Below, piece after piece: positions 1-64,000 of a stretch of DNA of 64,000 nt. Within the stretch, counting starts at the first letter, position 1; every line of letters starts with the position of its first letter. The notes beneath the pieces were generated by a model. The model saw nothing but the letters and a program-made list of their open reading frames with translations, searched no databases and was not told where the DNA came from. A program made the translations under genes and the position numbers. The DNA is from an uncultured Isosphaeraceae bacterium. GTDB lineage: Bacteria > Planctomycetota > Planctomycetia > Isosphaerales > Isosphaeraceae. The DNA is taken from NCBI GenBank assembly GCA_945957605.1, contig CAMFLR010000001.1, positions 186,001 through 250,000 of the forward strand, written 5' to 3'.

Positions 1-1961
1 TGTTCGGCAACGGCAACGACGTGCCGGTCACGATCGACCCGAACAGCATCTCGTTCAAGTACCTTGGTGGTGCGCTCGGTGCTGAGTCGGTGACGTTCAA
101 CATCATCGGCAGCCAGGCCAACCCGCTCGCCAACGACCAGTACCAGGTGACGATCGCCGGTGCCGGCACCTCTGTGGTGACCGACATCGCGGGCAACGCC
201 TTGAACGCGGTGGGTGCGGGCTCGACAGGGTCAAACTTCACTGACACCTTCATCGTGTACTCGCCGACGATCCAGCACACGCTGTTCGTGGGCTCCGCGT
301 TCGCCAGCGATCCGACTGCGAAGCTCGGCTCGCGTGCCAACCCGTACACGACGATCCAGTCGGCGATCAACGCGGCCCAGCTTGGTGACGTGGTTGCGGT
401 TCTGCCCGGCCTCTACACCGAGTCGATCACGCTCAAGTCGCTCGTCACGGTGCGTTCGGCCGACCTCAGCAGCACCGACAACATCGTGCTCCCGGGTGAT
501 CCTCTGCAGACGATCATCCGTGCCCCAGCCGTCACCTCCGCCACGACCCCGACCGGCACTGGTGCCACGGTCGCGACGGTGACCGGTATCAACATCGCCA
601 GCTCGACCGGCGGTACGGCCGTCCTGAACACCGAGTTCAGCGGCTTCACCGTGGCCAGCCCGCTGGCCGGTAACCCGGCGACGGGGACGATCCAGACGGG
701 TTCGGTTGGTATCCAGCTCATCAACGCGAACATCCTGATCGACCGCAACTTCGTGGTCGACTCCTACATCGGGATCGCCGAAGCCTCGACGGGTATCAAC
801 GCGATCTTCCCGCGAGTGTTCAACAACGGCATCATCGGCAACAACGTCGGTTTCTCGATCGACGGTACCCTTGCCTCGAGCCTGGCAGCAGTCGCTCAGG
901 TCTCGAACAACACCTTCGCCTTCAACAACCAGGGTGCTGGTGTCGCCGCGCTCGCGTCGGGTCCGCTGCTCGTCACCTTCGCCAACAACATCTTCTGGCA
1001 GAACCACGACCTGACATCGGCCCGCAATGGCGACGCGATCGCTGCCAACGTGCCGAACAAGACGCTCGTTCTGAGCAACCTGTTCTCCGGCAACGGCGCC
1101 AACCCCAACAGCACGGCGGACGACACGTTCAACATCGGGACCGGCTTCCAGCCGCAAATCCTGACGACGACCGCCCCCGACGGCCTGGGCAACTTCACCG
1201 GCGACCCGGCGTTCGTTTCGCCGCGTGACCCGCGCCCGACGGCCGACGGACCTGCATCGTTCTTCAACGATGCCGACTTCGACCTGCTGTTCACGTCGGC
1301 CGCCATCGATCGTTCCAACCCGGCCTACGCCCCCGCGACCGACTTCCTCTATCGCGGCCGGATCATCGTCCCGGGACGTGCCTTCACCGTCACCAGCCCG
1401 TACAGCGCCAGCGTCGGCCCGGCCGATGTCGGAGCCTTCGAGTACGGCGGCACCGGCGGAATCCCGCTCGGCGGCCAGACTTTCCGCGTGGTTAACGACT
1501 CGCTCGCTTCGGGCAACTCCAGCCGCGCTGGCGGGACGGTTGTGCCCTACACGGCAGCTCCGTCGTCGATCACCGTCAACTTCTCGTCGAACGTCAAGCA
1601 GTCGAGCGTGTCGCTGACCGACCTCGTCATCTCGGGTACTGGCATCTCGGGCTCGAACCCGGTTCGTGCCACCAGCCTGTCCTGGATCGACGGCCACACC
1701 GTCAAGTTCAACCTCACCGGAGGTTACAACAAGTCGGGTACGGTTCAGGTCCAGATCCCGCAAGGTGCTGTGACCGACACCGCCGGCCGCGGCGTTGCAG
1801 CCTTCACCGACTCGATCACCCTCTCGCCGACGACCTCGACCACGATCTCGCGATCTGAAGTCGTTGCGAGCACCACGCCCACCCCGACCGTCGTCTCGAT
1901 CCCGGCGGTCATCCCGACCCCGGTCGTCAAGCCGAAGGCCAAGATCAAGAAGAAGCACTAA
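1..1961 (+). CDS. Surface protein with Ig-like and DUF1565/beta-helix regions (5' partial)
   Basis: The gene is open from the first base of the window (reading frame begins at base 3), so its start lies upstream; an internal GTG at 21 is not a convincing start. The visible part is about 650 residues. It begins with a fragment resembling a bacterial Ig-like domain ending in a TDIAGNAL-type strand. A DUF1565-like segment follows (LFVGS, RANPYTTIQSAINAA, GDVVAVLPGLYTE), then an Asn-rich stretch typical of a right-handed parallel beta-helix. A second Ig-like domain lies near residues 515-610, and a Thr/Pro-rich linker leads to a lysine-rich tail (PKAKIKKKH). These features fit a secreted or cell-surface protein, possibly glycan-binding. 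No catalytic motif is seen and function is unknown. A strong terminator follows 40 bases downstream. Confidence 0.85.
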   Translation, partial: FGNGNDVPVTIDPNSISFKYLGGALGAESVTFNIIGSQANPLANDQYQVTIAGAGTSVVTDIAGNALNAVGAGSTGSNFTDTFIVYSPTIQHTLFVGSAFASDPTAKLGSRANPYTTIQSAINAAQLGDVVAVLPGLYTESITLKSLVTVRSADLSSTDNIVLPGDPLQTIIRAPAVTSATTPTGTGATVATVTGINIASSTGGTAVLNTEFSGFTVASPLAGNPATGTIQTGSVGIQLINANILIDRNFVVDSYIGIAEASTGINAIFPRVFNNGIIGNNVGFSIDGTLASSLAAVAQVSNNTFAFNNQGAGVAALASGPLLVTFANNIFWQNHDLTSARNGDAIAANVPNKTLVLSNLFSGNGANPNSTADDTFNIGTGFQPQILTTTAPDGLGNFTGDPAFVSPRDPRPTADGPASFFNDADFDLLFTSAAIDRSNPAYAPATDFLYRGRIIVPGRAFTVTSPYSASVGPADVGAFEYGGTGGIPLGGQTFRVVNDSLASGNSSRAGGTVVPYTAAPSSITVNFSSNVKQSSVSLTDLVISGTGISGSNPVRATSLSWIDGHTVKFNLTGGYNKSGTVQVQIPQGAVTDTAGRGVAAFTDSITLSPTTSTTISRSEVVASTTPTPTVVSIPAVIPTPVVKPKAKIKKKH

Positions 1962-2001
1962 GCCGTTCCTCCGGATTCCGGAGTGACCACACGAGCTTGA
2001 G

Positions 2002-2031
2002 ACGGGCGGCCCTCACCAGGCCGCCCGTTTT
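2002..2031 (+). terminator. Rho-independent terminator
   Basis: A perfect 9-10 bp GC-rich stem (2003-2011 pairs with 2019-2027) with a 7-base loop is followed by TTTT. It lies 40 bases after the stop of the Ig-like/beta-helix gene and ends that transcript. Confidence 0.85.
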
Positions 2032-2051
2032 CGTTGACGGCGCGCCCTTCC

Positions 2052-2080
2052 TTGACCAGCGTTTTTCATTCATGTTAAAC
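2052..2080 (+). promoter_or_regulatory. Candidate sigma70-like promoter for the DUF1549 gene
   Basis: TTGACC at 2052-2057 is followed after 17 bases by TTAAAC at 2075-2080. The -35 matches consensus in 5 of 6 positions and the -10 in only 3. It sits between the terminator and the DUF1549 gene, so position supports it better than sequence. Confidence 0.35.
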
Positions 2081-2122
2081 TTTCGATCTACAATCCGCTG
2101 ATCGCTGTTCCGGGTGGAATCC

Positions 2123-4609
2123 ATGCTCATTTCACCTCGCACGTCCGTGGCACGAATCGTGGCCGCACTGCTGTGCTGGTTCGGCTGCGTCAGCAGTTTT
2201 GCCCGTGTCCAAGCGGCGCCTGCATTGAAAACAGTGCGAATCGAGCCTTCGAACATCAAACTCGAAGGTGCCGCGGACCACCGGCAGCTTGTCGTAACCG
2301 CCGTTTATGTCGACGGTTCTGTGCGCGACATCACGCGTGAAGCGAAATACTTCTCGATCGACGCATGTTTCCATACGACCGGCTTCGGCGTGATTTCGGC
2401 GGTTGCCGACAAGGTTGGTTCGATCTACGTGATGTTTGGTGACAAGCGTTTCGAGGTGCCGGTCGAATCACGGCGAGCTTCGGAATGGACGCCGCCCGGC
2501 TATCGTCGCGACGTTGTCGCCCTGCTTTCCAAAGCAGGGTGCAACATGGGCACCTGTCATGGGAACATCAACGGCAAGGGCGGTTTGCGCCTGAGCTTAC
2601 GCGGCGACGATCCCTCGGCTGACTTTCTAGCACTAACACGCGACTCCTTCGGCCGCCGGATCAATCTCACCAATGCCGGGGCGAGCCTGCTCATCGCCAA
2701 GCCAACCGGTAAGATCGAACACGAGGGTGGCGTCCGTTTCGGCGTTCATTCGCCCGAGGCGGCGATCCTGCTCAACTGGATCATGTACGGCGCGAAGGAC
2801 GACGAAGCAACGACACCTCGGCTCACGCGATTACGCGTCTACCCCGAACGCCAGCTCAACGCCGCGCCTGGCCTCACACAGCAATTGAGCGTAACGGCTG
2901 AGTTTTCTGATCACACAGTGCGTGACGTGACCACGCTCGCCTCGTTCGACGTCGACGACCCGATCAAGGTCAGTGTGAGCGCTGGCGGACTGGTTTCCCG
3001 CAAATCCGCCGGTGAAACCACGGTTTCGGTGCGCTACCTCAACGGCCGGGCGATCAGCCGGCTAGCGTTCTTGCACGATCGCGCGGGTTTCGTCGCGCGG
3101 TCCGTTCCCAACGACAATTCAATCGACGCCGCCGTGTTCGCCAAGCTCAATGCACTCAAGGTCACCCCATCCGAACCCGCGACCGACGCTGTTTTTCTTC
3201 GACGCGCACATCTCGATTCGATCGGCGTTTTGCCCACGCCTGAAGAGACACGCGCATTTCTCAGCGACGACGATCCGCACAAACGCGCAAAGCTGATCGA
3301 CCGACTCGTGGTTCGACCCGAGTTCGCCGATTTTTGGGCGCTGAAGTGGGCCGACCTGCTCCGCAACGAAGAAAAGACCATGGGCGACAAGGGCGCCTGG
3401 ATTTTCCAGCGCTGGCTGCGCGATCAGATGTCGGCCGATGTGCCGCTCGACGAATTCGCCCGTCAGATCGTCTCCGCGCAAGGTTCAACGCACCGCAATC
3501 CGCCTGCAAGTTTCTATCGCACGAATCAAGATCCTCAAACCGCCGCCGAATCTGTTGGCCAGGTGTTTCTCGGCGTTCGCGTGCAGTGCGCGAGGTGCCA
3601 TAACCACCCGTACGACGTCTGGACCCAGGACGACTATTACGGAATGTCGGCCCACTTCGCGAATCTGAGCCGCAAGATTCTCGACGAGACCAAGCGGGAC
3701 CGGTTCGACAAGCACGAGATCAACGGCGACGTGATCATCCATCTCAAGGGCCGCCCCGGCATGGTTCAGCCGCGCTCCGGAGCGATGATGGATCCCAAAC
3801 CGCTTGGCGCGAAATCATCGTGGAAACGCGACGATCCCAATGCACTCGACGACCTCGCTCGCTGGCTTACGCGCGACAATCCCCAGTTCGCCCGCAACAT
3901 GGCGAACCGCATCTGGTTTCACCTGGTCGGACGTGGCGTCGTCGAGCCTGTCGATGATTTCCGCGATTCGAATCCGCCGTCGAATCCTGAATTGCTCGAC
4001 GCGTTGACAAGTGAGTTTGTGAGGAACGGTATGCGGCTCAAGCCCCTTGTCGCGTTCATCATGAAATCGCGCACGTATGCGTTAGGCTCTGATACAAATG
4101 ACTCGAACGCCGACGACGAGAGCAATTTCTCGCACGCGCAAATCAAGCTGCATCCGGCTGAAGTGCTGCTCGACGCGGTGAGCCTGGGGCTGGAGCGACC
4201 CGAGTCGTTCTCTAACGCACCGAGATTCGCGCGGGCGACGCAGCTTTCGGGGATCCAGTCGGGAAGCTCGTTCCTCAAAACGTTCGGTAAGCCCGACCGA
4301 CTCTTGACGTGTGAGTGCGAACGATCCGACGCAACCACACTCGCGCAGGCGTTCGAGATGCTCAACGGTCCGTCGATTCGTTCGAAGATCCAGGCCGACG
4401 ACAACCGAATTGGCCGGCTCATTGCACGAGGCGCAAGCGACGACGCGATCCTCGACGAGTTGGTGACGGCCCTGCTCTCGCGATCTCCGACGGCTTCTGA
4501 GCGTGCCGATTTGCTGGCGCATGTGCGGAAGTCGAGCGATCGCCGACGTGGTTGGGAAGATGTGGCGTGGGTGCTGCTCAATACCAAGGAATTCCTGCTT
4601 CGCCATTAA
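2123..4609 (+). CDS. DUF1549/DUF1553 domain secreted protein
   Basis: About 829 residues. The ATG at 2123 is preferred over an in-frame GTG at 2114 because GGTGGA lies 4-5 bases before it, and the product then starts with a hydrophobic signal peptide ending near AQAA-type residues. The order is: signal peptide, an Ig-like (BIG2-type) segment, a cytochrome-like motif CNMGTCHG (C140, C145, H146), a second Ig-like segment, DUF1549 with CARCHNHPYD (a canonical CxxCH at C489-C492-H493), and DUF1553 at the C-terminus. This architecture is a large paralogous family in planctomycetes, usually paired with a DUF1501 gene as here. Heme binding is inferred from the CxxCH motif; substrate and function are unknown. 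Confidence 0.92.
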   Translation: MLISPRTSVARIVAALLCWFGCVSSFARVQAAPALKTVRIEPSNIKLEGAADHRQLVVTAVYVDGSVRDITREAKYFSIDACFHTTGFGVISAVADKVGSIYVMFGDKRFEVPVESRRASEWTPPGYRRDVVALLSKAGCNMGTCHGNINGKGGLRLSLRGDDPSADFLALTRDSFGRRINLTNAGASLLIAKPTGKIEHEGGVRFGVHSPEAAILLNWIMYGAKDDEATTPRLTRLRVYPERQLNAAPGLTQQLSVTAEFSDHTVRDVTTLASFDVDDPIKVSVSAGGLVSRKSAGETTVSVRYLNGRAISRLAFLHDRAGFVARSVPNDNSIDAAVFAKLNALKVTPSEPATDAVFLRRAHLDSIGVLPTPEETRAFLSDDDPHKRAKLIDRLVVRPEFADFWALKWADLLRNEEKTMGDKGAWIFQRWLRDQMSADVPLDEFARQIVSAQGSTHRNPPASFYRTNQDPQTAAESVGQVFLGVRVQCARCHNHPYDVWTQDDYYGMSAHFANLSRKILDETKRDRFDKHEINGDVIIHLKGRPGMVQPRSGAMMDPKPLGAKSSWKRDDPNALDDLARWLTRDNPQFARNMANRIWFHLVGRGVVEPVDDFRDSNPPSNPELLDALTSEFVRNGMRLKPLVAFIMKSRTYALGSDTNDSNADDESNFSHAQIKLHPAEVLLDAVSLGLERPESFSNAPRFARATQLSGIQSGSSFLKTFGKPDRLLTCECERSDATTLAQAFEMLNGPSIRSKIQADDNRIGRLIARGASDDAILDELVTALLSRSPTASERADLLAHVRKSSDRRRGWEDVAWVLLNTKEFLLRH

Positions 4610-4644
4610 GAATGGCCGGCGCGGCACTTGTGGGGAGAGTGGCG

Positions 4645-6027
4645 ATGACTCAAGGGTGCAACGAGTTTCGCGAATCGGCTCGCTTCACGCGCAGGGCGAT
4701 GCTCACCGTCGGTACGGCGGGCTTTCTCGGCCTGAGCTTGCCTCGACTGCTCGCTGCTGCTCCCATCGCCCGCAAAGCGAAGCACGTCATTTTCTTGCAC
4801 CAGTGGGGCGGGCCGTCGCATATCGACACGTTCGACATGAAGCCCGATGCGCCCGAGGTTTATCGCGGCGAATTCAAGCCGATCGCCTCGCAAGCTCCCG
4901 GTATCACGCTGACCGAGCACCTGCCGCGATTCTCGAAGGTGCTTCATAAGTTCGCGCAAGTGCGCTCGGTTCATCATAAAATGAAGAACCACAACTCGGC
5001 AGGCTACTACAGCCTGACCGGGCACGCGCCGCCGATCGACGACCAGCGTCTACGTGATACGCTGGAACTTTACCCGGCCTACGGCAGTGTTGTTAGCAAG
5101 TTTCGCCCGGTCGACGATCCTGCGTTACCATCCTCGGTCTCGTTCCCGTATATCGTGCGCGATGGCAGCGCTACGCCTGGCCAGGGCGCGAGTTTTCTGG
5201 GCAAGGGTTTCGATCCGTTCTTCATCGGCCGCGATCCATCAAGCTCGAGCTTCAGCCTGCCCGAGCTGAGCCTACCGTCGCAATTGCCGCTGGAACGACT
5301 CGACGATCGCAAGGCTTTGCTCGGCAAGATCGACGCGCAACAAGCCTCTTTGCATAGCGCCGCGATCGCGCGCGGGATTGACAAGTTCAACGATCGTGCC
5401 CTGGCGATGCTCGCCTCGCCCAAGGTGAAAAACGCGTTCGACCTCTCGAAAGAACCCGCCAAGCTGCGCGATGAATATGGTCGCACGACGTATGGCCAAT
5501 CCTGCTTACTCGCGCGGCGACTGGTTGAGTCGGGCGTGCGATTCGTGACCGTTTACTTCGCTAGCACAATTGGACAGGGGTTCGGCACGGGCGGTTGGGA
5601 CACTCACAACAATAACTTCAACGACCTCCGCGATCGCCTGCTCCCATCGACCGATCAAACCGTTCCGACGCTGATTCACGACCTCGAAGCCCGTGGACTG
5701 CTCGATGAAACGCTCGTCGTCTGGATGGGCGAGTTCGGCCGCACGCCGCGCGTTGGTGCGAATCCCAGCAACGACCGGACCGGCCGCGACCACTGGCCGA
5801 ATTGTTACACGGTGCTGATGGCAGGTGGCGGAATTACGCCAGGTGCAATTCATGGGTCGAGCGACAGGATCGGCGGGTTGCCCGCGACCGATCCTGTACG
5901 TCCTGATGATATCGCTGCCACGCTCTACTGGGCGCTTGGCATCGACCCCAACACCGAGGTGTTCGACACGCTCGGTCGGCCGCTACCAATCGCTGCCGGA
6001 ACGCCGATCACCCGCTTGTTTGGGTAA
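4645..6027 (+). CDS. DUF1501 domain protein with Tat-type leader
   Basis: 460 residues. The ATG at 4645 is chosen because GGGGAGA precedes it by about 8 bases; an upstream in-frame ATG at 4612 would lack such a site. The N-terminus has TRRAMLTVGTAGFLGLSL, a twin-arginine-like leader. The body carries the DUF1501 hallmarks HVIFLHQWGGPSHIDTFDMKP near the start, then WDTHNNN, a VVWMGEFGRTPR segment, and GRDHWPNCYT. DUF1501 belongs to the alkaline-phosphatase-like fold, and these His/Asp-rich motifs may be metal ligands (inference). It starts 35 bases after the DUF1549 gene and is almost certainly co-transcribed with it. Substrate unknown. Confidence 0.93.
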   Translation: MTQGCNEFRESARFTRRAMLTVGTAGFLGLSLPRLLAAAPIARKAKHVIFLHQWGGPSHIDTFDMKPDAPEVYRGEFKPIASQAPGITLTEHLPRFSKVLHKFAQVRSVHHKMKNHNSAGYYSLTGHAPPIDDQRLRDTLELYPAYGSVVSKFRPVDDPALPSSVSFPYIVRDGSATPGQGASFLGKGFDPFFIGRDPSSSSFSLPELSLPSQLPLERLDDRKALLGKIDAQQASLHSAAIARGIDKFNDRALAMLASPKVKNAFDLSKEPAKLRDEYGRTTYGQSCLLARRLVESGVRFVTVYFASTIGQGFGTGGWDTHNNNFNDLRDRLLPSTDQTVPTLIHDLEARGLLDETLVVWMGEFGRTPRVGANPSNDRTGRDHWPNCYTVLMAGGGITPGAIHGSSDRIGGLPATDPVRPDDIAATLYWALGIDPNTEVFDTLGRPLPIAAGTPITRLFG

Positions 6028-6244
6028 ACCCTGGGCGATCGACGACTGAAAGTCCAGCCTTGGCGAGTCGGGAGACGATGATCGCCCAGTGGCGAAACAG
6101 GCTGTGCTCGTCCATCGTGTGCGTGCATTCGCTGGTATCGCGATCGTGCCGCCCCACCACTTCAACGCCGCCTGGGGCACGTCCCAGCGCACGGCGGACC
6201 GAATTCACACTGGGGGCTGCGACGAAGAACTTCGTTCCTTTCAT
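6008..6244 (-). CDS. Small hypothetical protein (uncertain)
   Basis: A 78-residue reading frame in the gap between the DUF1501 and DUF971 genes, overlapping the last 20 bases of the DUF1501 gene on the opposite strand. The ATG at 6244 has GGAG about 9 bases upstream. The peptide starts MKGTKFFVAAPSVNSVRRAL and has no signal peptide, membrane segment or recognised domain. Composition is ordinary rather than the Arg/Ser-rich pattern of antisense shadows. I do not recognise a family; it could be a small real gene or a chance frame. Confidence 0.35.
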   Translation of the reverse strand: MKGTKFFVAAPSVNSVRRALGRAPGGVEVVGRHDRDTSECTHTMDEHSLFRHWAIIVSRLAKAGLSVVDRPGFTQTSG

Positions 6245-6315
6245 ATTTGCAATCTCCGTGTTAGGCTGGCTCACGTTCATTGTTGCACGTTGAATTGTAC
6301 CGGCAAGGTTGAATC

Positions 6316-6627
6316 ATGGCCGACGCTCCGTCCAATATCCGCGCCCTTCAGGGTGAACAGATTCTCGAACTGACCTGGGCCGACAGCCAGCCGCATCGTC
6401 TTCCCTATCGCTTCATTCGGGGTGAATGCCCCTGCGCTGTTTGTATCGACGAATGGACGGGTGAACGCATTCTTGACCCAGCGTCCATCCGTGAAGACAT
6501 CAAGCTCGAAGGCATGGAGCCGGTCGGCAATTACGCGGTCCGGCTGGGCTGGAACGACGGTCACTCATCCGGTCTGTACACGTGGGAACAGTTGCAGAAG
6601 CTGGCCGAGAAGCACGCGTCGCAGTGA
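6316..6627 (+). CDS. DUF971 domain protein
   Basis: 103 residues, the usual size for stand-alone DUF971 proteins (related to the N-terminal domain of gamma-butyrobetaine hydroxylase). Visible hallmarks are LELTWADSQPHRLPYRFIR near residues 17-35, a conserved cysteine pair ECPCAVC, and the closing YAVRLGWNDGHSSGLYTWE block. Members often occur near Mrp/ApbC-type iron-sulfur genes, though none is present here, and the cysteines suggest metal or Fe-S binding (inference). An AAGGTTGAATC stretch before the ATG can serve as ribosome binding site. The next gene starts 3 bases after the stop, so the two are translated together. Confidence 0.88.
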   Translation: MADAPSNIRALQGEQILELTWADSQPHRLPYRFIRGECPCAVCIDEWTGERILDPASIREDIKLEGMEPVGNYAVRLGWNDGHSSGLYTWEQLQKLAEKHASQ

Positions 6628-6630
6628 ATC

Positions 6631-7602
6631 ATGAACGCACCGCCCATCACCGTCGCCGTTCCCACGTACAACGGTGCGCAGCACATTGAGGCGGCGGTTC
6701 GGAGCGTTCTGAGCCAGGGAGACATTGCATTCGACTTCATCGTCTGCGACGACCGGTCCAACGATGACACAGTCGAACGCGTGAAGGTTCTGGCCGGCGA
6801 TCGCGTCCAGGTTCATGTCCATTCCGAACGGCTCGGCCTCGCCGGCAACTGGAATCGTTGCGTCGAGCTTGCGCGCACGCCGCTCGTTTCCGTCTTTCAT
6901 CAAGACGACGTCATGCTCCCCGGGCATCTGAGACTGCACGTCAATGCTTTCGGACCTGAGACTGGACTCGTCGCCTCAGCCGTGCAAATGACTGACGACG
7001 CCGGCGTGCCGTTCCCGCCGGGGCTTGTCGAATCGGGTGGCTGTGGAGCGGAAATGCGAAAGTTCCGGCCCGGGGAATTTCTCCGCGAGCTGGCCGTTCT
7101 CAATCCCCTGCGCTGCTCGGCCGTCACCATGCGGCGCTCGGCCCATTTGGCGACCGGTGGCTTTCGGGCCGAGTACCGCTATGTTGTCGACTGGGCGCAT
7201 TGGATTGAATTGGCCAAGCGATTCGAAGCTATCTGGTTGCCCGAAACCACGGTGCAAATGCGCTGGCATAAGGCGAGCGAGACGCACCGTTTCAGCGGCG
7301 GAACGATCGACCTCGAAGAATCGGCTCGATTGCTGGAAACGCTTTATCAAGGGCATCCCGAACTCGCCGACGCACGGCCGAAAGCGATGAAACGGCTCGC
7401 ACGCGGATACCTTAATCGAGCGTATGTCGCTGCCCAGGCGCGTAATTCAAAGCTTTCACGCGCAAGCTTGAGGCGGGCGATATCACTCTCACCGATGTTG
7501 ATTCTTAAGGTGCTCGCGGATCCTCGCCTTTGCGCCCGGTTGGCAATTGGTCAGTTGGGAGGACAACGGGGCGAAAAAGTTTCGACAGCGCGTGCCAGAT
7601 AA
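6631..7602 (+). CDS. Family 2 glycosyltransferase
   Basis: 323 residues, soluble. The GT-A fold N-terminus is clear: ITVAVPTYNG at residues 6-15, CDDRSNDDT (nucleotide-binding), and HQDDVM near residue 90, which serves as the metal-binding DXD-type motif. A later YVVDWAHWIELAKR segment is typical of acceptor-side regions in this family. It should transfer a sugar from a nucleotide donor to a cell-surface glycan or lipid at the cytoplasmic face of the membrane. It is coupled to the DUF971 gene with a 3-base gap. Donor and acceptor cannot be read from sequence, and no further glycan genes lie next to it. Confidence 0.88.
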   Translation: MNAPPITVAVPTYNGAQHIEAAVRSVLSQGDIAFDFIVCDDRSNDDTVERVKVLAGDRVQVHVHSERLGLAGNWNRCVELARTPLVSVFHQDDVMLPGHLRLHVNAFGPETGLVASAVQMTDDAGVPFPPGLVESGGCGAEMRKFRPGEFLRELAVLNPLRCSAVTMRRSAHLATGGFRAEYRYVVDWAHWIELAKRFEAIWLPETTVQMRWHKASETHRFSGGTIDLEESARLLETLYQGHPELADARPKAMKRLARGYLNRAYVAAQARNSKLSRASLRRAISLSPMLILKVLADPRLCARLAIGQLGGQRGEKVSTARAR

Positions 7603-7661
7603 TCATCTGATTTGAAGGAATATAGTGTCAGATCGCCTGGAAAGAACTTTTCCTCTTCGGG

Positions 7662-8357
7662 ATGGCACATATGAACTCTCCCCCCAAGTTCGCATTTGAG
7701 TCCGCGTCTACTTCCAACGAGTTGATGAGCGAACTGGAAAAATTCCTCGTCTTTTGGCTCGGTCCCTGGAATTCAGCATTCGGCGAACCTGAGTCGACTT
7801 TGCGAAGTCAACGGCTCCCCAAACCGCTGCGACGGCTGTATGCGTTTGCAGGGAAGTGGAAGTGTACAGAGGAACGCGGCACCGAAATGCGAGCCCTCAA
7901 TTGCGGCGAAGGGTTGAGGCTGCTTGAGCAGCTCGATCGCACCTGGCTCGATTCGATTTACTTCGCTGATGAATGTCAGATGAACTGGTCGTGCAGCACG
8001 AGGCGCAGGGGTGCCGATCCCGCTGTCTGGGTCAAAGACAACTGCGGGATGGACTTCTATCAATGGCGATGCGTCGATCGCTCGCTGTCGCGATTTCTCG
8101 TAACGCTCTGTCTGCGCGAACTCATGGGCACGTCGCGGTTCATGCGGTTTGATCAACGATTGGAGAAATGGTTTCGTGAGTCAATGCACAAAGCCGTTCC
8201 TCTTTGGAGTAATCACCCATTTCCGTACTGTCCCGAGGGTTACTCGTTCTACCTCATTGGTGATTCGGTGCTCGTCGGTGATTTCCGGCACGATGGGATG
8301 GCATTCGCTGCGAGCAAGGACGAGGGGATTGAGCTGCTGAAACAGCAATTAATCTAG
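7662..8357 (+). CDS. Hypothetical protein, possibly SMI1/KNR4-like
   Basis: 231 residues, soluble, Trp-rich. The N-terminal half contains LPKPLRRLYAFAGKW, which recalls the start of SMI1/KNR4-type (SUKH) domains, where a small acidic fold acts in immunity or regulation. I cannot confirm the family from sequence alone. No signal peptide or membrane segment is seen. Two ATGs lie close together (7662 and 7671) and neither has a strong ribosome binding site. GC content is visibly lower in the 60 bases upstream. It stands alone between the glycosyltransferase and the radical SAM gene. Confidence 0.7.
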   Translation: MAHMNSPPKFAFESASTSNELMSELEKFLVFWLGPWNSAFGEPESTLRSQRLPKPLRRLYAFAGKWKCTEERGTEMRALNCGEGLRLLEQLDRTWLDSIYFADECQMNWSCSTRRRGADPAVWVKDNCGMDFYQWRCVDRSLSRFLVTLCLRELMGTSRFMRFDQRLEKWFRESMHKAVPLWSNHPFPYCPEGYSFYLIGDSVLVGDFRHDGMAFAASKDEGIELLKQQLI

Positions 8358-8426
8358 TATCTTGAAGTGGTGATTTGTGCAGTAAGTTAAGATGAGTTTG
8401 GGGATGTTCAGCGCTTGACAAAGCGG

Positions 8427-8432
8427 TATAAT
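8427..8432 (+). promoter_or_regulatory. Candidate -10 element before the YgiQ-type gene
   Basis: A perfect TATAAT. The nearby TTGACA at 8415-8420 is only 6 bases away and cannot be its -35, and no good -35 lies at 16-18 bases. Transcription from it would start near 8439, which argues that the upstream TTG at 8415 is not the translation start. Confidence 0.3.
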
Positions 8433-8480
8433 AACGGGTTGACACCAGAACATTTGGTTTCCGTTCAAGGTACGCTTCCT

Positions 8481-10532
8481 GTGACAACCGAGCTTCTTCC
8501 ACCGCCGTGTTCAACTCGCGCGACCGAGGCGAATGTGGCGCCAACCATGCTGCCGGTGCTCAACGACGCGCCGCGAAGTCGGCAGCCCTTGCCGATGTCG
8601 CGCGAAGAGATGGACCGCCGTGGGTGGGATGCAGCGGATGTGGTGCTCGTCACCGGCGATGCGTACGTCGATCATCCTGCGTTCGCGATGGGAATTCTGG
8701 GGCGAATTCTCGAAGCGGCCGGTTATCGGGTGGCAATTCTCGCCCAACCCGACTGGAAGAGTGCCGACCCCTGGAAGACATTCGGCCGCCCGCGCCTGTT
8801 CTTCGGCGTCAGCGCCGGGAACATGGACAGCATGATCAATCACTACACCGCCAATAAGAAAGTCAGAAACGACGACGCCTACAGCCCTGGCGGAAAGATT
8901 GGTCTGCGTCCCGACCGCGCGACGATGCCCTACTGCCAGCGAGCACGCGAGGCGTTTCCGGGCGTGCCGGTGATCGCAGGTGGTGTCGAAGCGTCGCTCC
9001 GTCGCCTGGCACATTACGACTACTGGAGCGACACGGTTAAGCGGTCGATCGTGCTCGATTCCAAGGCCGATCTCGTCGTTTTCGGCATGGGCGAGCAATC
9101 GATCGTCGAAATCGCGCGACGATTGGCCGGTGGCGAAACGGTTCGCGACCTGCGCAATATGCGTGGTGTCGCTTATGCGTTGGGTGCGAAGGAAACCCCG
9201 CCCGAGCACGCGATCACGCTGCCGACTTATGAAGAAGTGAAAACCGATAAGAAGTTGTTCGCCAAGGCAACGCGAATCATCCATCAGGAAACGAACCCGC
9301 TCAACGCCAAGACGCTCGTGCAATATCACGACCGCCAGGCCATTGTCGCAACGCCGCCGAGCCTGCCGATCAGCCAGGAAGACATGGACCGGATCTACGG
9401 CCTGCCCTACACGCGGCAGCCGCATCCCAAATACGGCGCTGAACGAATCCCAGCGTTCGAGACGGTGAAGGATTCGGTCACAATCATGCGCGGCTGCTTC
9501 GGCGGCTGCACGTTTTGCTCGATCACAGCGCATCAGGGGCGCATCATTCAGTCGCGGTCGCAAACTTCGATTTTGACCGAACTGAAAACCATGGCCGACA
9601 CGCCTGGGTTCAAGGGCATTGTGTCGGACATCGGCGGCCCTACGGCCAATATGTATCAAATGCGCTGCACGAAGCCTGAGGTCGAGGCACGATGCAAGCG
9701 ATTGTCGTGTGTTCATCCCAAGATTTGTAAATTGCTCGGAACCGATCACGGGCCGCTCGTCGAGCTGATGAAAGAGAGCCGCGAAGTTCCCGGCATCCGT
9801 AAGGTCCTCGTCGCCTCGGGAATCCGCACTGATCTCGCGCAGCGCTCGCCAGAGTACATGGAGCAGCTCGCGACGCATCACGTCGGTGGGCATCTCAAAG
9901 TCGCTCCCGAACATGCCGATCCCGAAGTTCTTCAGCGCATGAAGAAGCCGAACATCGATGACTTCGGTACCTTCGCCAAGGCGTTCGAGGAAGCGAGTGT
10001 AAAGGGCGGCAAGCCCAAGCAATATCTCGTGCCTTACTTCATCGCGTCGCACCCCGGCAGCGACTTGAACGCGATGATCGATTTGGCCCTGTTCCTCAAG
10101 AGAAACGGCTACCGCCCCGACCAGGTGCAGGACTTCATCCCCGCGCCGTTTGATATTGCGACGTGCATGTATCATACGGGGATTGATCCTTTTACGGGTG
10201 AAGAAGTCCTCGTCGCGAAAGGCTTGAACGACAGGAAGATGCAGCGGGCGTTGATGCAATTCTTCAAGCCCGAAAACTACTTTCTGGTTCGGGACGCACT
10301 TCAAAAGGCAGGCCGTCATGACCTGATTGGCTCCGGATGCGATTGCCTCATTCCGGCGAATCCTCCGAGAGAAGCTTTGCGCGCAAGGATGGAGAAAGCC
10401 AACCAGTCGCTGGGCGAAGGGAAGTACGTTCACCAAATTGAACGCGATGGAACGCCCCGACCTTCCAGCGGTGGCTATCGCCCTGGCCGGAAGTCTGCTC
10501 AGAGGAGACCGGGGAAGAAGGGCGGTAAGTGA
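8481..10532 (+). CDS. YgiQ family radical SAM protein
   Basis: About 683 residues from the GTG at 8481; the frame is open back to a TTG at 8415, but a TATAAT lies between, so the later start is preferred. The family N-terminal signature [20 protein letters not shown] is present, followed by [10 protein letters not shown]. The radical SAM cluster motif is CFGGCTFC (C339, C343, C346), which binds a 4Fe-4S cluster and S-adenosylmethionine. A second cysteine-rich part ([12 protein letters not shown]) follows. The tail is basic and Gly/Lys-rich. YgiQ enzymes are widespread and of unassigned substrate. Length is close to the E. coli protein (about 740). It is bordered by unrelated genes and is probably monocistronic. 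Confidence 0.93.
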
Positions 10533-10556
10533 GGCGATCTTCGGGGCTAGCTACCT

Positions 10557-10961
10557 ATGCGAAGCTTGAAGGGAAGCCATAGAATTGTGGTCAGCGATGT
10601 TGAATATCGCTGGTGGGCAACCGGCCACGACGGGTGCATTGGCGTCGATATCCGGCCCGCAAACAATCTCGGCACTTACATTTCCGGCACTCTTCTTTAC
10701 CACGAAGGTGGAGTTCACAACGAAGCCGGGAATTGGTCCCCAGAAGCCCGCCAAATAGTCGTGACGAATCGAATTGTTCGACGGATCATCGAGCACGCGA
10801 TAACATCGTTCGGCTATGTTCCCGAGGCCGTGGTAACGAAACTCCGCTTGGCAGGTCTCGATGATGTCGTCGAATGGAGGGACGAAGTTCGAGCAGTCCG
10901 GCGAGATAGTCCCTATAGTATGAATTGGATTTCAGTGAATTGTGTTGATATGGTTATGTAG
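10557..10961 (+). CDS. Conserved hypothetical protein
   Basis: 134 residues. The middle segment QIVVTNRIVRRIIEHAI reads as a conserved amphipathic block, and the N-terminal half is rich in Gly and aromatic residues (EYRWWATGHDGCIGVDI, LLYHEGG). I recall similar short proteins in planctomycete genomes but know of no function. No signal peptide or membrane helix. The start at 10557 is 24 bases after the YgiQ stop and has no clear ribosome binding site. The last 20 residues look less conserved, so the C-terminus may be altered. Confidence 0.6.
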   Translation: MRSLKGSHRIVVSDVEYRWWATGHDGCIGVDIRPANNLGTYISGTLLYHEGGVHNEAGNWSPEARQIVVTNRIVRRIIEHAITSFGYVPEAVVTKLRLAGLDDVVEWRDEVRAVRRDSPYSMNWISVNCVDMVM

Positions 10962-11142
10962 GCGATATTGTGACCGCCAACGTCCGCACCGTTTGCCGAG
11001 TACGCGTTAAAAAAACTTTGCCGAATCAGGTACTAGTTCGGCGCGGCGTCATGAGAACGGGCGAAAGCGCTAGAGTGGGAGAGTTCAATAACTCCTCAAA
11101 ATCGCCTCGGACTCAAACTGCTAGCAATCCAATCTGAGCCAG

Positions 11143-12303
11143 CTACAGCGGTTGACGAGGTGCTTCCGAGCGGCGCAACGACCTTCTGAAAAAAGATCGA
11201 CTTGGCTTTTCGACCAGATAGTAACTTCCAAGACACCAGATCAAAATTAGTACGAAATACGTTACAAGTACTCCGACTCTTAATCCAATTCCTGCATTCT
11301 CGAATCGCGATGACGGCAGAAGTTTGTAGACCATTTTTTGACAGAGCGTGTGGGTCATGTAGAGCGAATACGAAACCTCGCCCAGAAAGACGGCAGGCCA
11401 TATTGTCCAACATAAATGGCACTTCTCGCCAAGCCACGCTAGGACTGCAATCAGTCCCAAAAAGCAGCAGAGCAGCGACACGATAACGATGTTGTTCGTG
11501 AGCGCGAACGTCGACGCCACAGCCACCAGAACCAGCACTTCGGGGAAGAATCGCCACCAGGTGGAGTCGCTACGTCTGGGCAGTTTTTCGAGGATCCAGT
11601 AGATCCCGATCCCAGCGAAGAACGTGGGGATGACCAGGACCAATTCATAGAATGGACGCGGTGCCCAGCAGGTCATTACGGCGATCGAAGCGATCAATGA
11701 GAAAACGCTGAAGATGATCGCCCGCAACAGGGTATTCAGGGAACGGGCAGTACCTAGAATGACAAATGGAAATAACTGATATGCAAACCATTCTGAGCTA
11801 ATCGACCAAGACGGATAATTCCAGTTCAACTTGAAGTCTGGCACCCAGGTCTGCATCAGTAGCAAATTGAGCACAAAATCGCGCGTTGAATAGCCTGCAT
11901 CTGTCACTTGGTATCGGGCTAAACCGCTCACCCATACCATCGCCGCAACGACCAAAAGCGTCACCAAATGAACGGGATAAATTCGAGCGAGTCGCGCAAT
12001 TTGAAAGCGAAAAATCTCAGATCCACTCAAACGATGAAATCGATCTGAATAGTTATAGGCCAGCACGAAACCACTCAGCATAAAAAATGCGGGTACAGCC
12101 ATGTGGCCGACTCGCGCAAGCGGTGACAATACGTCCATTGACGGGAATAGTTTTAATATGTCGTTCCAGAAGTGATAAAGAACGATCCAGAGTGCGAGGT
12201 ATCCTCGCAAAGAGGTGAGAGCAACGATTTGGTTGGGACGTCGTGTCGCCGTCTCGGGCACGCCCTCTGACTTGCCCGTTGTTCCCGCAGTTGACGAAAT
12301 CAT
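11143..12303 (-). CDS. Acyltransferase family 3 membrane protein (OafA/YrhL type)
   Basis: About 386 residues from the ATG at 12303; an in-frame TTG at 12327 is possible. The N-terminal helix carries SLRGYLALWIVLYHFW with the catalytic-site His of this family, and an Arg-rich loop (RFQIARLARIYPVHL) follows the third helix, as in PF01757. About ten hydrophobic segments span the membrane. The family moves acyl groups, often acetyl, from the cytoplasm onto sugars of O-antigen, peptidoglycan or exopolysaccharide. It lies alone, convergent with the gene at 10557. The acceptor is unknown; surface glycan acylation is the likely role. Confidence 0.9.
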   Translation of the reverse strand: MISSTAGTTGKSEGVPETATRRPNQIVALTSLRGYLALWIVLYHFWNDILKLFPSMDVLSPLARVGHMAVPAFFMLSGFVLAYNYSDRFHRLSGSEIFRFQIARLARIYPVHLVTLLVVAAMVWVSGLARYQVTDAGYSTRDFVLNLLLMQTWVPDFKLNWNYPSWSISSEWFAYQLFPFVILGTARSLNTLLRAIIFSVFSLIASIAVMTCWAPRPFYELVLVIPTFFAGIGIYWILEKLPRRSDSTWWRFFPEVLVLVAVASTFALTNNIVIVSLLCCFLGLIAVLAWLGEKCHLCWTIWPAVFLGEVSYSLYMTHTLCQKMVYKLLPSSRFENAGIGLRVGVLVTYFVLILIWCLGSYYLVEKPSRSFFRRSLRRSEAPRQPL

Positions 12304-12611
12304 GAATTTGGCTTGCCAGCCTGTCAATCAATGTGCAATCAGCGCTAATTACCGTCGGCTCGACCCGCCTCTTCGCGGTCGGCATATTATTTGGACAGGT
12401 CTCATTAGCGACTGTCAAGGCGGTAGGATTGCCTTCATTGAGTGAGTTTGCTCATTCGCGGTCTACGCGTGAGCCCGGGATTAGAAATTTCTAAGCTTCA
12501 TCTAACGGCCATATAATCGAACTTTGCGATGCTCTCCGCCACAACGAGCGACGGTGGGCCTGCGTGGGCTTTGGTCGTCTCGTGGTCGTTGCGGTTCATG
12601 GAGAAACGCTG
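12304..12611. other. Divergent intergenic region
   Basis: About 300 bases between the acyltransferase (minus) and the PepSY-like gene (plus). It should hold both promoters. I see a TTGACA on the minus strand at 12413-12418 but no -10 at a proper distance, and a ribosome binding site (GGAGA, near 12600) for the plus-strand gene. No gene or repeat is evident. Confidence 0.5.
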
Positions 12612-13214
12612 ATGCGGATTGCCATCCTGTCACTGGGGCTGCTCGCGGCCGTCGGGACCGTTCGTGGCGAGGAGGAGAAGATCGCCGTCAAGAGCTTGCC
12701 CAAGGCCGTGACTGCGGCTGTGAAGGCCAAGTTCCCCGAAGCGAAAATCACCGAGGCATCCAAGGAAGAAGAAGATCACAAGGTGATCTACGAGGTCGAG
12801 ATCAAGGACGACGATTCCAAGGCGTCCCTCGCTGTCTCCGCGAAGGGGAAAATCCTCGAAATCGAAAAGCCGATCTCGGTTGAGAAGCTGCCGAAGTCGG
12901 TCCAGAAGACCTTGGCGGCTAAGTATTCCAAGGCGAAGGTGAAATCGGCCGAAGAAGTCCTCAAATTTGAAGACGAGGACGATGACGACGACGACGACAA
13001 GCCGGGCAAAAAGGACGATGATGACGACGATGATAAGCCCAAGAAGACCTACGAAGTGGTGCTGTCGTCCGAAGGCAAAGGCAGTTTCGAGGTGAAGTTC
13101 ACCGCGGCCGGCAAGGTTATCGAAGAGGAAGACGACGAGGACGACAAGCCGGCCAAGAAGGAAAAGGATGACGACGATAAGCCGCGTGCCAAGAAGGAAA
13201 AAGACAAAGACTGA
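12612..13214 (+). CDS. Secreted PepSY-like protein with Asp/Lys-rich linkers
   Basis: About 200 residues. The start at 12612 gives a signal peptide (MRIAILSLGLLAAVGTVRGE) and has GGAGA 8 bases upstream. Two PepSY-like units follow: the first around KSLPKAVTAAVKAKFPEAK, the second around EKLPKSVQKTLAAKYSKAK, each continuing into a short beta region. The second is interrupted and followed by runs of aspartate (seven in a row twice) alternating with Lys/Pro, and the C-terminus is strongly charged. PepSY-like domains are thought to act as periplasmic inhibitors or sensors; the Asp runs could bind calcium (inference). The gene lies about 100 bases upstream of a two-component pair, a common setting for PepSY proteins. 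Confidence 0.85.
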   Translation: MRIAILSLGLLAAVGTVRGEEEKIAVKSLPKAVTAAVKAKFPEAKITEASKEEEDHKVIYEVEIKDDDSKASLAVSAKGKILEIEKPISVEKLPKSVQKTLAAKYSKAKVKSAEEVLKFEDEDDDDDDDKPGKKDDDDDDDKPKKTYEVVLSSEGKGSFEVKFTAAGKVIEEEDDEDDKPAKKEKDDDDKPRAKKEKDKD

Positions 13215-13243
13215 ACGCGGTCGATCGACTACTTTGGTGCGGT

Positions 13244-13271
13244 AGCGGCCCCGGTTTTTTCCGGGGTCGCT
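13244..13271 (+). terminator. Stem-loop after the PepSY-like gene
   Basis: An 11 bp stem (13244-13254 with 13261-13271, one G-T pair) closes a loop of six T. It lies 30 bases after the stop. The T run is in the loop and not after the stem, so it is an atypical terminator or an attenuator before the response regulator gene. Confidence 0.45.
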
Positions 13272-13313
13272 CTTGCTTGGAATCCGCAAGAATTCCGGAC
13301 AGGGGCATCCCCT

Positions 13314-14009
13314 TTGGGTATCAGGGTGCTAGTGATCGAGGACGATGCGGAGATTGCTGACTTCGTCGTTCGAGGTCTCCGCGAGGAGGGTTATACCGTC
13401 GAACTCGCCACCAATGGCGACGACGGTGGACACGCTCTGGCCCATGGTCCCTGGGACGTGGTCGTGCTCGATTGGTGGCTACCCGGTGCCGACGGATTGA
13501 CGCTCCTTCGCAACTTCCGCAAAGCTGGAAATTCGACACCGGTTCTCTTCCTCACTGCGCGTCGTGCGTTATCGGAACGAGTGACGGGGCTCGACGCGGG
13601 CGCCGATGATTATCTTTGCAAACCCTTCGATTACGAAGAATTGCTCGCACGCGTTCGGGCTCTGTCTCGTCGGCAGGGAATCGTTCCGTCGAATAATCTC
13701 GCCTATTCTGATGTCAGTGTCGATCTCGTAACCCACCGCGCAACACGGGCCGGACATCCGCTCGAATTGACGGCGAAAGAATACGCGCTGCTCATCTTTT
13801 TCCTTCGCCATCCAGGCGAGGTTCTTGCGCGGACGCGAATTTACGAGCACGTTTGGGACGAACGATACGATGGTCTTTCCAACACATTAGAGTTTCACGT
13901 TTTTCAGCTTCGCAAGGCGTTGGAAGCCTACGGAACTCGGCTGATCCACACGCTTCGGGGCCGGGGCTATGTTTTCGGGGATGACCCCAGCGCGGGGGCG
14001 AACCGATGA
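13314..14009 (+). CDS. OmpR-type response regulator
   Basis: 231 residues. The TTG at 13314 is chosen because AGGGG lies 8 bases upstream; a GTG at 13326 is the alternative. The receiver domain shows the acidic pair D10-D11, the phosphoacceptor D53 (VVLDWWLPG), the switch Thr in FLTAR and the conserved Lys in CKPFDYEEL. The C-terminal half is a winged-helix DNA-binding domain (LTAKEYALLIFFLRHPGEV, then RGRGYVF). It regulates transcription after phosphorylation by the partner kinase. Its stop overlaps the start of the kinase gene by 4 bases (ATGA), so translation is coupled. Confidence 0.95.
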   Translation: MGIRVLVIEDDAEIADFVVRGLREEGYTVELATNGDDGGHALAHGPWDVVVLDWWLPGADGLTLLRNFRKAGNSTPVLFLTARRALSERVTGLDAGADDYLCKPFDYEELLARVRALSRRQGIVPSNNLAYSDVSVDLVTHRATRAGHPLELTAKEYALLIFFLRHPGEVLARTRIYEHVWDERYDGLSNTLEFHVFQLRKALEAYGTRLIHTLRGRGYVFGDDPSAGANR

Positions 14010-15499
14010 GCCCGCGATTGATCCCAATGCGTCTGGTTACGCGGCTCACGTGGTTCTTTTTGGCCGCGATGGCCGTTGTTCTGGTTGGCTTTTCGGTTGC
14101 GGTCTATGCGATCGTCTCACAGCATCTGCATCGCCAAATCGACGAGCAACTCGCATCGGCGCTGAACACTCTCGCCGCAGCCTCGGAGGTCGGACCAGAG
14201 GGGCTCGACTGGGAGCCGGAAGAGCGCAGTCTTTCCTTTGGCCCGCCCGCTCTGCGAGGGCAATTCTTCTGGCGGGTGAGCGACGGACACGGAAAGCGAG
14301 TGGATGGCTCGGCGACTGGAGCCATCGACCAAGGGCTCGCGCGACTCGCCGAGGGAAACGGTTCTCCGCGGCGCAAGGGGCGACTGAGAGACGAATCGGG
14401 CGCGGAATGGGAAATTGTCACACATCGCCATGATTCGACTCCACAAATTGGTGACGCAAGCCACCACAACGACCATTCTGAAGGCAAATTCAGCGCACTC
14501 GTGTTTGGAGCCGCCGCATCTCTTGAAGAGGCGAAGGGCAGCCTTCGCAATCTCGCCGTAGCGCTGACGGGAATCTCACTTGTTGTTTGGACGTTTGCAT
14601 TGATTAGTGGGCGCAGATTTTGTCAGGCCGCGCTGCGACCGCTGACTGAGATGGCCGAAGCGGCGCGAGCAGTTGGAGTCGACGATACAGCCAAACGTCT
14701 GCCAACCCAGGCGACGGGCGATGAACTGGAAGATCTGGGAAAAACGGTGAATGCCCTGCTCGACCGCTTGGGCGAATCGCTCGAACGGCAGCAACGGTTC
14801 GCCGGAGATGCGGCGCACCAGCTTTGCACGCCTCTCACTGTGCTTCAGGGACAGGTCGAGCTCGCGTTGCGTCAGGATCGTCCTGAGGAAGAGTATCGCC
14901 GTGTTCTCACGCTATTCCTCTCGAAGACGAAACACCTGCGGCAGATCGTTGATGGGTTGATGTTCCTGTCCACCGCGGACGCCGAGGCGATGCGACCCAA
15001 GCTCGAAAGAATCGCGCTTGATCCTTGGATTCGCGACCATCTCAAATCGTGGTCTCACGACCGCGGCAGCGACGTAGTTTACGACGTCGGCCATGCAGGT
15101 GATTGCCACGTCTTCGTCCAACCGCCGCTCCTGGGCGAGTTGATGAACAACTTGTTGGACAACGCGAAAAAGTACGGACCACCGGGATCGCCGATTCGGA
15201 TTCGCCTCTCGCAAACTGCATCCGATCTCTCGATTTCCGTTTCCGATGGCGGTTCGGGAATCGCTCCCGAAGATCTGCCTCATATCTTCGATCCGTTTTT
15301 CCGGGCCGAATCGGCTCGCATTCGTGGGACGACCGGTAACGGCCTGGGGCTCTCTATCGCTGCTCGTATTGCCACGATTTTTGGCGCGGGGATCATTGCG
15401 GAAAGTCGTCCAGGGCAAGGGGCGACCTTCACCGTGACTTTTCCAAAGAGCGATCCAACGGATGCAGGAGCGATCCCAAAAGAACAATATTCTGATTGA
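14006..15499 (+). CDS. Membrane sensor histidine kinase
   Basis: 497 residues. A membrane helix lies at about residues 15-37 and a second near 185-205, enclosing a periplasmic sensor region of about 150 residues. A HAMP linker (RPLTEMAEAARAVG) follows. The phosphoacceptor His is H271 in AHQLCTPLT; the usual Arg of the H-box is Cys here. The ATPase domain has the N-box (ELMNNLLDNAKKYG), the G1 box SDGGSGI, DPFFRAES and GNGLGLSIA. It resembles CusS/heavy-metal sensor kinases in layout. It overlaps the response regulator gene by 4 bases. The signal is unknown; the nearby PepSY-like secreted protein may be part of the same pathway. Confidence 0.94.
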   Translation: MSPRLIPMRLVTRLTWFFLAAMAVVLVGFSVAVYAIVSQHLHRQIDEQLASALNTLAAASEVGPEGLDWEPEERSLSFGPPALRGQFFWRVSDGHGKRVDGSATGAIDQGLARLAEGNGSPRRKGRLRDESGAEWEIVTHRHDSTPQIGDASHHNDHSEGKFSALVFGAAASLEEAKGSLRNLAVALTGISLVVWTFALISGRRFCQAALRPLTEMAEAARAVGVDDTAKRLPTQATGDELEDLGKTVNALLDRLGESLERQQRFAGDAAHQLCTPLTVLQGQVELALRQDRPEEEYRRVLTLFLSKTKHLRQIVDGLMFLSTADAEAMRPKLERIALDPWIRDHLKSWSHDRGSDVVYDVGHAGDCHVFVQPPLLGELMNNLLDNAKKYGPPGSPIRIRLSQTASDLSISVSDGGSGIAPEDLPHIFDPFFRAESARIRGTTGNGLGLSIAARIATIFGAGIIAESRPGQGATFTVTFPKSDPTDAGAIPKEQYSD

Positions 15500-15526
15500 T
15501 GCTCCTGTGAGCCGCGATCCGCTCGG

Positions 15527-16327
15527 TCAATGTGCCGGGACCGCTGACCATTCAACGATATCGGCCGATGTATCGCCGGTTGATCGTACGCGAAATCCTA
15601 GCGATCGCAGATACTCCTGCGCAGCGTCTTCGGGAACTCCCAGGGCTTGCATGCGGGGTTTGTTCTGTTCGAACCAGATCTCCTCGACCGCTCCCGCCTT
15701 GAGCAAACGTTCGCACCCCATAATGGCCCAGGCGTCTGCCCCTTCGGTATCGACTTTCAATAATTTCACACGTGTCTCGGGTGACACGACATCGTCGACC
15801 CGGAGAACATCAACGTCAATGTCGCCGGTCGAGTCGGTGGCAGCGAATCCGCCCCAGCCGGTTTGGTCCGCGGGCCCGAGGTTGAATTTCAGCTTGCCGG
15901 GCGACTTTCCCGCGGCGTGGGGGATCACCTTAATCTGAGACGTAAAGCCGTTCCGCTCGATGTTTCGCTGAAGGATTTCCAGGTTGCGTGGCGACGCTTC
16001 GAACGCGATACAACGGTTTTCCGGCCGCGCGGCTGCCCACAGGAGCGCGAAGTAGCCGAGATTTGCGCCAATGTCGATGAGCGTGCCGCCGAGCTGCGCC
16101 TGGTGTACGACCCGACGTGTTACCGACAGCTCAAAAATTCCGGTGAACGCGATGCTATCGGAGATGACGTCGCCTGGCATGAGTTGCATCTGCACGCGAG
16201 GCGCATGTGCGAGCTCTGCGCTCGAGTAGAGCGACTTCCAGGCCGCGTGTTTTCCGCGGTAGCATCGTGCCCAGACCGAGGTTCGCAGCCGTTCGGGTAG
16301 CATTCGTAGCAGGAACGGCCGCTTCAT
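15527..16327 (-). CDS. FkbM family methyltransferase
   Basis: 266 residues from the ATG at 16327 (GGGAGA about 9 bases before); an upstream TTG at 16363 is in frame. The SAM-binding motif I is GGTLIDIGANLGYFALL, followed by an acidic loop (CIAFEASPRNLEILQRNI). The FkbM signature VDTEGADAWAIMGCERLL and a distal EIWFEQNK are present. Members methylate hydroxyl groups on sugars or polyketides, commonly in surface glycan synthesis. It is convergent with the histidine kinase gene and stands alone. The substrate cannot be read. Confidence 0.9.
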   Translation of the reverse strand: MKRPFLLRMLPERLRTSVWARCYRGKHAAWKSLYSSAELAHAPRVQMQLMPGDVISDSIAFTGIFELSVTRRVVHQAQLGGTLIDIGANLGYFALLWAAARPENRCIAFEASPRNLEILQRNIERNGFTSQIKVIPHAAGKSPGKLKFNLGPADQTGWGGFAATDSTGDIDVDVLRVDDVVSPETRVKLLKVDTEGADAWAIMGCERLLKAGAVEEIWFEQNKPRMQALGVPEDAAQEYLRSLGFRVRSTGDTSADIVEWSAVPAH

Positions 16328-16757
16328 ATCACCGAGTCTCCCGTCGCCATTTCGTCCAGCCAATTTGACTCGCGGGACTCGGTATTGTCACCTAAAGCGG
16401 GCACATCGTTGTGGCAGTCTTGTGTTGTCTTCGCAGCTTATCATCAAGTCTGGCAAAGCTTGGTGCAAGTAGCCGCTTCATCTTCAGAGCCGAAGTGGTC
16501 ATACTAGGAGCGTCGTCTTTCGTGGCGAGCGATTGCACTTTTCTCGCGATACGACCTTTGAACGTGGCGATTTGATTGATTCGGGTATTGATTCCCTGCG
16601 TCTTTCGCGGCTGGTAACGACGATTCGAGCCGGATTGGATCAGCGGGCGCTGGAAAGCGCGAAGCGTTCAGAACCTTGAAGTCATGGCGCGACGGACCGC
16701 ATTTCGTCACACCCACGTTCGTAATCTTCACGTTTGATAGAAATTGACATCAGTTAG
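16328..16757. other. Intergenic region between FkbM gene and RsmB-type gene
   Basis: About 430 bases between divergent genes. A 75-codon minus-strand frame at 16504-16731 starts with GTG (KITNVGVTKCGPSRHDF) and faintly resembles the start of an enolase-superfamily enzyme, but it stops early and lacks any catalytic part. I see no terminator, repeat or clear promoter. Confidence 0.4.
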
Positions 16758-18323
16758 ATGAGAGAGTCGATGAAACGCCCCGCGCCCAAGCGTCGCCCTG
16801 GATCTGGTCCATCGCCCAAACTTGCGCCCGCTGGGCCGAAGACCCGTCGGCCGCGGCTTGAGCGTGAAGAAACGCGTGATGACCGGGCCCCTGCGCCTCG
16901 TCCCGCGAAGCCAACTGGCCGGGCGAAACAGCGCGAATCCTCTCCTCCACGCGACATCCGCCGCGGTCCCGAGCCGGGTCGTCCCGAGCCATCGCCGGCG
17001 TTTCATGAGAACACGTCCACACACGTCGTTCCGCTCGACAAGCTGGCCAGAGCAGCCGTTGAAACCGCGGAGATCGTCTGGCCGGCAGTTCTCAACGACA
17101 AGAAGCACGCCGACAGGGCAATTGCGGCGGTTTTGCGCGAGCGGAGAGAACTGGGCCAGAACGACAAGATGTTCATCAGCCAGGCGGTGTTTGCTCTCTT
17201 CCGCTGGAAGGGGTGGCTCGACACGCTGCCGCTGGAGCGGATGGAAGCCAAGTTGCTGTTCGCCTGGTTGCTCGATGCACCCTCGGTTCATCCCGCGTGC
17301 CGACTCTGGGCGCGAGCGATCGATCGGGATGTCGCACGCGTCGTCGCACTTGGCGGCGCTCCGAGCTGGACGGCACGCGCGGAGGGTTGGAAGCGGCTGA
17401 ACGAAGGATTCCCGGTGACCGCCGATCCCTGGCGTCTCTTTCCAACCTGGCTACGCGAGCATCTGCCGATCCCGCCGGGCTCAGCATCACCCAAGGTGAA
17501 GTACCTCGAATTCTTGCACGCGCTCCAGGCACGGCCGTCGCTGTGGGTTCGCTCGCAAACGCCCGAACCGCGCGCCGTGTGGAACGAACTTGGCGAACTC
17601 GGGCTCAAACCCTGGGTTCACCGTCGTATGCTCGCGGCGGCTAAGTTGAATCCTGGGGCAAATCTTCACCAGCTTCAACCGTTCAAGGCGGGACGCGTCG
17701 AAATTCAGGATCTCTCTTCGCAGGCCGTTGCTCTTGTGTGCGATCCCGATGAAGGGGAGCGTTGGTGGGACGCCTGCGCTGGTGCGGGTGGCAAGGCGCT
17801 GCACCTTGCGGCACTGATGCAAGGGAAAGGCGTTGTTGTTGCGACCGATGTCAGCGAACTCAAGCTGCGCGAGGCGGTCCGCCGGGCGCGTCGGAGTCCG
17901 TTCCGTAACGTGACGACCAAGGTCTGGGACGGCAAGCACCTTGTGGGCAAGAGCGGATCATTCGATGGCGTTTTGATCGACGCCCCCTGCTCCGGAATCG
18001 GCACCTGGCGGCGCAATCCCGACGCACGCTGGACGCTCGATAAAGAGGCGATTCCACGCCTGGCCGCGGTTCAAACCGGGTTGCTCAATTCAGTGGCTCG
18101 CGCCGTGAAGCCGGGCGGTACGCTGGTTTACTCGGTTTGCACGCTGACGATTGCCGAAACGCAGGACGTTGTGAAAAAATTCCTGGCCGAGCACACAGAA
18201 TACAAGCTCGACCCGTTCCCGCACCCGTTCACCGGCGAAACAACCGAAGGGACCGCCCTGCTCTGGCCGCAGGATTCCGATAACGACACGATGTTCGTCG
18301 CGCGAATGATCCGTACTAAATAG
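16758..18323 (+). CDS. RsmB/NOP-type rRNA (cytosine-5) methyltransferase
   Basis: 521 residues. The C-terminal 230 residues are a Rossmann SAM-dependent methyltransferase: WWDACAGAGGKALHLAAL binds SAM, DAPCSGIG is motif IV and VYSVCTLT is motif VI, each with one of the two cysteines used in m5C chemistry. Upstream lies an RNA-binding NusB/RsmB-like region. The first 90 residues are a low-complexity, Pro/Arg-rich basic extension, not seen in the E. coli enzyme, probably aiding RNA binding (inference). It methylates a cytosine in rRNA, likely 16S. An ATG at 16770 is an alternative start; neither has a strong ribosome binding site. Confidence 0.9.
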   Translation: MRESMKRPAPKRRPGSGPSPKLAPAGPKTRRPRLEREETRDDRAPAPRPAKPTGRAKQRESSPPRDIRRGPEPGRPEPSPAFHENTSTHVVPLDKLARAAVETAEIVWPAVLNDKKHADRAIAAVLRERRELGQNDKMFISQAVFALFRWKGWLDTLPLERMEAKLLFAWLLDAPSVHPACRLWARAIDRDVARVVALGGAPSWTARAEGWKRLNEGFPVTADPWRLFPTWLREHLPIPPGSASPKVKYLEFLHALQARPSLWVRSQTPEPRAVWNELGELGLKPWVHRRMLAAAKLNPGANLHQLQPFKAGRVEIQDLSSQAVALVCDPDEGERWWDACAGAGGKALHLAALMQGKGVVVATDVSELKLREAVRRARRSPFRNVTTKVWDGKHLVGKSGSFDGVLIDAPCSGIGTWRRNPDARWTLDKEAIPRLAAVQTGLLNSVARAVKPGGTLVYSVCTLTIAETQDVVKKFLAEHTEYKLDPFPHPFTGETTEGTALLWPQDSDNDTMFVARMIRTK

Positions 18324-18373
18324 TTGTCTGGATCGATTCATCCGAACGTGTGGAACCGCGCAGCACAACTCCT

Positions 18374-18500
18374 CGTGACGATGCTCTGCGTCGTCACGAA
18401 TCTTCGGCCGCTCCGCGGCCATTTGCGATCTTTTGGGCGCGGCAAAACGGATGACCGCGGAGCGGTCGCAGAAACGCTCCCACGCAGGAGCATGGGAGCG
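18374..18500. repeat. Cluster of REP-like palindromes
   Basis: Four hairpins lie in 130 bases between the RsmB-type gene and purF. They are CGTGACGA/TCGTCACG (18374-18398), GGCCGC/GCGGCC (18406-18420), GACCGC/GCGGTC (18453-18467, nearly the inverse of the previous one), and CGCTCCCA/TGGGAGCG (18475-18500) around CGCAGGAGCA. The last resembles a palindrome family I have seen in intergenic spaces of many bacteria. It lies 3' of both convergent genes and may work as a bidirectional terminator or mRNA stabiliser. Confidence 0.65.
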
Positions 18501-18542
18501 AGGAAATATCATGATGTGTTCGCTTGAAGGAGCGAGAACGGC

Positions 18543-20162
18543 TTACGCCTGCTGTACGACCGGGATATTTGCCCGTTCGTAGGCACGTTTGCCGTCGCCC
18601 GTGCGACATTCGCCGCCGACAAGGCTGCCGGCGTGGTCGATTTGATACAACCGCTCGCCGGCAGGCGAGGGGTAATGGCCGGTGAGACAGGCACGGCAGA
18701 GGCGGTCGGCGGAAAGCCCGATCGACCGGGCGATGGCGCTCACCGGCAAGTATCGAAGGCTATCGGCGCCGAGTTCGGTCGCCATCCTCTTCATCGCGGC
18801 TTCGGAAACGCCGCCGTCGGGCAAATCCGCATACTTGGGTGCGAACAATTCATCACGGCTCGACATATCGATGCCGTAGTAGCACGGCGCGATGATTGGC
18901 GGGCAGGCGACGCGGAGATGAATCTCGCGTGCTCCGCCTCGGCTGCGGATCTCGCTCACGAGCGCCCGCATCGTTGTCGATCGCACGATGCTGTCTTCAA
19001 CGAGCAACACTCGCTTGCCGGAAAGCACTTCGGGAAGCGGTGTGTACTTGAGGCGGGCCTTGGCCGAGCGGTCGGCATTGCCTTCAATGAAGGTACGGCC
19101 GACGTAGCGGTTACGCATCAAGCCTTCAACCGACGGCACCTTGAGCTCGTAAGCCATCGCGTCGGCTGCGGCCTTGGCGGTGTCGGGAACGGGCACAACA
19201 ATCGTGTCGGCGTCGAGCGGTACGTCTTCGAGGCTCGCGAGCTCGCGACCGAGCGAAGCGCGGCTGAGGTAAACCGAGCGATCATCGAGCGTACTGGCAA
19301 CGTTCGCGAAATAGATCCACTCGAAGAAGCAGTGCGCCTTCTTGGGGGAGTCGGCGAATCGATCGATACGGACGCCGTCGCGATTCGCGACCACAAGCGT
19401 GCCGGGGTCGAGCGAGCGAATGCCGGTGAATCCGAGATTCGCCAGCGGAACGCTTTCGCTGGCCGCGGCGAACAGCGGTCCATCCTCGGCGATGCACAAG
19501 GGCCGCATGCCCATCGGGTCACGAGCAACGACGAGGTCGCCAGTTGCGGTCATCAGCACGACGTTGTAAGCACCGTCGAACTTTTCAGCCAGACGGCCGA
19601 AGACGCCGGCCCAGTCGATCTTCGTTCCTTCGCCTTGAAGCTCGTAGCTCAGGGCGTGCATGAAGATTTCGGTGTCGGTGTCGCGCTTGAGGTGATAGTC
19701 GCCTTTTTCCAGCAACTCGCGTTTGAGCTCGTCGTAGTTCGCGAGCTGGCCGTTGAAGGCGAAGGCGAACCATTTGGCCTTGCGTCCGTGTTCGCGTTCA
19801 AACGGCTGGGCGTAGCTCTTGTCGTCGCCGCCGCAGGTGGCGTAACGAACGTGGCCGATCGCCGCGGGACCGGCTTGGTCCTTCATGATCGACTCGAACT
19901 TCGCCTTGTGATTCAGGCGAAATCCTTCGGCCACAGTGCCAAGCTGTTTGTGGGTGCGCAGGAGCGCGTCGCGATCGGGGTTGTAACTCGTCATGCCCGA
20001 GGCGAGTTGGCCACGGTTCTGCATGTCGAGGAGCATTCGGGGGACGAGACGAGACACACTGAAAGCATCGCCTGAAACCGGCGTCAACGAGGACACTCCG
20101 CGATCGCCGGCGTGGTGGTGATATACCGCCGCGACGCCGCATTCGTGCTTCAATTCGCCCAT
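18543..20162 (-). CDS. purF: Amidophosphoribosyltransferase
   Basis: 539 residues. The enzyme makes phosphoribosylamine from PRPP and glutamine, the first step of purine synthesis. The N-terminal nucleophile is C8 in [11 protein letters not shown], so a 7-residue propeptide is removed. The glutaminase domain is followed by the phosphoribosyltransferase domain with the PRPP loop [13 protein letters not shown] (about residues 385-397). Four cysteines that match the 4Fe-4S ligands of the Bacillus-type enzyme are seen: C278 ([10 protein letters not shown]), C427 (IAPCYYG), and C489/C492 (LCRACLTG). It is therefore of the Fe-S-containing class. The gene is divergent from proB. Confidence 0.95.
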
Positions 20163-20275
20163 GTGCTCGTGTGGCCCTAAAAACCTGACCCCGCCGGAGT
20201 TGTGGCGGGGCTTGGAGGGAGAACGCGGAGACGCGATTCGACGGCCGACTTCATCTAGGCCAAGTGACCGACATC

Positions 20276-20283
20276 ATTATAAT
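20276..20283. promoter_or_regulatory. Palindromic -10 candidate in the purF/proB divergent region
   Basis: ATTATAAT reads as TATAAT on both strands. On the plus strand it would start transcription near 20290, 80 bases before proB; on the minus strand near 20268, about 105 bases before purF. No good -35 is found at either side, so it is a weak prediction. Confidence 0.3.
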
Positions 20284-20368
20284 GGGATCGAGGCTCCGGG
20301 GCAATCTTCACGGAAATCGACGGGTGATTCTCACAACACGAGAACCCGTCTGGAAAGGTGCAGGGACG

Positions 20369-21508
20369 ATGAGCCGCGACCTGGTTCGCGACGAGCTGGT
20401 GCATTCCGCGCATACGTGGGTGGTGAAAGTCGGCACGAGCGTCCTGACCGACGATAAGGGACGGCTCGACCCCGCGCGCATCGACCATCTCGCCGAGCAA
20501 ATCAGTGCGGTCAACGCCACCGGCCGCCACGTTGCTCTCGTAAGCTCGGGAGCCGTCGGAGCCGGGATCGGCCAGCTTAAGCTGAGCAAGCGGCCTGACA
20601 ACCTGCGCCAGCTCCAGGCTGCAGCGGCGGTTGGTCAGGCGTATCTCATTAGAGCATATGATGAAGGATTCCGCCGCCACGGCCGCCACGCCGCGCAGCT
20701 TCTCCTCACGCACGAAGATTTCGACAGTCGCGCCCGCTATTTAAACATGCGGAACACACTGACGGCGCTCTTCGAGTTCGACGCGATTCCGGTCATTAAC
20801 GAAAACGATACAATTAGTGTTGATGAGATCAAGTTTGGCGATAATGACCGTCTTGCGGCCATGGTTGCCAACTTGCTTCAGGCTCCCTTGCTCGTGATCT
20901 TGAGCGTCGTCGACGGCCTGTACAAGTCTGACCCGGGTTCGAGTGGGCTGGGTGAAGTGGTTCCGCTCGTCGGCAATCTCGACGACCAGATCCTCGGCCT
21001 CGCCGGCGACAGCAAGAGCACGATGGGTACCGGCGGGATGCGCAGCAAGCTGCAAGCCGCGAGTTTGGTGACCAAGGCGGGCGGCTCGGTGATCATCGCC
21101 TCGGGCAAGAAGTCGGAGCCGCTCACTCGCATTCTCAACGCCGAGCCGGTGGGGACGCTCTTCCTCGCACGCGGTCAAAACAGCCCGGCCCGAAAGCGCT
21201 GGATCGGCCTTACCGCGCGGCCTAAGGGACACTTTGTCGTCGACCAAGGGGCCCGATCCGCCCTCGAAGCCGGAAACAAGAGCCTGCTAGCGATCGGCGT
21301 CGTTGAAGTGGTCGGCGATTTCGAGAAGGGCGACGTCGTCGGCGTTCGCGACGTTGATGGGATGGAATTCGCGCGCGGCCTCACAAATTACGGCACGCCC
21401 GACGCGATTTCGATTCGTGGCCAGCGCACAGAGCAGGCTCGCCAAACCCTGGGATCGACCCCGTATGACGAAGTGATCCACAAAGATAATCTTGTGCTGA
21501 TTCTTTGA
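20369..21508 (+). CDS. proB: Glutamate 5-kinase
   Basis: 379 residues from the ATG at 20369, which has GCAGGGACG directly upstream; the open frame extends further 5' but without such a site. It phosphorylates glutamate in the first step of proline synthesis. Motifs are VVKVGTSVLTDD (nucleotide binding), LVSSGAVGAG, the substrate site VINENDTIS, and GTGGMRSKLQAA. The last 100 residues form a PUA domain (ARPKGHFVVDQGARSAL), as in the long form of the enzyme. It is divergent from purF and convergent with the gene that ends at 21518. No proA is in the window. Confidence 0.95.
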   Translation: MSRDLVRDELVHSAHTWVVKVGTSVLTDDKGRLDPARIDHLAEQISAVNATGRHVALVSSGAVGAGIGQLKLSKRPDNLRQLQAAAAVGQAYLIRAYDEGFRRHGRHAAQLLLTHEDFDSRARYLNMRNTLTALFEFDAIPVINENDTISVDEIKFGDNDRLAAMVANLLQAPLLVILSVVDGLYKSDPGSSGLGEVVPLVGNLDDQILGLAGDSKSTMGTGGMRSKLQAASLVTKAGGSVIIASGKKSEPLTRILNAEPVGTLFLARGQNSPARKRWIGLTARPKGHFVVDQGARSALEAGNKSLLAIGVVEVVGDFEKGDVVGVRDVDGMEFARGLTNYGTPDAISIRGQRTEQARQTLGSTPYDEVIHKDNLVLIL

Positions 21509-21517
21509 CGTCCAGGA

Positions 21518-22870
21518 TCAAAGCATCGGAACGTCTTTGAACTCGAACGGGATGTCGCTCGTGGTGCGGATGAGCGAGTAATATCGCAATTTCACCGGTT
21601 TCGGCGGAGCGCCGGTCGGTCCCGGAACGAGCGCGAGGCTGACGCGCGTGTCTTCGCCGTTCTGCATCGTTCCGGCCAGATACCACGAAACCGGCGAATC
21701 GTCGGCGTTCAGCAACTCGATGTTCATCGGCCCAATTTCAGGGCGGGCCATCATGAACGGGTCGTTGTCGACCGGCTGCTCGTTGCGAATACCGATCGTC
21801 GCGAATGACAGCTCGATCGTCGGCATGTTGGTGTTGGGATGCGGCTTCAACTCGTGAATCGTCACGCGGGCGGTGTCGTTCTTGAACGTCTTGCCGGTGG
21901 CTTCGGTAAGGTTGATTTCCAGCCGATCGATCTTTCGCGCACAGATGTTGAGTGGCATCACCCCGCGCAGCTCGCGAATGACCTTTCCAGTTCGCGCGGG
22001 ACGCTTGAGGTGGATCTGAAACGGCACGTGGCCGGACGCGGCCGCGAAGAAATCGCCTTGAAACTGCGAAGACTCGATCGTTGTCGGAATCACGAGCGAC
22101 TGGCCGAGATCGTCTACCGCCGTAAGCACCTTTGCTGGGCGGTTTTGCGAAATGAACAGACTCGGCTCGGCGACAACCTGGAGACGGAGGTAGAACTGCT
22201 CGCTGGCAAGTTGCGGCTCTTGGCCTGGAATCGGCATTCGCATCGCCGGGTTCATGTTCATAACCGGCGGGTTACCGAACGTCATGTCACGCTGGTAGTG
22301 CAGGCTGAGCAAGTTGAACCGGAACGGGCCACTGTCGCAAACCATTCCAGGCGCACGTGCATTGCCCGACGAGAGTTGCAACGAGCGATCGGCGATCCCG
22401 CTGGTTTGCCTTCCTGTCGTCGAATACTGCAGCGAGCCGACGTCGCAAAGCCGGTCAACCGCGGTCCAGAACGGCAGTGGCTCGGGGGCAGTTAATGTCA
22501 CTCGACGGCCCGGCGGTTTGCCGCGGTCTTCGGGCTGAAGCGAGAGCAGCACGCCGGTTTTGCTATTGATGTTGCTGACGACATCAGGGAGCGGGGTGTC
22601 GTGAAAGTCGAGCTGGATCTTGCTTGGCTCGAGGAGCAGCCGGCCTTCGATCTTCACCAGAAGCGCTTCGGCCCGGGTGCGGATTTCGGTGTCGCGGTGG
22701 GTTTTCGCACGTTTGAGTGCGGGAAGTGACTCGCGGCCGAGCTTTTCGAGCGACTGCGCTGCGGCCTCGCGATCTGCATAACGCGGAGCACCGAGCCGGG
22801 AAACGAGTAGATCGGGGCTGGGATTGGCGATCGTCAGCAAGAGCCCGAGGACGACCACGGTTCCCGACAT
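21518..22870 (-). CDS. Secreted HEAT-like/secretin-N-like hypothetical protein
   Basis: 450 residues. A short signal segment leads to a HEAT-like unit (LGAPRYADREAAAQSLEKLG, then a second helix pair DTEIRTRAEALLVKIEG) at about residues 20-75. A segment resembling the N-terminal domain of secretins follows (DTPLPDVVSNINSKTGVLLSL). The remaining 300 residues are beta-rich with no recognised motif. This HEAT plus secretin-N-like layout recurs in planctomycete hypothetical proteins. Function unknown; it may bind a partner in the periplasm (inference). Convergent with proB, 9 bases apart. Confidence 0.8.
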   Translation of the reverse strand: MSGTVVVLGLLLTIANPSPDLLVSRLGAPRYADREAAAQSLEKLGRESLPALKRAKTHRDTEIRTRAEALLVKIEGRLLLEPSKIQLDFHDTPLPDVVSNINSKTGVLLSLQPEDRGKPPGRRVTLTAPEPLPFWTAVDRLCDVGSLQYSTTGRQTSGIADRSLQLSSGNARAPGMVCDSGPFRFNLLSLHYQRDMTFGNPPVMNMNPAMRMPIPGQEPQLASEQFYLRLQVVAEPSLFISQNRPAKVLTAVDDLGQSLVIPTTIESSQFQGDFFAAASGHVPFQIHLKRPARTGKVIRELRGVMPLNICARKIDRLEINLTEATGKTFKNDTARVTIHELKPHPNTNMPTIELSFATIGIRNEQPVDNDPFMMARPEIGPMNIELLNADDSPVSWYLAGTMQNGEDTRVSLALVPGPTGAPPKPVKLRYYSLIRTTSDIPFEFKDVPML

Positions 22871-22965
22871 GGAGCAAACCCCGCAACAAGAGTGATTAGG
22901 CTTAACCCGCTGCCCTGCGCTTCGGGAAAACGGGTAAAATCCCGCCCTGCCCTTCGAATTAACGT

Positions 22966-22971
22966 ATTATA
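22966..22971 (-). promoter_or_regulatory. Candidate -10 for the HEAT-like gene
   Basis: A perfect TATAAT on the minus strand preceded by GGG, about 95 bases before the ATG. No matching -35 at 16-18 bases is evident. Confidence 0.3.
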
Positions 22972-23093
22972 CCCCTCAACTTGAAGATAGTTCCAACCTG
23001 GAAATCAGGCGTGCTCGCGATTTGCCTAGCACACGGCGCCGCGAGCATTCGAGCCGTTCCATCGTTCCGATCATTTGCAATCGAAGGTGAGAT

Positions 23094-23822
23094 GTGGTTG
23101 AGCCAATCGTTGCCGAGCTGACGAATTCCGAACAAATCGCGACGCTCGCGGCTGAGTTATCCGCCTGGGAACCGCGATTGGAACTCCTGTACGGCAACGA
23201 TGAATCGCTGATCTACGAACCGGATGGAACCTTTTATGGCATTTGTCTTTCCGAACAGTCCGCTTTGACGGTCCGGCACAAAATCCGCGAAATCTCGCGG
23301 GGCGATGCTTTCGTGGTACCTATCGCGGTTTCGATCGACGTCGACCCGCCGATCCGCTATCTGGCGATCCGCCACGACGGGACGATTCCCAACCACTTTC
23401 GCGAGCGGTTCATTCAGACCTGGGGGCTCGACACTCGTCTCGCAAGTGCGGCCGAGACGAACGGCGGTGCGATCAACGTTCTTCCCGACGAACCGCTACG
23501 TTACCGTTTTCGCTATCAAGTCCTCGAACTCGATCAGGGGTCGTTCGAATTCCAGGCTGGGTTCGGCCTACATCTCGTGATCGCATTCGACGAGGCTGTC
23601 TCGCTTGCTCAGAGTGAAACAAGAACGGCTTTGGGCGCAGACCACCTTGTGTTGATTCGTCCCCACACTCGTTATTCGGTGTCCGGAAAAGGGCGTGCGG
23701 GCGTATTGGTGCTGGAGACGGAGGTTGAGTACGAGACGCGGCGGTTTAACGTCCTTGCGGGGCGTGACGATCGCGTGAGTCCGGAATTCCTGCCGGGTGC
23801 ACCACCTCAACCGGAGAATTGA
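23094..23822 (+). CDS. Hypothetical protein, possibly cupin-like
   Basis: 242 residues from a GTG with AAGGTGAG just upstream. No signal peptide or membrane segment. It is beta-rich and acidic. The second half (YRFRYQVLELDQGSFEFQAG through ADHLVLIRPHTRYSVSGKGRAGVLVLE) has the spacing of short strands and glycines expected of a double-stranded beta-helix, so a cupin-like fold is possible. I do not recognise a named family and no metal site is convincing. It stands alone between two divergent or unrelated genes. Confidence 0.75.
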   Translation: MVEPIVAELTNSEQIATLAAELSAWEPRLELLYGNDESLIYEPDGTFYGICLSEQSALTVRHKIREISRGDAFVVPIAVSIDVDPPIRYLAIRHDGTIPNHFRERFIQTWGLDTRLASAAETNGGAINVLPDEPLRYRFRYQVLELDQGSFEFQAGFGLHLVIAFDEAVSLAQSETRTALGADHLVLIRPHTRYSVSGKGRAGVLVLETEVEYETRRFNVLAGRDDRVSPEFLPGAPPQPEN

Positions 23823-23978
23823 TGCCACGCGAACCGCTTGCATGAAATTGTGATGAAAGTCGAAGCGGCGGGCTGTGGCAAAGCCGATGAGTCATGAGAT
23901 AGAATGACGATAGTCGGCGAAATGCGCCTGGGGCGGGTTAGCTCGCGGTACGGGGTTCGCTTCGAGGGGAGACCTCTC

Positions 23979-24752
23979 ATGCGTGGGACGACTTTGACGT
24001 TAGGGCGATGGGGTAAAGCCTTTCTGCTCGCCGGTTTCGGGCTAATTGCTCTGGGCCGAGGCGAAGTCGCTGCGCAAAGCGTTTTCGACCCGTATTTGCC
24101 TTATTCGGGCGACTATGCGTCGTCGAGTTTTCCCTCGGTGCCGAACAACCTGGCGCTCCCGGGCTCGGCGCGCGATGTGGGCGATTACAACAATCCCCAG
24201 GGCGCGATCAGCCGGTACAATACCTTCCAAAGCTATGTGAATGGCGTGGAGTCGGGTGCGGTACGCGGCGGTGGTCTGGGCGGGCGTGCTAGCCAACCGT
24301 CGGGCTACGAAGGTGGCTATGTGGCGAATCGCGAAGCCGATCGCGAATTCGCTCGTTGGGAAGCCGAGCGAGATCGTCGCTATCGAATGGCGATGGCTGA
24401 GAAGGATCCCGCGAGAAAGGCCGCTATGTTCAAGGCGATCGCGCGGATGAGGCCTCCAACTTCGACCAGGGCGCCGCGTGCTCAGACTGCGACCGCTGCT
24501 GCTCCTCGCACGATGCAACCGGCCGAACCGCCGCGCGTTGATCGCAAGGAAGCCCTCGCGGCCGAGGCTCTCAAGGGAATTGAGGGTGCAGCACCTTCAA
24601 CGACAAACAGCGGAACGACCGTGCGTTTGCCGGCGACCAATTCGACCGATCCGCGGAACAATAATCGCCGTTCTGGCGTGTCGGTTCCCTTGAACCGGCC
24701 TGCAATGGAAGGCGAACGTAACGGGTCATCGACGCCTCCCAGTCGCCCCTGA
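23979..24752 (+). CDS. Secreted low-complexity hypothetical protein
   Basis: 257 residues from the ATG at 23979 (GGGGAG 7 bases before). A signal peptide (GKAFLLAGFGLIALGRGEVAAQ) is followed by a Pro/Gly/Tyr/Asn-rich region, a charged helix (NREADREFARWEAERDRRYRMA), and an Ala/Thr/Pro-rich tail with DPRNNNRRSG. No conserved catalytic motif. It looks like a secreted or envelope-associated linker protein. Function unknown. A strong terminator follows 9 bases after the stop. Confidence 0.75.
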   Translation: MRGTTLTLGRWGKAFLLAGFGLIALGRGEVAAQSVFDPYLPYSGDYASSSFPSVPNNLALPGSARDVGDYNNPQGAISRYNTFQSYVNGVESGAVRGGGLGGRASQPSGYEGGYVANREADREFARWEAERDRRYRMAMAEKDPARKAAMFKAIARMRPPTSTRAPRAQTATAAAPRTMQPAEPPRVDRKEALAAEALKGIEGAAPSTTNSGTTVRLPATNSTDPRNNNRRSGVSVPLNRPAMEGERNGSSTPPSRP

Positions 24753-24761
24753 TCGAACCAG

Positions 24762-24809
24762 GCCCGCAGCGCTCGCTTCATACGCTGAGTGCTGCGGGCT
24801 TTTGTTTTT
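24762..24809 (+). terminator. Rho-independent terminator
   Basis: A 9 bp stem (GCCCGCAGC at 24762-24770 with GCTGCGGGC at 24791-24799) is followed by a T-rich tract TTTTGTTTTT. It separates the preceding gene from the nuo operon. Confidence 0.85.
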
Positions 24810-24871
24810 CGAACGGCGGTCACTTCACCGCTTTGATTCAAGCCCGGCACACACTTCCGGTCAGTGCCCTC

Positions 24872-24899
24872 TTGCGATCGGCGCGAACTCGCGTATGAT
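24872..24899 (+). promoter_or_regulatory. Candidate promoter of the nuo operon
   Basis: TTGCGA (24872-24877), 16 bases, TATGAT (24894-24899). The -10 matches in 5 of 6 positions, the -35 in 4. It is the best such pair in the gap before nuoA and would give a leader of about 120 bases. Confidence 0.4.
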
Positions 24900-25027
24900 C
24901 TGAGGCGTTGACTCGGTCAACATCAGATAAACCCCGGCGAATGGCTGGGATTTTTTTCGCCTGACTTTGTGAAACACTTCACAAGCCAGTTGCGCACCTT
25001 GGAGCGGGCCGGGCGGTTCCGACTTTC

Positions 25028-25474
25028 ATGGGTTCGGAATTTACACCGATCTTTCTTTTCGTCCTGGTCGCGGTCTTCACGGCGATCAGCATGTTCGCCC
25101 TCAGCGCGATTCTCGGTCCGAAGCGAATCACGGCCGTCAAGCAGATGCCGTACGAGTCGGGTATGGACCCGATTGGTGACGCGCGGCAACGGTTCGACGT
25201 TCGTTACTATCTCGTTGCGATCGTCTTCCTGCTGTTTGACGTCGAACTTCTGTTCCTCTACCCCTGGGCAGTTGCCCAGTGGAGTGCAGGCAAGCCCGCC
25301 GCGGTGGCGACAGCCCCCGCCGAGCCAGGTGCCGTTGCGGCTGTAACCGAAGCCGCCGTGGGAATTCCCCCCGTATTCCGCAACCTGGTGTTTGGCGAAA
25401 TTGTCGTCTTCATAGTCGTCTTGGCCGCGGCCTTCGCCTATGCCTGGCGTAAAGGGGTCTTCGAATGGCGATAG
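25028..25474 (+). CDS. nuoA: NADH-quinone oxidoreductase subunit A
   Basis: 148 residues, three membrane helices. The family signature [20 protein letters not shown] is at residues 39-58, followed by [17 protein letters not shown] with the conserved acidic residues near the quinone channel. An Ala-rich loop of about 30 residues lies between helices 2 and 3, longer than usual. It is the first gene of a 14-gene operon for complex I, which couples NADH oxidation by quinone to proton pumping. It overlaps nuoB by 10 bases. Confidence 0.95.
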
Positions 25475-26160
25475 GACTTCCCAAGTCCGGCTCGGGTGCG
25501 ATTGACGTTCCTGAAAACACAATCATCACCCGGCTCGACGCGACGATCGACAAGCTGCTCGACCAGGTTGGCGGCAACCAGATCATCAACGCCGCGCGTA
25601 AATACAGCCTCTGGCCGATGCCTTTCGCCACGGCCTGCTGCGGTATCGAACTGATGGCCGTCGGTGCCAGCCGTTTCGACATCGCTCGCTTCGGCGCCGA
25701 GGTTATGCGGTTCAGCCCGCGCCAGTGCGACCTGCTCATCGTCGCCGGCCGCGTGTCGATGAAAATGCTGCCGGTCCTTCAGCGCATCTGGCTGCAAATG
25801 CCCGAGCCGAAGTGGTCGATCAGCATGGGTGCCTGTGCCTCGACCGGCGGCGTGTTCGACACCTACGCAGTCGTGCAAGGCGTCGATCGATTCATCCCCA
25901 TCGACGTTTATATTCCAGGTTGCCCGCCGCGTCCCGAGCAGATCCTTCGAGCACTTCTCGACCTTCAAACGAAGATCCAGAAGGGTAGCTCGCTCGGCAG
26001 CAAGGGCCTGCCCGAAGTCTTCGACGCCGAGCGTGCTCTGCCCGAGAAGCAAATCGTTCCCGCAGGAATTCCGTTCGCCAGCGAGCGTGGCGATGAAGAC
26101 CGCTTCGGCTATCGTTTGCCGGGTGGTTCCGCGCTTCTGGGTAAGAACGAAGCAAAATAA
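25465..26160 (+). CDS. nuoB: NADH-quinone oxidoreductase subunit B
   Basis: 231 residues. It carries the ligands of cluster N2, the last Fe-S centre before quinone: C58-C59 in [17 protein letters not shown]124 in [10 protein letters not shown], and C153 in [13 protein letters not shown]. The C-terminus is about 50 residues longer than the E. coli subunit core and is charged. It sits at the peripheral arm-membrane junction. It overlaps nuoA by 10 bases. Confidence 0.95.
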
Positions 26161-26199
26161 TCGCGAATCGGACGAATCTTCGATCGAGGCCATTTTCCC

Positions 26200-26724
26200 G
26201 TGAGCCAGGCTGTGACTGACCCGCACGCCACGACGTTCAAAACCCTCGCAACCGTGCTCGGCGATGGGGTTTTCTCGACGTCGCAGTATCTCGACAACCT
26301 GCGGCTGCACGTTCCTGCGTCGCGATTGATCGAGCTGTTGACGGTGCTCAAGAATCAGTGTGGGTTTTCGTTCCTCGCCGAGTTGGGCGGGACCGATTAC
26401 CTGGGCTATCCGGGACATACGCGGCACCGGTTCGAAGTGCACTACGTCCTGCTCAACATCGACACGACCGAGCGTTTGATCGTCAAGGCCGGGGTGGATG
26501 ACCCGAACCCGACCTTGCCCTCAGCCTATCCTCTCTGGCGCGGAGCCGATTGGATGGAACGCGAGGTCTATGACATGTACGGCATCGTGTTCGAGGGACA
26601 TCCCGACCTCCGACGCATTTTGATGCCCGAAGAATTCACAGCGTTCCCGTTGCGGAAGGACTATCCGCTTCGTGGTCGCGGCGAGCGGCACAACTTCCAG
26701 AAGCTAAGCCGCGAGCAGTCGTAA
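26200..26724 (+). CDS. nuoC: NADH-quinone oxidoreductase subunit C
   Basis: 174 residues from a GTG with GAGGCC a few bases upstream. It shows the 30-kDa subunit signature [18 protein letters not shown] and [12 protein letters not shown]-type sequence ([23 protein letters not shown]), then [10 protein letters not shown]. NuoC and NuoD are separate genes here, unlike the fused form in E. coli. It forms part of the quinone-reducing module. Confidence 0.94.
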
Positions 26725-26799
26725 TCTCGATCGCTTTGCTTCAATCGCAACGCATCCGAATTTATCTTCGCGTTTGGTCCACGCAGCCAGGTGTGATTT

Positions 26800-28023
26800 A
26801 TGCCGGCCAATTTGCTTGATGAACCCGAGATCGGCGAAGAGTCGAAGCAGCCGTATCTTTGGACGCTCAACTTCGGCCCGCAGCACCCGGCGACCCACAC
26901 CACGCTTCGCCTCGTGCTCGACATCGACGGCGAGCGGATCGTCAAAGCGACGCCGTACATTGGCTACTTGCACTCCGGCTTCGAGAAGCTGGGTGAACAC
27001 CTGAATTTCAACCAGTACGTCACGATCGTCGACCGCAAGAACTACATCAGCCCGCCGATGAACGAAGTGGCGTGGCACCATGCTGTCGAGAAGCTGCTCG
27101 GCATCGAGCTGACGAAGCGCTGCCAGTACATCCGCATCATCATCGCTGAGTTGTCGCGCATCAGCGACCACCTGCTCTGCACCGGTGCCGCCGCGCTCGA
27201 CCTTGGCGCCTTCACTGCCTTCCTCTTCGCGTTCAATCAGCGCGAGCTGATTTACGACATCTACGAAGAGATGTCGGGCTACCGCTTCCATCCGGGTTAC
27301 ACCCGTGTCGGCGGCGTGATGCAAGACTTCAACGATCGCGTCATCCAGCGCGTCCGGACAGTGCTGCAAAGCCTGCCCAAGGCGCTGGCCGACATGGAAA
27401 AGCTCCTCTTCCGCAACCGGATCTTCCTCGATCGTATGCGGGGAGTCGGCGTTTTGACGCGTGAAGATGCGATCAACTTTTCCTGTACCGGTCCCCTCGC
27501 CCGCGCGAGCGGCGTGACGATCGACCTGCGGAAAGACGCCCCCTACCTCGCCTACAACGATTTCGACTTCACGGTTCCATACGCGACCGAGGGCGATTGC
27601 TACGCCCGCTTCCAGGTTCGTATGGAAGAAATCCACCAGAGTATGGGGATCGTCAAAAAGGCGCTCGAGAATCTTCCCAGCGGTCCGGTAAACGTGCCGA
27701 TCGCCGAGAAGTTCCCAATGCCCGACAAGGGCACGACGTACAACAGCATGGAAGGCCTGATTCAGCACTTCGAGCTGATCATGCCGAATCGCGGGTTCGA
27801 GACGCCCAGGGAAGAGATTTACGCGGCGGTGGAAGGGCCGAACGGCGAGCTTGGTTACTACCTTGTGACCGACGGCTCGCAGATCGCCTGGCGCACGCGG
27901 ACCCGGCCGCCGTCATACATCCACTTCCAGGTGTTCCCGCACATGATCAAGGATCACCTGATCGCCGACATCGTCGCGGTTCTGGGAAGTCTCAACATCA
28001 TCGCCGCCGAGCTGGACCGGTAA
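26800..28023 (+). CDS. nuoD: NADH-quinone oxidoreductase subunit D
   Basis: 407 residues. The 49-kDa signature LNFGPQHPATHTTLRLVLDIDGE lies near residues 25-50, followed by GYLHSGFEKLGE and RKNYISPPMNEVAW. The C-terminus ends in the conserved DIVAVLGSLNIIAAELDR. It builds the quinone-binding pocket with NuoB. AGGTG precedes the ATG by about 6 bases. It is separate from nuoC by 75 bases. Confidence 0.95.
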   Translation: MPANLLDEPEIGEESKQPYLWTLNFGPQHPATHTTLRLVLDIDGERIVKATPYIGYLHSGFEKLGEHLNFNQYVTIVDRKNYISPPMNEVAWHHAVEKLLGIELTKRCQYIRIIIAELSRISDHLLCTGAAALDLGAFTAFLFAFNQRELIYDIYEEMSGYRFHPGYTRVGGVMQDFNDRVIQRVRTVLQSLPKALADMEKLLFRNRIFLDRMRGVGVLTREDAINFSCTGPLARASGVTIDLRKDAPYLAYNDFDFTVPYATEGDCYARFQVRMEEIHQSMGIVKKALENLPSGPVNVPIAEKFPMPDKGTTYNSMEGLIQHFELIMPNRGFETPREEIYAAVEGPNGELGYYLVTDGSQIAWRTRTRPPSYIHFQVFPHMIKDHLIADIVAVLGSLNIIAAELDR

Positions 28024-28038
28024 AGGACGAATCGCGCA

Positions 28039-28560
28039 ATGGCCACCGCCGCCGAACAAACGCCGATGTTGACGGAGCAGATCCGCGAGAAGATCCGCGC
28101 GTACATTCCGCGCTATCCCAGCAAGCGGGCTGTCACTCTTCCAGCGCTGCATATCGTCCACGAGCATTTCCGCTGCGTCCCGTTCCGCGCGATGAAGGAA
28201 ATCGCCGAGATTCTCGAAATCACGGCGGCCGAAGTTCACGATACGATGAGCTTCTACGGCTTCTTCCCGCAGGCCCCGATCGGCGAAACGCGGATCTGGA
28301 TGTGCCGGTCGATTTCCTGCATGCTCACCGGCGGCGAACCGTTGCTCGAACACGCCTGCAAGAGGCTGGGCGTCCACTCGGGCGAAACGACCAGCGACAA
28401 CAAGATCACGATTGAATTCGCCGAATGCCTGGGAATCTGCGACTTCGCTCCCGCGGCGCTCGCCGACGATGGCCGGATCTTCGGCCCGCTCGACGAAGCC
28501 AAGGTTGATGCGATGATCGAGGACGTCCGTGCGGGCCGCCAGGAACAGGGCCTGGCCTGA
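28039..28560 (+). CDS. nuoE: NADH-quinone oxidoreductase subunit E
   Basis: 173 residues. It holds the 2Fe-2S cluster N1a: C89-x4-C94 (CRSISC) and C130-x3-C134 (CLGIC), the usual spacing. The N-terminal helical part is typical of the 24-kDa subunit. With NuoF and NuoG it forms the NADH dehydrogenase module. AGGACG lies before the ATG. It begins 15 bases after nuoD. Confidence 0.95.
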   Translation: MATAAEQTPMLTEQIREKIRAYIPRYPSKRAVTLPALHIVHEHFRCVPFRAMKEIAEILEITAAEVHDTMSFYGFFPQAPIGETRIWMCRSISCMLTGGEPLLEHACKRLGVHSGETTSDNKITIEFAECLGICDFAPAALADDGRIFGPLDEAKVDAMIEDVRAGRQEQGLA

Positions 28561-28615
28561 GGCAACTGAAACACGCAAGCGAATCACGCGGTCGACAGAT
28601 TTTGGGAGATCACCC

Positions 28616-29980
28616 GTGGCCGAGTTTGAACCCGTACTGAGTCGCAACTGGAACGTGCCCGACAGCCATACGCTCAAGGTGTATGAGTCGCGCGGCGGTT
28701 ACCAGTCGGCCCGGAAGGCTCTGACGACGCTGGACCCCGATAAGGTGGTGCAGATCGTCAAGGATTCGGAGCTGCGCGGACGCGGCGGCGCGGGTTTCCC
28801 TTGCGGCATGAAGTGGAGTTTCCTTCCGAAAGATCGGAAAGAAACCTTCATGTGTATTAATGCCGACGAGTCGGAACCGTCGACATTCAATAACCGCATC
28901 CTGATGGAACGCGACCCGCACCAGTTGATCGAAGGGATCATGCTGGGTTGCTTCGCGACCAAGGCATCGACCGCCTACCTTTACGTTCGCTTTGAGTACA
29001 TCAACGCCTACCGGATTCTTGAACGAGCGATCGCCGAGGCGAAGGCGGCGGGCCTGCTCGGCAAGAACATTCTCGGCTCGGGTTTCGACCTCGAAATCTA
29101 CGTTCACCGCGGCGCGGGTGCTTACATCTGCGGCGAGGAAACGGGACTGATCGAAAGCCTCGAGGGCAAGCGTGGCTGGCCGCGTATCAAGCCGCCGTTC
29201 CCGGCGATCGAAGGCGCCTTTCGCAAGCCGACGGTCGTGAACAACGTCGAAACGCTCTGCTGCGTACCGCATATTCTCGAGCGCGGCGCTGATTGGTTCA
29301 AATCGATCGGCACGCCCAAGAGCTATGGTCCCAAGCTTTATTGCATTTCGGGACATGTGAACAAGCAGGTTTGCGTTGAGTTGCCGCTGGGCATCACCGC
29401 TCGCGAGCTGATCGACGTTCACGGCGGCGGTGTCTGGAAGGGACGAAAGGCGAAGGCGGTTGTTCCAGGCGGAATCTCGATGGGGATTCTGTCGGGGAAT
29501 GAACTCGACACCAAGCTCGACTTCGAGGACATCCGCAAGCCCGGTTGTCTTGGTCTTGGAACGGCGGCCGTGACGGTGATGGATGACCAGACTTCGATGG
29601 TCGACTATCTCTACAACACCGCCCGTTTCTTCGCTCACGAAAGCTGCGGCCAGTGCACCCCGTGCCGCGAAGGGTGCGCGTGGATTTACAAGACGATGAA
29701 GCGGATCAAGGGCGGCGGCGGCCGAATCGTCGATCTCGACGTCATGCTGCAACTTGCCAACAACATGGGTATCATGCCCGGAACCACGATCTGCGGACTT
29801 GCCGACGGCGCGGCCTGGCCGATCAAGAACGCGATGGCCAAGTTCCGACCCGAGTTTGAAGAGTACATCAAGACCCACCAGAGCGGTCCCAAGCAAATCA
29901 CCGAGCTTCAGGAAGCGATTTTCCAGGGCAAGACTCCGGCGATTTCCGGACCGTCGCTGCCGGTTTTGAACGCGAAGTAA
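28616..29980 (+). CDS. nuoF: NADH-quinone oxidoreductase subunit F
   Basis: 454 residues from a GTG at 28616 with GGGAGA upstream; the frame is open earlier but that N-terminus would overlap nuoE. The FMN/NADH site is GRGGAGFPCGMKWSFL, then ICGEETGLIESLEGKRG. The 4Fe-4S cluster N3 is built by CGQCTPCREGC and a distal Cys in TTICGLADGAAWP. It accepts hydride from NADH. The presence of E, F and G shows this complex uses NADH rather than a ferredoxin or F420 input. Confidence 0.95.
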   Translation: MAEFEPVLSRNWNVPDSHTLKVYESRGGYQSARKALTTLDPDKVVQIVKDSELRGRGGAGFPCGMKWSFLPKDRKETFMCINADESEPSTFNNRILMERDPHQLIEGIMLGCFATKASTAYLYVRFEYINAYRILERAIAEAKAAGLLGKNILGSGFDLEIYVHRGAGAYICGEETGLIESLEGKRGWPRIKPPFPAIEGAFRKPTVVNNVETLCCVPHILERGADWFKSIGTPKSYGPKLYCISGHVNKQVCVELPLGITARELIDVHGGGVWKGRKAKAVVPGGISMGILSGNELDTKLDFEDIRKPGCLGLGTAAVTVMDDQTSMVDYLYNTARFFAHESCGQCTPCREGCAWIYKTMKRIKGGGGRIVDLDVMLQLANNMGIMPGTTICGLADGAAWPIKNAMAKFRPEFEEYIKTHQSGPKQITELQEAIFQGKTPAISGPSLPVLNAK

Positions 29981-30053
29981 GTCGTCGATTAGGAACAACG
30001 TCGAGCCGCGGCCGATCCCCAACGATCTTCACGAGCCCACGAGTTTTTCACGC

Positions 30054-31790
30054 ATGGCGAGCATTATCATCAACGGCCAGGAGCTTGCTCTCCCCGAGGG
30101 CGAAAAGCTCAACGCGATTCAGGCCGCGAAGCGCCATGGGATCGAGATCCCGTACTACTGCTGGCACCCTGCTCTCTCCGTCGTGGCCAATTGCCGGATG
30201 TGCGAGATCGAGGTCGGATCGAAGGATCCGAAGACCGGCGAAATCAAGATGATCCCCAAGCTTGTCCCGGGCTGCCAAACGCCCGCGAAGGACGGCACGG
30301 TGATCGTCACGGATAGCCCTAAGGTGAAAGAGCACCAGCGGCTGATCATGGAATTGCTGCTTGCCAATCACCCGCTCGACTGCCCCGTGTGCGACCAGGC
30401 GGGCGAGTGCGGCCTGCAAGACTACTCCTACGAGTACGGCCAGGCGAACCACCGATTCGTCGAAGAGCGGACGATCAAGCCCAAGAAAGATGTGTCGGAT
30501 CTGATTCAGTTGAATCAAGACCGCTGCATCATGTGCACCCGTTGCGTGCGATTCACCCGCGAAATCACCCAGACGGGCGAGTTGCAGGTTCGTCAACGCG
30601 GACATCACGCCGAGATCGACGTCTTTTTCGACGAGCCGGTCGATAACCCGCTCGCCGGCAACGTGGTCGATATCTGTCCTGTCGGTGCCTTGCTCGACAA
30701 GGATTTCCTCCACACCCAGCGCGTCTGGTTTCTCGCCAAGCACGACTCGATCTGCACCCGCTGCTCGACCGGCTGCAACATCTCGGCCGAGGAAAACAAG
30801 GGACAGCTCTGGCGGTTCAAGCCCCGCGCCAATCCGCTGGTCAACGACTTCTGGATTTGCGACGAAGGTCGTTACTCCTACATTCACGCCAACGACCAGC
30901 ACTTGCTCAGCTCGGCGTATCTCAAGTCGGGCGGCAATCACACGGCAGTTGGTGTCGACGCCGCTTTGAAGTCGGTAAGCCAGACTCTGAGCCTCGTCGC
31001 CAGCGACGGCGGCAAAACGATCGCGATTCTTTCGCCGTTCCTGACGGTCGAAGAAGCCTATCTCTTCGCGAGCTACATCAAGGGGCTCAACTCCGAAAAC
31101 GTCGTCGCGCTTGGGCCGGTTCCGGTCGAAGGCGAAGACAAGACGATCAAGCCCGATATGGTCAACGGCCGTTCCGGCGACACGAGCTTCATCGTCCCGC
31201 GTCCCTTCACGATCCACGCTGAGAAATGCCCGAATCGCAAGGGTGTTTCGGCCGTGCTCGAGCACTTCGAGGGCGAGGTTATCGACTTCGCCGCCGCCGT
31301 CGCTCGGGTTGAGTCCGGCGAGTTCGCAGCCGTCTATCTCGCGTCCGACTCGATCGACCCCTGGGACGACGAGCCGATCGCCAAGAAGCTGCGGGCCGGT
31401 GCCAAGCATCTGTTCGTGCAGGACGTGAATGTGACGCCTATCGCGCACATCGCCGACGTGGTGATCGCCGGTGCGACGTTCGCCGAAAAGGCTGGTTGCT
31501 ACGTGAATGCCGACGGCCGGTTGCAGTACTCGGAAGCCGCACTTCCGCCGCGCGACGGTTCACTGCCTGACCTCGACATCTTCGCGATTCTCCTCGGTCG
31601 CATGCCGGCACCCGTGAGCTCGCGAGACGTTCTCAAGGAACTGGCTTCGGTGATTCCTGCGTTCGCTGTTGCCGCCTCGGGCAAGCTGCCTGAATTCGGC
31701 GTGCTGATCGGCGACGCTGAGACGCCGGCAGCAGCAGTTGGTGCCGGTTTCCAGGACGCCTGGACTCAGCATCGCGGCGCCCAGCTCTGA
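30054..31790 (+). CDS. nuoG: NADH-quinone oxidoreductase subunit G, short form
   Basis: 578 residues against about 900 in E. coli. The 2Fe-2S cluster uses C36, C47, C50 and C74. The His-Cys cluster is H106, C110, C113, C119. The next 4Fe-4S cluster uses C158, C161, C164 and C208 (CIMCTRC, DICPVGAL). A further motif, C234-xx-C237-xxx-C241-x27-C269, matches the N7 cluster found in E. coli and Thermus. The molybdopterin-oxidoreductase-like tail is short, about 300 residues, with little left of its usual motifs. It carries electrons from NuoF to NuoI. Confidence 0.93.
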   Translation: MASIIINGQELALPEGEKLNAIQAAKRHGIEIPYYCWHPALSVVANCRMCEIEVGSKDPKTGEIKMIPKLVPGCQTPAKDGTVIVTDSPKVKEHQRLIMELLLANHPLDCPVCDQAGECGLQDYSYEYGQANHRFVEERTIKPKKDVSDLIQLNQDRCIMCTRCVRFTREITQTGELQVRQRGHHAEIDVFFDEPVDNPLAGNVVDICPVGALLDKDFLHTQRVWFLAKHDSICTRCSTGCNISAEENKGQLWRFKPRANPLVNDFWICDEGRYSYIHANDQHLLSSAYLKSGGNHTAVGVDAALKSVSQTLSLVASDGGKTIAILSPFLTVEEAYLFASYIKGLNSENVVALGPVPVEGEDKTIKPDMVNGRSGDTSFIVPRPFTIHAEKCPNRKGVSAVLEHFEGEVIDFAAAVARVESGEFAAVYLASDSIDPWDDEPIAKKLRAGAKHLFVQDVNVTPIAHIADVVIAGATFAEKAGCYVNADGRLQYSEAALPPRDGSLPDLDIFAILLGRMPAPVSSRDVLKELASVIPAFAVAASGKLPEFGVLIGDAETPAAAVGAGFQDAWTQHRGAQL

Positions 31791-31862
31791 GATTATCTGT
31801 AATTCGCAGTTTCTCGCTTCGACACGTTTTTCGTTGAGTTCAGATTCGGGGACGATTGAGCC

Positions 31863-32909
31863 ATGTGGGAACTGGTCGCAATCCTGATCAAGATCGGCAT
31901 CGTGGTAGGCATCTCGCAAGGTGCCGTCGCGTACCTGATTTTGGTCGAACGGAAGATCGCCGCCTGGGCTCAAGACCGCGTCGGTCCGAACCGTTGCGGT
32001 CCGTTCGCCTTGCTTCAGCCCTTGGCCGACGGTGCCAAGATGCTGCTCAAGGAAGACGTCATCCCGCGATACGTCACCAAGCCGCTCTACATCCTAGCGC
32101 CGATGATCGCGATCATCGCAGCGATGATCGGCTTCGCAGTCGTGCCGTTCGGCCCTGTGGGACCGGGCAGCCCATCGCTGTTCGACACGACGGTGGAATT
32201 TCAGATCGCGCCGAATGTCGACATCGGCATTCTTTATGTGCTCGCGATTGGCAGCCTCGGCGTCTACGGCGTCATCCTGGCCGGCTGGTCATCGAACAAC
32301 AAATACTCATTCCTCGGTGGCTTGCGGTCGAGTGCTCAGATCATCAGCTACGAAATCCCGCTTGGCATGTCGATTCTCGGCATGGTCTTGATCTCGGGTT
32401 CGCTCGACCTGAATACGATCATCAACTGGCAAGACAACAACGTCTGGGGCATCGTCGTTCAGCCCGTCGGCTTCTTGATCTTTCTGATCAGTGCGTTCGC
32501 CGAAACGAACCGGCTGCCGTTCGACTTGCCCGAGTCGGAACAGGAACTCGTCGGCGGTTTCCATACCGAATATTCGGCCATGAAGTTCGGTATGTTCTTC
32601 CTCGGCGAATATCTGCATGTGATCACGGTGAGCTACCTGACGGTTGTGCTGTTCCTCGGTGGCTGGGATATCCCGTTCGTGCTCGATCAGACGCAGGTTG
32701 GCTGGTTCATCGCCCTCGTCAAAGTTGGCGTGATGCTGGCCAAGGTGTCGCTCATGATCGTCTTCATCATGTGGGTGCGCTGGACGCTTCCGCGGTTCCG
32801 GTATGACACCTTGATGGATCTCGCCTGGAAGTCGTTGATTCCTCTGGCGCTCGTCAATCTTCTGGCAACGGCTGGCGTCGTGCAGTTGTGGCGGCAGTCC
32901 TGGAACTGA
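31863..32909 (+). CDS. nuoH: NADH-quinone oxidoreductase subunit H
   Basis: 348 residues, about eight membrane helices. The conserved loop VERKIAAWAQDRVGPNRCGP is at residues 29-48, and FAETNRLPFDLPESEQELVGGFHTE-type sequence is present near residue 215, both facing the quinone tunnel. It joins the peripheral arm to the proton-pumping membrane arm. It starts 72 bases after nuoG. Confidence 0.95.
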   Translation: MWELVAILIKIGIVVGISQGAVAYLILVERKIAAWAQDRVGPNRCGPFALLQPLADGAKMLLKEDVIPRYVTKPLYILAPMIAIIAAMIGFAVVPFGPVGPGSPSLFDTTVEFQIAPNVDIGILYVLAIGSLGVYGVILAGWSSNNKYSFLGGLRSSAQIISYEIPLGMSILGMVLISGSLDLNTIINWQDNNVWGIVVQPVGFLIFLISAFAETNRLPFDLPESEQELVGGFHTEYSAMKFGMFFLGEYLHVITVSYLTVVLFLGGWDIPFVLDQTQVGWFIALVKVGVMLAKVSLMIVFIMWVRWTLPRFRYDTLMDLAWKSLIPLALVNLLATAGVVQLWRQSWN

Positions 32910-32948
32910 GCCGACGAACGACCAAAAGGGATCACTGGAGACTTTGAG

Positions 32949-33542
32949 ATGAAACTCGACAATCCAAGCCTGAAACGCGTCACGCCGCCGACGCTGAATT
33001 TCTTCGAGCGCACCTACTTGCCGCAGATTCTAGGTGGCCTGGCGATCACTGGTAAGCACATCGTTTCGGCCGCGCTCGGTAAGGGTGCGATCACGGTTCA
33101 GTATCCCGAAGAGCAGCACGTTCCTTCGCCCAACTATCGCGGCGTGCATCGTCTCAACAAGGACGACCAGGGCCGCGTGCGATGCGTCGCCTGCATGCTC
33201 TGTGCGACGGCCTGTCCCGCTCACTGCATCGACATCGTTGGTGCGACTGCCCCTGAGTCGTGGCCCGACCGCGAGAAATACTGCGAGAGCTTCGTCATCG
33301 ACGAGCTGCGCTGTATTTACTGCGGCATGTGCGAGGAAGCGTGCCCGGTCGAGGCGATCGAACTGACTGGCTTCTACGACCTGACTGGTCTCTCGCGCGA
33401 AGCGATGATTTTCGACAAGACCAAGCTGCTCTCCGTGTTCGACCAGACGAAAGACGCGGAGCCCATGAAGTTCAACGCCCCGCCGAGTGGGCGCAGCATC
33501 GATACGACTGAGATCACCAAGACTGGCGCTGGCCCGGTTTGA
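32949..33542 (+). CDS. nuoI: NADH-quinone oxidoreductase subunit I
   Basis: 197 residues. Two 4Fe-4S clusters (N6a/N6b) are shown by C79, C82, C85 with C89 in CVACMLCATACP and by C122, C125, C128, C132 in CIYCGMCEEACP. The remaining cysteine C93 (PAHC) completes the first ferredoxin repeat. It passes electrons to cluster N2 in NuoB. GGAGA lies 7 bases before the ATG. Confidence 0.95.
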   Translation: MKLDNPSLKRVTPPTLNFFERTYLPQILGGLAITGKHIVSAALGKGAITVQYPEEQHVPSPNYRGVHRLNKDDQGRVRCVACMLCATACPAHCIDIVGATAPESWPDREKYCESFVIDELRCIYCGMCEEACPVEAIELTGFYDLTGLSREAMIFDKTKLLSVFDQTKDAEPMKFNAPPSGRSIDTTEITKTGAGPV

Positions 33543-33614
33543 GCCGTTTGCAAAAGCGATTGAGCTTCAGCCGCCCGACCGATCACGCGTTCATCTAAGA
33601 GGAAGTTCCCGCCC

Positions 33615-34469
33615 GTGTATACCTTCGAGATCGTGAGAGCTATCGCGGTCATCGTCCTTGGCGCCACCGGCACCTGGCTGCTGCTGCCGCACCGCCACGG
33701 ACGCGTCAAGCCGGCCGCAAGCAATCTCGCGGGCGCTGCTCTCTCTCTGATCGCGTTGATCTTGCTGGCGACGCTCTGGCGTGCCCCCAGCAACTTGCTC
33801 AACGGCGTGTTCTTCTACGCGTTCGGCATCGCCGCCCTCGCCGGCGGTGTGCTCACGGTGACAAGCCGCAACCCGATCTACAGTGCCCTCTGGTTCGCCG
33901 CCGTCGTGCTGGCAACCTCGGGCTTGTTCCTGCTCTCGGGTGCTCAATTCCTCGCGGCTGGCACGATCATCGTCTATGCCGGTGCGATCATCGTCACCTT
34001 TCTCTTCGTTATCATGCTTGCCCAGCGCGAAGGACGAGCGACGTACGATCGCATGGCACGTTCGCCGGGACGAGCCACCCTTACATGCTTCCTGCTCTTC
34101 TGGACGCTGCTCTATGCGTTGATCTCTGTGCGTTCGCCACACAGCGACGCCGCGGCCGAGGGCGATATGCAGGTGCGGCTCGTCCGTGCCTCGCAGATCC
34201 TTCAGAGCAAGCAGATGGTGCCGACGAAGGGAAATGCTTCGGTCGTCGTCCGAGCCCTCAGCCCCACGAACAAGTTGCCCGAGGCTGAGCCGCATGCCTC
34301 GGCGCTGGGACAGCACGTTGCTGGGCTTGGTGGGGCCCTTTACACCGATCACCTGATCACAGTTGAACTCGCGGGCAGCTTGCTGTTCGTCGCCTTGATT
34401 GGTGCTCTGATGCTCGCGACCCCCAAGCCGCCGGTGCGGCCGGGATCTTCGAGCCAGCCGCCAGTTTGA
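33615..34469 (+). CDS. nuoJ: NADH-quinone oxidoreductase subunit J, extended
   Basis: 284 residues, about 100 more than usual. The standard core begins near residue 70 (GVFFYAFGIAALAGGVLTVTSRNPIYSAL split by helices) and has AGTIIVYAGAIIVTFLFVIML. An extra N-terminal part of about 65 residues has two predicted hydrophobic segments (IAVIVLGATGTWLLLP and LAGAALSLIALILLATLW). A loop of about 80 residues precedes the last helix. It starts from a GTG with AGAGGAAG upstream. Confidence 0.92.
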   Translation: MYTFEIVRAIAVIVLGATGTWLLLPHRHGRVKPAASNLAGAALSLIALILLATLWRAPSNLLNGVFFYAFGIAALAGGVLTVTSRNPIYSALWFAAVVLATSGLFLLSGAQFLAAGTIIVYAGAIIVTFLFVIMLAQREGRATYDRMARSPGRATLTCFLLFWTLLYALISVRSPHSDAAAEGDMQVRLVRASQILQSKQMVPTKGNASVVVRALSPTNKLPEAEPHASALGQHVAGLGGALYTDHLITVELAGSLLFVALIGALMLATPKPPVRPGSSSQPPV

Positions 34470-34533
34470 GTTGTTTCGCAATCGTTAGACTTTTCCGCGT
34501 GAGCCTGGTTTGACCTGCAGAACCGAGTGAGCC

Positions 34534-34989
34534 ATGAGCGATCCATTCACGTTCCAGATGCTGGTGAATTACCTGATCATCGGCGCCGGTTTGATGGCGC
34601 TGGGGACGCTGGGCTTCCTCTCGCGCCGGAACATGATCGTCATGTTTCTCTCGGCCGAAATGATGCTTCAGGGAACCGCGCTCACGCTCGTTGCCTTCGG
34701 TCGCTACCACGGCAACTGGACGGGCCAGATCTTCACGATCGTGATTCTCACGGTGGCGGCATGCGAGGCTTCGATTGCCCTGGCGTTGATCTTGATCCTG
34801 TTCAATCGTAAGTCATCGCTCGACGTTACACTCTGGAATGAGATCCGCGAGCCGGGTCAGCCGGCAATCGTCGAGGATCCGGCGGAGGCCGAAGCAACCG
34901 AACCAGTTCCGGGTGTCGAGTCGTACCCTGTCCTCACGCCGGCTGGTATCGAGCCCGAACACCAGACCTGGACCGTGCATCGCGACTAA
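34534..34989 (+). CDS. nuoK: NADH-quinone oxidoreductase subunit K, C-terminally extended
   Basis: 151 residues; the family is about 100. Three membrane helices occupy residues 10-95, with the conserved Glu residues in LSAEMMLQG and VAACEASIALALILILFNR. About 50 extra residues follow, acidic and Pro-rich (ending HQTWTVHRD), presumably cytoplasmic. It is an antiporter-like membrane subunit of the proton channel. Confidence 0.94.
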   Translation: MSDPFTFQMLVNYLIIGAGLMALGTLGFLSRRNMIVMFLSAEMMLQGTALTLVAFGRYHGNWTGQIFTIVILTVAACEASIALALILILFNRKSSLDVTLWNEIREPGQPAIVEDPAEAEATEPVPGVESYPVLTPAGIEPEHQTWTVHRD

Positions 34990-35046
34990 CGTCAGTTACA
35001 GCCCAACGATCCTCATTAGCGAATCGACCTAGCGGTTTTCGGAGCG

Positions 35047-37071
35047 TTGAACGTGACCGAGTTCCTCATTCATAACGCCTGGATTGTGCCGATTCTTCCT
35101 TTGATCGGAGGAATTTGCGCGGCGGTCGGCGGACGGTGGCTGAAGGGGAATAGCCATTTCCCCGTAGTCGCCGGAATCGGGCTTGCGTTCGTCGCTTCGC
35201 TCTTCCTCCTACTGGGAGAGGCAGGACACGCTCAACCGACTCCGCTGGGCTGGATCGAAGTCGCGGGCCTGACCATTCCGTTCCAGTTCCGCGTCGACGG
35301 CCTCACGACGATGATGCTGTCGATGGTGACGTTCGTCGCGTCTCTTGTGGCGATCTTCGCTTCGGGTTACATGGCAGGTGACCCTGGATACCCGCGTTTC
35401 TTCGCGGTTTTCGGGATGTTCGTGTCGTCGATGGCCGGCCTCGTGCTTTCGAGCAACTTTGCGCTCACGTATGTGTTCTGGGAAGGCGTGGGTGTTTGTT
35501 CGTATTTGCTGGTCGGCTTCTGGCACAGCAAGCCCTCTGCGGCGGCTGCGGCCAAGAAGGCGTTTCTGGTCAATCGCGTTGGTGACTTTGGCTTCGCGAT
35601 CGGCCTGTTCTGGCTCTGGTCGGTGACGAAGAATCACGACCTGAGCTACGACGCAGTTTTTGACGCGACGAACCTTGCGACGATCGGCCACGGGGCCTTG
35701 CTCGGTATCACTCTGCTCTTCTTCTGGGCGGCGACTGCGAAGTCGGCCCAGGTGCCGCTTTATGTGTGGTTGCCCGACGCGATGGAAGGCCCTACGCCTG
35801 TCTCCGCGCTCATTCACGCGGCCACGATGGTCACCGCCGGCGTTTATTTGATTGCGCGGTCGACCCCGATGGTCGTGCTTGTCCCCGAGGTTCAGGCGAC
35901 CGTGTCGGTGATCGGTTGCATCACCGCTCTGCTCGCGGCCCTGATCGCTTTGACCCAGAATGACCTGAAGCGGGTGATGGCCTATTCGACCGTCAGCCAG
36001 CTTGGTTATATGTTCATGGGCCTGGGGGCGGGTATTGGAGGCCTGGCGTCGTTCGCGGTCGTCGGAGCAATGTTCCACCTCTTCACGCACGCGTTCTTCA
36101 AGGCACTTTTGTTCCTTGCTTCCGGCTCGGTGATGCACTCGATGGGTGGCGTCATCGACATGCGACGGTTTAGCGGCTTGCGAAAGAAGATGCCGATCAC
36201 CTGCATCACGTTCGCGATTGGAGCCGCTGCTTTGATGGGCATCTTCCCCTTCGCTGGGTTCTGGTCGAAGGACGAGATCCTCGCTGCACTCAAGCTTGCG
36301 TCGCATGAGTCGGAAGGGCTCAAGGGTTTCTATCCTGAGATTTACATCGCGGTTTACTGGACTGCGATCGTCACCGCTGCACTCACCGCGTTCTACACCG
36401 GTCGAGCTTTCTTCATGACCTTCTGGGGTGAGGAAAAACTGCCGAGCCCGCACGACCCCGAGGCCGATCCCGCTGAGGATGCCGCCCACGGTCACGGTCA
36501 TGATGATGGCCACGCTCACGAGATCGGCCACGAATCCCCGCCACTGATGTGGATTCCGCTGGCGATTCTCGCAGTTTGCGCATTCGGCATCGGCGGTTTA
36601 CTTGGCCCCACGGGTTTGTTTGCTCATCATGTCGAGCACACCCCGGGCCTTGCCGAGATCGAAGGGGCCGCCCATCATGAATTCGACTATGCGACAGCGA
36701 TCATCAGTAGCGCGGGAGCATTGATTGCCCTGGCTGTCAGTTATCTCTTCTACGGCCGCAAGAGCACGATACCGGCCCAACTCGCCGAGCGGTTCCGTCC
36801 CGCGTATCTTGCGTCGCTCAACAAGTTCTATGTCGATGAAATCTACGCGATGGTGATTCTCGGTCCGCTCAAGTTCCTGGTTGCTACGGCCGCGTTCTTC
36901 GACACGGTGGTGGTTGACAACCTGGTGCTGGCGGCGGCGTGGATCCCTCGGCTGTTCGGGCGTTATGTGCTCGCTCCGTTCCAGAACGGACTGGTTCAAT
37001 TCTATGCGGCGGTCACTGCGCTCAGCGTGGCCGGCCTGCTGTTCGTGTTCATGTGGCTGAGTCTCTCTTAA
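35047..37071 (+). CDS. nuoL: NADH-quinone oxidoreductase subunit L with His-rich loop
   Basis: 674 residues from a TTG (35047); a GTG at 35053 is an alternative. About 15 helices form an antiporter-like core, with WEGVGVCSYLLVGFW, FWAATAKSAQVPLYVWLPDAMEGPTPVSALIHAATMV and LTQNDLKRVMAYSTVSQLGYM, the proton-pathway Glu and Lys included. A loop near residues 475-500 is very His-rich (HGHGHDDGHAHEIGH). The distal lateral helix that couples to NuoN/M is present. It is the end pump subunit of the membrane arm. Confidence 0.94.
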   Translation: MNVTEFLIHNAWIVPILPLIGGICAAVGGRWLKGNSHFPVVAGIGLAFVASLFLLLGEAGHAQPTPLGWIEVAGLTIPFQFRVDGLTTMMLSMVTFVASLVAIFASGYMAGDPGYPRFFAVFGMFVSSMAGLVLSSNFALTYVFWEGVGVCSYLLVGFWHSKPSAAAAAKKAFLVNRVGDFGFAIGLFWLWSVTKNHDLSYDAVFDATNLATIGHGALLGITLLFFWAATAKSAQVPLYVWLPDAMEGPTPVSALIHAATMVTAGVYLIARSTPMVVLVPEVQATVSVIGCITALLAALIALTQNDLKRVMAYSTVSQLGYMFMGLGAGIGGLASFAVVGAMFHLFTHAFFKALLFLASGSVMHSMGGVIDMRRFSGLRKKMPITCITFAIGAAALMGIFPFAGFWSKDEILAALKLASHESEGLKGFYPEIYIAVYWTAIVTAALTAFYTGRAFFMTFWGEEKLPSPHDPEADPAEDAAHGHGHDDGHAHEIGHESPPLMWIPLAILAVCAFGIGGLLGPTGLFAHHVEHTPGLAEIEGAAHHEFDYATAIISSAGALIALAVSYLFYGRKSTIPAQLAERFRPAYLASLNKFYVDEIYAMVILGPLKFLVATAAFFDTVVVDNLVLAAAWIPRLFGRYVLAPFQNGLVQFYAAVTALSVAGLLFVFMWLSLS

Positions 37072-37140
37072 CCGGGCGTCGACTGGCGAGGACGACTGAG
37101 TTTCCCTCCGACTTTCCGCTCTGGCTTGAGGATTTCCTCG

Positions 37141-38859
37141 ATGGCGAGCTTGCTTCTCCTGACCGTCTTCCTTCCCCTGGTGGGTGCCGCCGTACTGGCG
37201 GCGTCGCCCGGGCTCGACTATCGGAAGGCGCGGCGGAACGCCCTGGTCGTTGTGCTCGCCACACTCGCACTCAGCCTGTTCCTCCTCGCTGGCTTCGACC
37301 CCGACAAGTCTCGTCCGCAATTCGGCTTCGAGGACGGTGACGGCTCATTCGGCTTCCCGTGGATGGGCCAGCTCGGCGTGCGATTCGCGCTCGGCGTCGA
37401 TGGCGTCAGCCTCTGGCTGTTCGCACTCACGTCGCTGCTGATGATCACGGCGGTCTTCTCGTCGTGGGAGTCCATCAAGGAACGCGCCGCCACACATTAC
37501 GCACTGCTCTTGAGCCTACAAACCGGCCTGCTTGGCTTGTTTGCGAGTCTCGACGTCGTGATGTTCTACATCTTCTTCGAATTCACGCTCATACCGCTCT
37601 TCTTCCTGATCGGGTTGTACGGCGGTCACGATCGCAAGCGAGCGTCGGTGACGTTCTTCCTGTACACGCTCGCGGGTAGCTTGCTTACGCTCCTCGGTGT
37701 GATCGCGCTGGTCGGCGTTTATTACAGCCACACGGGCATTCTGACGTTCTCGATGCCCGAACTGACGAAGGGCTTGGCGACGCTCAAGTGGGACGGCTGG
37801 TTCGAGGCCGATTCGTGGGCGAGCCCGCAGGTTGTCATCTTCCTGCTGCTCTTCGCCGGCTTCGCAATCAAAGTGCCGATGTTCCCGTTCCACACGTGGC
37901 TGCCGCTGGCACACGTTGAAGCGCCGACCGCCGGGTCGATTCTGCTCGCCGGCGTCATGCTCAAGGTCGGCGGCTACGGGCTCTTCCGGTTCAATCTGGC
38001 GATGACCCCGCTCGGGGCGCAGTTCCTCTTCCCCTGGCTCGCCGCGCTCTCGGTTATCGGGATCGTCTACGGTGCACTGGCTGCACTCGCACAAACCGAT
38101 GTGAAGCGTCTCGTTGCGTATAGCTCGGTCAGTCACATGGGTTTCATCGTCCTCGGCCTGTTCTCGCTCAACGGAACGGGCATGGACGGTGCGATGATTC
38201 AGATGATCAATCACGGCATCACGACGGGCGCTCTATTCGCCTGTGTTGGTGTCTTTTACGAGCGTTATCACACACGCGAAATGGCGGAGTTGGGCGGTTT
38301 GTGGAACTGGTCGCCGCTCTGGGCGTTTTTCCTCATCCTCGCTTCGCTTGGCTCGGCGGCCGTGCCGCTCCTGAACGGATTCGTCGGCGAATTCCCGATT
38401 CTGCTCGGGATGTACCGTCGCTCGCCGCCACACGCGGTGATCGCCGCAATCGGTATGGTGCTCGGGGCGTACTATCTGCTCTGGATGCTCGAACGCGTCG
38501 TGTTCGGTCCGCTCAAGGAACCACACGTCCACGGTTCGGACGACTCTGCGAGCCACGGTGCCGCCGATTCGCACGGTCACGGACATGCTCATTCTCACGC
38601 CCGGCCGATTGGCTGGCATGAGATCGCTGGGCTGACTCCGCTCATGGTCCTGATCGTCTTCATCGGCGTATATCCCAAGCCATTCTTTGATCGGTTGCGA
38701 CCTGCGACCGAGCCGGTCGTTGCGAATATCACGGCGGAAGAACATCACGCGAAGGCGACAAAGCCCGTGACCGCGTTCGCCCGCCCCGAATCTGCTCCGA
38801 CCCCGCCGCAACCTGCCGCGCCCGCGACGAACGTCTCTCCGCGAGGACATAGCCTGTGA
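37141..38859 (+). CDS. nuoM: NADH-quinone oxidoreductase subunit M with His-rich loop
   Basis: 572 residues from the ATG at 37141 (GAGG 9 bases before); a TTG at 37126 is possible. It has about 14 helices and the antiporter signatures FFEFTLIPLFFLIG, KVPMFPFHTWLPLAHVEAPT and TDVKRLVAYSSVSHMGF. A loop near residues 462-485 is His-rich (HGHGHAHSHARPIG). The C-terminal 55 residues are Ala/Pro-rich and soluble. The stop overlaps the GTG of nuoN by 4 bases. Confidence 0.94.
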   Translation: MASLLLLTVFLPLVGAAVLAASPGLDYRKARRNALVVVLATLALSLFLLAGFDPDKSRPQFGFEDGDGSFGFPWMGQLGVRFALGVDGVSLWLFALTSLLMITAVFSSWESIKERAATHYALLLSLQTGLLGLFASLDVVMFYIFFEFTLIPLFFLIGLYGGHDRKRASVTFFLYTLAGSLLTLLGVIALVGVYYSHTGILTFSMPELTKGLATLKWDGWFEADSWASPQVVIFLLLFAGFAIKVPMFPFHTWLPLAHVEAPTAGSILLAGVMLKVGGYGLFRFNLAMTPLGAQFLFPWLAALSVIGIVYGALAALAQTDVKRLVAYSSVSHMGFIVLGLFSLNGTGMDGAMIQMINHGITTGALFACVGVFYERYHTREMAELGGLWNWSPLWAFFLILASLGSAAVPLLNGFVGEFPILLGMYRRSPPHAVIAAIGMVLGAYYLLWMLERVVFGPLKEPHVHGSDDSASHGAADSHGHGHAHSHARPIGWHEIAGLTPLMVLIVFIGVYPKPFFDRLRPATEPVVANITAEEHHAKATKPVTAFARPESAPTPPQPAAPATNVSPRGHSL

Positions 38860-40436
38860 CCGCCCTGCCGCCTCTTGAATCCGCGATCCAAACGCTCCGG
38901 ATTCTTCTGCCTGAACTGCTGCTCCTCGTTGTGGCGACGGTGATGATGACCGCCGGCGCGTTCGTACGTCTGCCGCGGAAAGTCTGGTCGCGCACATCGG
39001 CGATTGCGCTCATCCTCGCGGGTCTCGTGCTGCTCCTCATTCGCAACGAAGTTTATGACCCATACCAGGGCGTCTTCGTTAACGACGCGATGAGCCTTTA
39101 CGCCCGGCTCTTGTTCATCGTGGCCGGGTTGATCGTACTCGGGTTGGCGCACGACCAGGTTGACGACGCCCGCGCCGCCGAGTTCTTCGGCTGCCTGCTT
39201 GTGATCAACGCCGGGGCGATGCTTGTTTCGGGCGCGAACGAGCTGGTGTTCCTGTTCGTCGGTCTCGAGTTGGTAAGCATCCCGACCTACTTGCTGCTTT
39301 ACCTCCCGCGCAGAACTGCGACGACTCAGGAAGCCGCAACCAAATATTTCTTCCTGAGCATCTTTTCGTCGGGATTGCTGCTGTTCGGCATGGCCTACCT
39401 TTACGGCCTCACTGGCGTAAGCAATCTCAAGAGTCTCGCGTTCCTGTCGGCGACGATGTCAGGTATCCCGCAAATCCCGTTTGGCCTGATTGCCCTGATC
39501 TTCATCATGGCTGGGCTCGGCTTCCGCGTCGCGGCCGTTCCGTTCCACTTCTACGCTCCCGACGTTTACGAAGGCTCGCCGGCGATCATGGCGGCACTGC
39601 TCGCCTGGGTTCCGAAAGGGCTCGGTTTCGTGGCAATTCTCCGGACACTCGTAGCTTTCATCAGCGCGACCGGGGCAGGCAGCGCAATCTCGGACAAGGC
39701 GGCATTGCTGGCTGGGATTCTCGCGGTCATTACGATGACGCTGGGGAATACGGTCGCTCTGGCTCAGAATAATCTCAAACGCCTGCTCGCGTATTCGTCG
39801 ATCGCTCACGCCGGTTATTTGATGATCGGCGTCGCGGTCACGTTCCGCAACGGTGCGTCCGGTGGCGTTGCTCTCGGCGCTGAAGGGTTGCTGTTTTACC
39901 TGGCGGCCTACGCTGCAATGACGCTTGGCGCGTTCGGCGTGATCATCGCCGTTAACTCCGGCGATCGTGCGGTTGAAACCGTCGATGATATGGCCGGACT
40001 GGCGCAGTCGCATCGTGGCCTGGCGCTTCAAATGGCGATCTGCCTCTTCAGTCTCGCCGGCATTCCGCCGCTCGCTGGCTTCGTCGGTAAGTTCGAGCTC
40101 TTCGCCGCGGCCTGGAGTGCCTCGAAGGGCGAGGACGCAGGGTTGTTTCAGCTCATTGCTCTTGCGGGTGCGATCAACTCGGCAATTGGTGCTTACTACT
40201 ACCTGCGGCTGGTCGTCGTGATGTTCTTGCGACCGCTACGCGGCAAGCCGTTCTCGGTTCGCATGACCTTGCCGACAGGTGCCGCCGTGCTCGCGTGTAC
40301 GCTGCTGACGATCATTCTCGGTCTCGCCGCGAGCCCGATGTTGACGGCGACACACGAGGCCGCCGTCGCGGTTTCGACGTTGCCCGACCCGACTGGTCTC
40401 GAGAATCTAACCGTCGGCGGCGACCCGGCGAAGTAA
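38856..40436 (+). CDS. nuoN: NADH-quinone oxidoreductase subunit N
   Basis: 526 residues from a GTG that overlaps the nuoM stop (GTGA). About 14 helices, with VGLELVSIPTYLLLYL, AAVPFHFYAPDVYEGSPA and LAQNNLKRLLAYSSIAHAGYLMIG of the antiporter-like fold. It is the third pump subunit and the last gene of the operon. A short hairpin overlapping the end of trmB lies 30 bases downstream, but no T-run is seen. Confidence 0.95.
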   Translation: MTALPPLESAIQTLRILLPELLLLVVATVMMTAGAFVRLPRKVWSRTSAIALILAGLVLLLIRNEVYDPYQGVFVNDAMSLYARLLFIVAGLIVLGLAHDQVDDARAAEFFGCLLVINAGAMLVSGANELVFLFVGLELVSIPTYLLLYLPRRTATTQEAATKYFFLSIFSSGLLLFGMAYLYGLTGVSNLKSLAFLSATMSGIPQIPFGLIALIFIMAGLGFRVAAVPFHFYAPDVYEGSPAIMAALLAWVPKGLGFVAILRTLVAFISATGAGSAISDKAALLAGILAVITMTLGNTVALAQNNLKRLLAYSSIAHAGYLMIGVAVTFRNGASGGVALGAEGLLFYLAAYAAMTLGAFGVIIAVNSGDRAVETVDDMAGLAQSHRGLALQMAICLFSLAGIPPLAGFVGKFELFAAAWSASKGEDAGLFQLIALAGAINSAIGAYYYLRLVVVMFLRPLRGKPFSVRMTLPTGAAVLACTLLTIILGLAASPMLTATHEAAVAVSTLPDPTGLENLTVGGDPAK

Positions 40437-40472
40437 TCGCCGGGTTGCGACGGCTCGGTAAGCCGGTTTCAC

Positions 40473-41081
40473 TTACTGAAACCGGTAGTTCACCCGGTAA
40501 ATCGGCCGCCCTTCGATGCGATACTTCCGCTCGAAGTTCGTGAGATAATCCAGCTCGTGCTCGGGGTCTTTCACCTCGGGCTCGGGCAGGAGCTCGAATC
40601 GTGAATGCGTGCTTACCAACTCGCGCATCACGCCGTAATACTCCTCAACGTCGGTCACGACGTAAAGGAATCCACCCGGAATCAGCGTGCGTTCGATGTC
40701 TTGCATCAGCGATTCGCTGAACACCCTGCGCTTCTTGTGGCGCGCCTTCCACCAGGGGTCGGGAAAGTAGACATGCACGGCGACCAGGCTGGCCGCTGGG
40801 CAGTTCTTGGTCATGAACGAACGCGCGTCGCCAGGATAAACGCGCACGTTCGTGAGTGATTTCTTGGCCACGCGTTCGGCTGCGCGTCGAGCGTACTTCT
40901 TGGCCAGTTCGATGCCGAAGAAGTTGTGCCCGGGATTCTTCTGACTGGCATTCGCCAGAAACAACCCTTTGCCGCAGCCGATTTCGAGCTCGACAGGGTG
41001 ATCATTTCCGAAGATGGCCGACCACGAGACTGGCTCGGTCAGCTCAGTCTCTTTGAACGTGTAAGGTGTCGCGTCAATCAT
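40473..41081 (-). CDS. trmB: tRNA (guanine-N7-)-methyltransferase
   Basis: About 202 residues from the ATG at 41081; a TTG at 41108 is in frame. It methylates G46 in the variable loop of tRNA. Motifs are VELEIGCGKGLFLANAS (SAM binding), the acidic NFFGIELAKKYARR, and the TrmB signature VYFPDPWWKARHKKRR near residues 105-120. The C-terminal TNFERKYRIEGRPIYR is also conserved. It converges on nuoN and is followed upstream by the FabZ-like gene on the same strand. Confidence 0.94.
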   Translation of the reverse strand: MIDATPYTFKETELTEPVSWSAIFGNDHPVELEIGCGKGLFLANASQKNPGHNFFGIELAKKYARRAAERVAKKSLTNVRVYPGDARSFMTKNCPAASLVAVHVYFPDPWWKARHKKRRVFSESLMQDIERTLIPGGFLYVVTDVEEYYGVMRELVSTHSRFELLPEPEVKDPEHELDYLTNFERKYRIEGRPIYRVNYRFQ

Positions 41082-41135
41082 GAGTGCGGAAGGCTGTTCA
41101 TCCAGCAATAAGGGACAGCGGCGGCGGTTAAATGA

Positions 41136-41633
41136 TCAGGCTGAAACTTCGTTGTTCGGCAAGGGGACGCCGATGATCTTACCGTGGTAAACCATATTCG
41201 AATCGACAAATCCTTGCGTCTCGAAAATCGTCTGACGCCTGTGGAGTCGCGTCGCCTTGGACACGAGAATCAGGCGGTCGCCGGGGCGAACCATTCCGCG
41301 AAATCGCACGTCTTCCATACCACCGAAGCCCATGAATGCTTCTTCGACGAGTTTGACGTGCACGGTGAAGAAGCTGCAGAGCTGAGCTGCGGCTTCGCAA
41401 ATGAGGACGCCGGGCATCAACGGGAAGTCGGGCATGTGGCCGCGGACCCAGAACTCCTTGTCGGTCAAATCCTTGTAACCGACGATCACCTTGTTAACGG
41501 TGTCGATTGAGACGATCGCCGAGAGCTGCTCCATCTCGAACCGCTGGCGGTTGGCCTGGCGGATAGCCTCGAGGTCGAAAAGAACCTTCGAGGTGTCGAT
41601 CGTGGCAAGATCGACAAGAGCAGCAGGCGGCAT
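41136..41633 (-). CDS. FabZ-like 3-hydroxyacyl-ACP dehydratase
   Basis: 165 residues from the ATG at 41633 (AGGACG upstream), the usual size for FabZ. It is a hotdog-fold protein. The catalytic pair is H66 in GHMPDFPLMPGVL and E80 in LICEAAAQ, spaced 14 as in FabZ. It removes water from beta-hydroxyacyl chains in fatty acid elongation. The segment FMGFGGMEDVRFRGMVRPGD matches the conserved second half. No other fab gene is next to it, so it may serve fatty acid or lipid A-type chain synthesis, or a related thioester. Confidence 0.88.
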   Translation of the reverse strand: MPPAALVDLATIDTSKVLFDLEAIRQANRQRFEMEQLSAIVSIDTVNKVIVGYKDLTDKEFWVRGHMPDFPLMPGVLICEAAAQLCSFFTVHVKLVEEAFMGFGGMEDVRFRGMVRPGDRLILVSKATRLHRRQTIFETQGFVDSNMVYHGKIIGVPLPNNEVSA

Positions 41634-41782
41634 CGACTTCGTCCTTTCGGTCCACTTTGCGGCGGGCGCGGCAGGCTGGGCACACGGGGTGGTCAGCTCA
41701 ATATCAGACTCGCTATCATGACCTCCCACGCCTCCCAGAACAAGGGGGATCGGCGGGAAACCACCCTAAGAGCAAGGGCTTC

Positions 41783-42622
41783 ATGACGATATCGCCGCCC
41801 CGCCGCAGACTGCTTGGTACGATGGTGACTTATGGCTATCGGGACGACGATCTCAAGACCGATCTCGCGCTCGCGCTCAGGATGGACGTCGCTTGCGTCG
41901 AGGTGCTCCCCCACTGGAAACGCCTGCCCGATCCTCAGATTCTCAAACAGACGGTCGGCGATCAGGGGCTGTTTATCCATAGCGCCCACGGATGCTGGGG
42001 CGGGCAGTCGATCCGCGCGCGTCGCGTCGATCTCAGCAGTCTCGATGCGGCAGTTAGATCTGAAAGCTTGGATGACTTGAAACTCTGCATCGACTGGCTT
42101 GCCGAAGCCGGTGGACGCCATCTTGTCATCCATCCTGGCGGCCTTTCTGACCCAGAGTCGCAGGTCGAGCGAACTTCGATCATTGCCGACTCATTGATGG
42201 AACTTGCCGAACACGCCGCCGACACCGACGTCATTCTCTGCGTCGAGAACATGCCGACAGGCGTTTTTCCCGGCAGCTTGATGAGCGACCTCACCGCGAT
42301 TGTCGCTGAACTCGATTCACCGAAGGTCGCGCTCGCACTCGATACCGGACACGCGAATATCTCGAGCGATCTCGCCACCGAAACATCTGCCGCCGGCTCA
42401 CGGCTCGCCACCACGCACGTCCACGACAACAACGGCCGAGCCGACGTTCATCTTCCTCCCGGTCATGGCACAATCGACTGGCCCGCATGGGTGAAAAACC
42501 TCGACGACGTCGGTTATGAAGGGCCGATCATGCTCGAATGTATTCGCTACATTCGGGATAATCCTGATTGTTTGACGGATGACTTTATCCATCTCATACA
42601 GTCGATTGCCCGAACTTCGTAG
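41783..42622 (+). CDS. Sugar phosphate isomerase/epimerase (TIM barrel)
   Basis: 279 residues from the ATG at 41783 (AAGGG a few bases before). The AP-endonuclease-2-type TIM barrel is seen in its metal ligands and strands: VEVLPHW, IHSAHGCWGG, HLVIHPGG, ILCVENMPTG (Glu ligand), ALALDTGHANI (Asp/His), THVHDNNGRADVHLPPGHGTIDW (His ligands) and IMLECIRY (Glu). This family converts sugars or cleaves related substrates. It is divergent from the FabZ-like gene. The substrate is unknown. Confidence 0.9.
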   Translation: MTISPPRRRLLGTMVTYGYRDDDLKTDLALALRMDVACVEVLPHWKRLPDPQILKQTVGDQGLFIHSAHGCWGGQSIRARRVDLSSLDAAVRSESLDDLKLCIDWLAEAGGRHLVIHPGGLSDPESQVERTSIIADSLMELAEHAADTDVILCVENMPTGVFPGSLMSDLTAIVAELDSPKVALALDTGHANISSDLATETSAAGSRLATTHVHDNNGRADVHLPPGHGTIDWPAWVKNLDDVGYEGPIMLECIRYIRDNPDCLTDDFIHLIQSIARTS

Positions 42623-42733
42623 ATTGCCTCGAACGCCGTAATGGCGGCAGCTTAACTCGGCCGATAACCGGAGAGTGGCTTCGCGAGGAGCGAGCCCTTG
42701 AAGGATGTCGGCGCGAGGCAGGGAGCCGCCCGC

Positions 42734-44626
42734 ATGGACGAGAACTTGAATCGCCGGGAGGCGATTGGCGCGATTGGTGCCATCGGAGTGCTTGCAGCCC
42801 ACGCCGACTCGGTGCTTGGCCAGGTTCCAGACGTTCCCGCCCTACCCGATCCACGCCTCGGTGCCCATGCGCACGGCCATGGACACGGCGTCAAAGGTCG
42901 GATGACTGGCGCGAAGGCTGCGGTCACCGCGCTTCAGTGCGAATGCGTCCCCTGCGTCTTCGGCATCCCGGGCGCTCAGAACAACGAGTTCTGGGACGCG
43001 ATGAAAACGCTGGGCATGCCCTACCTGCTCGTCACGCACGAAGCGTCCGCTAGCGTCATGGCCGATGCAGCGGCGCGCGTGCTCGGTGGGGTCGGCGTCT
43101 GCTCTGTCGTCCCCGGTCCTGGCCTGACGAACGCCCTCACCGGCCTGGGCGAAGCGCTGCTCGATAGCATTCCAGTTGTCGCGCTGGTGACCGATGTTGC
43201 CCGCGGCCCTGGTAAGCCGTCGTTCCAGGTCCACTCACTTGCGAACACCGAGATTCTCAAGCCAATCACCAAAGCGGTTTTTGAGATTCATCATCAGGCG
43301 CAAATTCCTTCAACCATTCATGAAGCGTTTCGCGTCGCCCGCTGCGGCGAGCCTGGACCCGTAGCGGTCGTGCTACCGTTCAACTTCCTTTCGGAAGTTT
43401 GGGATTACGACGACGTCGTCCCGCCCCCTTACCCTGTGCCGTTCGACGAAAATGCCTATCGCCGTGCGCTCGGCTTGCTGTCGAACCGCAAGTTGCGCGT
43501 GGGGATTTATGCGGGACTCGGCTGCGTTGAGGTTGGCCCCCAACTCGCGCAGGCGGCCGAGATCATGCAGGCGCCGGTGGCGACTTCGGTCAGCGGCAAG
43601 GGTGTGATCCCTGATGCCCACCCTCTCGCCGTCGGCTGGGGATATGGCGCTCAAGGCACCCGCGCTGCCGAGCGTGCGTTCAAGGATGTCGACCTCGTGC
43701 TTGCCGTCGGTGTGAAATACAGCGAAGTGTCGACCGCGAACTACGCGATTCCCCGGCATCGCAACCTGATTCACGTCGATGCGAACGCCAAGAACCTCGG
43801 TCGTAACGTGCAGGCGAGTGTTTGCGTCAACGCTGATTCAAGCGTCTTCTTCAACCGTCTCGTTGCCGATGCCGCCTATGTCCAGCGCACCGCGGATCCT
43901 CGGTTGGCGCAGTCGATCAAGCGCGATCGCGAGGTTGATCGTTGCGAAAACCGCACGATTCGGGTTACGGAAGGCGTCGACCCGATGGCGTTTCTGTCGA
44001 CGCTTCGCTGCCGCCTCGGTCCTGACGAATTGTTCTTCATCGACGTGACCGCTTCAACCCACTGGGCGGCCGAAACGATCGACCTCCCTGGACCTCGCCG
44101 TTACTTCACGCCGGCGAACAATCAAAGCATGGGATGGGCGATCCCTGCTGCGATTGCCGCAAAGAAAGTGCGGTTTGATCGTGAAGTGGTTTCCGTCTCG
44201 GGTGACGGCTGCTTCCTGATGAGCGCGATCGAGATGTCGACCGCCGCACGTGCGGGATTGCCGGTGCGGTTTTTCATCTTCGATGACGGCGCGTATCACT
44301 ACATGCAAATGCTCCAGGAGCCGCAGTTCAAACGGACGACGGCGACCGAACTCGCTCGCATCAATTACCATGCCTATGCTCAGAGCATTGGGCTTGGATA
44401 CAATGAAATTCTCAGCAATGCCGATCTCGATCATGGCATCGCTCGGACGCTGGCGTGTCCGGGCCCCATTCTCACCCGCGTTGCCATCAGCTACGAAGGG
44501 CGCGAGCTTCGCTGGTTGAATGCCGCGAAATCAGCCTATATCCGCCGCATGCCCGGCGATCAAAAGGTACGCATGGCTTCTCGCGTCGCCGTTCGCAGCC
44601 TGAAACTTCATCCCGAAAACGACTGA
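42734..44626 (+). CDS. ThDP-dependent acetolactate synthase-like enzyme with Tat-like leader
   Basis: 630 residues from the ATG at 42734 (GGGAG 8 bases before); a TTG at 42698 is possible. The N-terminus has NRREAIGAIGAIGVLAA, a twin-arginine-like leader, and then a His-rich linker (HAHGHGHG) before the enzyme. The PYR domain has the catalytic Glu E103 (LVTHEASASVMADAAARVLGG). The PP domain has GDG at about residues 490-492 and a Mg-binding stretch that reads DDGAYHY. It resembles acetolactate synthase, benzaldehyde lyase or oxalyl-CoA decarboxylase. An exported ThDP enzyme is unusual. No small subunit or ilv gene is next to it. Confidence 0.85.
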   Translation: MDENLNRREAIGAIGAIGVLAAHADSVLGQVPDVPALPDPRLGAHAHGHGHGVKGRMTGAKAAVTALQCECVPCVFGIPGAQNNEFWDAMKTLGMPYLLVTHEASASVMADAAARVLGGVGVCSVVPGPGLTNALTGLGEALLDSIPVVALVTDVARGPGKPSFQVHSLANTEILKPITKAVFEIHHQAQIPSTIHEAFRVARCGEPGPVAVVLPFNFLSEVWDYDDVVPPPYPVPFDENAYRRALGLLSNRKLRVGIYAGLGCVEVGPQLAQAAEIMQAPVATSVSGKGVIPDAHPLAVGWGYGAQGTRAAERAFKDVDLVLAVGVKYSEVSTANYAIPRHRNLIHVDANAKNLGRNVQASVCVNADSSVFFNRLVADAAYVQRTADPRLAQSIKRDREVDRCENRTIRVTEGVDPMAFLSTLRCRLGPDELFFIDVTASTHWAAETIDLPGPRRYFTPANNQSMGWAIPAAIAAKKVRFDREVVSVSGDGCFLMSAIEMSTAARAGLPVRFFIFDDGAYHYMQMLQEPQFKRTTATELARINYHAYAQSIGLGYNEILSNADLDHGIARTLACPGPILTRVAISYEGRELRWLNAAKSAYIRRMPGDQKVRMASRVAVRSLKLHPEND

Positions 44627-44661
44627 GCCTTGCCGTGCCGCATCGTTCTCATTCGAGTCGA

Positions 44662-45945
44662 TCAGGGATGATGTTTGTGATGGTGTCCGAATGATCCTGG
44701 CCCTGAAGGGTGGGCGTGTTGACGTACCACCACGGGGCGAACGGTCAAACTGTCTCCCTTGCCGGTGACAGATCCGATCGAGATCGCATTGGGATCGTGC
44801 TGATTGTGTCCGTGCCCCTCGTTGCCCATCGTGCCGCCGCCCATGTCGGGTTGGTCGGCGATAAGGGCATTTGGCGGGACGATTGCCAGTTGAGTGCCGG
44901 AACCGAAATTTAACTGGAGTGCATAATCTCCCGCGCCCGTTGCGCCCGAACTGGCGGCTCCAGCCTTGATGTAATAGACCTGCCCTGGAACGACGTTGGT
45001 GAGCGTGAGTCGAACGGTCGATCCGTACGAGCCAGCGTCCGTCGCATATCCCAAACTGACCTGTGACGAATTGTAGACCTGAACGCGCGGGCTCAATTCG
45101 CTGATGTTGGTCGACTGCATTGTGACCGTCATCGAGCCAGTTGTGCTTGCGGGAACAGTCACCTTGAACCAGCTTGCGGCGGTTGGCGCTGTGATATCGA
45201 GGTTCGTTAAAGCGATCTGGCCGTTCGTGCCAATTTGCGAAGTGATGTCGGCCGCACTGGTAATCGTCGTGTTCTGATAGATGGTCGTCCAGGCATCGGC
45301 CTGGCGTACGCCGTAGATCGAACGAATGCCTGATGTATCGTCCGTCGATAGCGTTGGTTTTGCCGACGTGTAGTAGCCGTACATGTCCGCGTTTGCCGCT
45401 GTCGCATGGCCCATCCCGAGTGCGTGGCCGAACTCGTGAATTGCGACGGTTAGCAGGTCGAAACCACCGTGCGGGTTCCAGTTCTGATTTGAATTGATGA
45501 CGACGTCGTCTGCGTTGGGGCCTCCATTGAAAGGGGGCGGCACAAAGGCCGAGGCAAGCGTGTTGGAAGCGAGCGGAATGGCACTAATCCGGATGTCGCC
45601 GTTATTGGGATCACCCTGCTGATAGCTGCCGCCGCCGAGGGGCGCACCATTATCGGCTACCATGACGAGATTGACGTTCGCAACCTGCTCCCAGATTGCG
45701 GCGGCTTGCTGGAAGACGCTCTGCCAGTTGGGGACCTGGCTGTTGAGCGTTGAGTAGAGCGAACTTGCTGTCCCGCCGATGTTCGTGCCGTCGGGTACGA
45801 AGCTGAAGGTGATTCGATCCGGCTGCGCGAATGCCCCACCGGTTGTCGAATAGAGTAGGAATCGGTCTTCCAGACCTTCAAGTCGCGGCTTGGATTTCCG
45901 TGAGAGCCGCTTGAAGTCTTTTCGCCGAGCTTCGTATTGTTCCAT
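44662..45945 (-). CDS. Matrixin-type secreted metalloprotease (copy 1)
   Basis: 427 residues. A short basic N-terminus carries the planctomycete surface tag RLEGLEDRFLL (residues 21-31). The catalytic domain spans about residues 35-215, with zinc ligands H170, H174 and H180 in HEFGHALGMGH and a following methionine (M188) fit for the Met-turn. Behind it a beta-domain of about 150 residues (FKVTVPASTTGSMTVTMQS) resembles a PPC-type pre-peptidase module. The tail is His-rich (GHHHKHHP). It should cleave extracellular proteins. The second copy at 46731-48047 is closely similar. Confidence 0.9.
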   Translation of the reverse strand: MEQYEARRKDFKRLSRKSKPRLEGLEDRFLLYSTTGGAFAQPDRITFSFVPDGTNIGGTASSLYSTLNSQVPNWQSVFQQAAAIWEQVANVNLVMVADNGAPLGGGSYQQGDPNNGDIRISAIPLASNTLASAFVPPPFNGGPNADDVVINSNQNWNPHGGFDLLTVAIHEFGHALGMGHATAANADMYGYYTSAKPTLSTDDTSGIRSIYGVRQADAWTTIYQNTTITSAADITSQIGTNGQIALTNLDITAPTAASWFKVTVPASTTGSMTVTMQSTNISELSPRVQVYNSSQVSLGYATDAGSYGSTVRLTLTNVVPGQVYYIKAGAASSGATGAGDYALQLNFGSGTQLAIVPPNALIADQPDMGGGTMGNEGHGHNQHDPNAISIGSVTGKGDSLTVRPVVVRQHAHPSGPGSFGHHHKHHP

Positions 45946-46664
45946 GGGTCGTCCCCAAAAGAACCCGCTACCGAATTGTAGATGTGCCTGCCAAGGAAAC
46001 CGTAGGCTCTGTTTTTCTATGTCCTATGCGAATTTGTGAATCCTGCTGCGGAAAGAGGTTTTTAGGTAACGGTGAAGATAAAACGAAGAAAATAAGTGGT
46101 GTTAAAAGTCCACAGGTGACGATTTCATATGACTTTCGGTTAACTGACTATGAGTTAACTATCTCGGTCTCGATGATGCGTCGATATTTGCAGTTGAATC
46201 GTTTCCGTCGAATTCCTTTTTGGAATATCGCATCGATCGAGCAATACCGAGGGGGCGGCGTTCTCATAGGCGAGTGATGGCGCGAGACGGTGTCTCGACG
46301 TCCCGCGAAGTCGCACAGCACACTCAGAGAAGACCGCCGACGGTTCAGTCGGGCCGCAGAGTTGACGCGAGCAGCATCGCCGTGGTGATTTCGCTTTTTT
46401 CGAGGGCGTTGTCTTCTATTCCGTGCGGACGATTTAATGGATGTGGTTCAAACGATTCATATGGAATGAACTTGATTTAAATATGCTTGGACTCTATGGT
46501 TTTTCATCAACGTCGGCAGGTCATGGCCAATCGTTACTTGCCTCGGCATTCGTTATGAAAAACGCGAGCGGCGCTGGCTGAATGTGGCATACATCCGGCA
46601 AGTGGCATTAATTCAAATATATGAAAGTACTTGCAATGTTGGATTGTTGCCTGAAGCTTCGTCC
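45946..46664. other. AT-rich gap between the two matrixin genes
   Basis: About 720 bases, clearly richer in A/T than its neighbours. Short frames exist, including a 97-codon plus-strand one at 45984, but none has a ribosome binding site or recognisable product. It should contain the promoter of copy 1. I see no repeat or mobile element. Confidence 0.4.
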
Positions 46665-46717
46665 GGAAAACACCTCAGGCCGCAATCGATCGCAGAAGCA
46701 ATCGACTGCGGCCTGAG
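46665..46717 (-). terminator. Terminator of matrixin copy 2
   Basis: An 11 bp stem (CTCAGGCCGCA paired with TGCGGCCTGAG), extended by 5 more bp after one mismatch, is followed on the minus strand by GTGTTTTCC. It lies 14 bases after the stop of the gene. Confidence 0.7.
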
Positions 46718-46730
46718 TCGCTTCGCTCAC

Positions 46731-48047
46731 TCAGTGGTGTCCGAAGTGATGCACGGCATGGTGATGAACCGGTGCGGGTTTCGAATGAAACGCGTGCTGG
46801 CGCGCCACACGAGGACGGACGGAGTAATGGTCTCCCACGCCGCTCAACGTGCCGAGCGTGATCGTGAGAAGGTCATCAACGCTCAGAAGCAGGCGACCCA
46901 GGATGCCGCCTCCGAAGCCTGTTTCACCCAGAGATTGGCTCCCAGAGCTTTGTTGATTCGGAAGGAGCACATTGGGCGGCGTGATCGGCGCCTGAGCTTG
47001 CGAACCGAAGTTCAACTGCAGCGCATAGTCGCCCGCGCCGGTTGCTCCTGATCCGGCTGCAGAGGTTTTGATGTAGTAAACCTGGCCCGGGACGATATTG
47101 TTCAGGGTGACACGCACCGTCGATCCGTAGGAGCCGGCGTCTGTCGCGTACCCCATGCTCGTCTGGGCAGAGTTGTAAACCTGAACGCGCGGGCTGAGTT
47201 CGCTGATGTTGGTCGACTGCATCGTGACCGTCATCGTACCAGTCGATGACGACGGAACGGTCACTTTGAACCAGTTCGAGACGGTTGCCGACGTGATGTC
47301 GAGATTCGTCAGGGAAATCTGGCTGTTCGTGTCAATTTGCGAAGTGATGTTGGCTGCATTGGAAATGGTGGTGTTTTGATAGTTGGCCGTCCAACTGTCG
47401 GCCTGACGTGCTCCGTAGATCGCCTTGATGCCTGAGATGTCATCGGTGCTGAGGGCCGATTTCGACGTCGTGTAATAGGCGTACATATCGGCGCTGGTGG
47501 TTGACGAGTGACCCAACCCAAGTGCGTGACCCAATTCGTGGATCGCCACACTCAAGAGGTCGTAACCGTTGCGGGAAGTCCAATTCTGATTGGAGTTGAA
47601 GACGATGTCATCCGCGACCGGGCCACCGTTCAGCGACGGCGGCATGAAGGCGGATGCAAGCGTGCTCGACCCTTGAGGAATGGCACTGATCCGAATATCG
47701 CCGTTGTTGGGATCGCCCTGTCGATAGTTCCCCGAACCCATCGGCGCACCATTGTCGGATACCATCACGAGATTGATATTCGCGACCTGTTCCCAGATGG
47801 CGGCCGCTTGCTGAAACACTCCCTGCCAGTTGGAGACTTGTCCGTTAAAGGTTGAGTAAAGGCTGCTCGGTGTTCCACCAACATCCGTGCCGTCTGGTGC
47901 GAAACTAAACGTGATTCGGTCGGGTAGCGCGAATGCTCCGCCGGTTGTGGAGTAGAGCAAAAAGCGGTCTTCCAGACCCTCGAGACGCGGCTTGGATTTC
48001 CGCAAGCGCCGCGTCTCGCCTTTTTGCCGTGCACCGAAATGTTGCAT
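46731..48047 (-). CDS. Matrixin-type secreted metalloprotease (copy 2)
   Basis: 438 residues from the ATG at 48047; the open frame reaches further upstream but the family start is here. It aligns with copy 1 without gaps across the first 200 residues, including RLEGLEDRFLL and the zinc site HELGHALGLGH at H170, H174 and H180, then ADM with the Met-turn. The beta-domain follows. The C-terminal part is longer and ends His-rich (HHHAVHHFGHH). The two genes look like a tandem duplication that has diverged at its tails. It should be secreted and act outside the cell. Confidence 0.9.
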   Translation of the reverse strand: MQHFGARQKGETRRLRKSKPRLEGLEDRFLLYSTTGGAFALPDRITFSFAPDGTDVGGTPSSLYSTFNGQVSNWQGVFQQAAAIWEQVANINLVMVSDNGAPMGSGNYRQGDPNNGDIRISAIPQGSSTLASAFMPPSLNGGPVADDIVFNSNQNWTSRNGYDLLSVAIHELGHALGLGHSSTTSADMYAYYTTSKSALSTDDISGIKAIYGARQADSWTANYQNTTISNAANITSQIDTNSQISLTNLDITSATVSNWFKVTVPSSSTGTMTVTMQSTNISELSPRVQVYNSAQTSMGYATDAGSYGSTVRVTLNNIVPGQVYYIKTSAAGSGATGAGDYALQLNFGSQAQAPITPPNVLLPNQQSSGSQSLGETGFGGGILGRLLLSVDDLLTITLGTLSGVGDHYSVRPRVARQHAFHSKPAPVHHHAVHHFGHH

Positions 48048-48441
48048 GGATAGTTCCGTTCGTGACGTCGTCGATTCGGATTTCGCACACGTTGGCAACC
48101 ATAGGCTCTGAATTCTGCCTGTGTTGCCCAGTGTCGCGCCAATGTCAAAAAGATGTTTCCCGGCAGCAAAAAGGTGAGAAAAGCCGTCAAAATGGGTGTA
48201 AAAACGCCGCATGCGACCCGATCAACCACTGGGGTCTGAAAAGTAATCCAAATTGCTCGCTGTTCAGGTTTTTTTGGAGACCGCGAGTCAAAATTGGCAA
48301 TTCGCATCCGCAATGACTTGCTCTTTACGGAAGATCGCATCGACCGTAAGATGCCGCCCGGTTGCCGTACTGCCAGGCTATTGATGGCGTGGGACATGGA
48401 TGCTCCCTCGTCTCGGCGACCCGCATGGAACCGCGAAAACC
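48048..48441. other. Divergent intergenic region before the ABC exporter
   Basis: About 390 bases between matrixin copy 2 and the ABC permease. It must hold both promoters. A TTGACT occurs on the minus strand near 48286 without a matching -10. A T-run (48269-48275) and no gene are seen. Confidence 0.4.
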
Positions 48442-49326
48442 ATGAGCCAAGTTTCGACCAGCCCGGCATCGGCCCCTCCCGTGCCACCGCCGCATACCGA
48501 GTATTTCCCCGCTCCCGCTGGGCCGGGTATCTTTCGGCGCTGGTTTGAAATCCTCGCGGAAGACCGCCGTCAGCTCATCCGGTTCTGGCCGGTTGTGCAG
48601 AACATGGTCTCGCAAGAGCTGCGCGTCCGTTATCAAAGGTCGGTGATGGGGTTCCTCTGGACCCTGCTCAACCCGATCCTGATGATGACCACGCTCACGC
48701 TCGTGTTCTCGCAGATTCTCGACATGCGCAAGGAAGGCTACGCGATCTTCCTGTTCGCCGGCATGGTCCCGTGGACCTTCCTGAGTGGCACAATCAATGA
48801 GTGCGCGTTTTGTATCATCAGCAACGAAGGTTTGATCAGAAAAATCTATCTTCCTAAGTGGATTTTTCCGCTCACGCGTGTGCTGATCAACCTGGTGACA
48901 TTCTTGCTCTCAATGAGCGCGTTGTTCTTTATTCTTGGTCCGCTGGGTGCTCGTCCCACACTGCCGATGCTGCTGTTGCCGGTGGTCGTGGGGCTGTTCG
49001 CGATCTTTGCGTGTGGCCTGGGTCTCGCAGTTTCGACGGCCAACACGTTCTTTCGCGACTGTGGGCACCTCGTCTCCGTGTTCTTGCAGGCGTGGTATTT
49101 CCTGACGCCAATCATCTACGAAGCCAAGTTCCTGGGCGCTGCGCAAGCGCGGCTCTGGCTGAATCCGGCATATCCGTTCATCAAGATGTTCCAGACGATC
49201 ATCCAGGATGGTCTCTGGCCCGACCTGTCCACTCTCGCGGCGGCCGCCGGTATTGCATCGGTGAGCCTGGGGATCGGCTATGTCGCTTTCAAGTCCAACG
49301 AAGACAAGATGGTTTTCCGACTCTGA
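48442..49326 (+). CDS. ABC-2 type polysaccharide/polyol-phosphate export permease
   Basis: 294 residues from the ATG at 48442. An N-terminal Pro-rich cytosolic stretch is followed by ABC-2 membrane features: QELRVRYQRSVMGFLWTLLNPILMM, VFSQILDM, FAGMVPWTFLSGTI and WYFLTPIIYEA, with about six helices. It pairs with the next gene to export a lipid-linked glycan (Wzm/TagG type). The end overlaps the ATPase gene by 47 bases, so the two are co-translated. The exported glycan is unknown. Confidence 0.92.
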   Translation: MSQVSTSPASAPPVPPPHTEYFPAPAGPGIFRRWFEILAEDRRQLIRFWPVVQNMVSQELRVRYQRSVMGFLWTLLNPILMMTTLTLVFSQILDMRKEGYAIFLFAGMVPWTFLSGTINECAFCIISNEGLIRKIYLPKWIFPLTRVLINLVTFLLSMSALFFILGPLGARPTLPMLLLPVVVGLFAIFACGLGLAVSTANTFFRDCGHLVSVFLQAWYFLTPIIYEAKFLGAAQARLWLNPAYPFIKMFQTIIQDGLWPDLSTLAAAAGIASVSLGIGYVAFKSNEDKMVFRL

Positions 49327-50110
49327 TCGCAAGCCCGCCCCCGTGCCGTTCGAGCCCGACGTTCTGATCGGCCTGCGCGACGTGAGCCTGCGATTCCTGA
49401 GCTACCACGACAAACAGTATTCGCTCAAGCAAGCCGCCGTCGACATGGTGCTGCGCCGCCAGGCGCCGCCAGTTGCGAGCGATTTCTGGGCGCTCAAGAA
49501 CATCACCATGCGCATCCGCAAGGGTGATCGGTTCGGTATCGTTGGCGCGAACGGGGCGGGCAAAAGCACGCTCCTGCGCGTGCTCGCGAAGATCTATCCG
49601 CCCTCATCCGGCTTCATCCAGTTCCGGGGGAACGTCGCACCGCTCATTGAGATGGGCGCCGGCTTCAATCCCGAGCTTTCGGGGAAAGAAAACATTCGCC
49701 TCAATGGCGCGATGTTAGGTTTCACCCGCAAGGAAATGGACGAGAAGACCGACGGCATCTTTGAATTCACCGGCCTGCGTGAGTTCGCCGACCTTCCGCT
49801 CAAATACTACTCGAGCGGTATGTACACCCGGCTGGCCTTTGCCATCGCTTCTGAGGTCGAGCCGGAAATCCTGCTGATCGATGAGTCGCTCGGCACTGGC
49901 GACGCAGCCTTCATCACGAAGGCAAAGCAGCGGATCAAGGGACTTCTCGATCGCTCGAACGCCGTGGTCATCGTCTCGCATGATATGAAGGCGCTCAAGG
50001 AAATGTGCAACCGCGGGATTCGACTCGAGCGCGGAGTGATCACCGACGGCGGACCGATCGACGACGTCGTGAACAACTATCTCGACTCCATCAAGGCTCC
50101 GCGCGTTTGA
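49280..50110 (+). CDS. ABC transporter ATP-binding protein (Wzt/TagH type)
   Basis: 276 residues. The start at 49280 overlaps the permease and has GGGGA 6 bases upstream; a GTG at 49343 is possible. Walker A is GANGAGKST (89-97), the signature is YSSGM, Walker B is EILLIDESLGTGD, and the switch His is in VSHDMK. The order GVRDVSLRF/SLKQAAVDMVLRR before the Walker A is typical of polysaccharide exporters. It lacks the extra C-terminal carbohydrate-binding domain seen in some Wzt proteins. It powers the permease before it. Confidence 0.94.
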   Translation: MSLSSPTKTRWFSDSDRKPAPVPFEPDVLIGLRDVSLRFLSYHDKQYSLKQAAVDMVLRRQAPPVASDFWALKNITMRIRKGDRFGIVGANGAGKSTLLRVLAKIYPPSSGFIQFRGNVAPLIEMGAGFNPELSGKENIRLNGAMLGFTRKEMDEKTDGIFEFTGLREFADLPLKYYSSGMYTRLAFAIASEVEPEILLIDESLGTGDAAFITKAKQRIKGLLDRSNAVVIVSHDMKALKEMCNRGIRLERGVITDGGPIDDVVNNYLDSIKAPRV

Positions 50111-50163
50111 AGGGAAGCATTCGCGCGAGACTGAGAATCTGGCAAGAGCCAAGGAGGGCTTCC

Positions 50164-50562
50164 GTGCTGAAGCGACTGGTCAAAGTGGCAGTGAAACCCT
50201 TCTGGAAGCTCAGCAGCCCCGTGCGGCGGCCGATCGCGCGCAAGCTCGATGCGCGACTCAACCACATGGTCGCCGTCGCGCTCCAAACCCAACTCATGCC
50301 CCAACTGCGCGGGTCGCTCGACGCCTCGGAGCAGTCGCTCGGCCGGCTCGAAGCGTCGATCGGTCACGCCAATCATTCGGCGCAAGCCCTTGCGACCGAA
50401 ATGGATCTGATGGTCGGCAGCCTGATTCGCGAAGTCGCCCGCCTCCAGGCCCAGGTCGACACGCTTCAGGATTTGGTCGAACACGCTGTCTCAAGCGGAC
50501 GTGGCTTGACCGTCGTGAGCGATGATGAAGACGGCGAGGCCCCACGGGCCCGTGTGGGGTAA
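50164..50562 (+). CDS. Small coiled-coil protein downstream of the ABC exporter
   Basis: 132 residues from a GTG with an excellent site (GGAGG). The N-terminus is basic (VLKRLVKVAVKPFWKLSSPVRRPIA) and could lie on the membrane. A heptad-rich part follows (LDASEQSLGRLEASIGHANHSAQALATEM then IREVARLQAQVDTLQDLVE), and the tail is acidic (SDDEDGE). It follows the ATPase gene by 53 bases and is probably co-transcribed. No family name is known; a role in assembling the exporter or joining a glycosyltransferase is inference. Confidence 0.75.
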   Translation: MLKRLVKVAVKPFWKLSSPVRRPIARKLDARLNHMVAVALQTQLMPQLRGSLDASEQSLGRLEASIGHANHSAQALATEMDLMVGSLIREVARLQAQVDTLQDLVEHAVSSGRGLTVVSDDEDGEAPRARVG

Positions 50563-50575
50563 CTCGCCGCCGATT

Positions 50576-52369
50576 TTACGAAACGCTCGCCACGAACTCG
50601 GCCGAACTGGCGAGCGCGACCGCCAGGCCATTCGCGGTGAGCTTGCCCGTCTGGAAGAGCGCCAGGCAATTGTCGACCGCCGTAGCTTCCGGCTGGCGGC
50701 CCAGGTAGGCCAGGTACAGGGCGTCGATCGTATTGATCTGCGCTTCGGCGCTATTAAGGAGGAACTGGACCAACTGGTACCGGCTCAATCCTCGCGTGAT
50801 CGCCACCTGCGCGTTCGCGACTTCGCTTGGCGAGGCCGTGCGCTTGAGCACGTCCTGGTAGACTGACTGAACGAAGTCGGTATTGCTCACGTGCAGCGTG
50901 TTGTACTCGACCGAACCGAGCAAGGCGAGATGCAACCCATTGGCAGTCAAGCCGTTGAGCATCGCGCTGACGCCATTCGCCTGCTCTGCTAGGCTGGCCG
51001 CGCGACCGAGATCCGCCTTATATGCCGCCTGGACGAGAATGCTGTCGTACTCGGCGGAGGTCAGCAGAATGGCAGCCATCTGGCCGACCGGCGTACCGGC
51101 TTCAATCGCATTGACGGCTGCACTCAGACCCGTGGGGTCCGGTGCGCGGCCGAGGATCGTGAGATAAAGCTTTTGCACCTCAGCGGTTGCGACAGCCACG
51201 CTCGGCGGCGGAGCTGGCGGTGTGATCGTCGTTGAGTTCTTCGTGAGCGCGGCGATCAGCGTGCCGCCTGCTGGCGTGCCAATGCCGGTCGACGAGAGCG
51301 TTACCGAGGTTCCCGTACTGCGACGGAAGTTGCCCGTAGCGGTCTTGACGATGACCGCGGAGTTAATGACCGTCTCGAACGCCGACGTGTTCGCCAGCGC
51401 GTAAAGCCGGGGAATTGTTTGAGTTGCGCCGTCCATGCTGGGACTGCCGGCCAGGTTGAGGCCCTGGTCAACGATGGCGATGATTCCAGCCCACGCCGGG
51501 GAGCCCAGGCTGGTTCCGCCGACCGTCGACCAGCTTCCACGCCCGTTCGACGGATTCGTCGTATAAACGTCGACGCCCGTATTCGGATCGCCTAAGAAGG
51601 AGACGTCGGGCACGGTCCGCTTGCCGGTCGATTGCACGTTGGCCTGGTAGGCCGGCTGGTTTTCATACTTGCTGACACCGACGCCGCTGCCGCTCCAGGC
51701 CGTCTCGCTGATGTACTTGCCACCGGAGCCGGTGGTAAGCGTGGTGCCTCCGACAGAAAGCACATTCGGCGAGCTGGCCGGCCACTCTGCACCGCCGCTC
51801 GCGCCGTTGTCGCCGCTCGCGGTGATGAAGGTGATTCCCGTATGTCCTGCTGGCGTCGTGAAATAGGTTGAGTCGTATGACGATTCGTTCGCGAGCTCAG
51901 GGCCGCCCCAGCTCATCGAGACGGCGACGACGCCAGCGGTGTTTCGCGCAACTGCAACGGCGGCGAGCAGGTCGTTGGTGTTATCGCTGGCCGCTTCGAC
52001 CACCACCAGTTTCGCACCAGGGGCGATGGCATGGGCCCATTCGACGTCGAGCGTTTCCTCGCCCGCCCAGCCGTCGTCGGTGGCGTTTCCGGCGAGGTTG
52101 ATTTGATTCAACACGGGGTCCGGCAAATTATAGCGGACGTCAAACGTGTGCAGGTCGCTGACGAGATATGGGTCGTGGAAGGCGACCACGATGGCGATTG
52201 TCTCGCCCGTTCCATCAGCCGCGACGACGGAGCCGTTGGAAGTCTTGAACCCAACAGCACTTAAACCATATGCGGTTTTGATCTGCGCGGGTGAGTAACC
52301 CGAGAGGACCAACCGCTCTTCCAGCCCTTCCATGGCCGGTTTGTAGCGAAGTGGAGAATAGCGAGGCAT
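50576..52369 (-). CDS. Sedolisin (S53) family protease with DUF4214 modules
   Basis: 597 residues from the ATG at 52369. The N-terminus bears the surface tag MEGLEERLVLS (13-23). The catalytic set of sedolisins is complete: E104 and D108 (EETLDVEWAHA), the oxyanion-hole Asp D187 (ASGDNGA), and Ser S287 in GGTSLGSPAWAG. A calcium-site-like loop follows. The C-terminal 200 residues hold two to three DUF4214 units (YLTILGRAPDPTGLSAAV, VYQDVLKRTASPSEVAN, LYLAYLGRQPEATAVDN). It should be a secreted acid serine protease fixed to the surface by the C-terminal modules. It converges on the coiled-coil gene, 13 bases apart. Confidence 0.92.
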   Translation of the reverse strand: MPRYSPLRYKPAMEGLEERLVLSGYSPAQIKTAYGLSAVGFKTSNGSVVAADGTGETIAIVVAFHDPYLVSDLHTFDVRYNLPDPVLNQINLAGNATDDGWAGEETLDVEWAHAIAPGAKLVVVEAASDNTNDLLAAVAVARNTAGVVAVSMSWGGPELANESSYDSTYFTTPAGHTGITFITASGDNGASGGAEWPASSPNVLSVGGTTLTTGSGGKYISETAWSGSGVGVSKYENQPAYQANVQSTGKRTVPDVSFLGDPNTGVDVYTTNPSNGRGSWSTVGGTSLGSPAWAGIIAIVDQGLNLAGSPSMDGATQTIPRLYALANTSAFETVINSAVIVKTATGNFRRSTGTSVTLSSTGIGTPAGGTLIAALTKNSTTITPPAPPPSVAVATAEVQKLYLTILGRAPDPTGLSAAVNAIEAGTPVGQMAAILLTSAEYDSILVQAAYKADLGRAASLAEQANGVSAMLNGLTANGLHLALLGSVEYNTLHVSNTDFVQSVYQDVLKRTASPSEVANAQVAITRGLSRYQLVQFLLNSAEAQINTIDALYLAYLGRQPEATAVDNCLALFQTGKLTANGLAVALASSAEFVASVS

Positions 52370-52920
52370 GGAAGGAATCCAGGTGGCGATCAACGGGAGA
52401 TGCACCATTATGCATCATTAAGGTGAGGCTACTGACCCTTTACGTTGGAAATGCACCGAATGTCACCCGTATTTTTTGAGATCGATCAACGCTGTTTCGT
52501 CGAGAGGACACGAGGCTTATCTAGTGCGCAAGTGCTTTGCATTCATGTGTTTTGATCTGGTCGTCGAACGAGTGTCTCTATCGACGCATCCATGGATATT
52601 GAGTGACTGTTTCTTTTTGTGAACACCCTGACACGTTGCGCTTGCACATTCCAGAAGTGATTGTTTTACTTGACATAGAAATATCTCAATGCCGATGCTG
52701 CAAAGCCTTGCGCCACGCGCAGCATTTCCACAGGGTGAAACTCGACGTGTGAGGAGGTTTCACGCTCGAAAGAGTGTGTGTTTCGTCGTCCGTCCGCGCT
52801 GTGCCTTGCGGAGTCTGAAGTATCGGAATCGGCGGCCAATGGATCCTGTGCTCGCCATGTAAACCGCTCGATGATCGAGCAATTGCTTCGTCGCATTTAT
52901 TTGAACGGGAGTGCTCAGTT
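52370..52920. other. AT-rich divergent intergenic region
   Basis: About 550 bases between the sedolisin gene and the PEP-CTERM gene. A CATAAT lies on the minus strand at 52407-52412, a plausible -10 for the sedolisin gene, and TTGACA at 52670 on the plus strand has no -10 partner. No gene or repeat is evident. Confidence 0.4.
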
Positions 52921-53505
52921 ATGAGGAAGACACTTCTTCTCTCAGTGGCGTTCTTTGGCCTCGCGATGTCGGTTGCATCTGCAGGCCCGAACCTTGTGGT
53001 CAATGGTAGCTTTGAGACCGGCGACCTTACGGGGTGGACTGTCTCAGGACTGACGGGCGTGACGACGAACCCAGCGTTCGTTTCGGACGGATCATTTGGT
53101 GTAAGCTACGGAAACGTCGGCTCGGCCTCGCCGCTGTACCAGGACATTACAACGGTCGTTGGTCAGGCGTACACGTTCTCATTCGACCAGAAAACGCTGG
53201 CCGGCTTCACCAACGAGTTCGACGCTTCGTTTGGCGGCGTTCAGTTGCTGAACCTGTTCGACTCGCCGGTCGCGAGCCTTTTCACGCATTACAGCTTCAC
53301 GGTCGTTGCAACCTCGACCACATCGCGCGTCGAGTTCGACCTGCGGCAGGACCCGGCTTTCTCGGCACTCGATAACGTTTCGGTCAACTCGATTGACGCT
53401 GTCTCATCGCCCGAACCGAGCACATTCGCCGGTGCGGCGCTGACCGTGGTCGTCGGTGGCATCGTTGCTCGAATTCGCCGCCGCCGCGTTGGCGCTGCGG
53501 TCTAA
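52921..53505 (+). CDS. PEP-CTERM sorted secreted protein
   Basis: 194 residues. A signal peptide (LLLSVAFFGLAMSVASA) leads to a beta-sandwich (NLVVNGSFETGDLTGWTVSG, then QDITTVVGQAYTFSFDQ and VEFDLRQDPAFSALDNVSV), typical of carbohydrate-binding-like DUF642 proteins. The C-terminus is a PEP-CTERM anchor: SPEPSTFAG, a hydrophobic helix and RIRRRRVGA. An exosortase/archaeosortase should cleave at the PEP site and fix it to the surface. No exosortase gene is in the window. A bipartite hairpin follows. Confidence 0.92.
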   Translation: MRKTLLLSVAFFGLAMSVASAGPNLVVNGSFETGDLTGWTVSGLTGVTTNPAFVSDGSFGVSYGNVGSASPLYQDITTVVGQAYTFSFDQKTLAGFTNEFDASFGGVQLLNLFDSPVASLFTHYSFTVVATSTTSRVEFDLRQDPAFSALDNVSVNSIDAVSSPEPSTFAGAALTVVVGGIVARIRRRRVGAAV

Positions 53506-53516
53506 ATCCCCCTACG

Positions 53517-53573
53517 CCCATGAATCCGGCGCGAGGACAACTAGATTGTCCCGCCGGATTCACGGGTGTTTTC
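53517..53573 (+). terminator. Bipartite hairpin terminator
   Basis: An outer perfect 11 bp stem (TGAATCCGGCG at 53521-53531 with CGCCGGATTCA at 53552-53562) encloses a smaller hairpin GGACAA/TTGTCC. TGTTTTC follows. It lies between two convergent genes and can end both. Confidence 0.75.
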
Positions 53574-54105
53574 ATGCGCTCACTGCACGCCGCCCCTGCT
53601 CCGCGAGCTTTTCTCGCTGAATCCAAACCCACGCGGATACAACGAGGCCGCCGAGGAACCCCACGCCATAGGCTGCGTTGTGAGCGAACCAGTCGGCCAT
53701 GAATCGCGGATATCGCTCAACTTCGAGTTGGTTTTGCACCCAGAGCGGCGGGGCGACGACCCGGAGCTGCGTAAAGAAATAGCCGCTCACCCCCGCGCTA
53801 AACGATGCGATTGCCATCGTTGCCAGCAACACGGTAATTGGCCGCACAAGTTTTTTTGCGCCAAACTTTGGCCAGGGACCAATCCGACACACGATCAGCG
53901 CTGGAATGCCGACCGCCAGCCCCGCCCACCACGTCGCTACTGTTCCCCAGAAAAACGCTAGCACGGTTGGCGATTCGCTTTTAATAATTTGTTCATGGAA
54001 AACTGTGAAATACTCGATGCAAATGCGAGTCGTTACCTGGTCGTGTAGAACGCCGTAAACCACAGCGGCGGCGATACACAACGCAATGATTTTCAGCCCT
54101 GCCAT
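53572..54105 (-). CDS. Conserved planctomycete membrane protein
   Basis: 177 residues from the ATG at 54105 (GGTGGAA upstream); an ATG at 54129 is in frame. Four hydrophobic helices are seen: LKIIALCIAAAVVYGVL, VLAFFWGTVATWWAGLAVGI, ITVLLATMAIASFSAGVSGY and NAAYGVGFLGGLVVSAWVW. Between the first two lies QVTTRICIEYFTVFH. I recall this family from planctomycetes; its function is unknown. Convergent with the PEP-CTERM gene. Confidence 0.8.
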   Translation of the reverse strand: MAGLKIIALCIAAAVVYGVLHDQVTTRICIEYFTVFHEQIIKSESPTVLAFFWGTVATWWAGLAVGIPALIVCRIGPWPKFGAKKLVRPITVLLATMAIASFSAGVSGYFFTQLRVVAPPLWVQNQLEVERYPRFMADWFAHNAAYGVGFLGGLVVSAWVWIQREKLAEQGRRAVSA

Positions 54106-54268
54106 GACAGATGTTTCCACCGCAGCCATCGTGAAAGCATCAATCGATTCAGCCTACGTTACGCGAACAACAGAGACAAGCTAAACCATCGACGAATGAC
54201 CTCCGTTCGCGCAATATAACGCGCTCAAGATTCCGGAAACGCTTGACCTTCCGTGAAGGAAAGCTCGC

Positions 54269-54949
54269 ATGAAAGCGCGTCCCCGCGTGCGATCGATCAC
54301 GCCGCTTCTGGTAGTCGCCGATTTACAACGCGCGATCGATTTCTATTGCAACAAGCTTGGATTTGCCGAGCCACGCGTTCACGGCGAGCCGCCGTGCTTT
54401 GCAATGATAAATCGAAACGGTTTTGAACTGATGCTCAGCTTGGCCGGCGATGCCGAGAGCATCCGCCCAAATGGGCCGAATGGAGTTTGGGATATGTACA
54501 TTTGCGTTGATCACATCGCCGACGAGATCGAGGCGATCACTGCCGCTGGCGCGACGATCGAATCTGGCCCACGAGACATGCCATATCAGATGCGAGAGAT
54601 CGAAATCGTCGATCCCGAGGGCTATCGCATTTGTCTGGCGGAGGACATCAGTTCGCCCGATGAAATCTGGAACGGCGCGCTGCAAATCGCCGGGAAAACG
54701 CTTCGGATCGTGCTCAAAGTCTCGCGCAACGATGGAGAATATACAGCGAAGCTCGATAGCCTCGACCAGAATGCCTACGGCCTCGCCATCGATTCGATCA
54801 GCTTCGATGATGACTCGCTTCTTTTCAGCATGAATGCGATTGGCGCTTCGTTTAAAGGGCGACTTGATCAAGATCGCAAGGAATACCCTGGAGAGTGGAC
54901 TCAGCGTGGGCAGGCCTGGCCGCTCACACTCCGTCGCGAAAAAGATTAA
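54269..54949 (+). CDS. VOC (glyoxalase-like) domain fused to a small beta domain
   Basis: 226 residues. The first 130 form a VOC domain: ITPLLVVADLQRAIDFYCNKLGF, NRNGFELMLSLAG, VWDMYICVDHIADEIEAI, and PYQMREIEIVDPEGYRICLAED, with His/Glu candidates for metal ligands. The last 85 form a distinct beta-rich module (KTLRIVLKVSRNDGEYTAKL, SLDQNAYGLAIDSISFDD, then GSFKGRL-like and LTLRRE). I know this second module as a stand-alone N-terminal part of secreted alpha/beta hydrolases and beta-lactamase-like proteins. The fusion is unusual. No signal peptide is seen. Function unknown. Confidence 0.85.
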   Translation: MKARPRVRSITPLLVVADLQRAIDFYCNKLGFAEPRVHGEPPCFAMINRNGFELMLSLAGDAESIRPNGPNGVWDMYICVDHIADEIEAITAAGATIESGPRDMPYQMREIEIVDPEGYRICLAEDISSPDEIWNGALQIAGKTLRIVLKVSRNDGEYTAKLDSLDQNAYGLAIDSISFDDDSLLFSMNAIGASFKGRLDQDRKEYPGEWTQRGQAWPLTLRREKD

Positions 54950-55054
54950 ACATTCCGCAAACAGGGAGTTTCTTCCGCGACACCTTCGTGCGAAACTGCT
55001 CTCCGGCCAGAGCATTCCAGGGCTTTTGTGCGAATCGCTTACGGGGAGGTCGCG

Positions 55055-56356
55055 ATGAAGGACCAAGTTCCGCGCCGGGTTTTTCTGGGCGAGACCGGAC
55101 GCGTTCTCGCAGGAACAGCGGCAGTCGCTTCGCTCGCTTCAACGTCCGCAAAAGCGGCCCCGTCCGAGCGCATGAACGTCGCCGTGATGGGGATTCGCGG
55201 ACGCGGGCGTAGCCTTGCGCTCGACTTTGCCTCCATGAAAGACGTGCGGGTGACGTACCTGTGCGACGTCGATGAACGTCTGCTCGCGCCGCTGGGAAAA
55301 TCTGTAAGCGACAAGCAAAAGTCGACGGCCAAACTCCAGAGCGACGTTCGCAAAGTTCTCGACGATAAGTCGGTCGATGCCCTCGTGGTTGCGACGCCAG
55401 ACCACTGGCATGCGCTGGCAACCGTTTGGGCCTGCCAGGCCGGGAAGCATGTTTACGTCGAGAAACCTGCGTCGCAGACCTTGCGCGAAGGACGCAAGAT
55501 GATCGAGGCTTCGCGAAAATACAAACGCGTTGTGCAGGTGGGAACGCAGAGTCGAAGTGCGCCGCACTATCACGACGTTATTGAATATGTTCGATCCGAC
55601 AAACTAGGTCATGTTCACATGGCCAAAGCCTGGAACAGCCAGCTTCGGTCGAATATTGGCCACGCAAACGATGGCCCTGTCCCACCCGGCGTCGATTACA
55701 ACCTTTGGCTTGGCCCGGCCGCGGAGCGACCGTTCAACCCCAACCGCTTCCACTCGACGTGGCACTGGAACTGGGACTACGGTACCGGCGACCTGGGGAA
55801 CGACGGCATTCACGACCTTGATATCGCACGCTGGGGACTTGGCGTTACCTCTCCCTCAACTGCGACCTGCGCTGGTGCGAAGTGGGCGCATGACGACGAT
55901 CAGCAAGTACCTGATACACAGATTGCCACGTTTACATTTCCCGAATCGAAGGCGATATTGGTTTACGAGCAGCGGCTCTGGTCGCCTTATGTTCAGGAAG
56001 GCTATGAGAACGGCGTCGCATTTTACGGCACCAAGGGGTACATCCTTGTCGGCCGTTCGGGCTGGCGGCTAATTGGTCCCGGTAACAAGGAGATGCCGAC
56101 GACCTCGAAGCCATTTTCCGACGAACCGCACCGCCGAAACTTCCTCGACTGCGTGAAGTCGGGCGCGCGGCCGAACGCGGATATCGAGGAGGGCCATCAC
56201 TCGGCCGTGCTTGCGCACCTTGGCAACATTTCGTATCGCGTTGGTCGGTCGCTGACCTACGACGGCAAGACCGAAACGATCGTTAGCGACACAGAAGCCC
56301 AGGCGCTCTGCCAGCGCGACTACCGCAAGCCGTTTGAGATTCCTGAGAAAGTGTGA
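55055..56356 (+). CDS. Gfo/Idh/MocA family oxidoreductase with Tat leader
   Basis: 433 residues from the ATG at 55055, which has GGGGAGG about 8 bases upstream. The N-terminus is a twin-arginine leader (RRVFLGETGRVLAGTAAVASL). The Rossmann fold starts at MNVAVMGIRGRGR, with the family motif EKPASQT. The C-terminal domain has the catalytic-type His and Asp segments (WHWNWDYGTGDLGNDGIHDLDIARWGLG split here into two short motifs). Planctomycetes encode many exported members of this family that act on sugars or related compounds with NAD(P). Substrate unknown. Confidence 0.93.
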   Translation: MKDQVPRRVFLGETGRVLAGTAAVASLASTSAKAAPSERMNVAVMGIRGRGRSLALDFASMKDVRVTYLCDVDERLLAPLGKSVSDKQKSTAKLQSDVRKVLDDKSVDALVVATPDHWHALATVWACQAGKHVYVEKPASQTLREGRKMIEASRKYKRVVQVGTQSRSAPHYHDVIEYVRSDKLGHVHMAKAWNSQLRSNIGHANDGPVPPGVDYNLWLGPAAERPFNPNRFHSTWHWNWDYGTGDLGNDGIHDLDIARWGLGVTSPSTATCAGAKWAHDDDQQVPDTQIATFTFPESKAILVYEQRLWSPYVQEGYENGVAFYGTKGYILVGRSGWRLIGPGNKEMPTTSKPFSDEPHRRNFLDCVKSGARPNADIEEGHHSAVLAHLGNISYRVGRSLTYDGKTETIVSDTEAQALCQRDYRKPFEIPEKV

Positions 56357-56365
56357 TCGATCAAA

Positions 56366-57481
56366 TCAGGCTGAACCAAGCTGTGCAAGTGGATGAGCGG
56401 CGCGATCAGTGAGCGGGAGGGGCACCGGCGCGCCCTTGATCTGCGATGCATAGCACGCGAGCACCATTTCCAGCGCAGCGCAACCGTCGTAGACGCTCGC
56501 TTTAGGTTGCGTGTCGGTTTCAACGGCATTGATCCAGTCCGCAACGATCGCACGGTTCCCTTCAACAAGATCATTGGTCTTGATCGTTTCGGGCTTACCG
56601 ATTCCCGCGCTCGTAATCTCAACCCACTTCGCGCCTGTTGCGCCGGCCCAAGTGGGGTCGATAAGCAGGTACGCCGGCGGTAACCAGCCTGTACCCAAGT
56701 CGATTCGCCCTTTTGAACCCATGATCTGAATGCCAAATCGTTTTCCGGGTTCCTTGGGGCGCGAAGTCGCGAAATGTGCGACGGCAGGACTCGTGCGAAA
56801 TCCATACATTGCATCAACGCGATCGCCCGCGAGCAGCCCGATTCCTTCCGCGCCTGCACGAACGTCTTTACGCGTAATCGGCTGACCCTTCTCGGTGACG
56901 CGAGCAAAGCACCAACTCGCATCGCCCAGAAGGCCGCGAATCATGTCGAAAACGTGAACGCCGAGCACCATCAGGTCTTCGCCGCCACCGCGCCGATCTT
57001 CCTTACCTCGCGCACGAATCTCAAGCACCTCGCCGATCGCGCCGGAGGCAATCAACTCGCGCACACGGTTAAACCTTCGGCAGTACCGGCTCTGAAATGC
57101 ATGGGCGATTTTCGTATGCGAACGCTCGCTGGCGGTCACAATCGCGTCGGCATCGGCGAGCGTGGGAGCGAGCGGTTTTTCGCAGAAGACGTGAATTCCG
57201 CGCTCTACGCAGGCGACGACCATTTCGCGGTGGCAATCAAGCCAGCGCGGGGCGACTGCGACAAACTGCGGCTTTTCCTTGTCGAGCATCTCGCGATAGT
57301 CGGCATAAGCCTTTTTGACGCCGAGCCGAACTGCCGCGGCTGTTCGCCCGACGGGGTTTTCATCGGCTACCGCGACGACGTTCAGCTTGGGCTGGTTGAG
57401 CAGCGAAACATCGAGCCCGTGGCCGTAATCTCCACGGCCCGTGCGACCAATCACCGCGGCGCGATAAGGAGCGCTGAACAT
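56366..57481 (-). CDS. Gfo/Idh/MocA family oxidoreductase (cytoplasmic)
   Basis: 371 residues from the ATG at 57481 (GAGGCGAATT upstream). The nucleotide-binding motif is VIGRTGRGDYGHG at residues 9-21, with VVAVADENPVGR and FCEKPLAPT later. The C-terminal domain has a conserved HVFDMIRGLLG. It has no leader and so is cytoplasmic, unlike the plus-strand paralogue that ends 10 bases away on the other strand. The PHP gene upstream ends 22 bases before it, so the two should form an operon. Substrate unknown. Confidence 0.92.
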   Translation of the reverse strand: MFSAPYRAAVIGRTGRGDYGHGLDVSLLNQPKLNVVAVADENPVGRTAAAVRLGVKKAYADYREMLDKEKPQFVAVAPRWLDCHREMVVACVERGIHVFCEKPLAPTLADADAIVTASERSHTKIAHAFQSRYCRRFNRVRELIASGAIGEVLEIRARGKEDRRGGGEDLMVLGVHVFDMIRGLLGDASWCFARVTEKGQPITRKDVRAGAEGIGLLAGDRVDAMYGFRTSPAVAHFATSRPKEPGKRFGIQIMGSKGRIDLGTGWLPPAYLLIDPTWAGATGAKWVEITSAGIGKPETIKTNDLVEGNRAIVADWINAVETDTQPKASVYDGCAALEMVLACYASQIKGAPVPLPLTDRAAHPLAQLGSA

Positions 57482-57503
57482 GGCAATTCGCCTCGCTTGG
57501 AGT

Positions 57504-58802
57504 TTAGGGCTTCTCAACCGCGAGCCATTTTTCCCAACCCACAGGCTGAGTCCACGCCTGTGCTTTCTGCCCTTCAAATGACGGATTCTCAGGTGCGTCG
57601 CTCGAGGTGATCACCGCGCGAACATAAAGCTCGTCGCCCTTGAGCTGATAACTCGCGACCGGCCCTTCAACCGTTGCCAACACCCTGCCAACATCGTCGG
57701 AATAACGCTCCGTCACCGGCAAACGCTTGCCGTCCTTATCGGTGACCGGTTGGCGTTTTTTATCGTAGTTCGCACGTGTACCGATGAACTGAGTAACGTA
57801 TTTCGCCTGTCCTTGCGGTTCAATTTGCAGACCGAGTGTCTTCGATTCAGCCGAATAGGATACGTCACGCAGCGTTACTCCGCTGGACGCATAAAAATCA
57901 CCAGAGGTTATGGCGCCCACCATATGCTCAGGCGTAAGAAACTTCGACCGTACCATGATCCAACCACGACCGGGCGACGACCCCTTCTTGCCGAAATAGT
58001 TATGCGAATCATCAGTGGCCAAGCCCGCGACTGGAGCGGATTTCAGTTCGGCGATACGTAATGTGTTGATGATATCCCACATCCGCTCGACGGGCGCGTG
58101 GTGATGATCGCCTTGATGGTGAACGTCGGGATGGCCGTTGTAGACCTCGAAGAATCGCTCCTTCGTCACCGCCGCCAGTTCTTCGGCGGTGATCGCGTAA
58201 CCGAAGTTGGGATGGTTGAGATGTGTCAGGATCGTCTGTCCCAAACGCACGCTCTGTTCCTCAGCAGCGGCGAGATTCCGAGCCATCGTATCGGCCACGC
58301 TTTTGCCTCCTTGCGGCTTGATGAACTCGCGCAGGTTGCTCGCGTTCATATGAATCGGCTTGCGCTCGAACTGATCGGTTATCTCCTCACCTTGAATCAA
58401 CAGGAACTTGCCTGCTTGCTCGAAAAGCGATCGAAACTCGTTAAGCGGCTTGAGACGCACGACGCGTTGGCCTTTTTCTTCGCGTGTTTCCACCCAGTCG
58501 TCACCGAATCGACTTCGGTAGAGTGAAAAGGCATCGGTGCCAGCGCGCTTGTTGGCAGCGTCGATCGCCATCCACTTCTGACCCTGTCCCAACGTGTTGT
58601 GATCGGAGAGCGCGAGGAACTGGTAGCCGTTCTTGACGTACCAATCAATGATCATTTCGGGATAATCGTTACCGTCGCTCCAGAGCGAGTGCGTATGCAG
58701 GTTGCCTTTGAACCACTGCGTTGCGGGTGGCGCGGAATTGGCATGGGCCGAACCAATGACGAGAGTAACGGCGACGAACAGGAGTGCGCGTGGGCGGAAC
58801 AT
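57504..58802 (-). CDS. Secreted PHP domain phosphoesterase-like protein
   Basis: 432 residues. A signal peptide (ALLFVAVTLVIGSAHA) is followed by the PHP metal motif NLHTHSLWSDGN (H36, H38), then FLALSDHNTL, GEEITDQFERKPIHMNA, LTHLNHPNFGY and GLATDDSHNYFGKKG, which supply the remaining His/Asp/Glu ligands. PHP enzymes hydrolyse phosphate esters using a tri-metal site. The last 100 residues form a beta region. It is 22 bases upstream of the Gfo/Idh gene. The substrate is unknown. Confidence 0.91.
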   Translation of the reverse strand: MFRPRALLFVAVTLVIGSAHANSAPPATQWFKGNLHTHSLWSDGNDYPEMIIDWYVKNGYQFLALSDHNTLGQGQKWMAIDAANKRAGTDAFSLYRSRFGDDWVETREEKGQRVVRLKPLNEFRSLFEQAGKFLLIQGEEITDQFERKPIHMNASNLREFIKPQGGKSVADTMARNLAAAEEQSVRLGQTILTHLNHPNFGYAITAEELAAVTKERFFEVYNGHPDVHHQGDHHHAPVERMWDIINTLRIAELKSAPVAGLATDDSHNYFGKKGSSPGRGWIMVRSKFLTPEHMVGAITSGDFYASSGVTLRDVSYSAESKTLGLQIEPQGQAKYVTQFIGTRANYDKKRQPVTDKDGKRLPVTERYSDDVGRVLATVEGPVASYQLKGDELYVRAVITSSDAPENPSFEGQKAQAWTQPVGWEKWLAVEKP

Positions 58803-59032
58803 GCGTAGGACTCGCCAGGCGGGTGATCGGAAATCGCAGCGTTGAATCGTTTGAGACTAACGCAACGGACGCCACGGCGAAATGACCGTGCAACCCCGGC
58901 TGCTGGGTTGGCAAGTGCAATAGAACGCAGGTTAAGTCAACGAAACAACAATAAATTATATCATGTTAATGCAAAAATGCGACCGGAGCACTAAGCGGAT
59001 GCTCCGGTCGACCGCTGCTAGTTCAGCCAGGA

Positions 59033-60379
59033 TTACTTAGCAATCTCGGCGTGTGAGATATCAATCGTTACTTCAGCATCTCTGAAGCCGGTGTCAGTGT
59101 AAGTAATCGTCACGCTCGCGTTCGGCTTTTTGCTGAGAATGATCGTTCCGGCCGGCCCTTCCAGCGCGGCGACATCCTTCTTCCATCCTTGCTTGAAGAG
59201 GTCGTCACGAATCGCTTCGACTGAGCCTTTCGCCTTTCCGGAAGTAAGTTTGAATTCGATGTGATCACTCTTGCGTTCCACGTCCTGGGCATCGGCAGGA
59301 ACGGCGATCTTCACCAGAATCTTCTCTTTAGCCGCCTTCTCCTTGGCCATTTGCTGCCGCTGGGCCGTCGCCGCTTTTCGTTTAGCTTCGGCCGCCTCAG
59401 CGCGTTTCATTCCCTCTTCGAATTCGGCGGACGTTTCGTGGTTGAGCGTCGCGCGGAGGATATCGCCAACTTTCTGCATCTTGAGTGTGGCGATATCCTT
59501 GGCGTCGTTGCGGAAGATGACCATCTCGCGAAAGTCAATCTTTACGGGTTGATCGGTGGTTGGCTTCCAACCCGCCTTGCCGAGCGCATCGCGATAGAAC
59601 GCGAGGAGCTCTTTGTCGGTCATTTTCACGTCGATGGAGAGCTCTTTCGTCGTGTCTGCATAAGCGGCGCGGACTGCATTCGCGGGGGCGGGGAGATCGG
59701 CTGAAAGCAATTCGCTACTCAGTTGGATCATCGTTTTGCCGCCCTGCGCCGGCGCAGTGGATGGCCACGCCGTCACGCGGATGGCGTTTTTCTTGAAGAA
59801 TAGCGAGTCGCCCGCCGTGCCGTAGGGCTCCCAGCCAGCTTCGGTGAATAACTTCTTGAGTGCCTCAGCCGTTTCCTTGACGGGCGCATCGGTTACATAA
59901 GCGGTCGTTGTCGGGAACGAATAAAGCGACTTGCAGTTGGGCGGAACCGGCAGCTTGGTCAGATCAATATTGCCGAGTTGATTGACTTGAATCATCGACT
60001 TGCCAGCGGCGTCGTCACCGTAGGCCGGGCCGGCGGAGACGACCACGGTGTAACCATCCTTACCGAAAGTTCCGCTGCACGACATGTCGCTTAAATATCC
60101 CCCCGGCAGTTCTTTCCACCCTTTGGCTTCGAGCGATTTCTTCTGAAAATCGTACGACGCACGAGGAGTTCCCTTTGCGATATAGCCGAGCGTCGCGAGC
60201 CGGCGCGCTCCGCCGATCTTGGCGTCAGCCATGACCGGGAACGTCGAGAGATCGAGTATCGCGGTGGCCTCTGCGACCGTCGCCGGCTTTGATTCCTGAG
60301 CTTGTGCTTGAACAATTGGCGCGAGTGTCGCGACGGCGACGAGACTGGCACCAAGCTGCAATGAAACGCGAATCATCAT
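59033..60379 (-). CDS. Secreted protein with four repeated GW modules
   Basis: 448 residues. A signal peptide (LGASLVAVATLAPIVQAQA) precedes four related modules. Each has a helix ending in GW: LEAKGWKEL, LFTEAGWEPYG, ALGKAGWKPT and LFKQGWKKD, followed by a beta hairpin with F/I-F-K/R residues and an ISIxV-type strand. Between modules 3 and 4 lies a long charged Ala/Lys/Glu helix (EGMKRAEAAEAKRKAATA). I do not recognise a family. The layout suggests a repeated binding domain in the periplasm or outside. A tandem ATG ATG starts the gene. Confidence 0.85.
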   Translation of the reverse strand: MMIRVSLQLGASLVAVATLAPIVQAQAQESKPATVAEATAILDLSTFPVMADAKIGGARRLATLGYIAKGTPRASYDFQKKSLEAKGWKELPGGYLSDMSCSGTFGKDGYTVVVSAGPAYGDDAAGKSMIQVNQLGNIDLTKLPVPPNCKSLYSFPTTTAYVTDAPVKETAEALKKLFTEAGWEPYGTAGDSLFFKKNAIRVTAWPSTAPAQGGKTMIQLSSELLSADLPAPANAVRAAYADTTKELSIDVKMTDKELLAFYRDALGKAGWKPTTDQPVKIDFREMVIFRNDAKDIATLKMQKVGDILRATLNHETSAEFEEGMKRAEAAEAKRKAATAQRQQMAKEKAAKEKILVKIAVPADAQDVERKSDHIEFKLTSGKAKGSVEAIRDDLFKQGWKKDVAALEGPAGTIILSKKPNASVTITYTDTGFRDAEVTIDISHAEIAK

Positions 60380-60568
60380 TCAATTCCGAGTGTGTTGATT
60401 CCTGAACGCTGTTCTCGATTCATCACACGTACGCGGGAGGACCCGATGCGTGACAAGTGGCCCGTCGGTGGGGTTCGCGGGTTCGTTATCGTTCAACGGT
60501 TTGGATTGTTGTACGATCGAACGACACAAGGAAGTACCGCGAACCGAACACCAACCAACCTGTGAACC

Positions 60569-61552
60569 ATGATGCATTCCCTCGCATTCGATCGCCGCCA
60601 ATTTCTTTGCGCGGGCGCGATGGCGGCATTCGGCCTGACTGCGCGTGCTGAATCATCGCCCTCGCTCAAACTGAAATTCGTGCGGGAATGGGGTGAGTCG
60701 GGTAAAGGGCCAGGAGAATTTGGGTCGGCAATCGGTATTGCCATCAATTCACGCGACGAAATCCTTGTCACCGATGCACCCAACAACCGGGTTCAGCGTT
60801 TTTCGACGGATGGCAAGTTGCTCGGTGAGTTCGCCACTTCGCCATTTCCAGGCGGAATTGCTGCCGACCGTGCGGGAAACGTATATGTTGCTCCGATGAT
60901 GCAGCACAAGATTTGCGTTCATTCTCCAGAAGGTAAACTTTTACGTGAGTGGGGCAAGCAAGGGAAGGGCGACGGCGAGTTCGACCAACCTGGCGGAATC
61001 GCAGTTGCTCCCGACGGCTCGATCTTTGTTGCCGATCAGGTGAATCGCCGCATTCAACGGTTCACTCCTGAAGGGAAGTTCCTGCTCAGGTGGGGCGAAT
61101 ACGGCACGAAACCGGGGCAGTTCGATGGTAAGGAAAAGCTTCCCAACCGCGTTGGTGGGCCGAATTTCGTGACGGTCGACCGTGCGGGGTTTGTTTACAC
61201 AACTGAAGCGGCGCCTGGACGAATTCAGAAGTTCACGCCAGATGGTAAGCCGGTATTCTCATTCGGCAGCAATTCCACCGAGCCCGGCGGATTTGGCGGG
61301 CGCCCGAAGAATCTGCCCGGTCCGATCGGTATTTGCGTGGATGCTCAAAATCGGATCTGGGTGAGCGCGACGAATAACCGCGTGCAGGCCTTTGATCAGA
61401 ACGGCAAACTCCTGGGCGGAGCTACTGTACTCGAAGCGTCAGATGAGCCGGGCCGGTTTCATACGCCGCATGGCTTGGCATTTGACAGCAAGGGATGTCT
61501 TTATGTTGTCGATACGCAGAATCATCGCGTGCAGAAATTTGAGGTGAGCTGA
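60569..61552 (+). CDS. NHL-repeat beta-propeller protein with Tat leader
   Basis: 327 residues. The twin-arginine leader is FDRRQFLCAGAMAAFGLTA. The rest is built of about six NHL units, each with a G-E-F/D-Q-P start and a V-D-xx-N-R-V-Q-F-x-x-D-G end, for example ILVTDAPNNRVQRFSTDG, IFVADQVNRRIQRFTPEG, IWVSATNNRVQAFDQNG and LYVVDTQNHRVQKF. It should fold into a six-bladed propeller outside the cytoplasm and bind ligands or act as a lyase-like scaffold. It ends at the edge of a decayed PEP-CTERM gene. Confidence 0.91.
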   Translation: MMHSLAFDRRQFLCAGAMAAFGLTARAESSPSLKLKFVREWGESGKGPGEFGSAIGIAINSRDEILVTDAPNNRVQRFSTDGKLLGEFATSPFPGGIAADRAGNVYVAPMMQHKICVHSPEGKLLREWGKQGKGDGEFDQPGGIAVAPDGSIFVADQVNRRIQRFTPEGKFLLRWGEYGTKPGQFDGKEKLPNRVGGPNFVTVDRAGFVYTTEAAPGRIQKFTPDGKPVFSFGSNSTEPGGFGGRPKNLPGPIGICVDAQNRIWVSATNNRVQAFDQNGKLLGGATVLEASDEPGRFHTPHGLAFDSKGCLYVVDTQNHRVQKFEVS

Positions 61553-62115
61553 TGGAGGGTGACTCCGACCGACAGGATCGTCGACGGCTCGGGCCTTGAT
61601 GTTGTTGGCGTCGTGTATGCGGTTCCGTCATACGGGATGGGAAGCGAATATACGGATGCCACCGGAGTATGTCGTGCCGTCAAAATTGTTGAGTAAATGG
61701 TTCAAGTCGTCGACAAAACACGCGTTCAATTCGGGGTCGTAGGTCAAGCCGTTGTCGTTCACGAATCCAATGTTCGCGAGAAGGGGCGCGGCGGCGGTCA
61801 TAGTGTCGAAGTTTAAAAAACTGCCCGACCCAGCAGCGAGCGCTACGAGTTGGTTTGTGGCACTCCGATAGACCATCCCACCAGGATAGAAGCCAGTATT
61901 TCCGATGCGCGTGGAAGCTGCTGTGACCAGGTCGACCGAGTAGAGGCTGCCATCGGAACTGACGCCATACAGGGTGATATTTCCGCTGTCGTAATCGCGT
62001 AGATAACGGGATCGATCGTCACGAGGGAGTTTGTCGCGTCGTCGATAGCGAACAGTGTGCCGGCCTGCGACACTCCGCGTTTTGGGTGGCTATCGCGAAT
62101 GTTTGCATTGGGCAA
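61553..62115 (-). pseudogene. Decayed PEP-CTERM beta-propeller-like gene
   Basis: Minus-strand remnants read in three pieces. Piece 1 (62115-61980): GTLFAIDDATNSLVTIDP. After a shift near 61980, piece 2 reads ITLYGVSSDGSLYSVDL, then VALAAGSGSFLNFD and NDNGLTYDPELNACFVD, ending at a stop at 61628. After a second shift, piece 3 reads YTTPTTSRPEPSTILSVGV, a PEP-CTERM motif (PEP codons at 61585-61593). The anchor helix is cut short at the 3' end of the NHL gene. The 5' part is also missing. Two sequencing errors could give the same frames, but the truncated anchor would remain. Confidence 0.7.
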
Positions 62116-62345
62116 TCGGCTGACCGTGGACTTCGCCCGCCGACAACTACCTCATTTTTGGGTGATAGTCAGTTCTGCAAAACGGAGTCTATCTCCGATG
62201 ATCTTCATCTTGACGGTTCCTGACCCTTGGCTATCCTTGCGGCGTCGGAAAACATGCACTGATTGTATGCAAACCGAGTGAACCGCCGGAACGACATGGG
62301 GCAGGGAAGGATTCCCGTCTCCCCGGGTCGATGGAGCGACCGTCC

Positions 62346-64000
62346 ATGATCCTGGCGCAAGTGCCTTTGGTGCTCGCACTTATCGCGTATAGTGACGTGG
62401 CGGTTACCCCCGCGCGCTCCGATCACGCGAACACCTCGTTTCATCGCAGCCTCGCCGCGCTCGACCGTCCCAGTGAACGAACGGTCGAAACCCTGAGGCG
62501 CCACGACCTCGAATCACGCTATCGCCGCGATGTTCCCGGCGTCTTGATGCAGCTCGAAAAGACCGCGCGGGCCAATCCCGATTGCGAAATCGTCTACGCG
62601 CTCGCTGAGCTTTCGTGGATCGAAGGCAAGCGGCTCGACTATCGCCGTAAAGGCGATGCGCTCGACCGTTATGTCGATGCCGTCGCGTATGCGTATGATT
62701 TTCTGTTTGCGCCCGAACTTGCGGCAGGACGGCAACCGTCTGATCCGCGATTTCGTCTCGCGTGCGACCTTTACAATGGCGGTCTCGATCGTTTGATTCG
62801 CGCTGCGCAATCGAACGGGCGGATTGAGCCTGATGGGTTGATCAAGCTCAAGGTTCACGGGCGCGAGCAAGTGTTTCGCGTGTTTCTCGACGCCACGAAA
62901 TCACCCTGGCGCGCAGCCGACGTCGACCAGATCATCCTCTGCTCCGACTGGGAAGTGAGCGGCCTGCCCACGAAAACCTATCAGTATGGGCTGGGCGTGC
63001 CGTTGATCGCCGTGCGCAAGAGCGATCGTTCGGCGCCTGGTCCCGAGCGGTTTTATCCCAGCGAAATGGCATTCCCACTCACTGCGTTTCTGGTGCCGAA
63101 TTCCAAGCTCCAGAAAGGGAACGTGAACGTGGACGAGCCGCGCGAATGTACGCTCGAACTGGTCGATCCGGTTCGTGTTCATTCTGTCGGCAACGCCCCT
63201 GCCCTTGCACTCGAGTCGGACCTCTCAACACCGCTCGCATACATGTGGGCACATACCGACCTGAGCAAGTATCGCTGGTCGGGGCTGCTGCGGCCCGGTG
63301 CGAACATGGAACGCGCGGGCCTGATGCTGATTCGCCCTTATGAGCCGCACAAGATTCCTGTGGTGATGGTGCACGGCCTGGCATCGTCACCGCTGGCATG
63401 GATTCCGATGCTCAACGACCTGTTGCGCGACCCGCGCATTCAGGAAAAGTATCAGTTCATGCTTTATCTTTACCCGACTGGCGTGCCGTTTCCGATCGCC
63501 GCCGCAGGGTTACGCGAGACGCTGGGCGAGGCGCGCGACACCTTCAACCGGAACGGCGGTGACGTCGAGTTTGATCAGATGGTGCTGCTTGGCCATAGCA
63601 TGGGCGGTTTGCTCAGTCATGCGATGGTTGTTGATAGTGGCGACAAGTTCTGGATGCTCAATTCCGACCGACGGCTCGACGATATTATCGGCCCGCCCGA
63701 CGTGCTGACGGAATTGAGGCGGTACATGGACTTCAAGCATCTGGACTTCGTGAAGCGCGTGGTGTTCCTCGCCACGCCGCACCGAGGTTCAGATCTGAGT
63801 CGAGGCGTCGTTGGCCGTGTCAGCGCGGGATTGATTAGCGATCCCGACCACATTGCCAAACTGCTCTCGCGACTCGTGAAGGACAACCCCGACGCGTTCG
63901 ATCGCCGGCGTTTCAAGCGATTGCCGACAAGCATCGAAACGCTCGAAACGAATGGCAAGATTCTGCTCGCGCTGCTGGCGATGTCGCCATCGCCGCAGGT
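62346..64000 (+). CDS. Secreted alpha/beta hydrolase, lipase-like (3' partial)
   Basis: At least 551 residues, open to the end of the window. The ATG at 62346 has GGAG 9 bases before; an ATG at 62331 is in frame. A short leader (MILAQVPLVLALIAYS) is followed by about 320 residues of family-specific N-terminal sequence. The hydrolase core has the oxyanion-type HGLASSPLAW near residue 343 and the nucleophile elbow GHSMGG (S418). ATPHRGSDLS follows. It resembles planctomycete lipase/esterase-like proteins. The last catalytic His should lie beyond the window. Substrate unknown. Confidence 0.88.
   Translation, partial: MILAQVPLVLALIAYSDVAVTPARSDHANTSFHRSLAALDRPSERTVETLRRHDLESRYRRDVPGVLMQLEKTARANPDCEIVYALAELSWIEGKRLDYRRKGDALDRYVDAVAYAYDFLFAPELAAGRQPSDPRFRLACDLYNGGLDRLIRAAQSNGRIEPDGLIKLKVHGREQVFRVFLDATKSPWRAADVDQIILCSDWEVSGLPTKTYQYGLGVPLIAVRKSDRSAPGPERFYPSEMAFPLTAFLVPNSKLQKGNVNVDEPRECTLELVDPVRVHSVGNAPALALESDLSTPLAYMWAHTDLSKYRWSGLLRPGANMERAGLMLIRPYEPHKIPVVMVHGLASSPLAWIPMLNDLLRDPRIQEKYQFMLYLYPTGVPFPIAAAGLRETLGEARDTFNRNGGDVEFDQMVLLGHSMGGLLSHAMVVDSGDKFWMLNSDRRLDDIIGPPDVLTELRRYMDFKHLDFVKRVVFLATPHRGSDLSRGVVGRVSAGLISDPDHIAKLLSRLVKDNPDAFDRRRFKRLPTSIETLETNGKILLALLAMSPSPQ

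Follow-up and report, generated by a model that had tools for sequence, protein, structure and literature searches.

Is a ThDP-dependent enzyme of the acetolactate-synthase fold exported from the cell in some planctomycetes? To our knowledge, such enzymes are taken as cytoplasmic, and the stretch of DNA analyzed here (64,000 nucleotides, referred to as the window), from an Isosphaeraceae genome of 8.8 Mb, encodes one that begins with a twin-arginine (Tat)-type leader. A sequence-only reading of this locus had described an acetolactate synthase-like enzyme with a twin-arginine-like leader and had proposed its export by Tat. Our analysis bears out the enzyme and its leader, and it lends strong support to the predicted export.

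The enzyme, identified from its open reading frame, Pfam domains and structural comparison, comprises 630 residues and is encoded on the forward strand at 42734-44626, with the ATG at 42734 and the stop codon at 44624-44626. A direct reading of the upstream sequence revealed a ribosome-binding-site-like AGGGAG (42720-42725) 8 nt 5' of the ATG; initiation at an alternative TTG (42698) would lengthen the protein by 12 residues. The protein begins with MDENLNRREAIGAIGAIGV. Based on comparison with orthologues, residues 1-30 (42734-42823) form the Tat-type leader, with N6-R7-R8, an uncharged stretch at 10-22 and a possible cleavage site near VLG-Q, and residues 31-56 (42824-42901) form a variable linker. 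The Pfam domains TPP_enzyme_N (57-157; 42902-43204), TPP_enzyme_M (the central domain, 244-375; 43463-43858) and TPP_enzyme_C (437-580; 44042-44473) follow in that order, each above its cut-off. The orthologue alignment further delimited a conserved C-terminal tail at residues 591-630 (44504-44623), marked by R593, W594, R617, R621 and a final D630, the last of which was present in 26 of 26 sequences in an alignment of 26 orthologues.

The linker does contain the His-rich tract HAHGHGHG (residues 45-52; 42866-42889) that the sequence-only reading had pointed out, but the tract is not conserved and adds nothing to the export reading. Among 29 orthologues, only the closest relative was partly alike (HHAHSRG in L002). 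His-rich tracts also occur in neighboring open reading frames, namely 35047-37071 and 37126-38859, which encode complex-I-type subunits, and 44662-45945, which encodes a matrixin, so that the feature is not special to the ThDP enzyme. A functional role for the tract was rejected, since of the orthologues compared only this enzyme and, in part, L002 possess it.

We further analyzed the catalytic core. An AlphaFold prediction based on 26 orthologues had a mean pLDDT of 81.7, with residues 12-50 below 50 and a low-confidence helix in the leader at residues 7-21. The best structural match of the model was acetohydroxyacid synthase (AHAS; Z 39.5, rmsd 3.1, 536 aligned residues), and the closest PDB sequence was AHAS isozyme 1 (6lpi). 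We compiled a residue table in which 90 orthologues, nine sister homologues and 16 of 23 ThDP paralogues were aligned. Glu103 (43040-43042), which we take to be the catalytic Glu, the motif G490-D491-G492 (44201-44209), M466, K180, Q165 and H167 were present in all 90 orthologues and all nine sisters. The ThDP motif ends in DD (residues 517-518; 44282-44287) in place of NN, a closing pair that is typical of this motif and not obligatory; D517 was kept in 87 and D518 in 88 of the 90 orthologues, and D518 also occurred in 9/9 sisters and 3/16 paralogues.

Assignment to a named activity was less direct, as none of the curated cut-offs for acetolactate synthase or glyoxylate carboligase was reached among the best 25 models listed. 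The acetolactate synthase equivalogs TIGR00118 and TIGR02418 scored 271.7 of 538.35 and 214.4 of 551.1 bits, respectively, and the pyruvate oxidase equivalog NF006377 scored 201.9 of 742. Glyoxylate carboligase was rejected because NF008431 (216.5 of 791) missed its cut-off and because the catalytic Glu, which glyoxylate carboligase lacks, is present. The best NCBIfam score, 277.9 bits, belonged to a ThDP "hypothetical protein" subfamily (PRK08266/NF006122), below its cut-off of 571. Compared with acetolactate/acetohydroxyacid synthases (IlvB, AlsS), the enzyme shares the fold, the three domains, the catalytic Glu and the GDG motif, but it differs in its Tat leader, its DD for NN, its distance from the TIGR00118 cut-off and an identity of only about 22-27%. 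Pyruvate oxidase and pyruvate:quinone oxidoreductase (PoxB/PQO) are likewise similar in fold (Z 35.7-38.2) but share 21-23% identity. As in these enzymes, the C-terminal tail may have a membrane role; PoxB differs in working from the cytoplasmic side.

To assess the conservation of the leader, we assembled 109 orthologue loci, consisting of 29 of the 30 from a first search and 80 kept out of 161 relatives, which were reduced to 90 non-redundant sequences; L030, a 202-residue fragment lacking the N-terminus, was left out of the counts. A stricter first pattern, which penalized charged residues right after the RR, recognized a leader in 63 of the 90 orthologues and in 0/23 ThDP paralogues, of which three came from the same genome and 20 were picked from other genomes' rows. 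The pattern was loosened after this result was known, and the loosened form, requiring RR, up to six residues and then a run of 11 or more uncharged residues before the core, was applied to the controls as well. It was passed by 90/90 orthologues, 2/23 paralogues and 0/9 sister homologues, and in the two passing paralogues (L131 and L141) the RR lies upstream of a likelier ATG start. Judged from these sequence counts, the RR leader exceeds chance occurrence. The leader-bearing orthologues span three planctomycete families at 48-82% identity, the closest relative in the named collection being another Isosphaeraceae protein (L035, 82%). The comparison of orthologue N-termini that the sequence-only reading had suggested finds the leader kept in all direct orthologues.

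At each of the two leader arginines, all six Arg codons are in use among the 90 orthologues, indicating selection on these amino acids rather than on the DNA. When 28 leaders were aligned, R7 and R8 were the sole invariant columns among 95, and G55, M57, G59 and A60 at the border of the core were nearly invariant. The residue before the RR was S in 37, N in 32 and T in 16 of the 90 orthologues (S/N/T in 85/90), the third and fourth positions after it were mostly hydrophobic, and the fifth was often Q, G or K; these preferences resemble the Tat motif. The mean Kyte-Doolittle value of the best 13-mer in the orthologue leaders was 1.65. One RR-leader orthologue, L013 (= L043), shows no ATG, GTG or TTG within 12-14 codons before the RR, perhaps because translation starts at a noncanonical codon or because the n-region is longer.

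Two Tat models, PF10518 and TIGR01409, each matched 13 of 28 orthologue leaders and left 15 unmatched, and in both libraries they matched more of these leaders than any other family. The leader of the enzyme in the window itself matched no family, including these two. Among the N-termini of the control paralogues and sisters, PF10518 matched 0/32, and TIGR01409 was not among the best 25 of the 62 matching families. The genome encodes one TatC and two TatA/B-type proteins. Taken together, these results are best explained by a ThDP lyase or carboligase with predicted Tat export to the periplasm, shared by Isosphaeraceae, Gemmataceae and one further family.

When 294 genomes from across the phylum were searched (E <= 1e-100), nine homologues besides the enzyme itself were identified (L115-L123), none of which carried the leader pattern. 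Six of them have just 8-23 in-frame residues ahead of the core, which leaves no room for a leader, and in L120, L122 and L123 the open frame reaches further upstream but does not contain the leader pattern. The open frames of L117 and L118 extend over 579 and 583 residues without a stop. These sisters resemble the leader-bearing enzyme in the core, with H167, D518, R617 and R621 in 9/9, and the two arginines of the C-terminal tail (R617 and R621) are gapped in 15 and 16 of the 16 paralogues, respectively. They differ from it in lacking the leader and in carrying other residues at several positions of the catalytic domains. N84, W87, Y97 and N463 (each 90/90 orthologues), Y523 (89) and H443 (86) were found in 0/9 sisters and 0/16 paralogues; W468 (90) and Y521 (88) occurred in 0/9 sisters and in three and two of the 16 paralogues; and Q82, Q464 and C493, constant in the leader clade, were present in three, three and two sisters. 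These clade-specific residues indicate that changes in the catalytic domains accompanied the leader, and their nearness in sequence to the catalytic motifs suggests that they may line the pocket.

In a tree of 107 sequences, comprising 90 leader-bearing orthologues, nine leaderless sisters and eight of the 23 paralogues, the leader-bearing sequences made up one side of a branch with an SH-aLRT support of 100. The nine sisters were grouped beside this clade (88), and the eight paralogues fell outside. The tree was built by a quick method, and its long paralogue branches may be falsely joined, which makes the position of the root less certain than the separation of leader-bearing from sister sequences. 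As the leader-bearing sequences form one group beside the leaderless sisters, the simplest reading of the tree is that the leader was probably gained once. The sequence-only reading had regarded orthologues lacking the first 55 residues as a sign of a later start; all 90 direct orthologues keep the leader, and the leaderless homologues (9/9) do exist but constitute a separate sister group, which suggests that they point to the origin of the enzyme rather than to a misplaced start. At the two sister loci examined for this feature, L120 and L121, a GMC oxidoreductase gene (PF00732 + PF05199; 5728-7281 and 6017-7531, respectively, both on the reverse strand) lies upstream of the ThDP gene, and its product is a possible partner of the sister enzyme in another pathway.

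Several other explanations of the N-terminal extension were weighed against periplasmic export. The leader might be used by Tat and remain uncut, so that the enzyme stays tethered on the periplasmic side of the cytoplasmic membrane. A tether would accord with the linker, whose length varies (28-54 residues from the RR to the core in 29 orthologues), with the conserved basic C-terminal tail and with a leader that, in this enzyme, is without a textbook A-x-A. However, an A/V/S-x-A site was present in 74 of 84 leaders (6 of the 90 were too short and left out), above each of 500 shuffles (59.9, standard deviation = 3.3, highest 69). This excess is modest, and we consider tethering unlikely while still according it some weight. 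Alternatively, the enzyme may stay in the cytoplasm, its extension serving membrane contact, regulation or compartment targeting and its RR not being read by Tat. While the failure of either Tat model to match the leader in the window would be expected in that case, the RR is invariant among the orthologues and followed by an uncharged stretch, and in either library no family matches more leaders than the general Tat model; this makes a cytoplasmic enzyme very unlikely in our judgment. As to compartments, a microcompartment targeting peptide was rejected, because no charged amphipathic pattern was visible by eye.

The start of translation raises two further alternatives. If the true protein began near residue 57, the leader would not be translated at all, and among the matches listed, homology to solved ThDP enzymes indeed rarely sets in before about residue 53. 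Such a start is hard to reconcile with an RR in 90/90 orthologues, and between L001 and L002 the differences at the three codon positions were 12/8/24 across the 37 leader codons versus 10/15/14 across the 20 codons before the ATG. We regard a misplaced start as extremely improbable. A second start at Met57 might instead yield a cytoplasmic form beside the exported one, in line with the ATG found at this place in 72 of the 90 orthologues. Yet the remaining 18 lack an ATG at this position, having codons for Leu (14, including two TTG), Phe (two), Lys (one) or Tyr (one), and the matching residue is Met in only one of the nine sisters, so that Met57 is not simply an old start; we consider a dual location very unlikely.

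Returning to periplasmic export as the preferred reading, we consider it highly probable that the enzyme depends on Mg and ThDP, has the acetolactate-synthase fold, folds while still in the cytoplasm, is carried by Tat to the periplasm and there cleaves or joins C-C bonds on a 2-oxo acid or related carbonyl compound. Support comes from a Tat-type leader under strong selection, the Tat genes, an intact catalytic core, the clade-specific residues of the catalytic domains and a tree in which a single origin of the leader is the simplest reading. After translation with its leader, the enzyme would fold in the cytoplasm, bind Mg-ThDP at the dimer interface prior to export, cross into the periplasm via the Tat translocase, probably lose its leader by cleavage and carry out ThDP chemistry on a carbonyl substrate there. 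Enzymes of the acetolactate-synthase fold bind ThDP between two subunits, and export with bound cofactor would therefore mean that at least a dimer is exported; alternatively, subunits may be exported and take up ThDP outside. We tentatively propose, with somewhat more doubt than confidence, that in Isosphaeraceae and Gemmataceae Tat exports a dedicated enzyme for periplasmic ThDP-dependent C-C chemistry as a preassembled dimer, its ThDP being locked at the subunit interface. ThDP would then represent a new class of Tat cofactor, and a ThDP enzyme would have left the cytoplasm a single time during planctomycete evolution and acquired a changed active site.

Tat moves folded, cofactor-bearing proteins such as molybdo-, Fe-S- and NADP-enzymes, with which the present enzyme has the RR leader in common. 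If our reading is true, a single-copy and widely kept exported ThDP enzyme would lengthen the list of cofactors carried by Tat, make one ask by what route a cofactor bound at a subunit interface gets out of the cell, and suggest an unusual periplasmic reaction. The leaderless sister group offers a natural before-and-after comparison for the export leader. No report of ThDP as a Tat cofactor or of a Tat-exported ThDP enzyme was found in the titles and abstract openings of the papers listed in searches of an open-access collection, and the main text of a Tuwongella subcellular proteome (PMC8567305) contains neither "acetolactate" nor "thiamine".

To investigate how the enzyme is distributed, we searched genomes of its own family and class. 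Matches of at least 340 bits were found in 23 of 25 genomes of Isosphaeraceae, with the match in G016 confined to a 202-residue fragment at the edge of a contig; the two genomes without a match are 74% and 68% complete. Such matches were also found in 4/4 genomes of Gemmataceae and 3/3 of a further family that includes Planctomycetes bacterium Pan216, and in 0/8 genomes of four other families of the class. In a class-wide sample (E <= 1e-150), 111 of 297 genomes matched, each of them once. These were 42 of the 45 Isosphaeraceae genomes, 66 from Gemmataceae and three from the further family, the Gemmataceae figure counting matching genomes only, as others of that family may be among the 166 genomes not listed. 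Relatives on plasmids were considered and rejected: a tblastn search with residues 56-630 returned 1423 records, all below 60% identity, the best 15 of the 1423 showing 29-31%.

Finally, we examined the genomic neighborhood. Upstream lie genes for three complex-I-type membrane subunits, a TrmB-type methyltransferase, a FabA-like protein and a TIM-barrel isomerase/epimerase-like protein (PF01261; 41783-42622, forward strand, ATG at 41783), and downstream lie two matrixin genes and an ABC transporter pair, consisting of an ABC-2 type permease (PF01061; 48400-49326, forward strand) followed by an ATPase (PF00005; 49280-50110, forward strand). No ilv gene was seen among the open reading frames next to the ThDP enzyme, in agreement with the sequence-only reading. 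The isomerase is the same-strand upstream neighbor at 14 of 21 Isosphaeraceae-clade loci and 0 of 39 others, and the permease lies at most 4 kb downstream at 16 of 21 and 0 of 45, respectively. The usual order in this clade is methyltransferase, FabA-like protein, isomerase, ThDP enzyme, permease and ATPase; in the window, the two matrixin genes sit between the ThDP enzyme and the permease. Across families, the gene neighbors share no common pathway. This arrangement is particular to the lineage, and the neighbors do not name the substrate; a function derived from them (a polysaccharide-export or isomerase-partner link) was rejected, being no more than a lineage lead given its absence elsewhere.

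The two tandem matrixin (M10) genes, at 44662-45945 and 46731-48212 (-), encode KPRLEGLEDRFLL near the N-terminus, which resembles LxLExLExRxxP, a planctomycete cell-surface motif given in the same proteome study (PMC8567305). A similar sequence, MEGLEERLVLSG, occurs together with a DUF4214 domain in the product of the open reading frame at 50576-52408.
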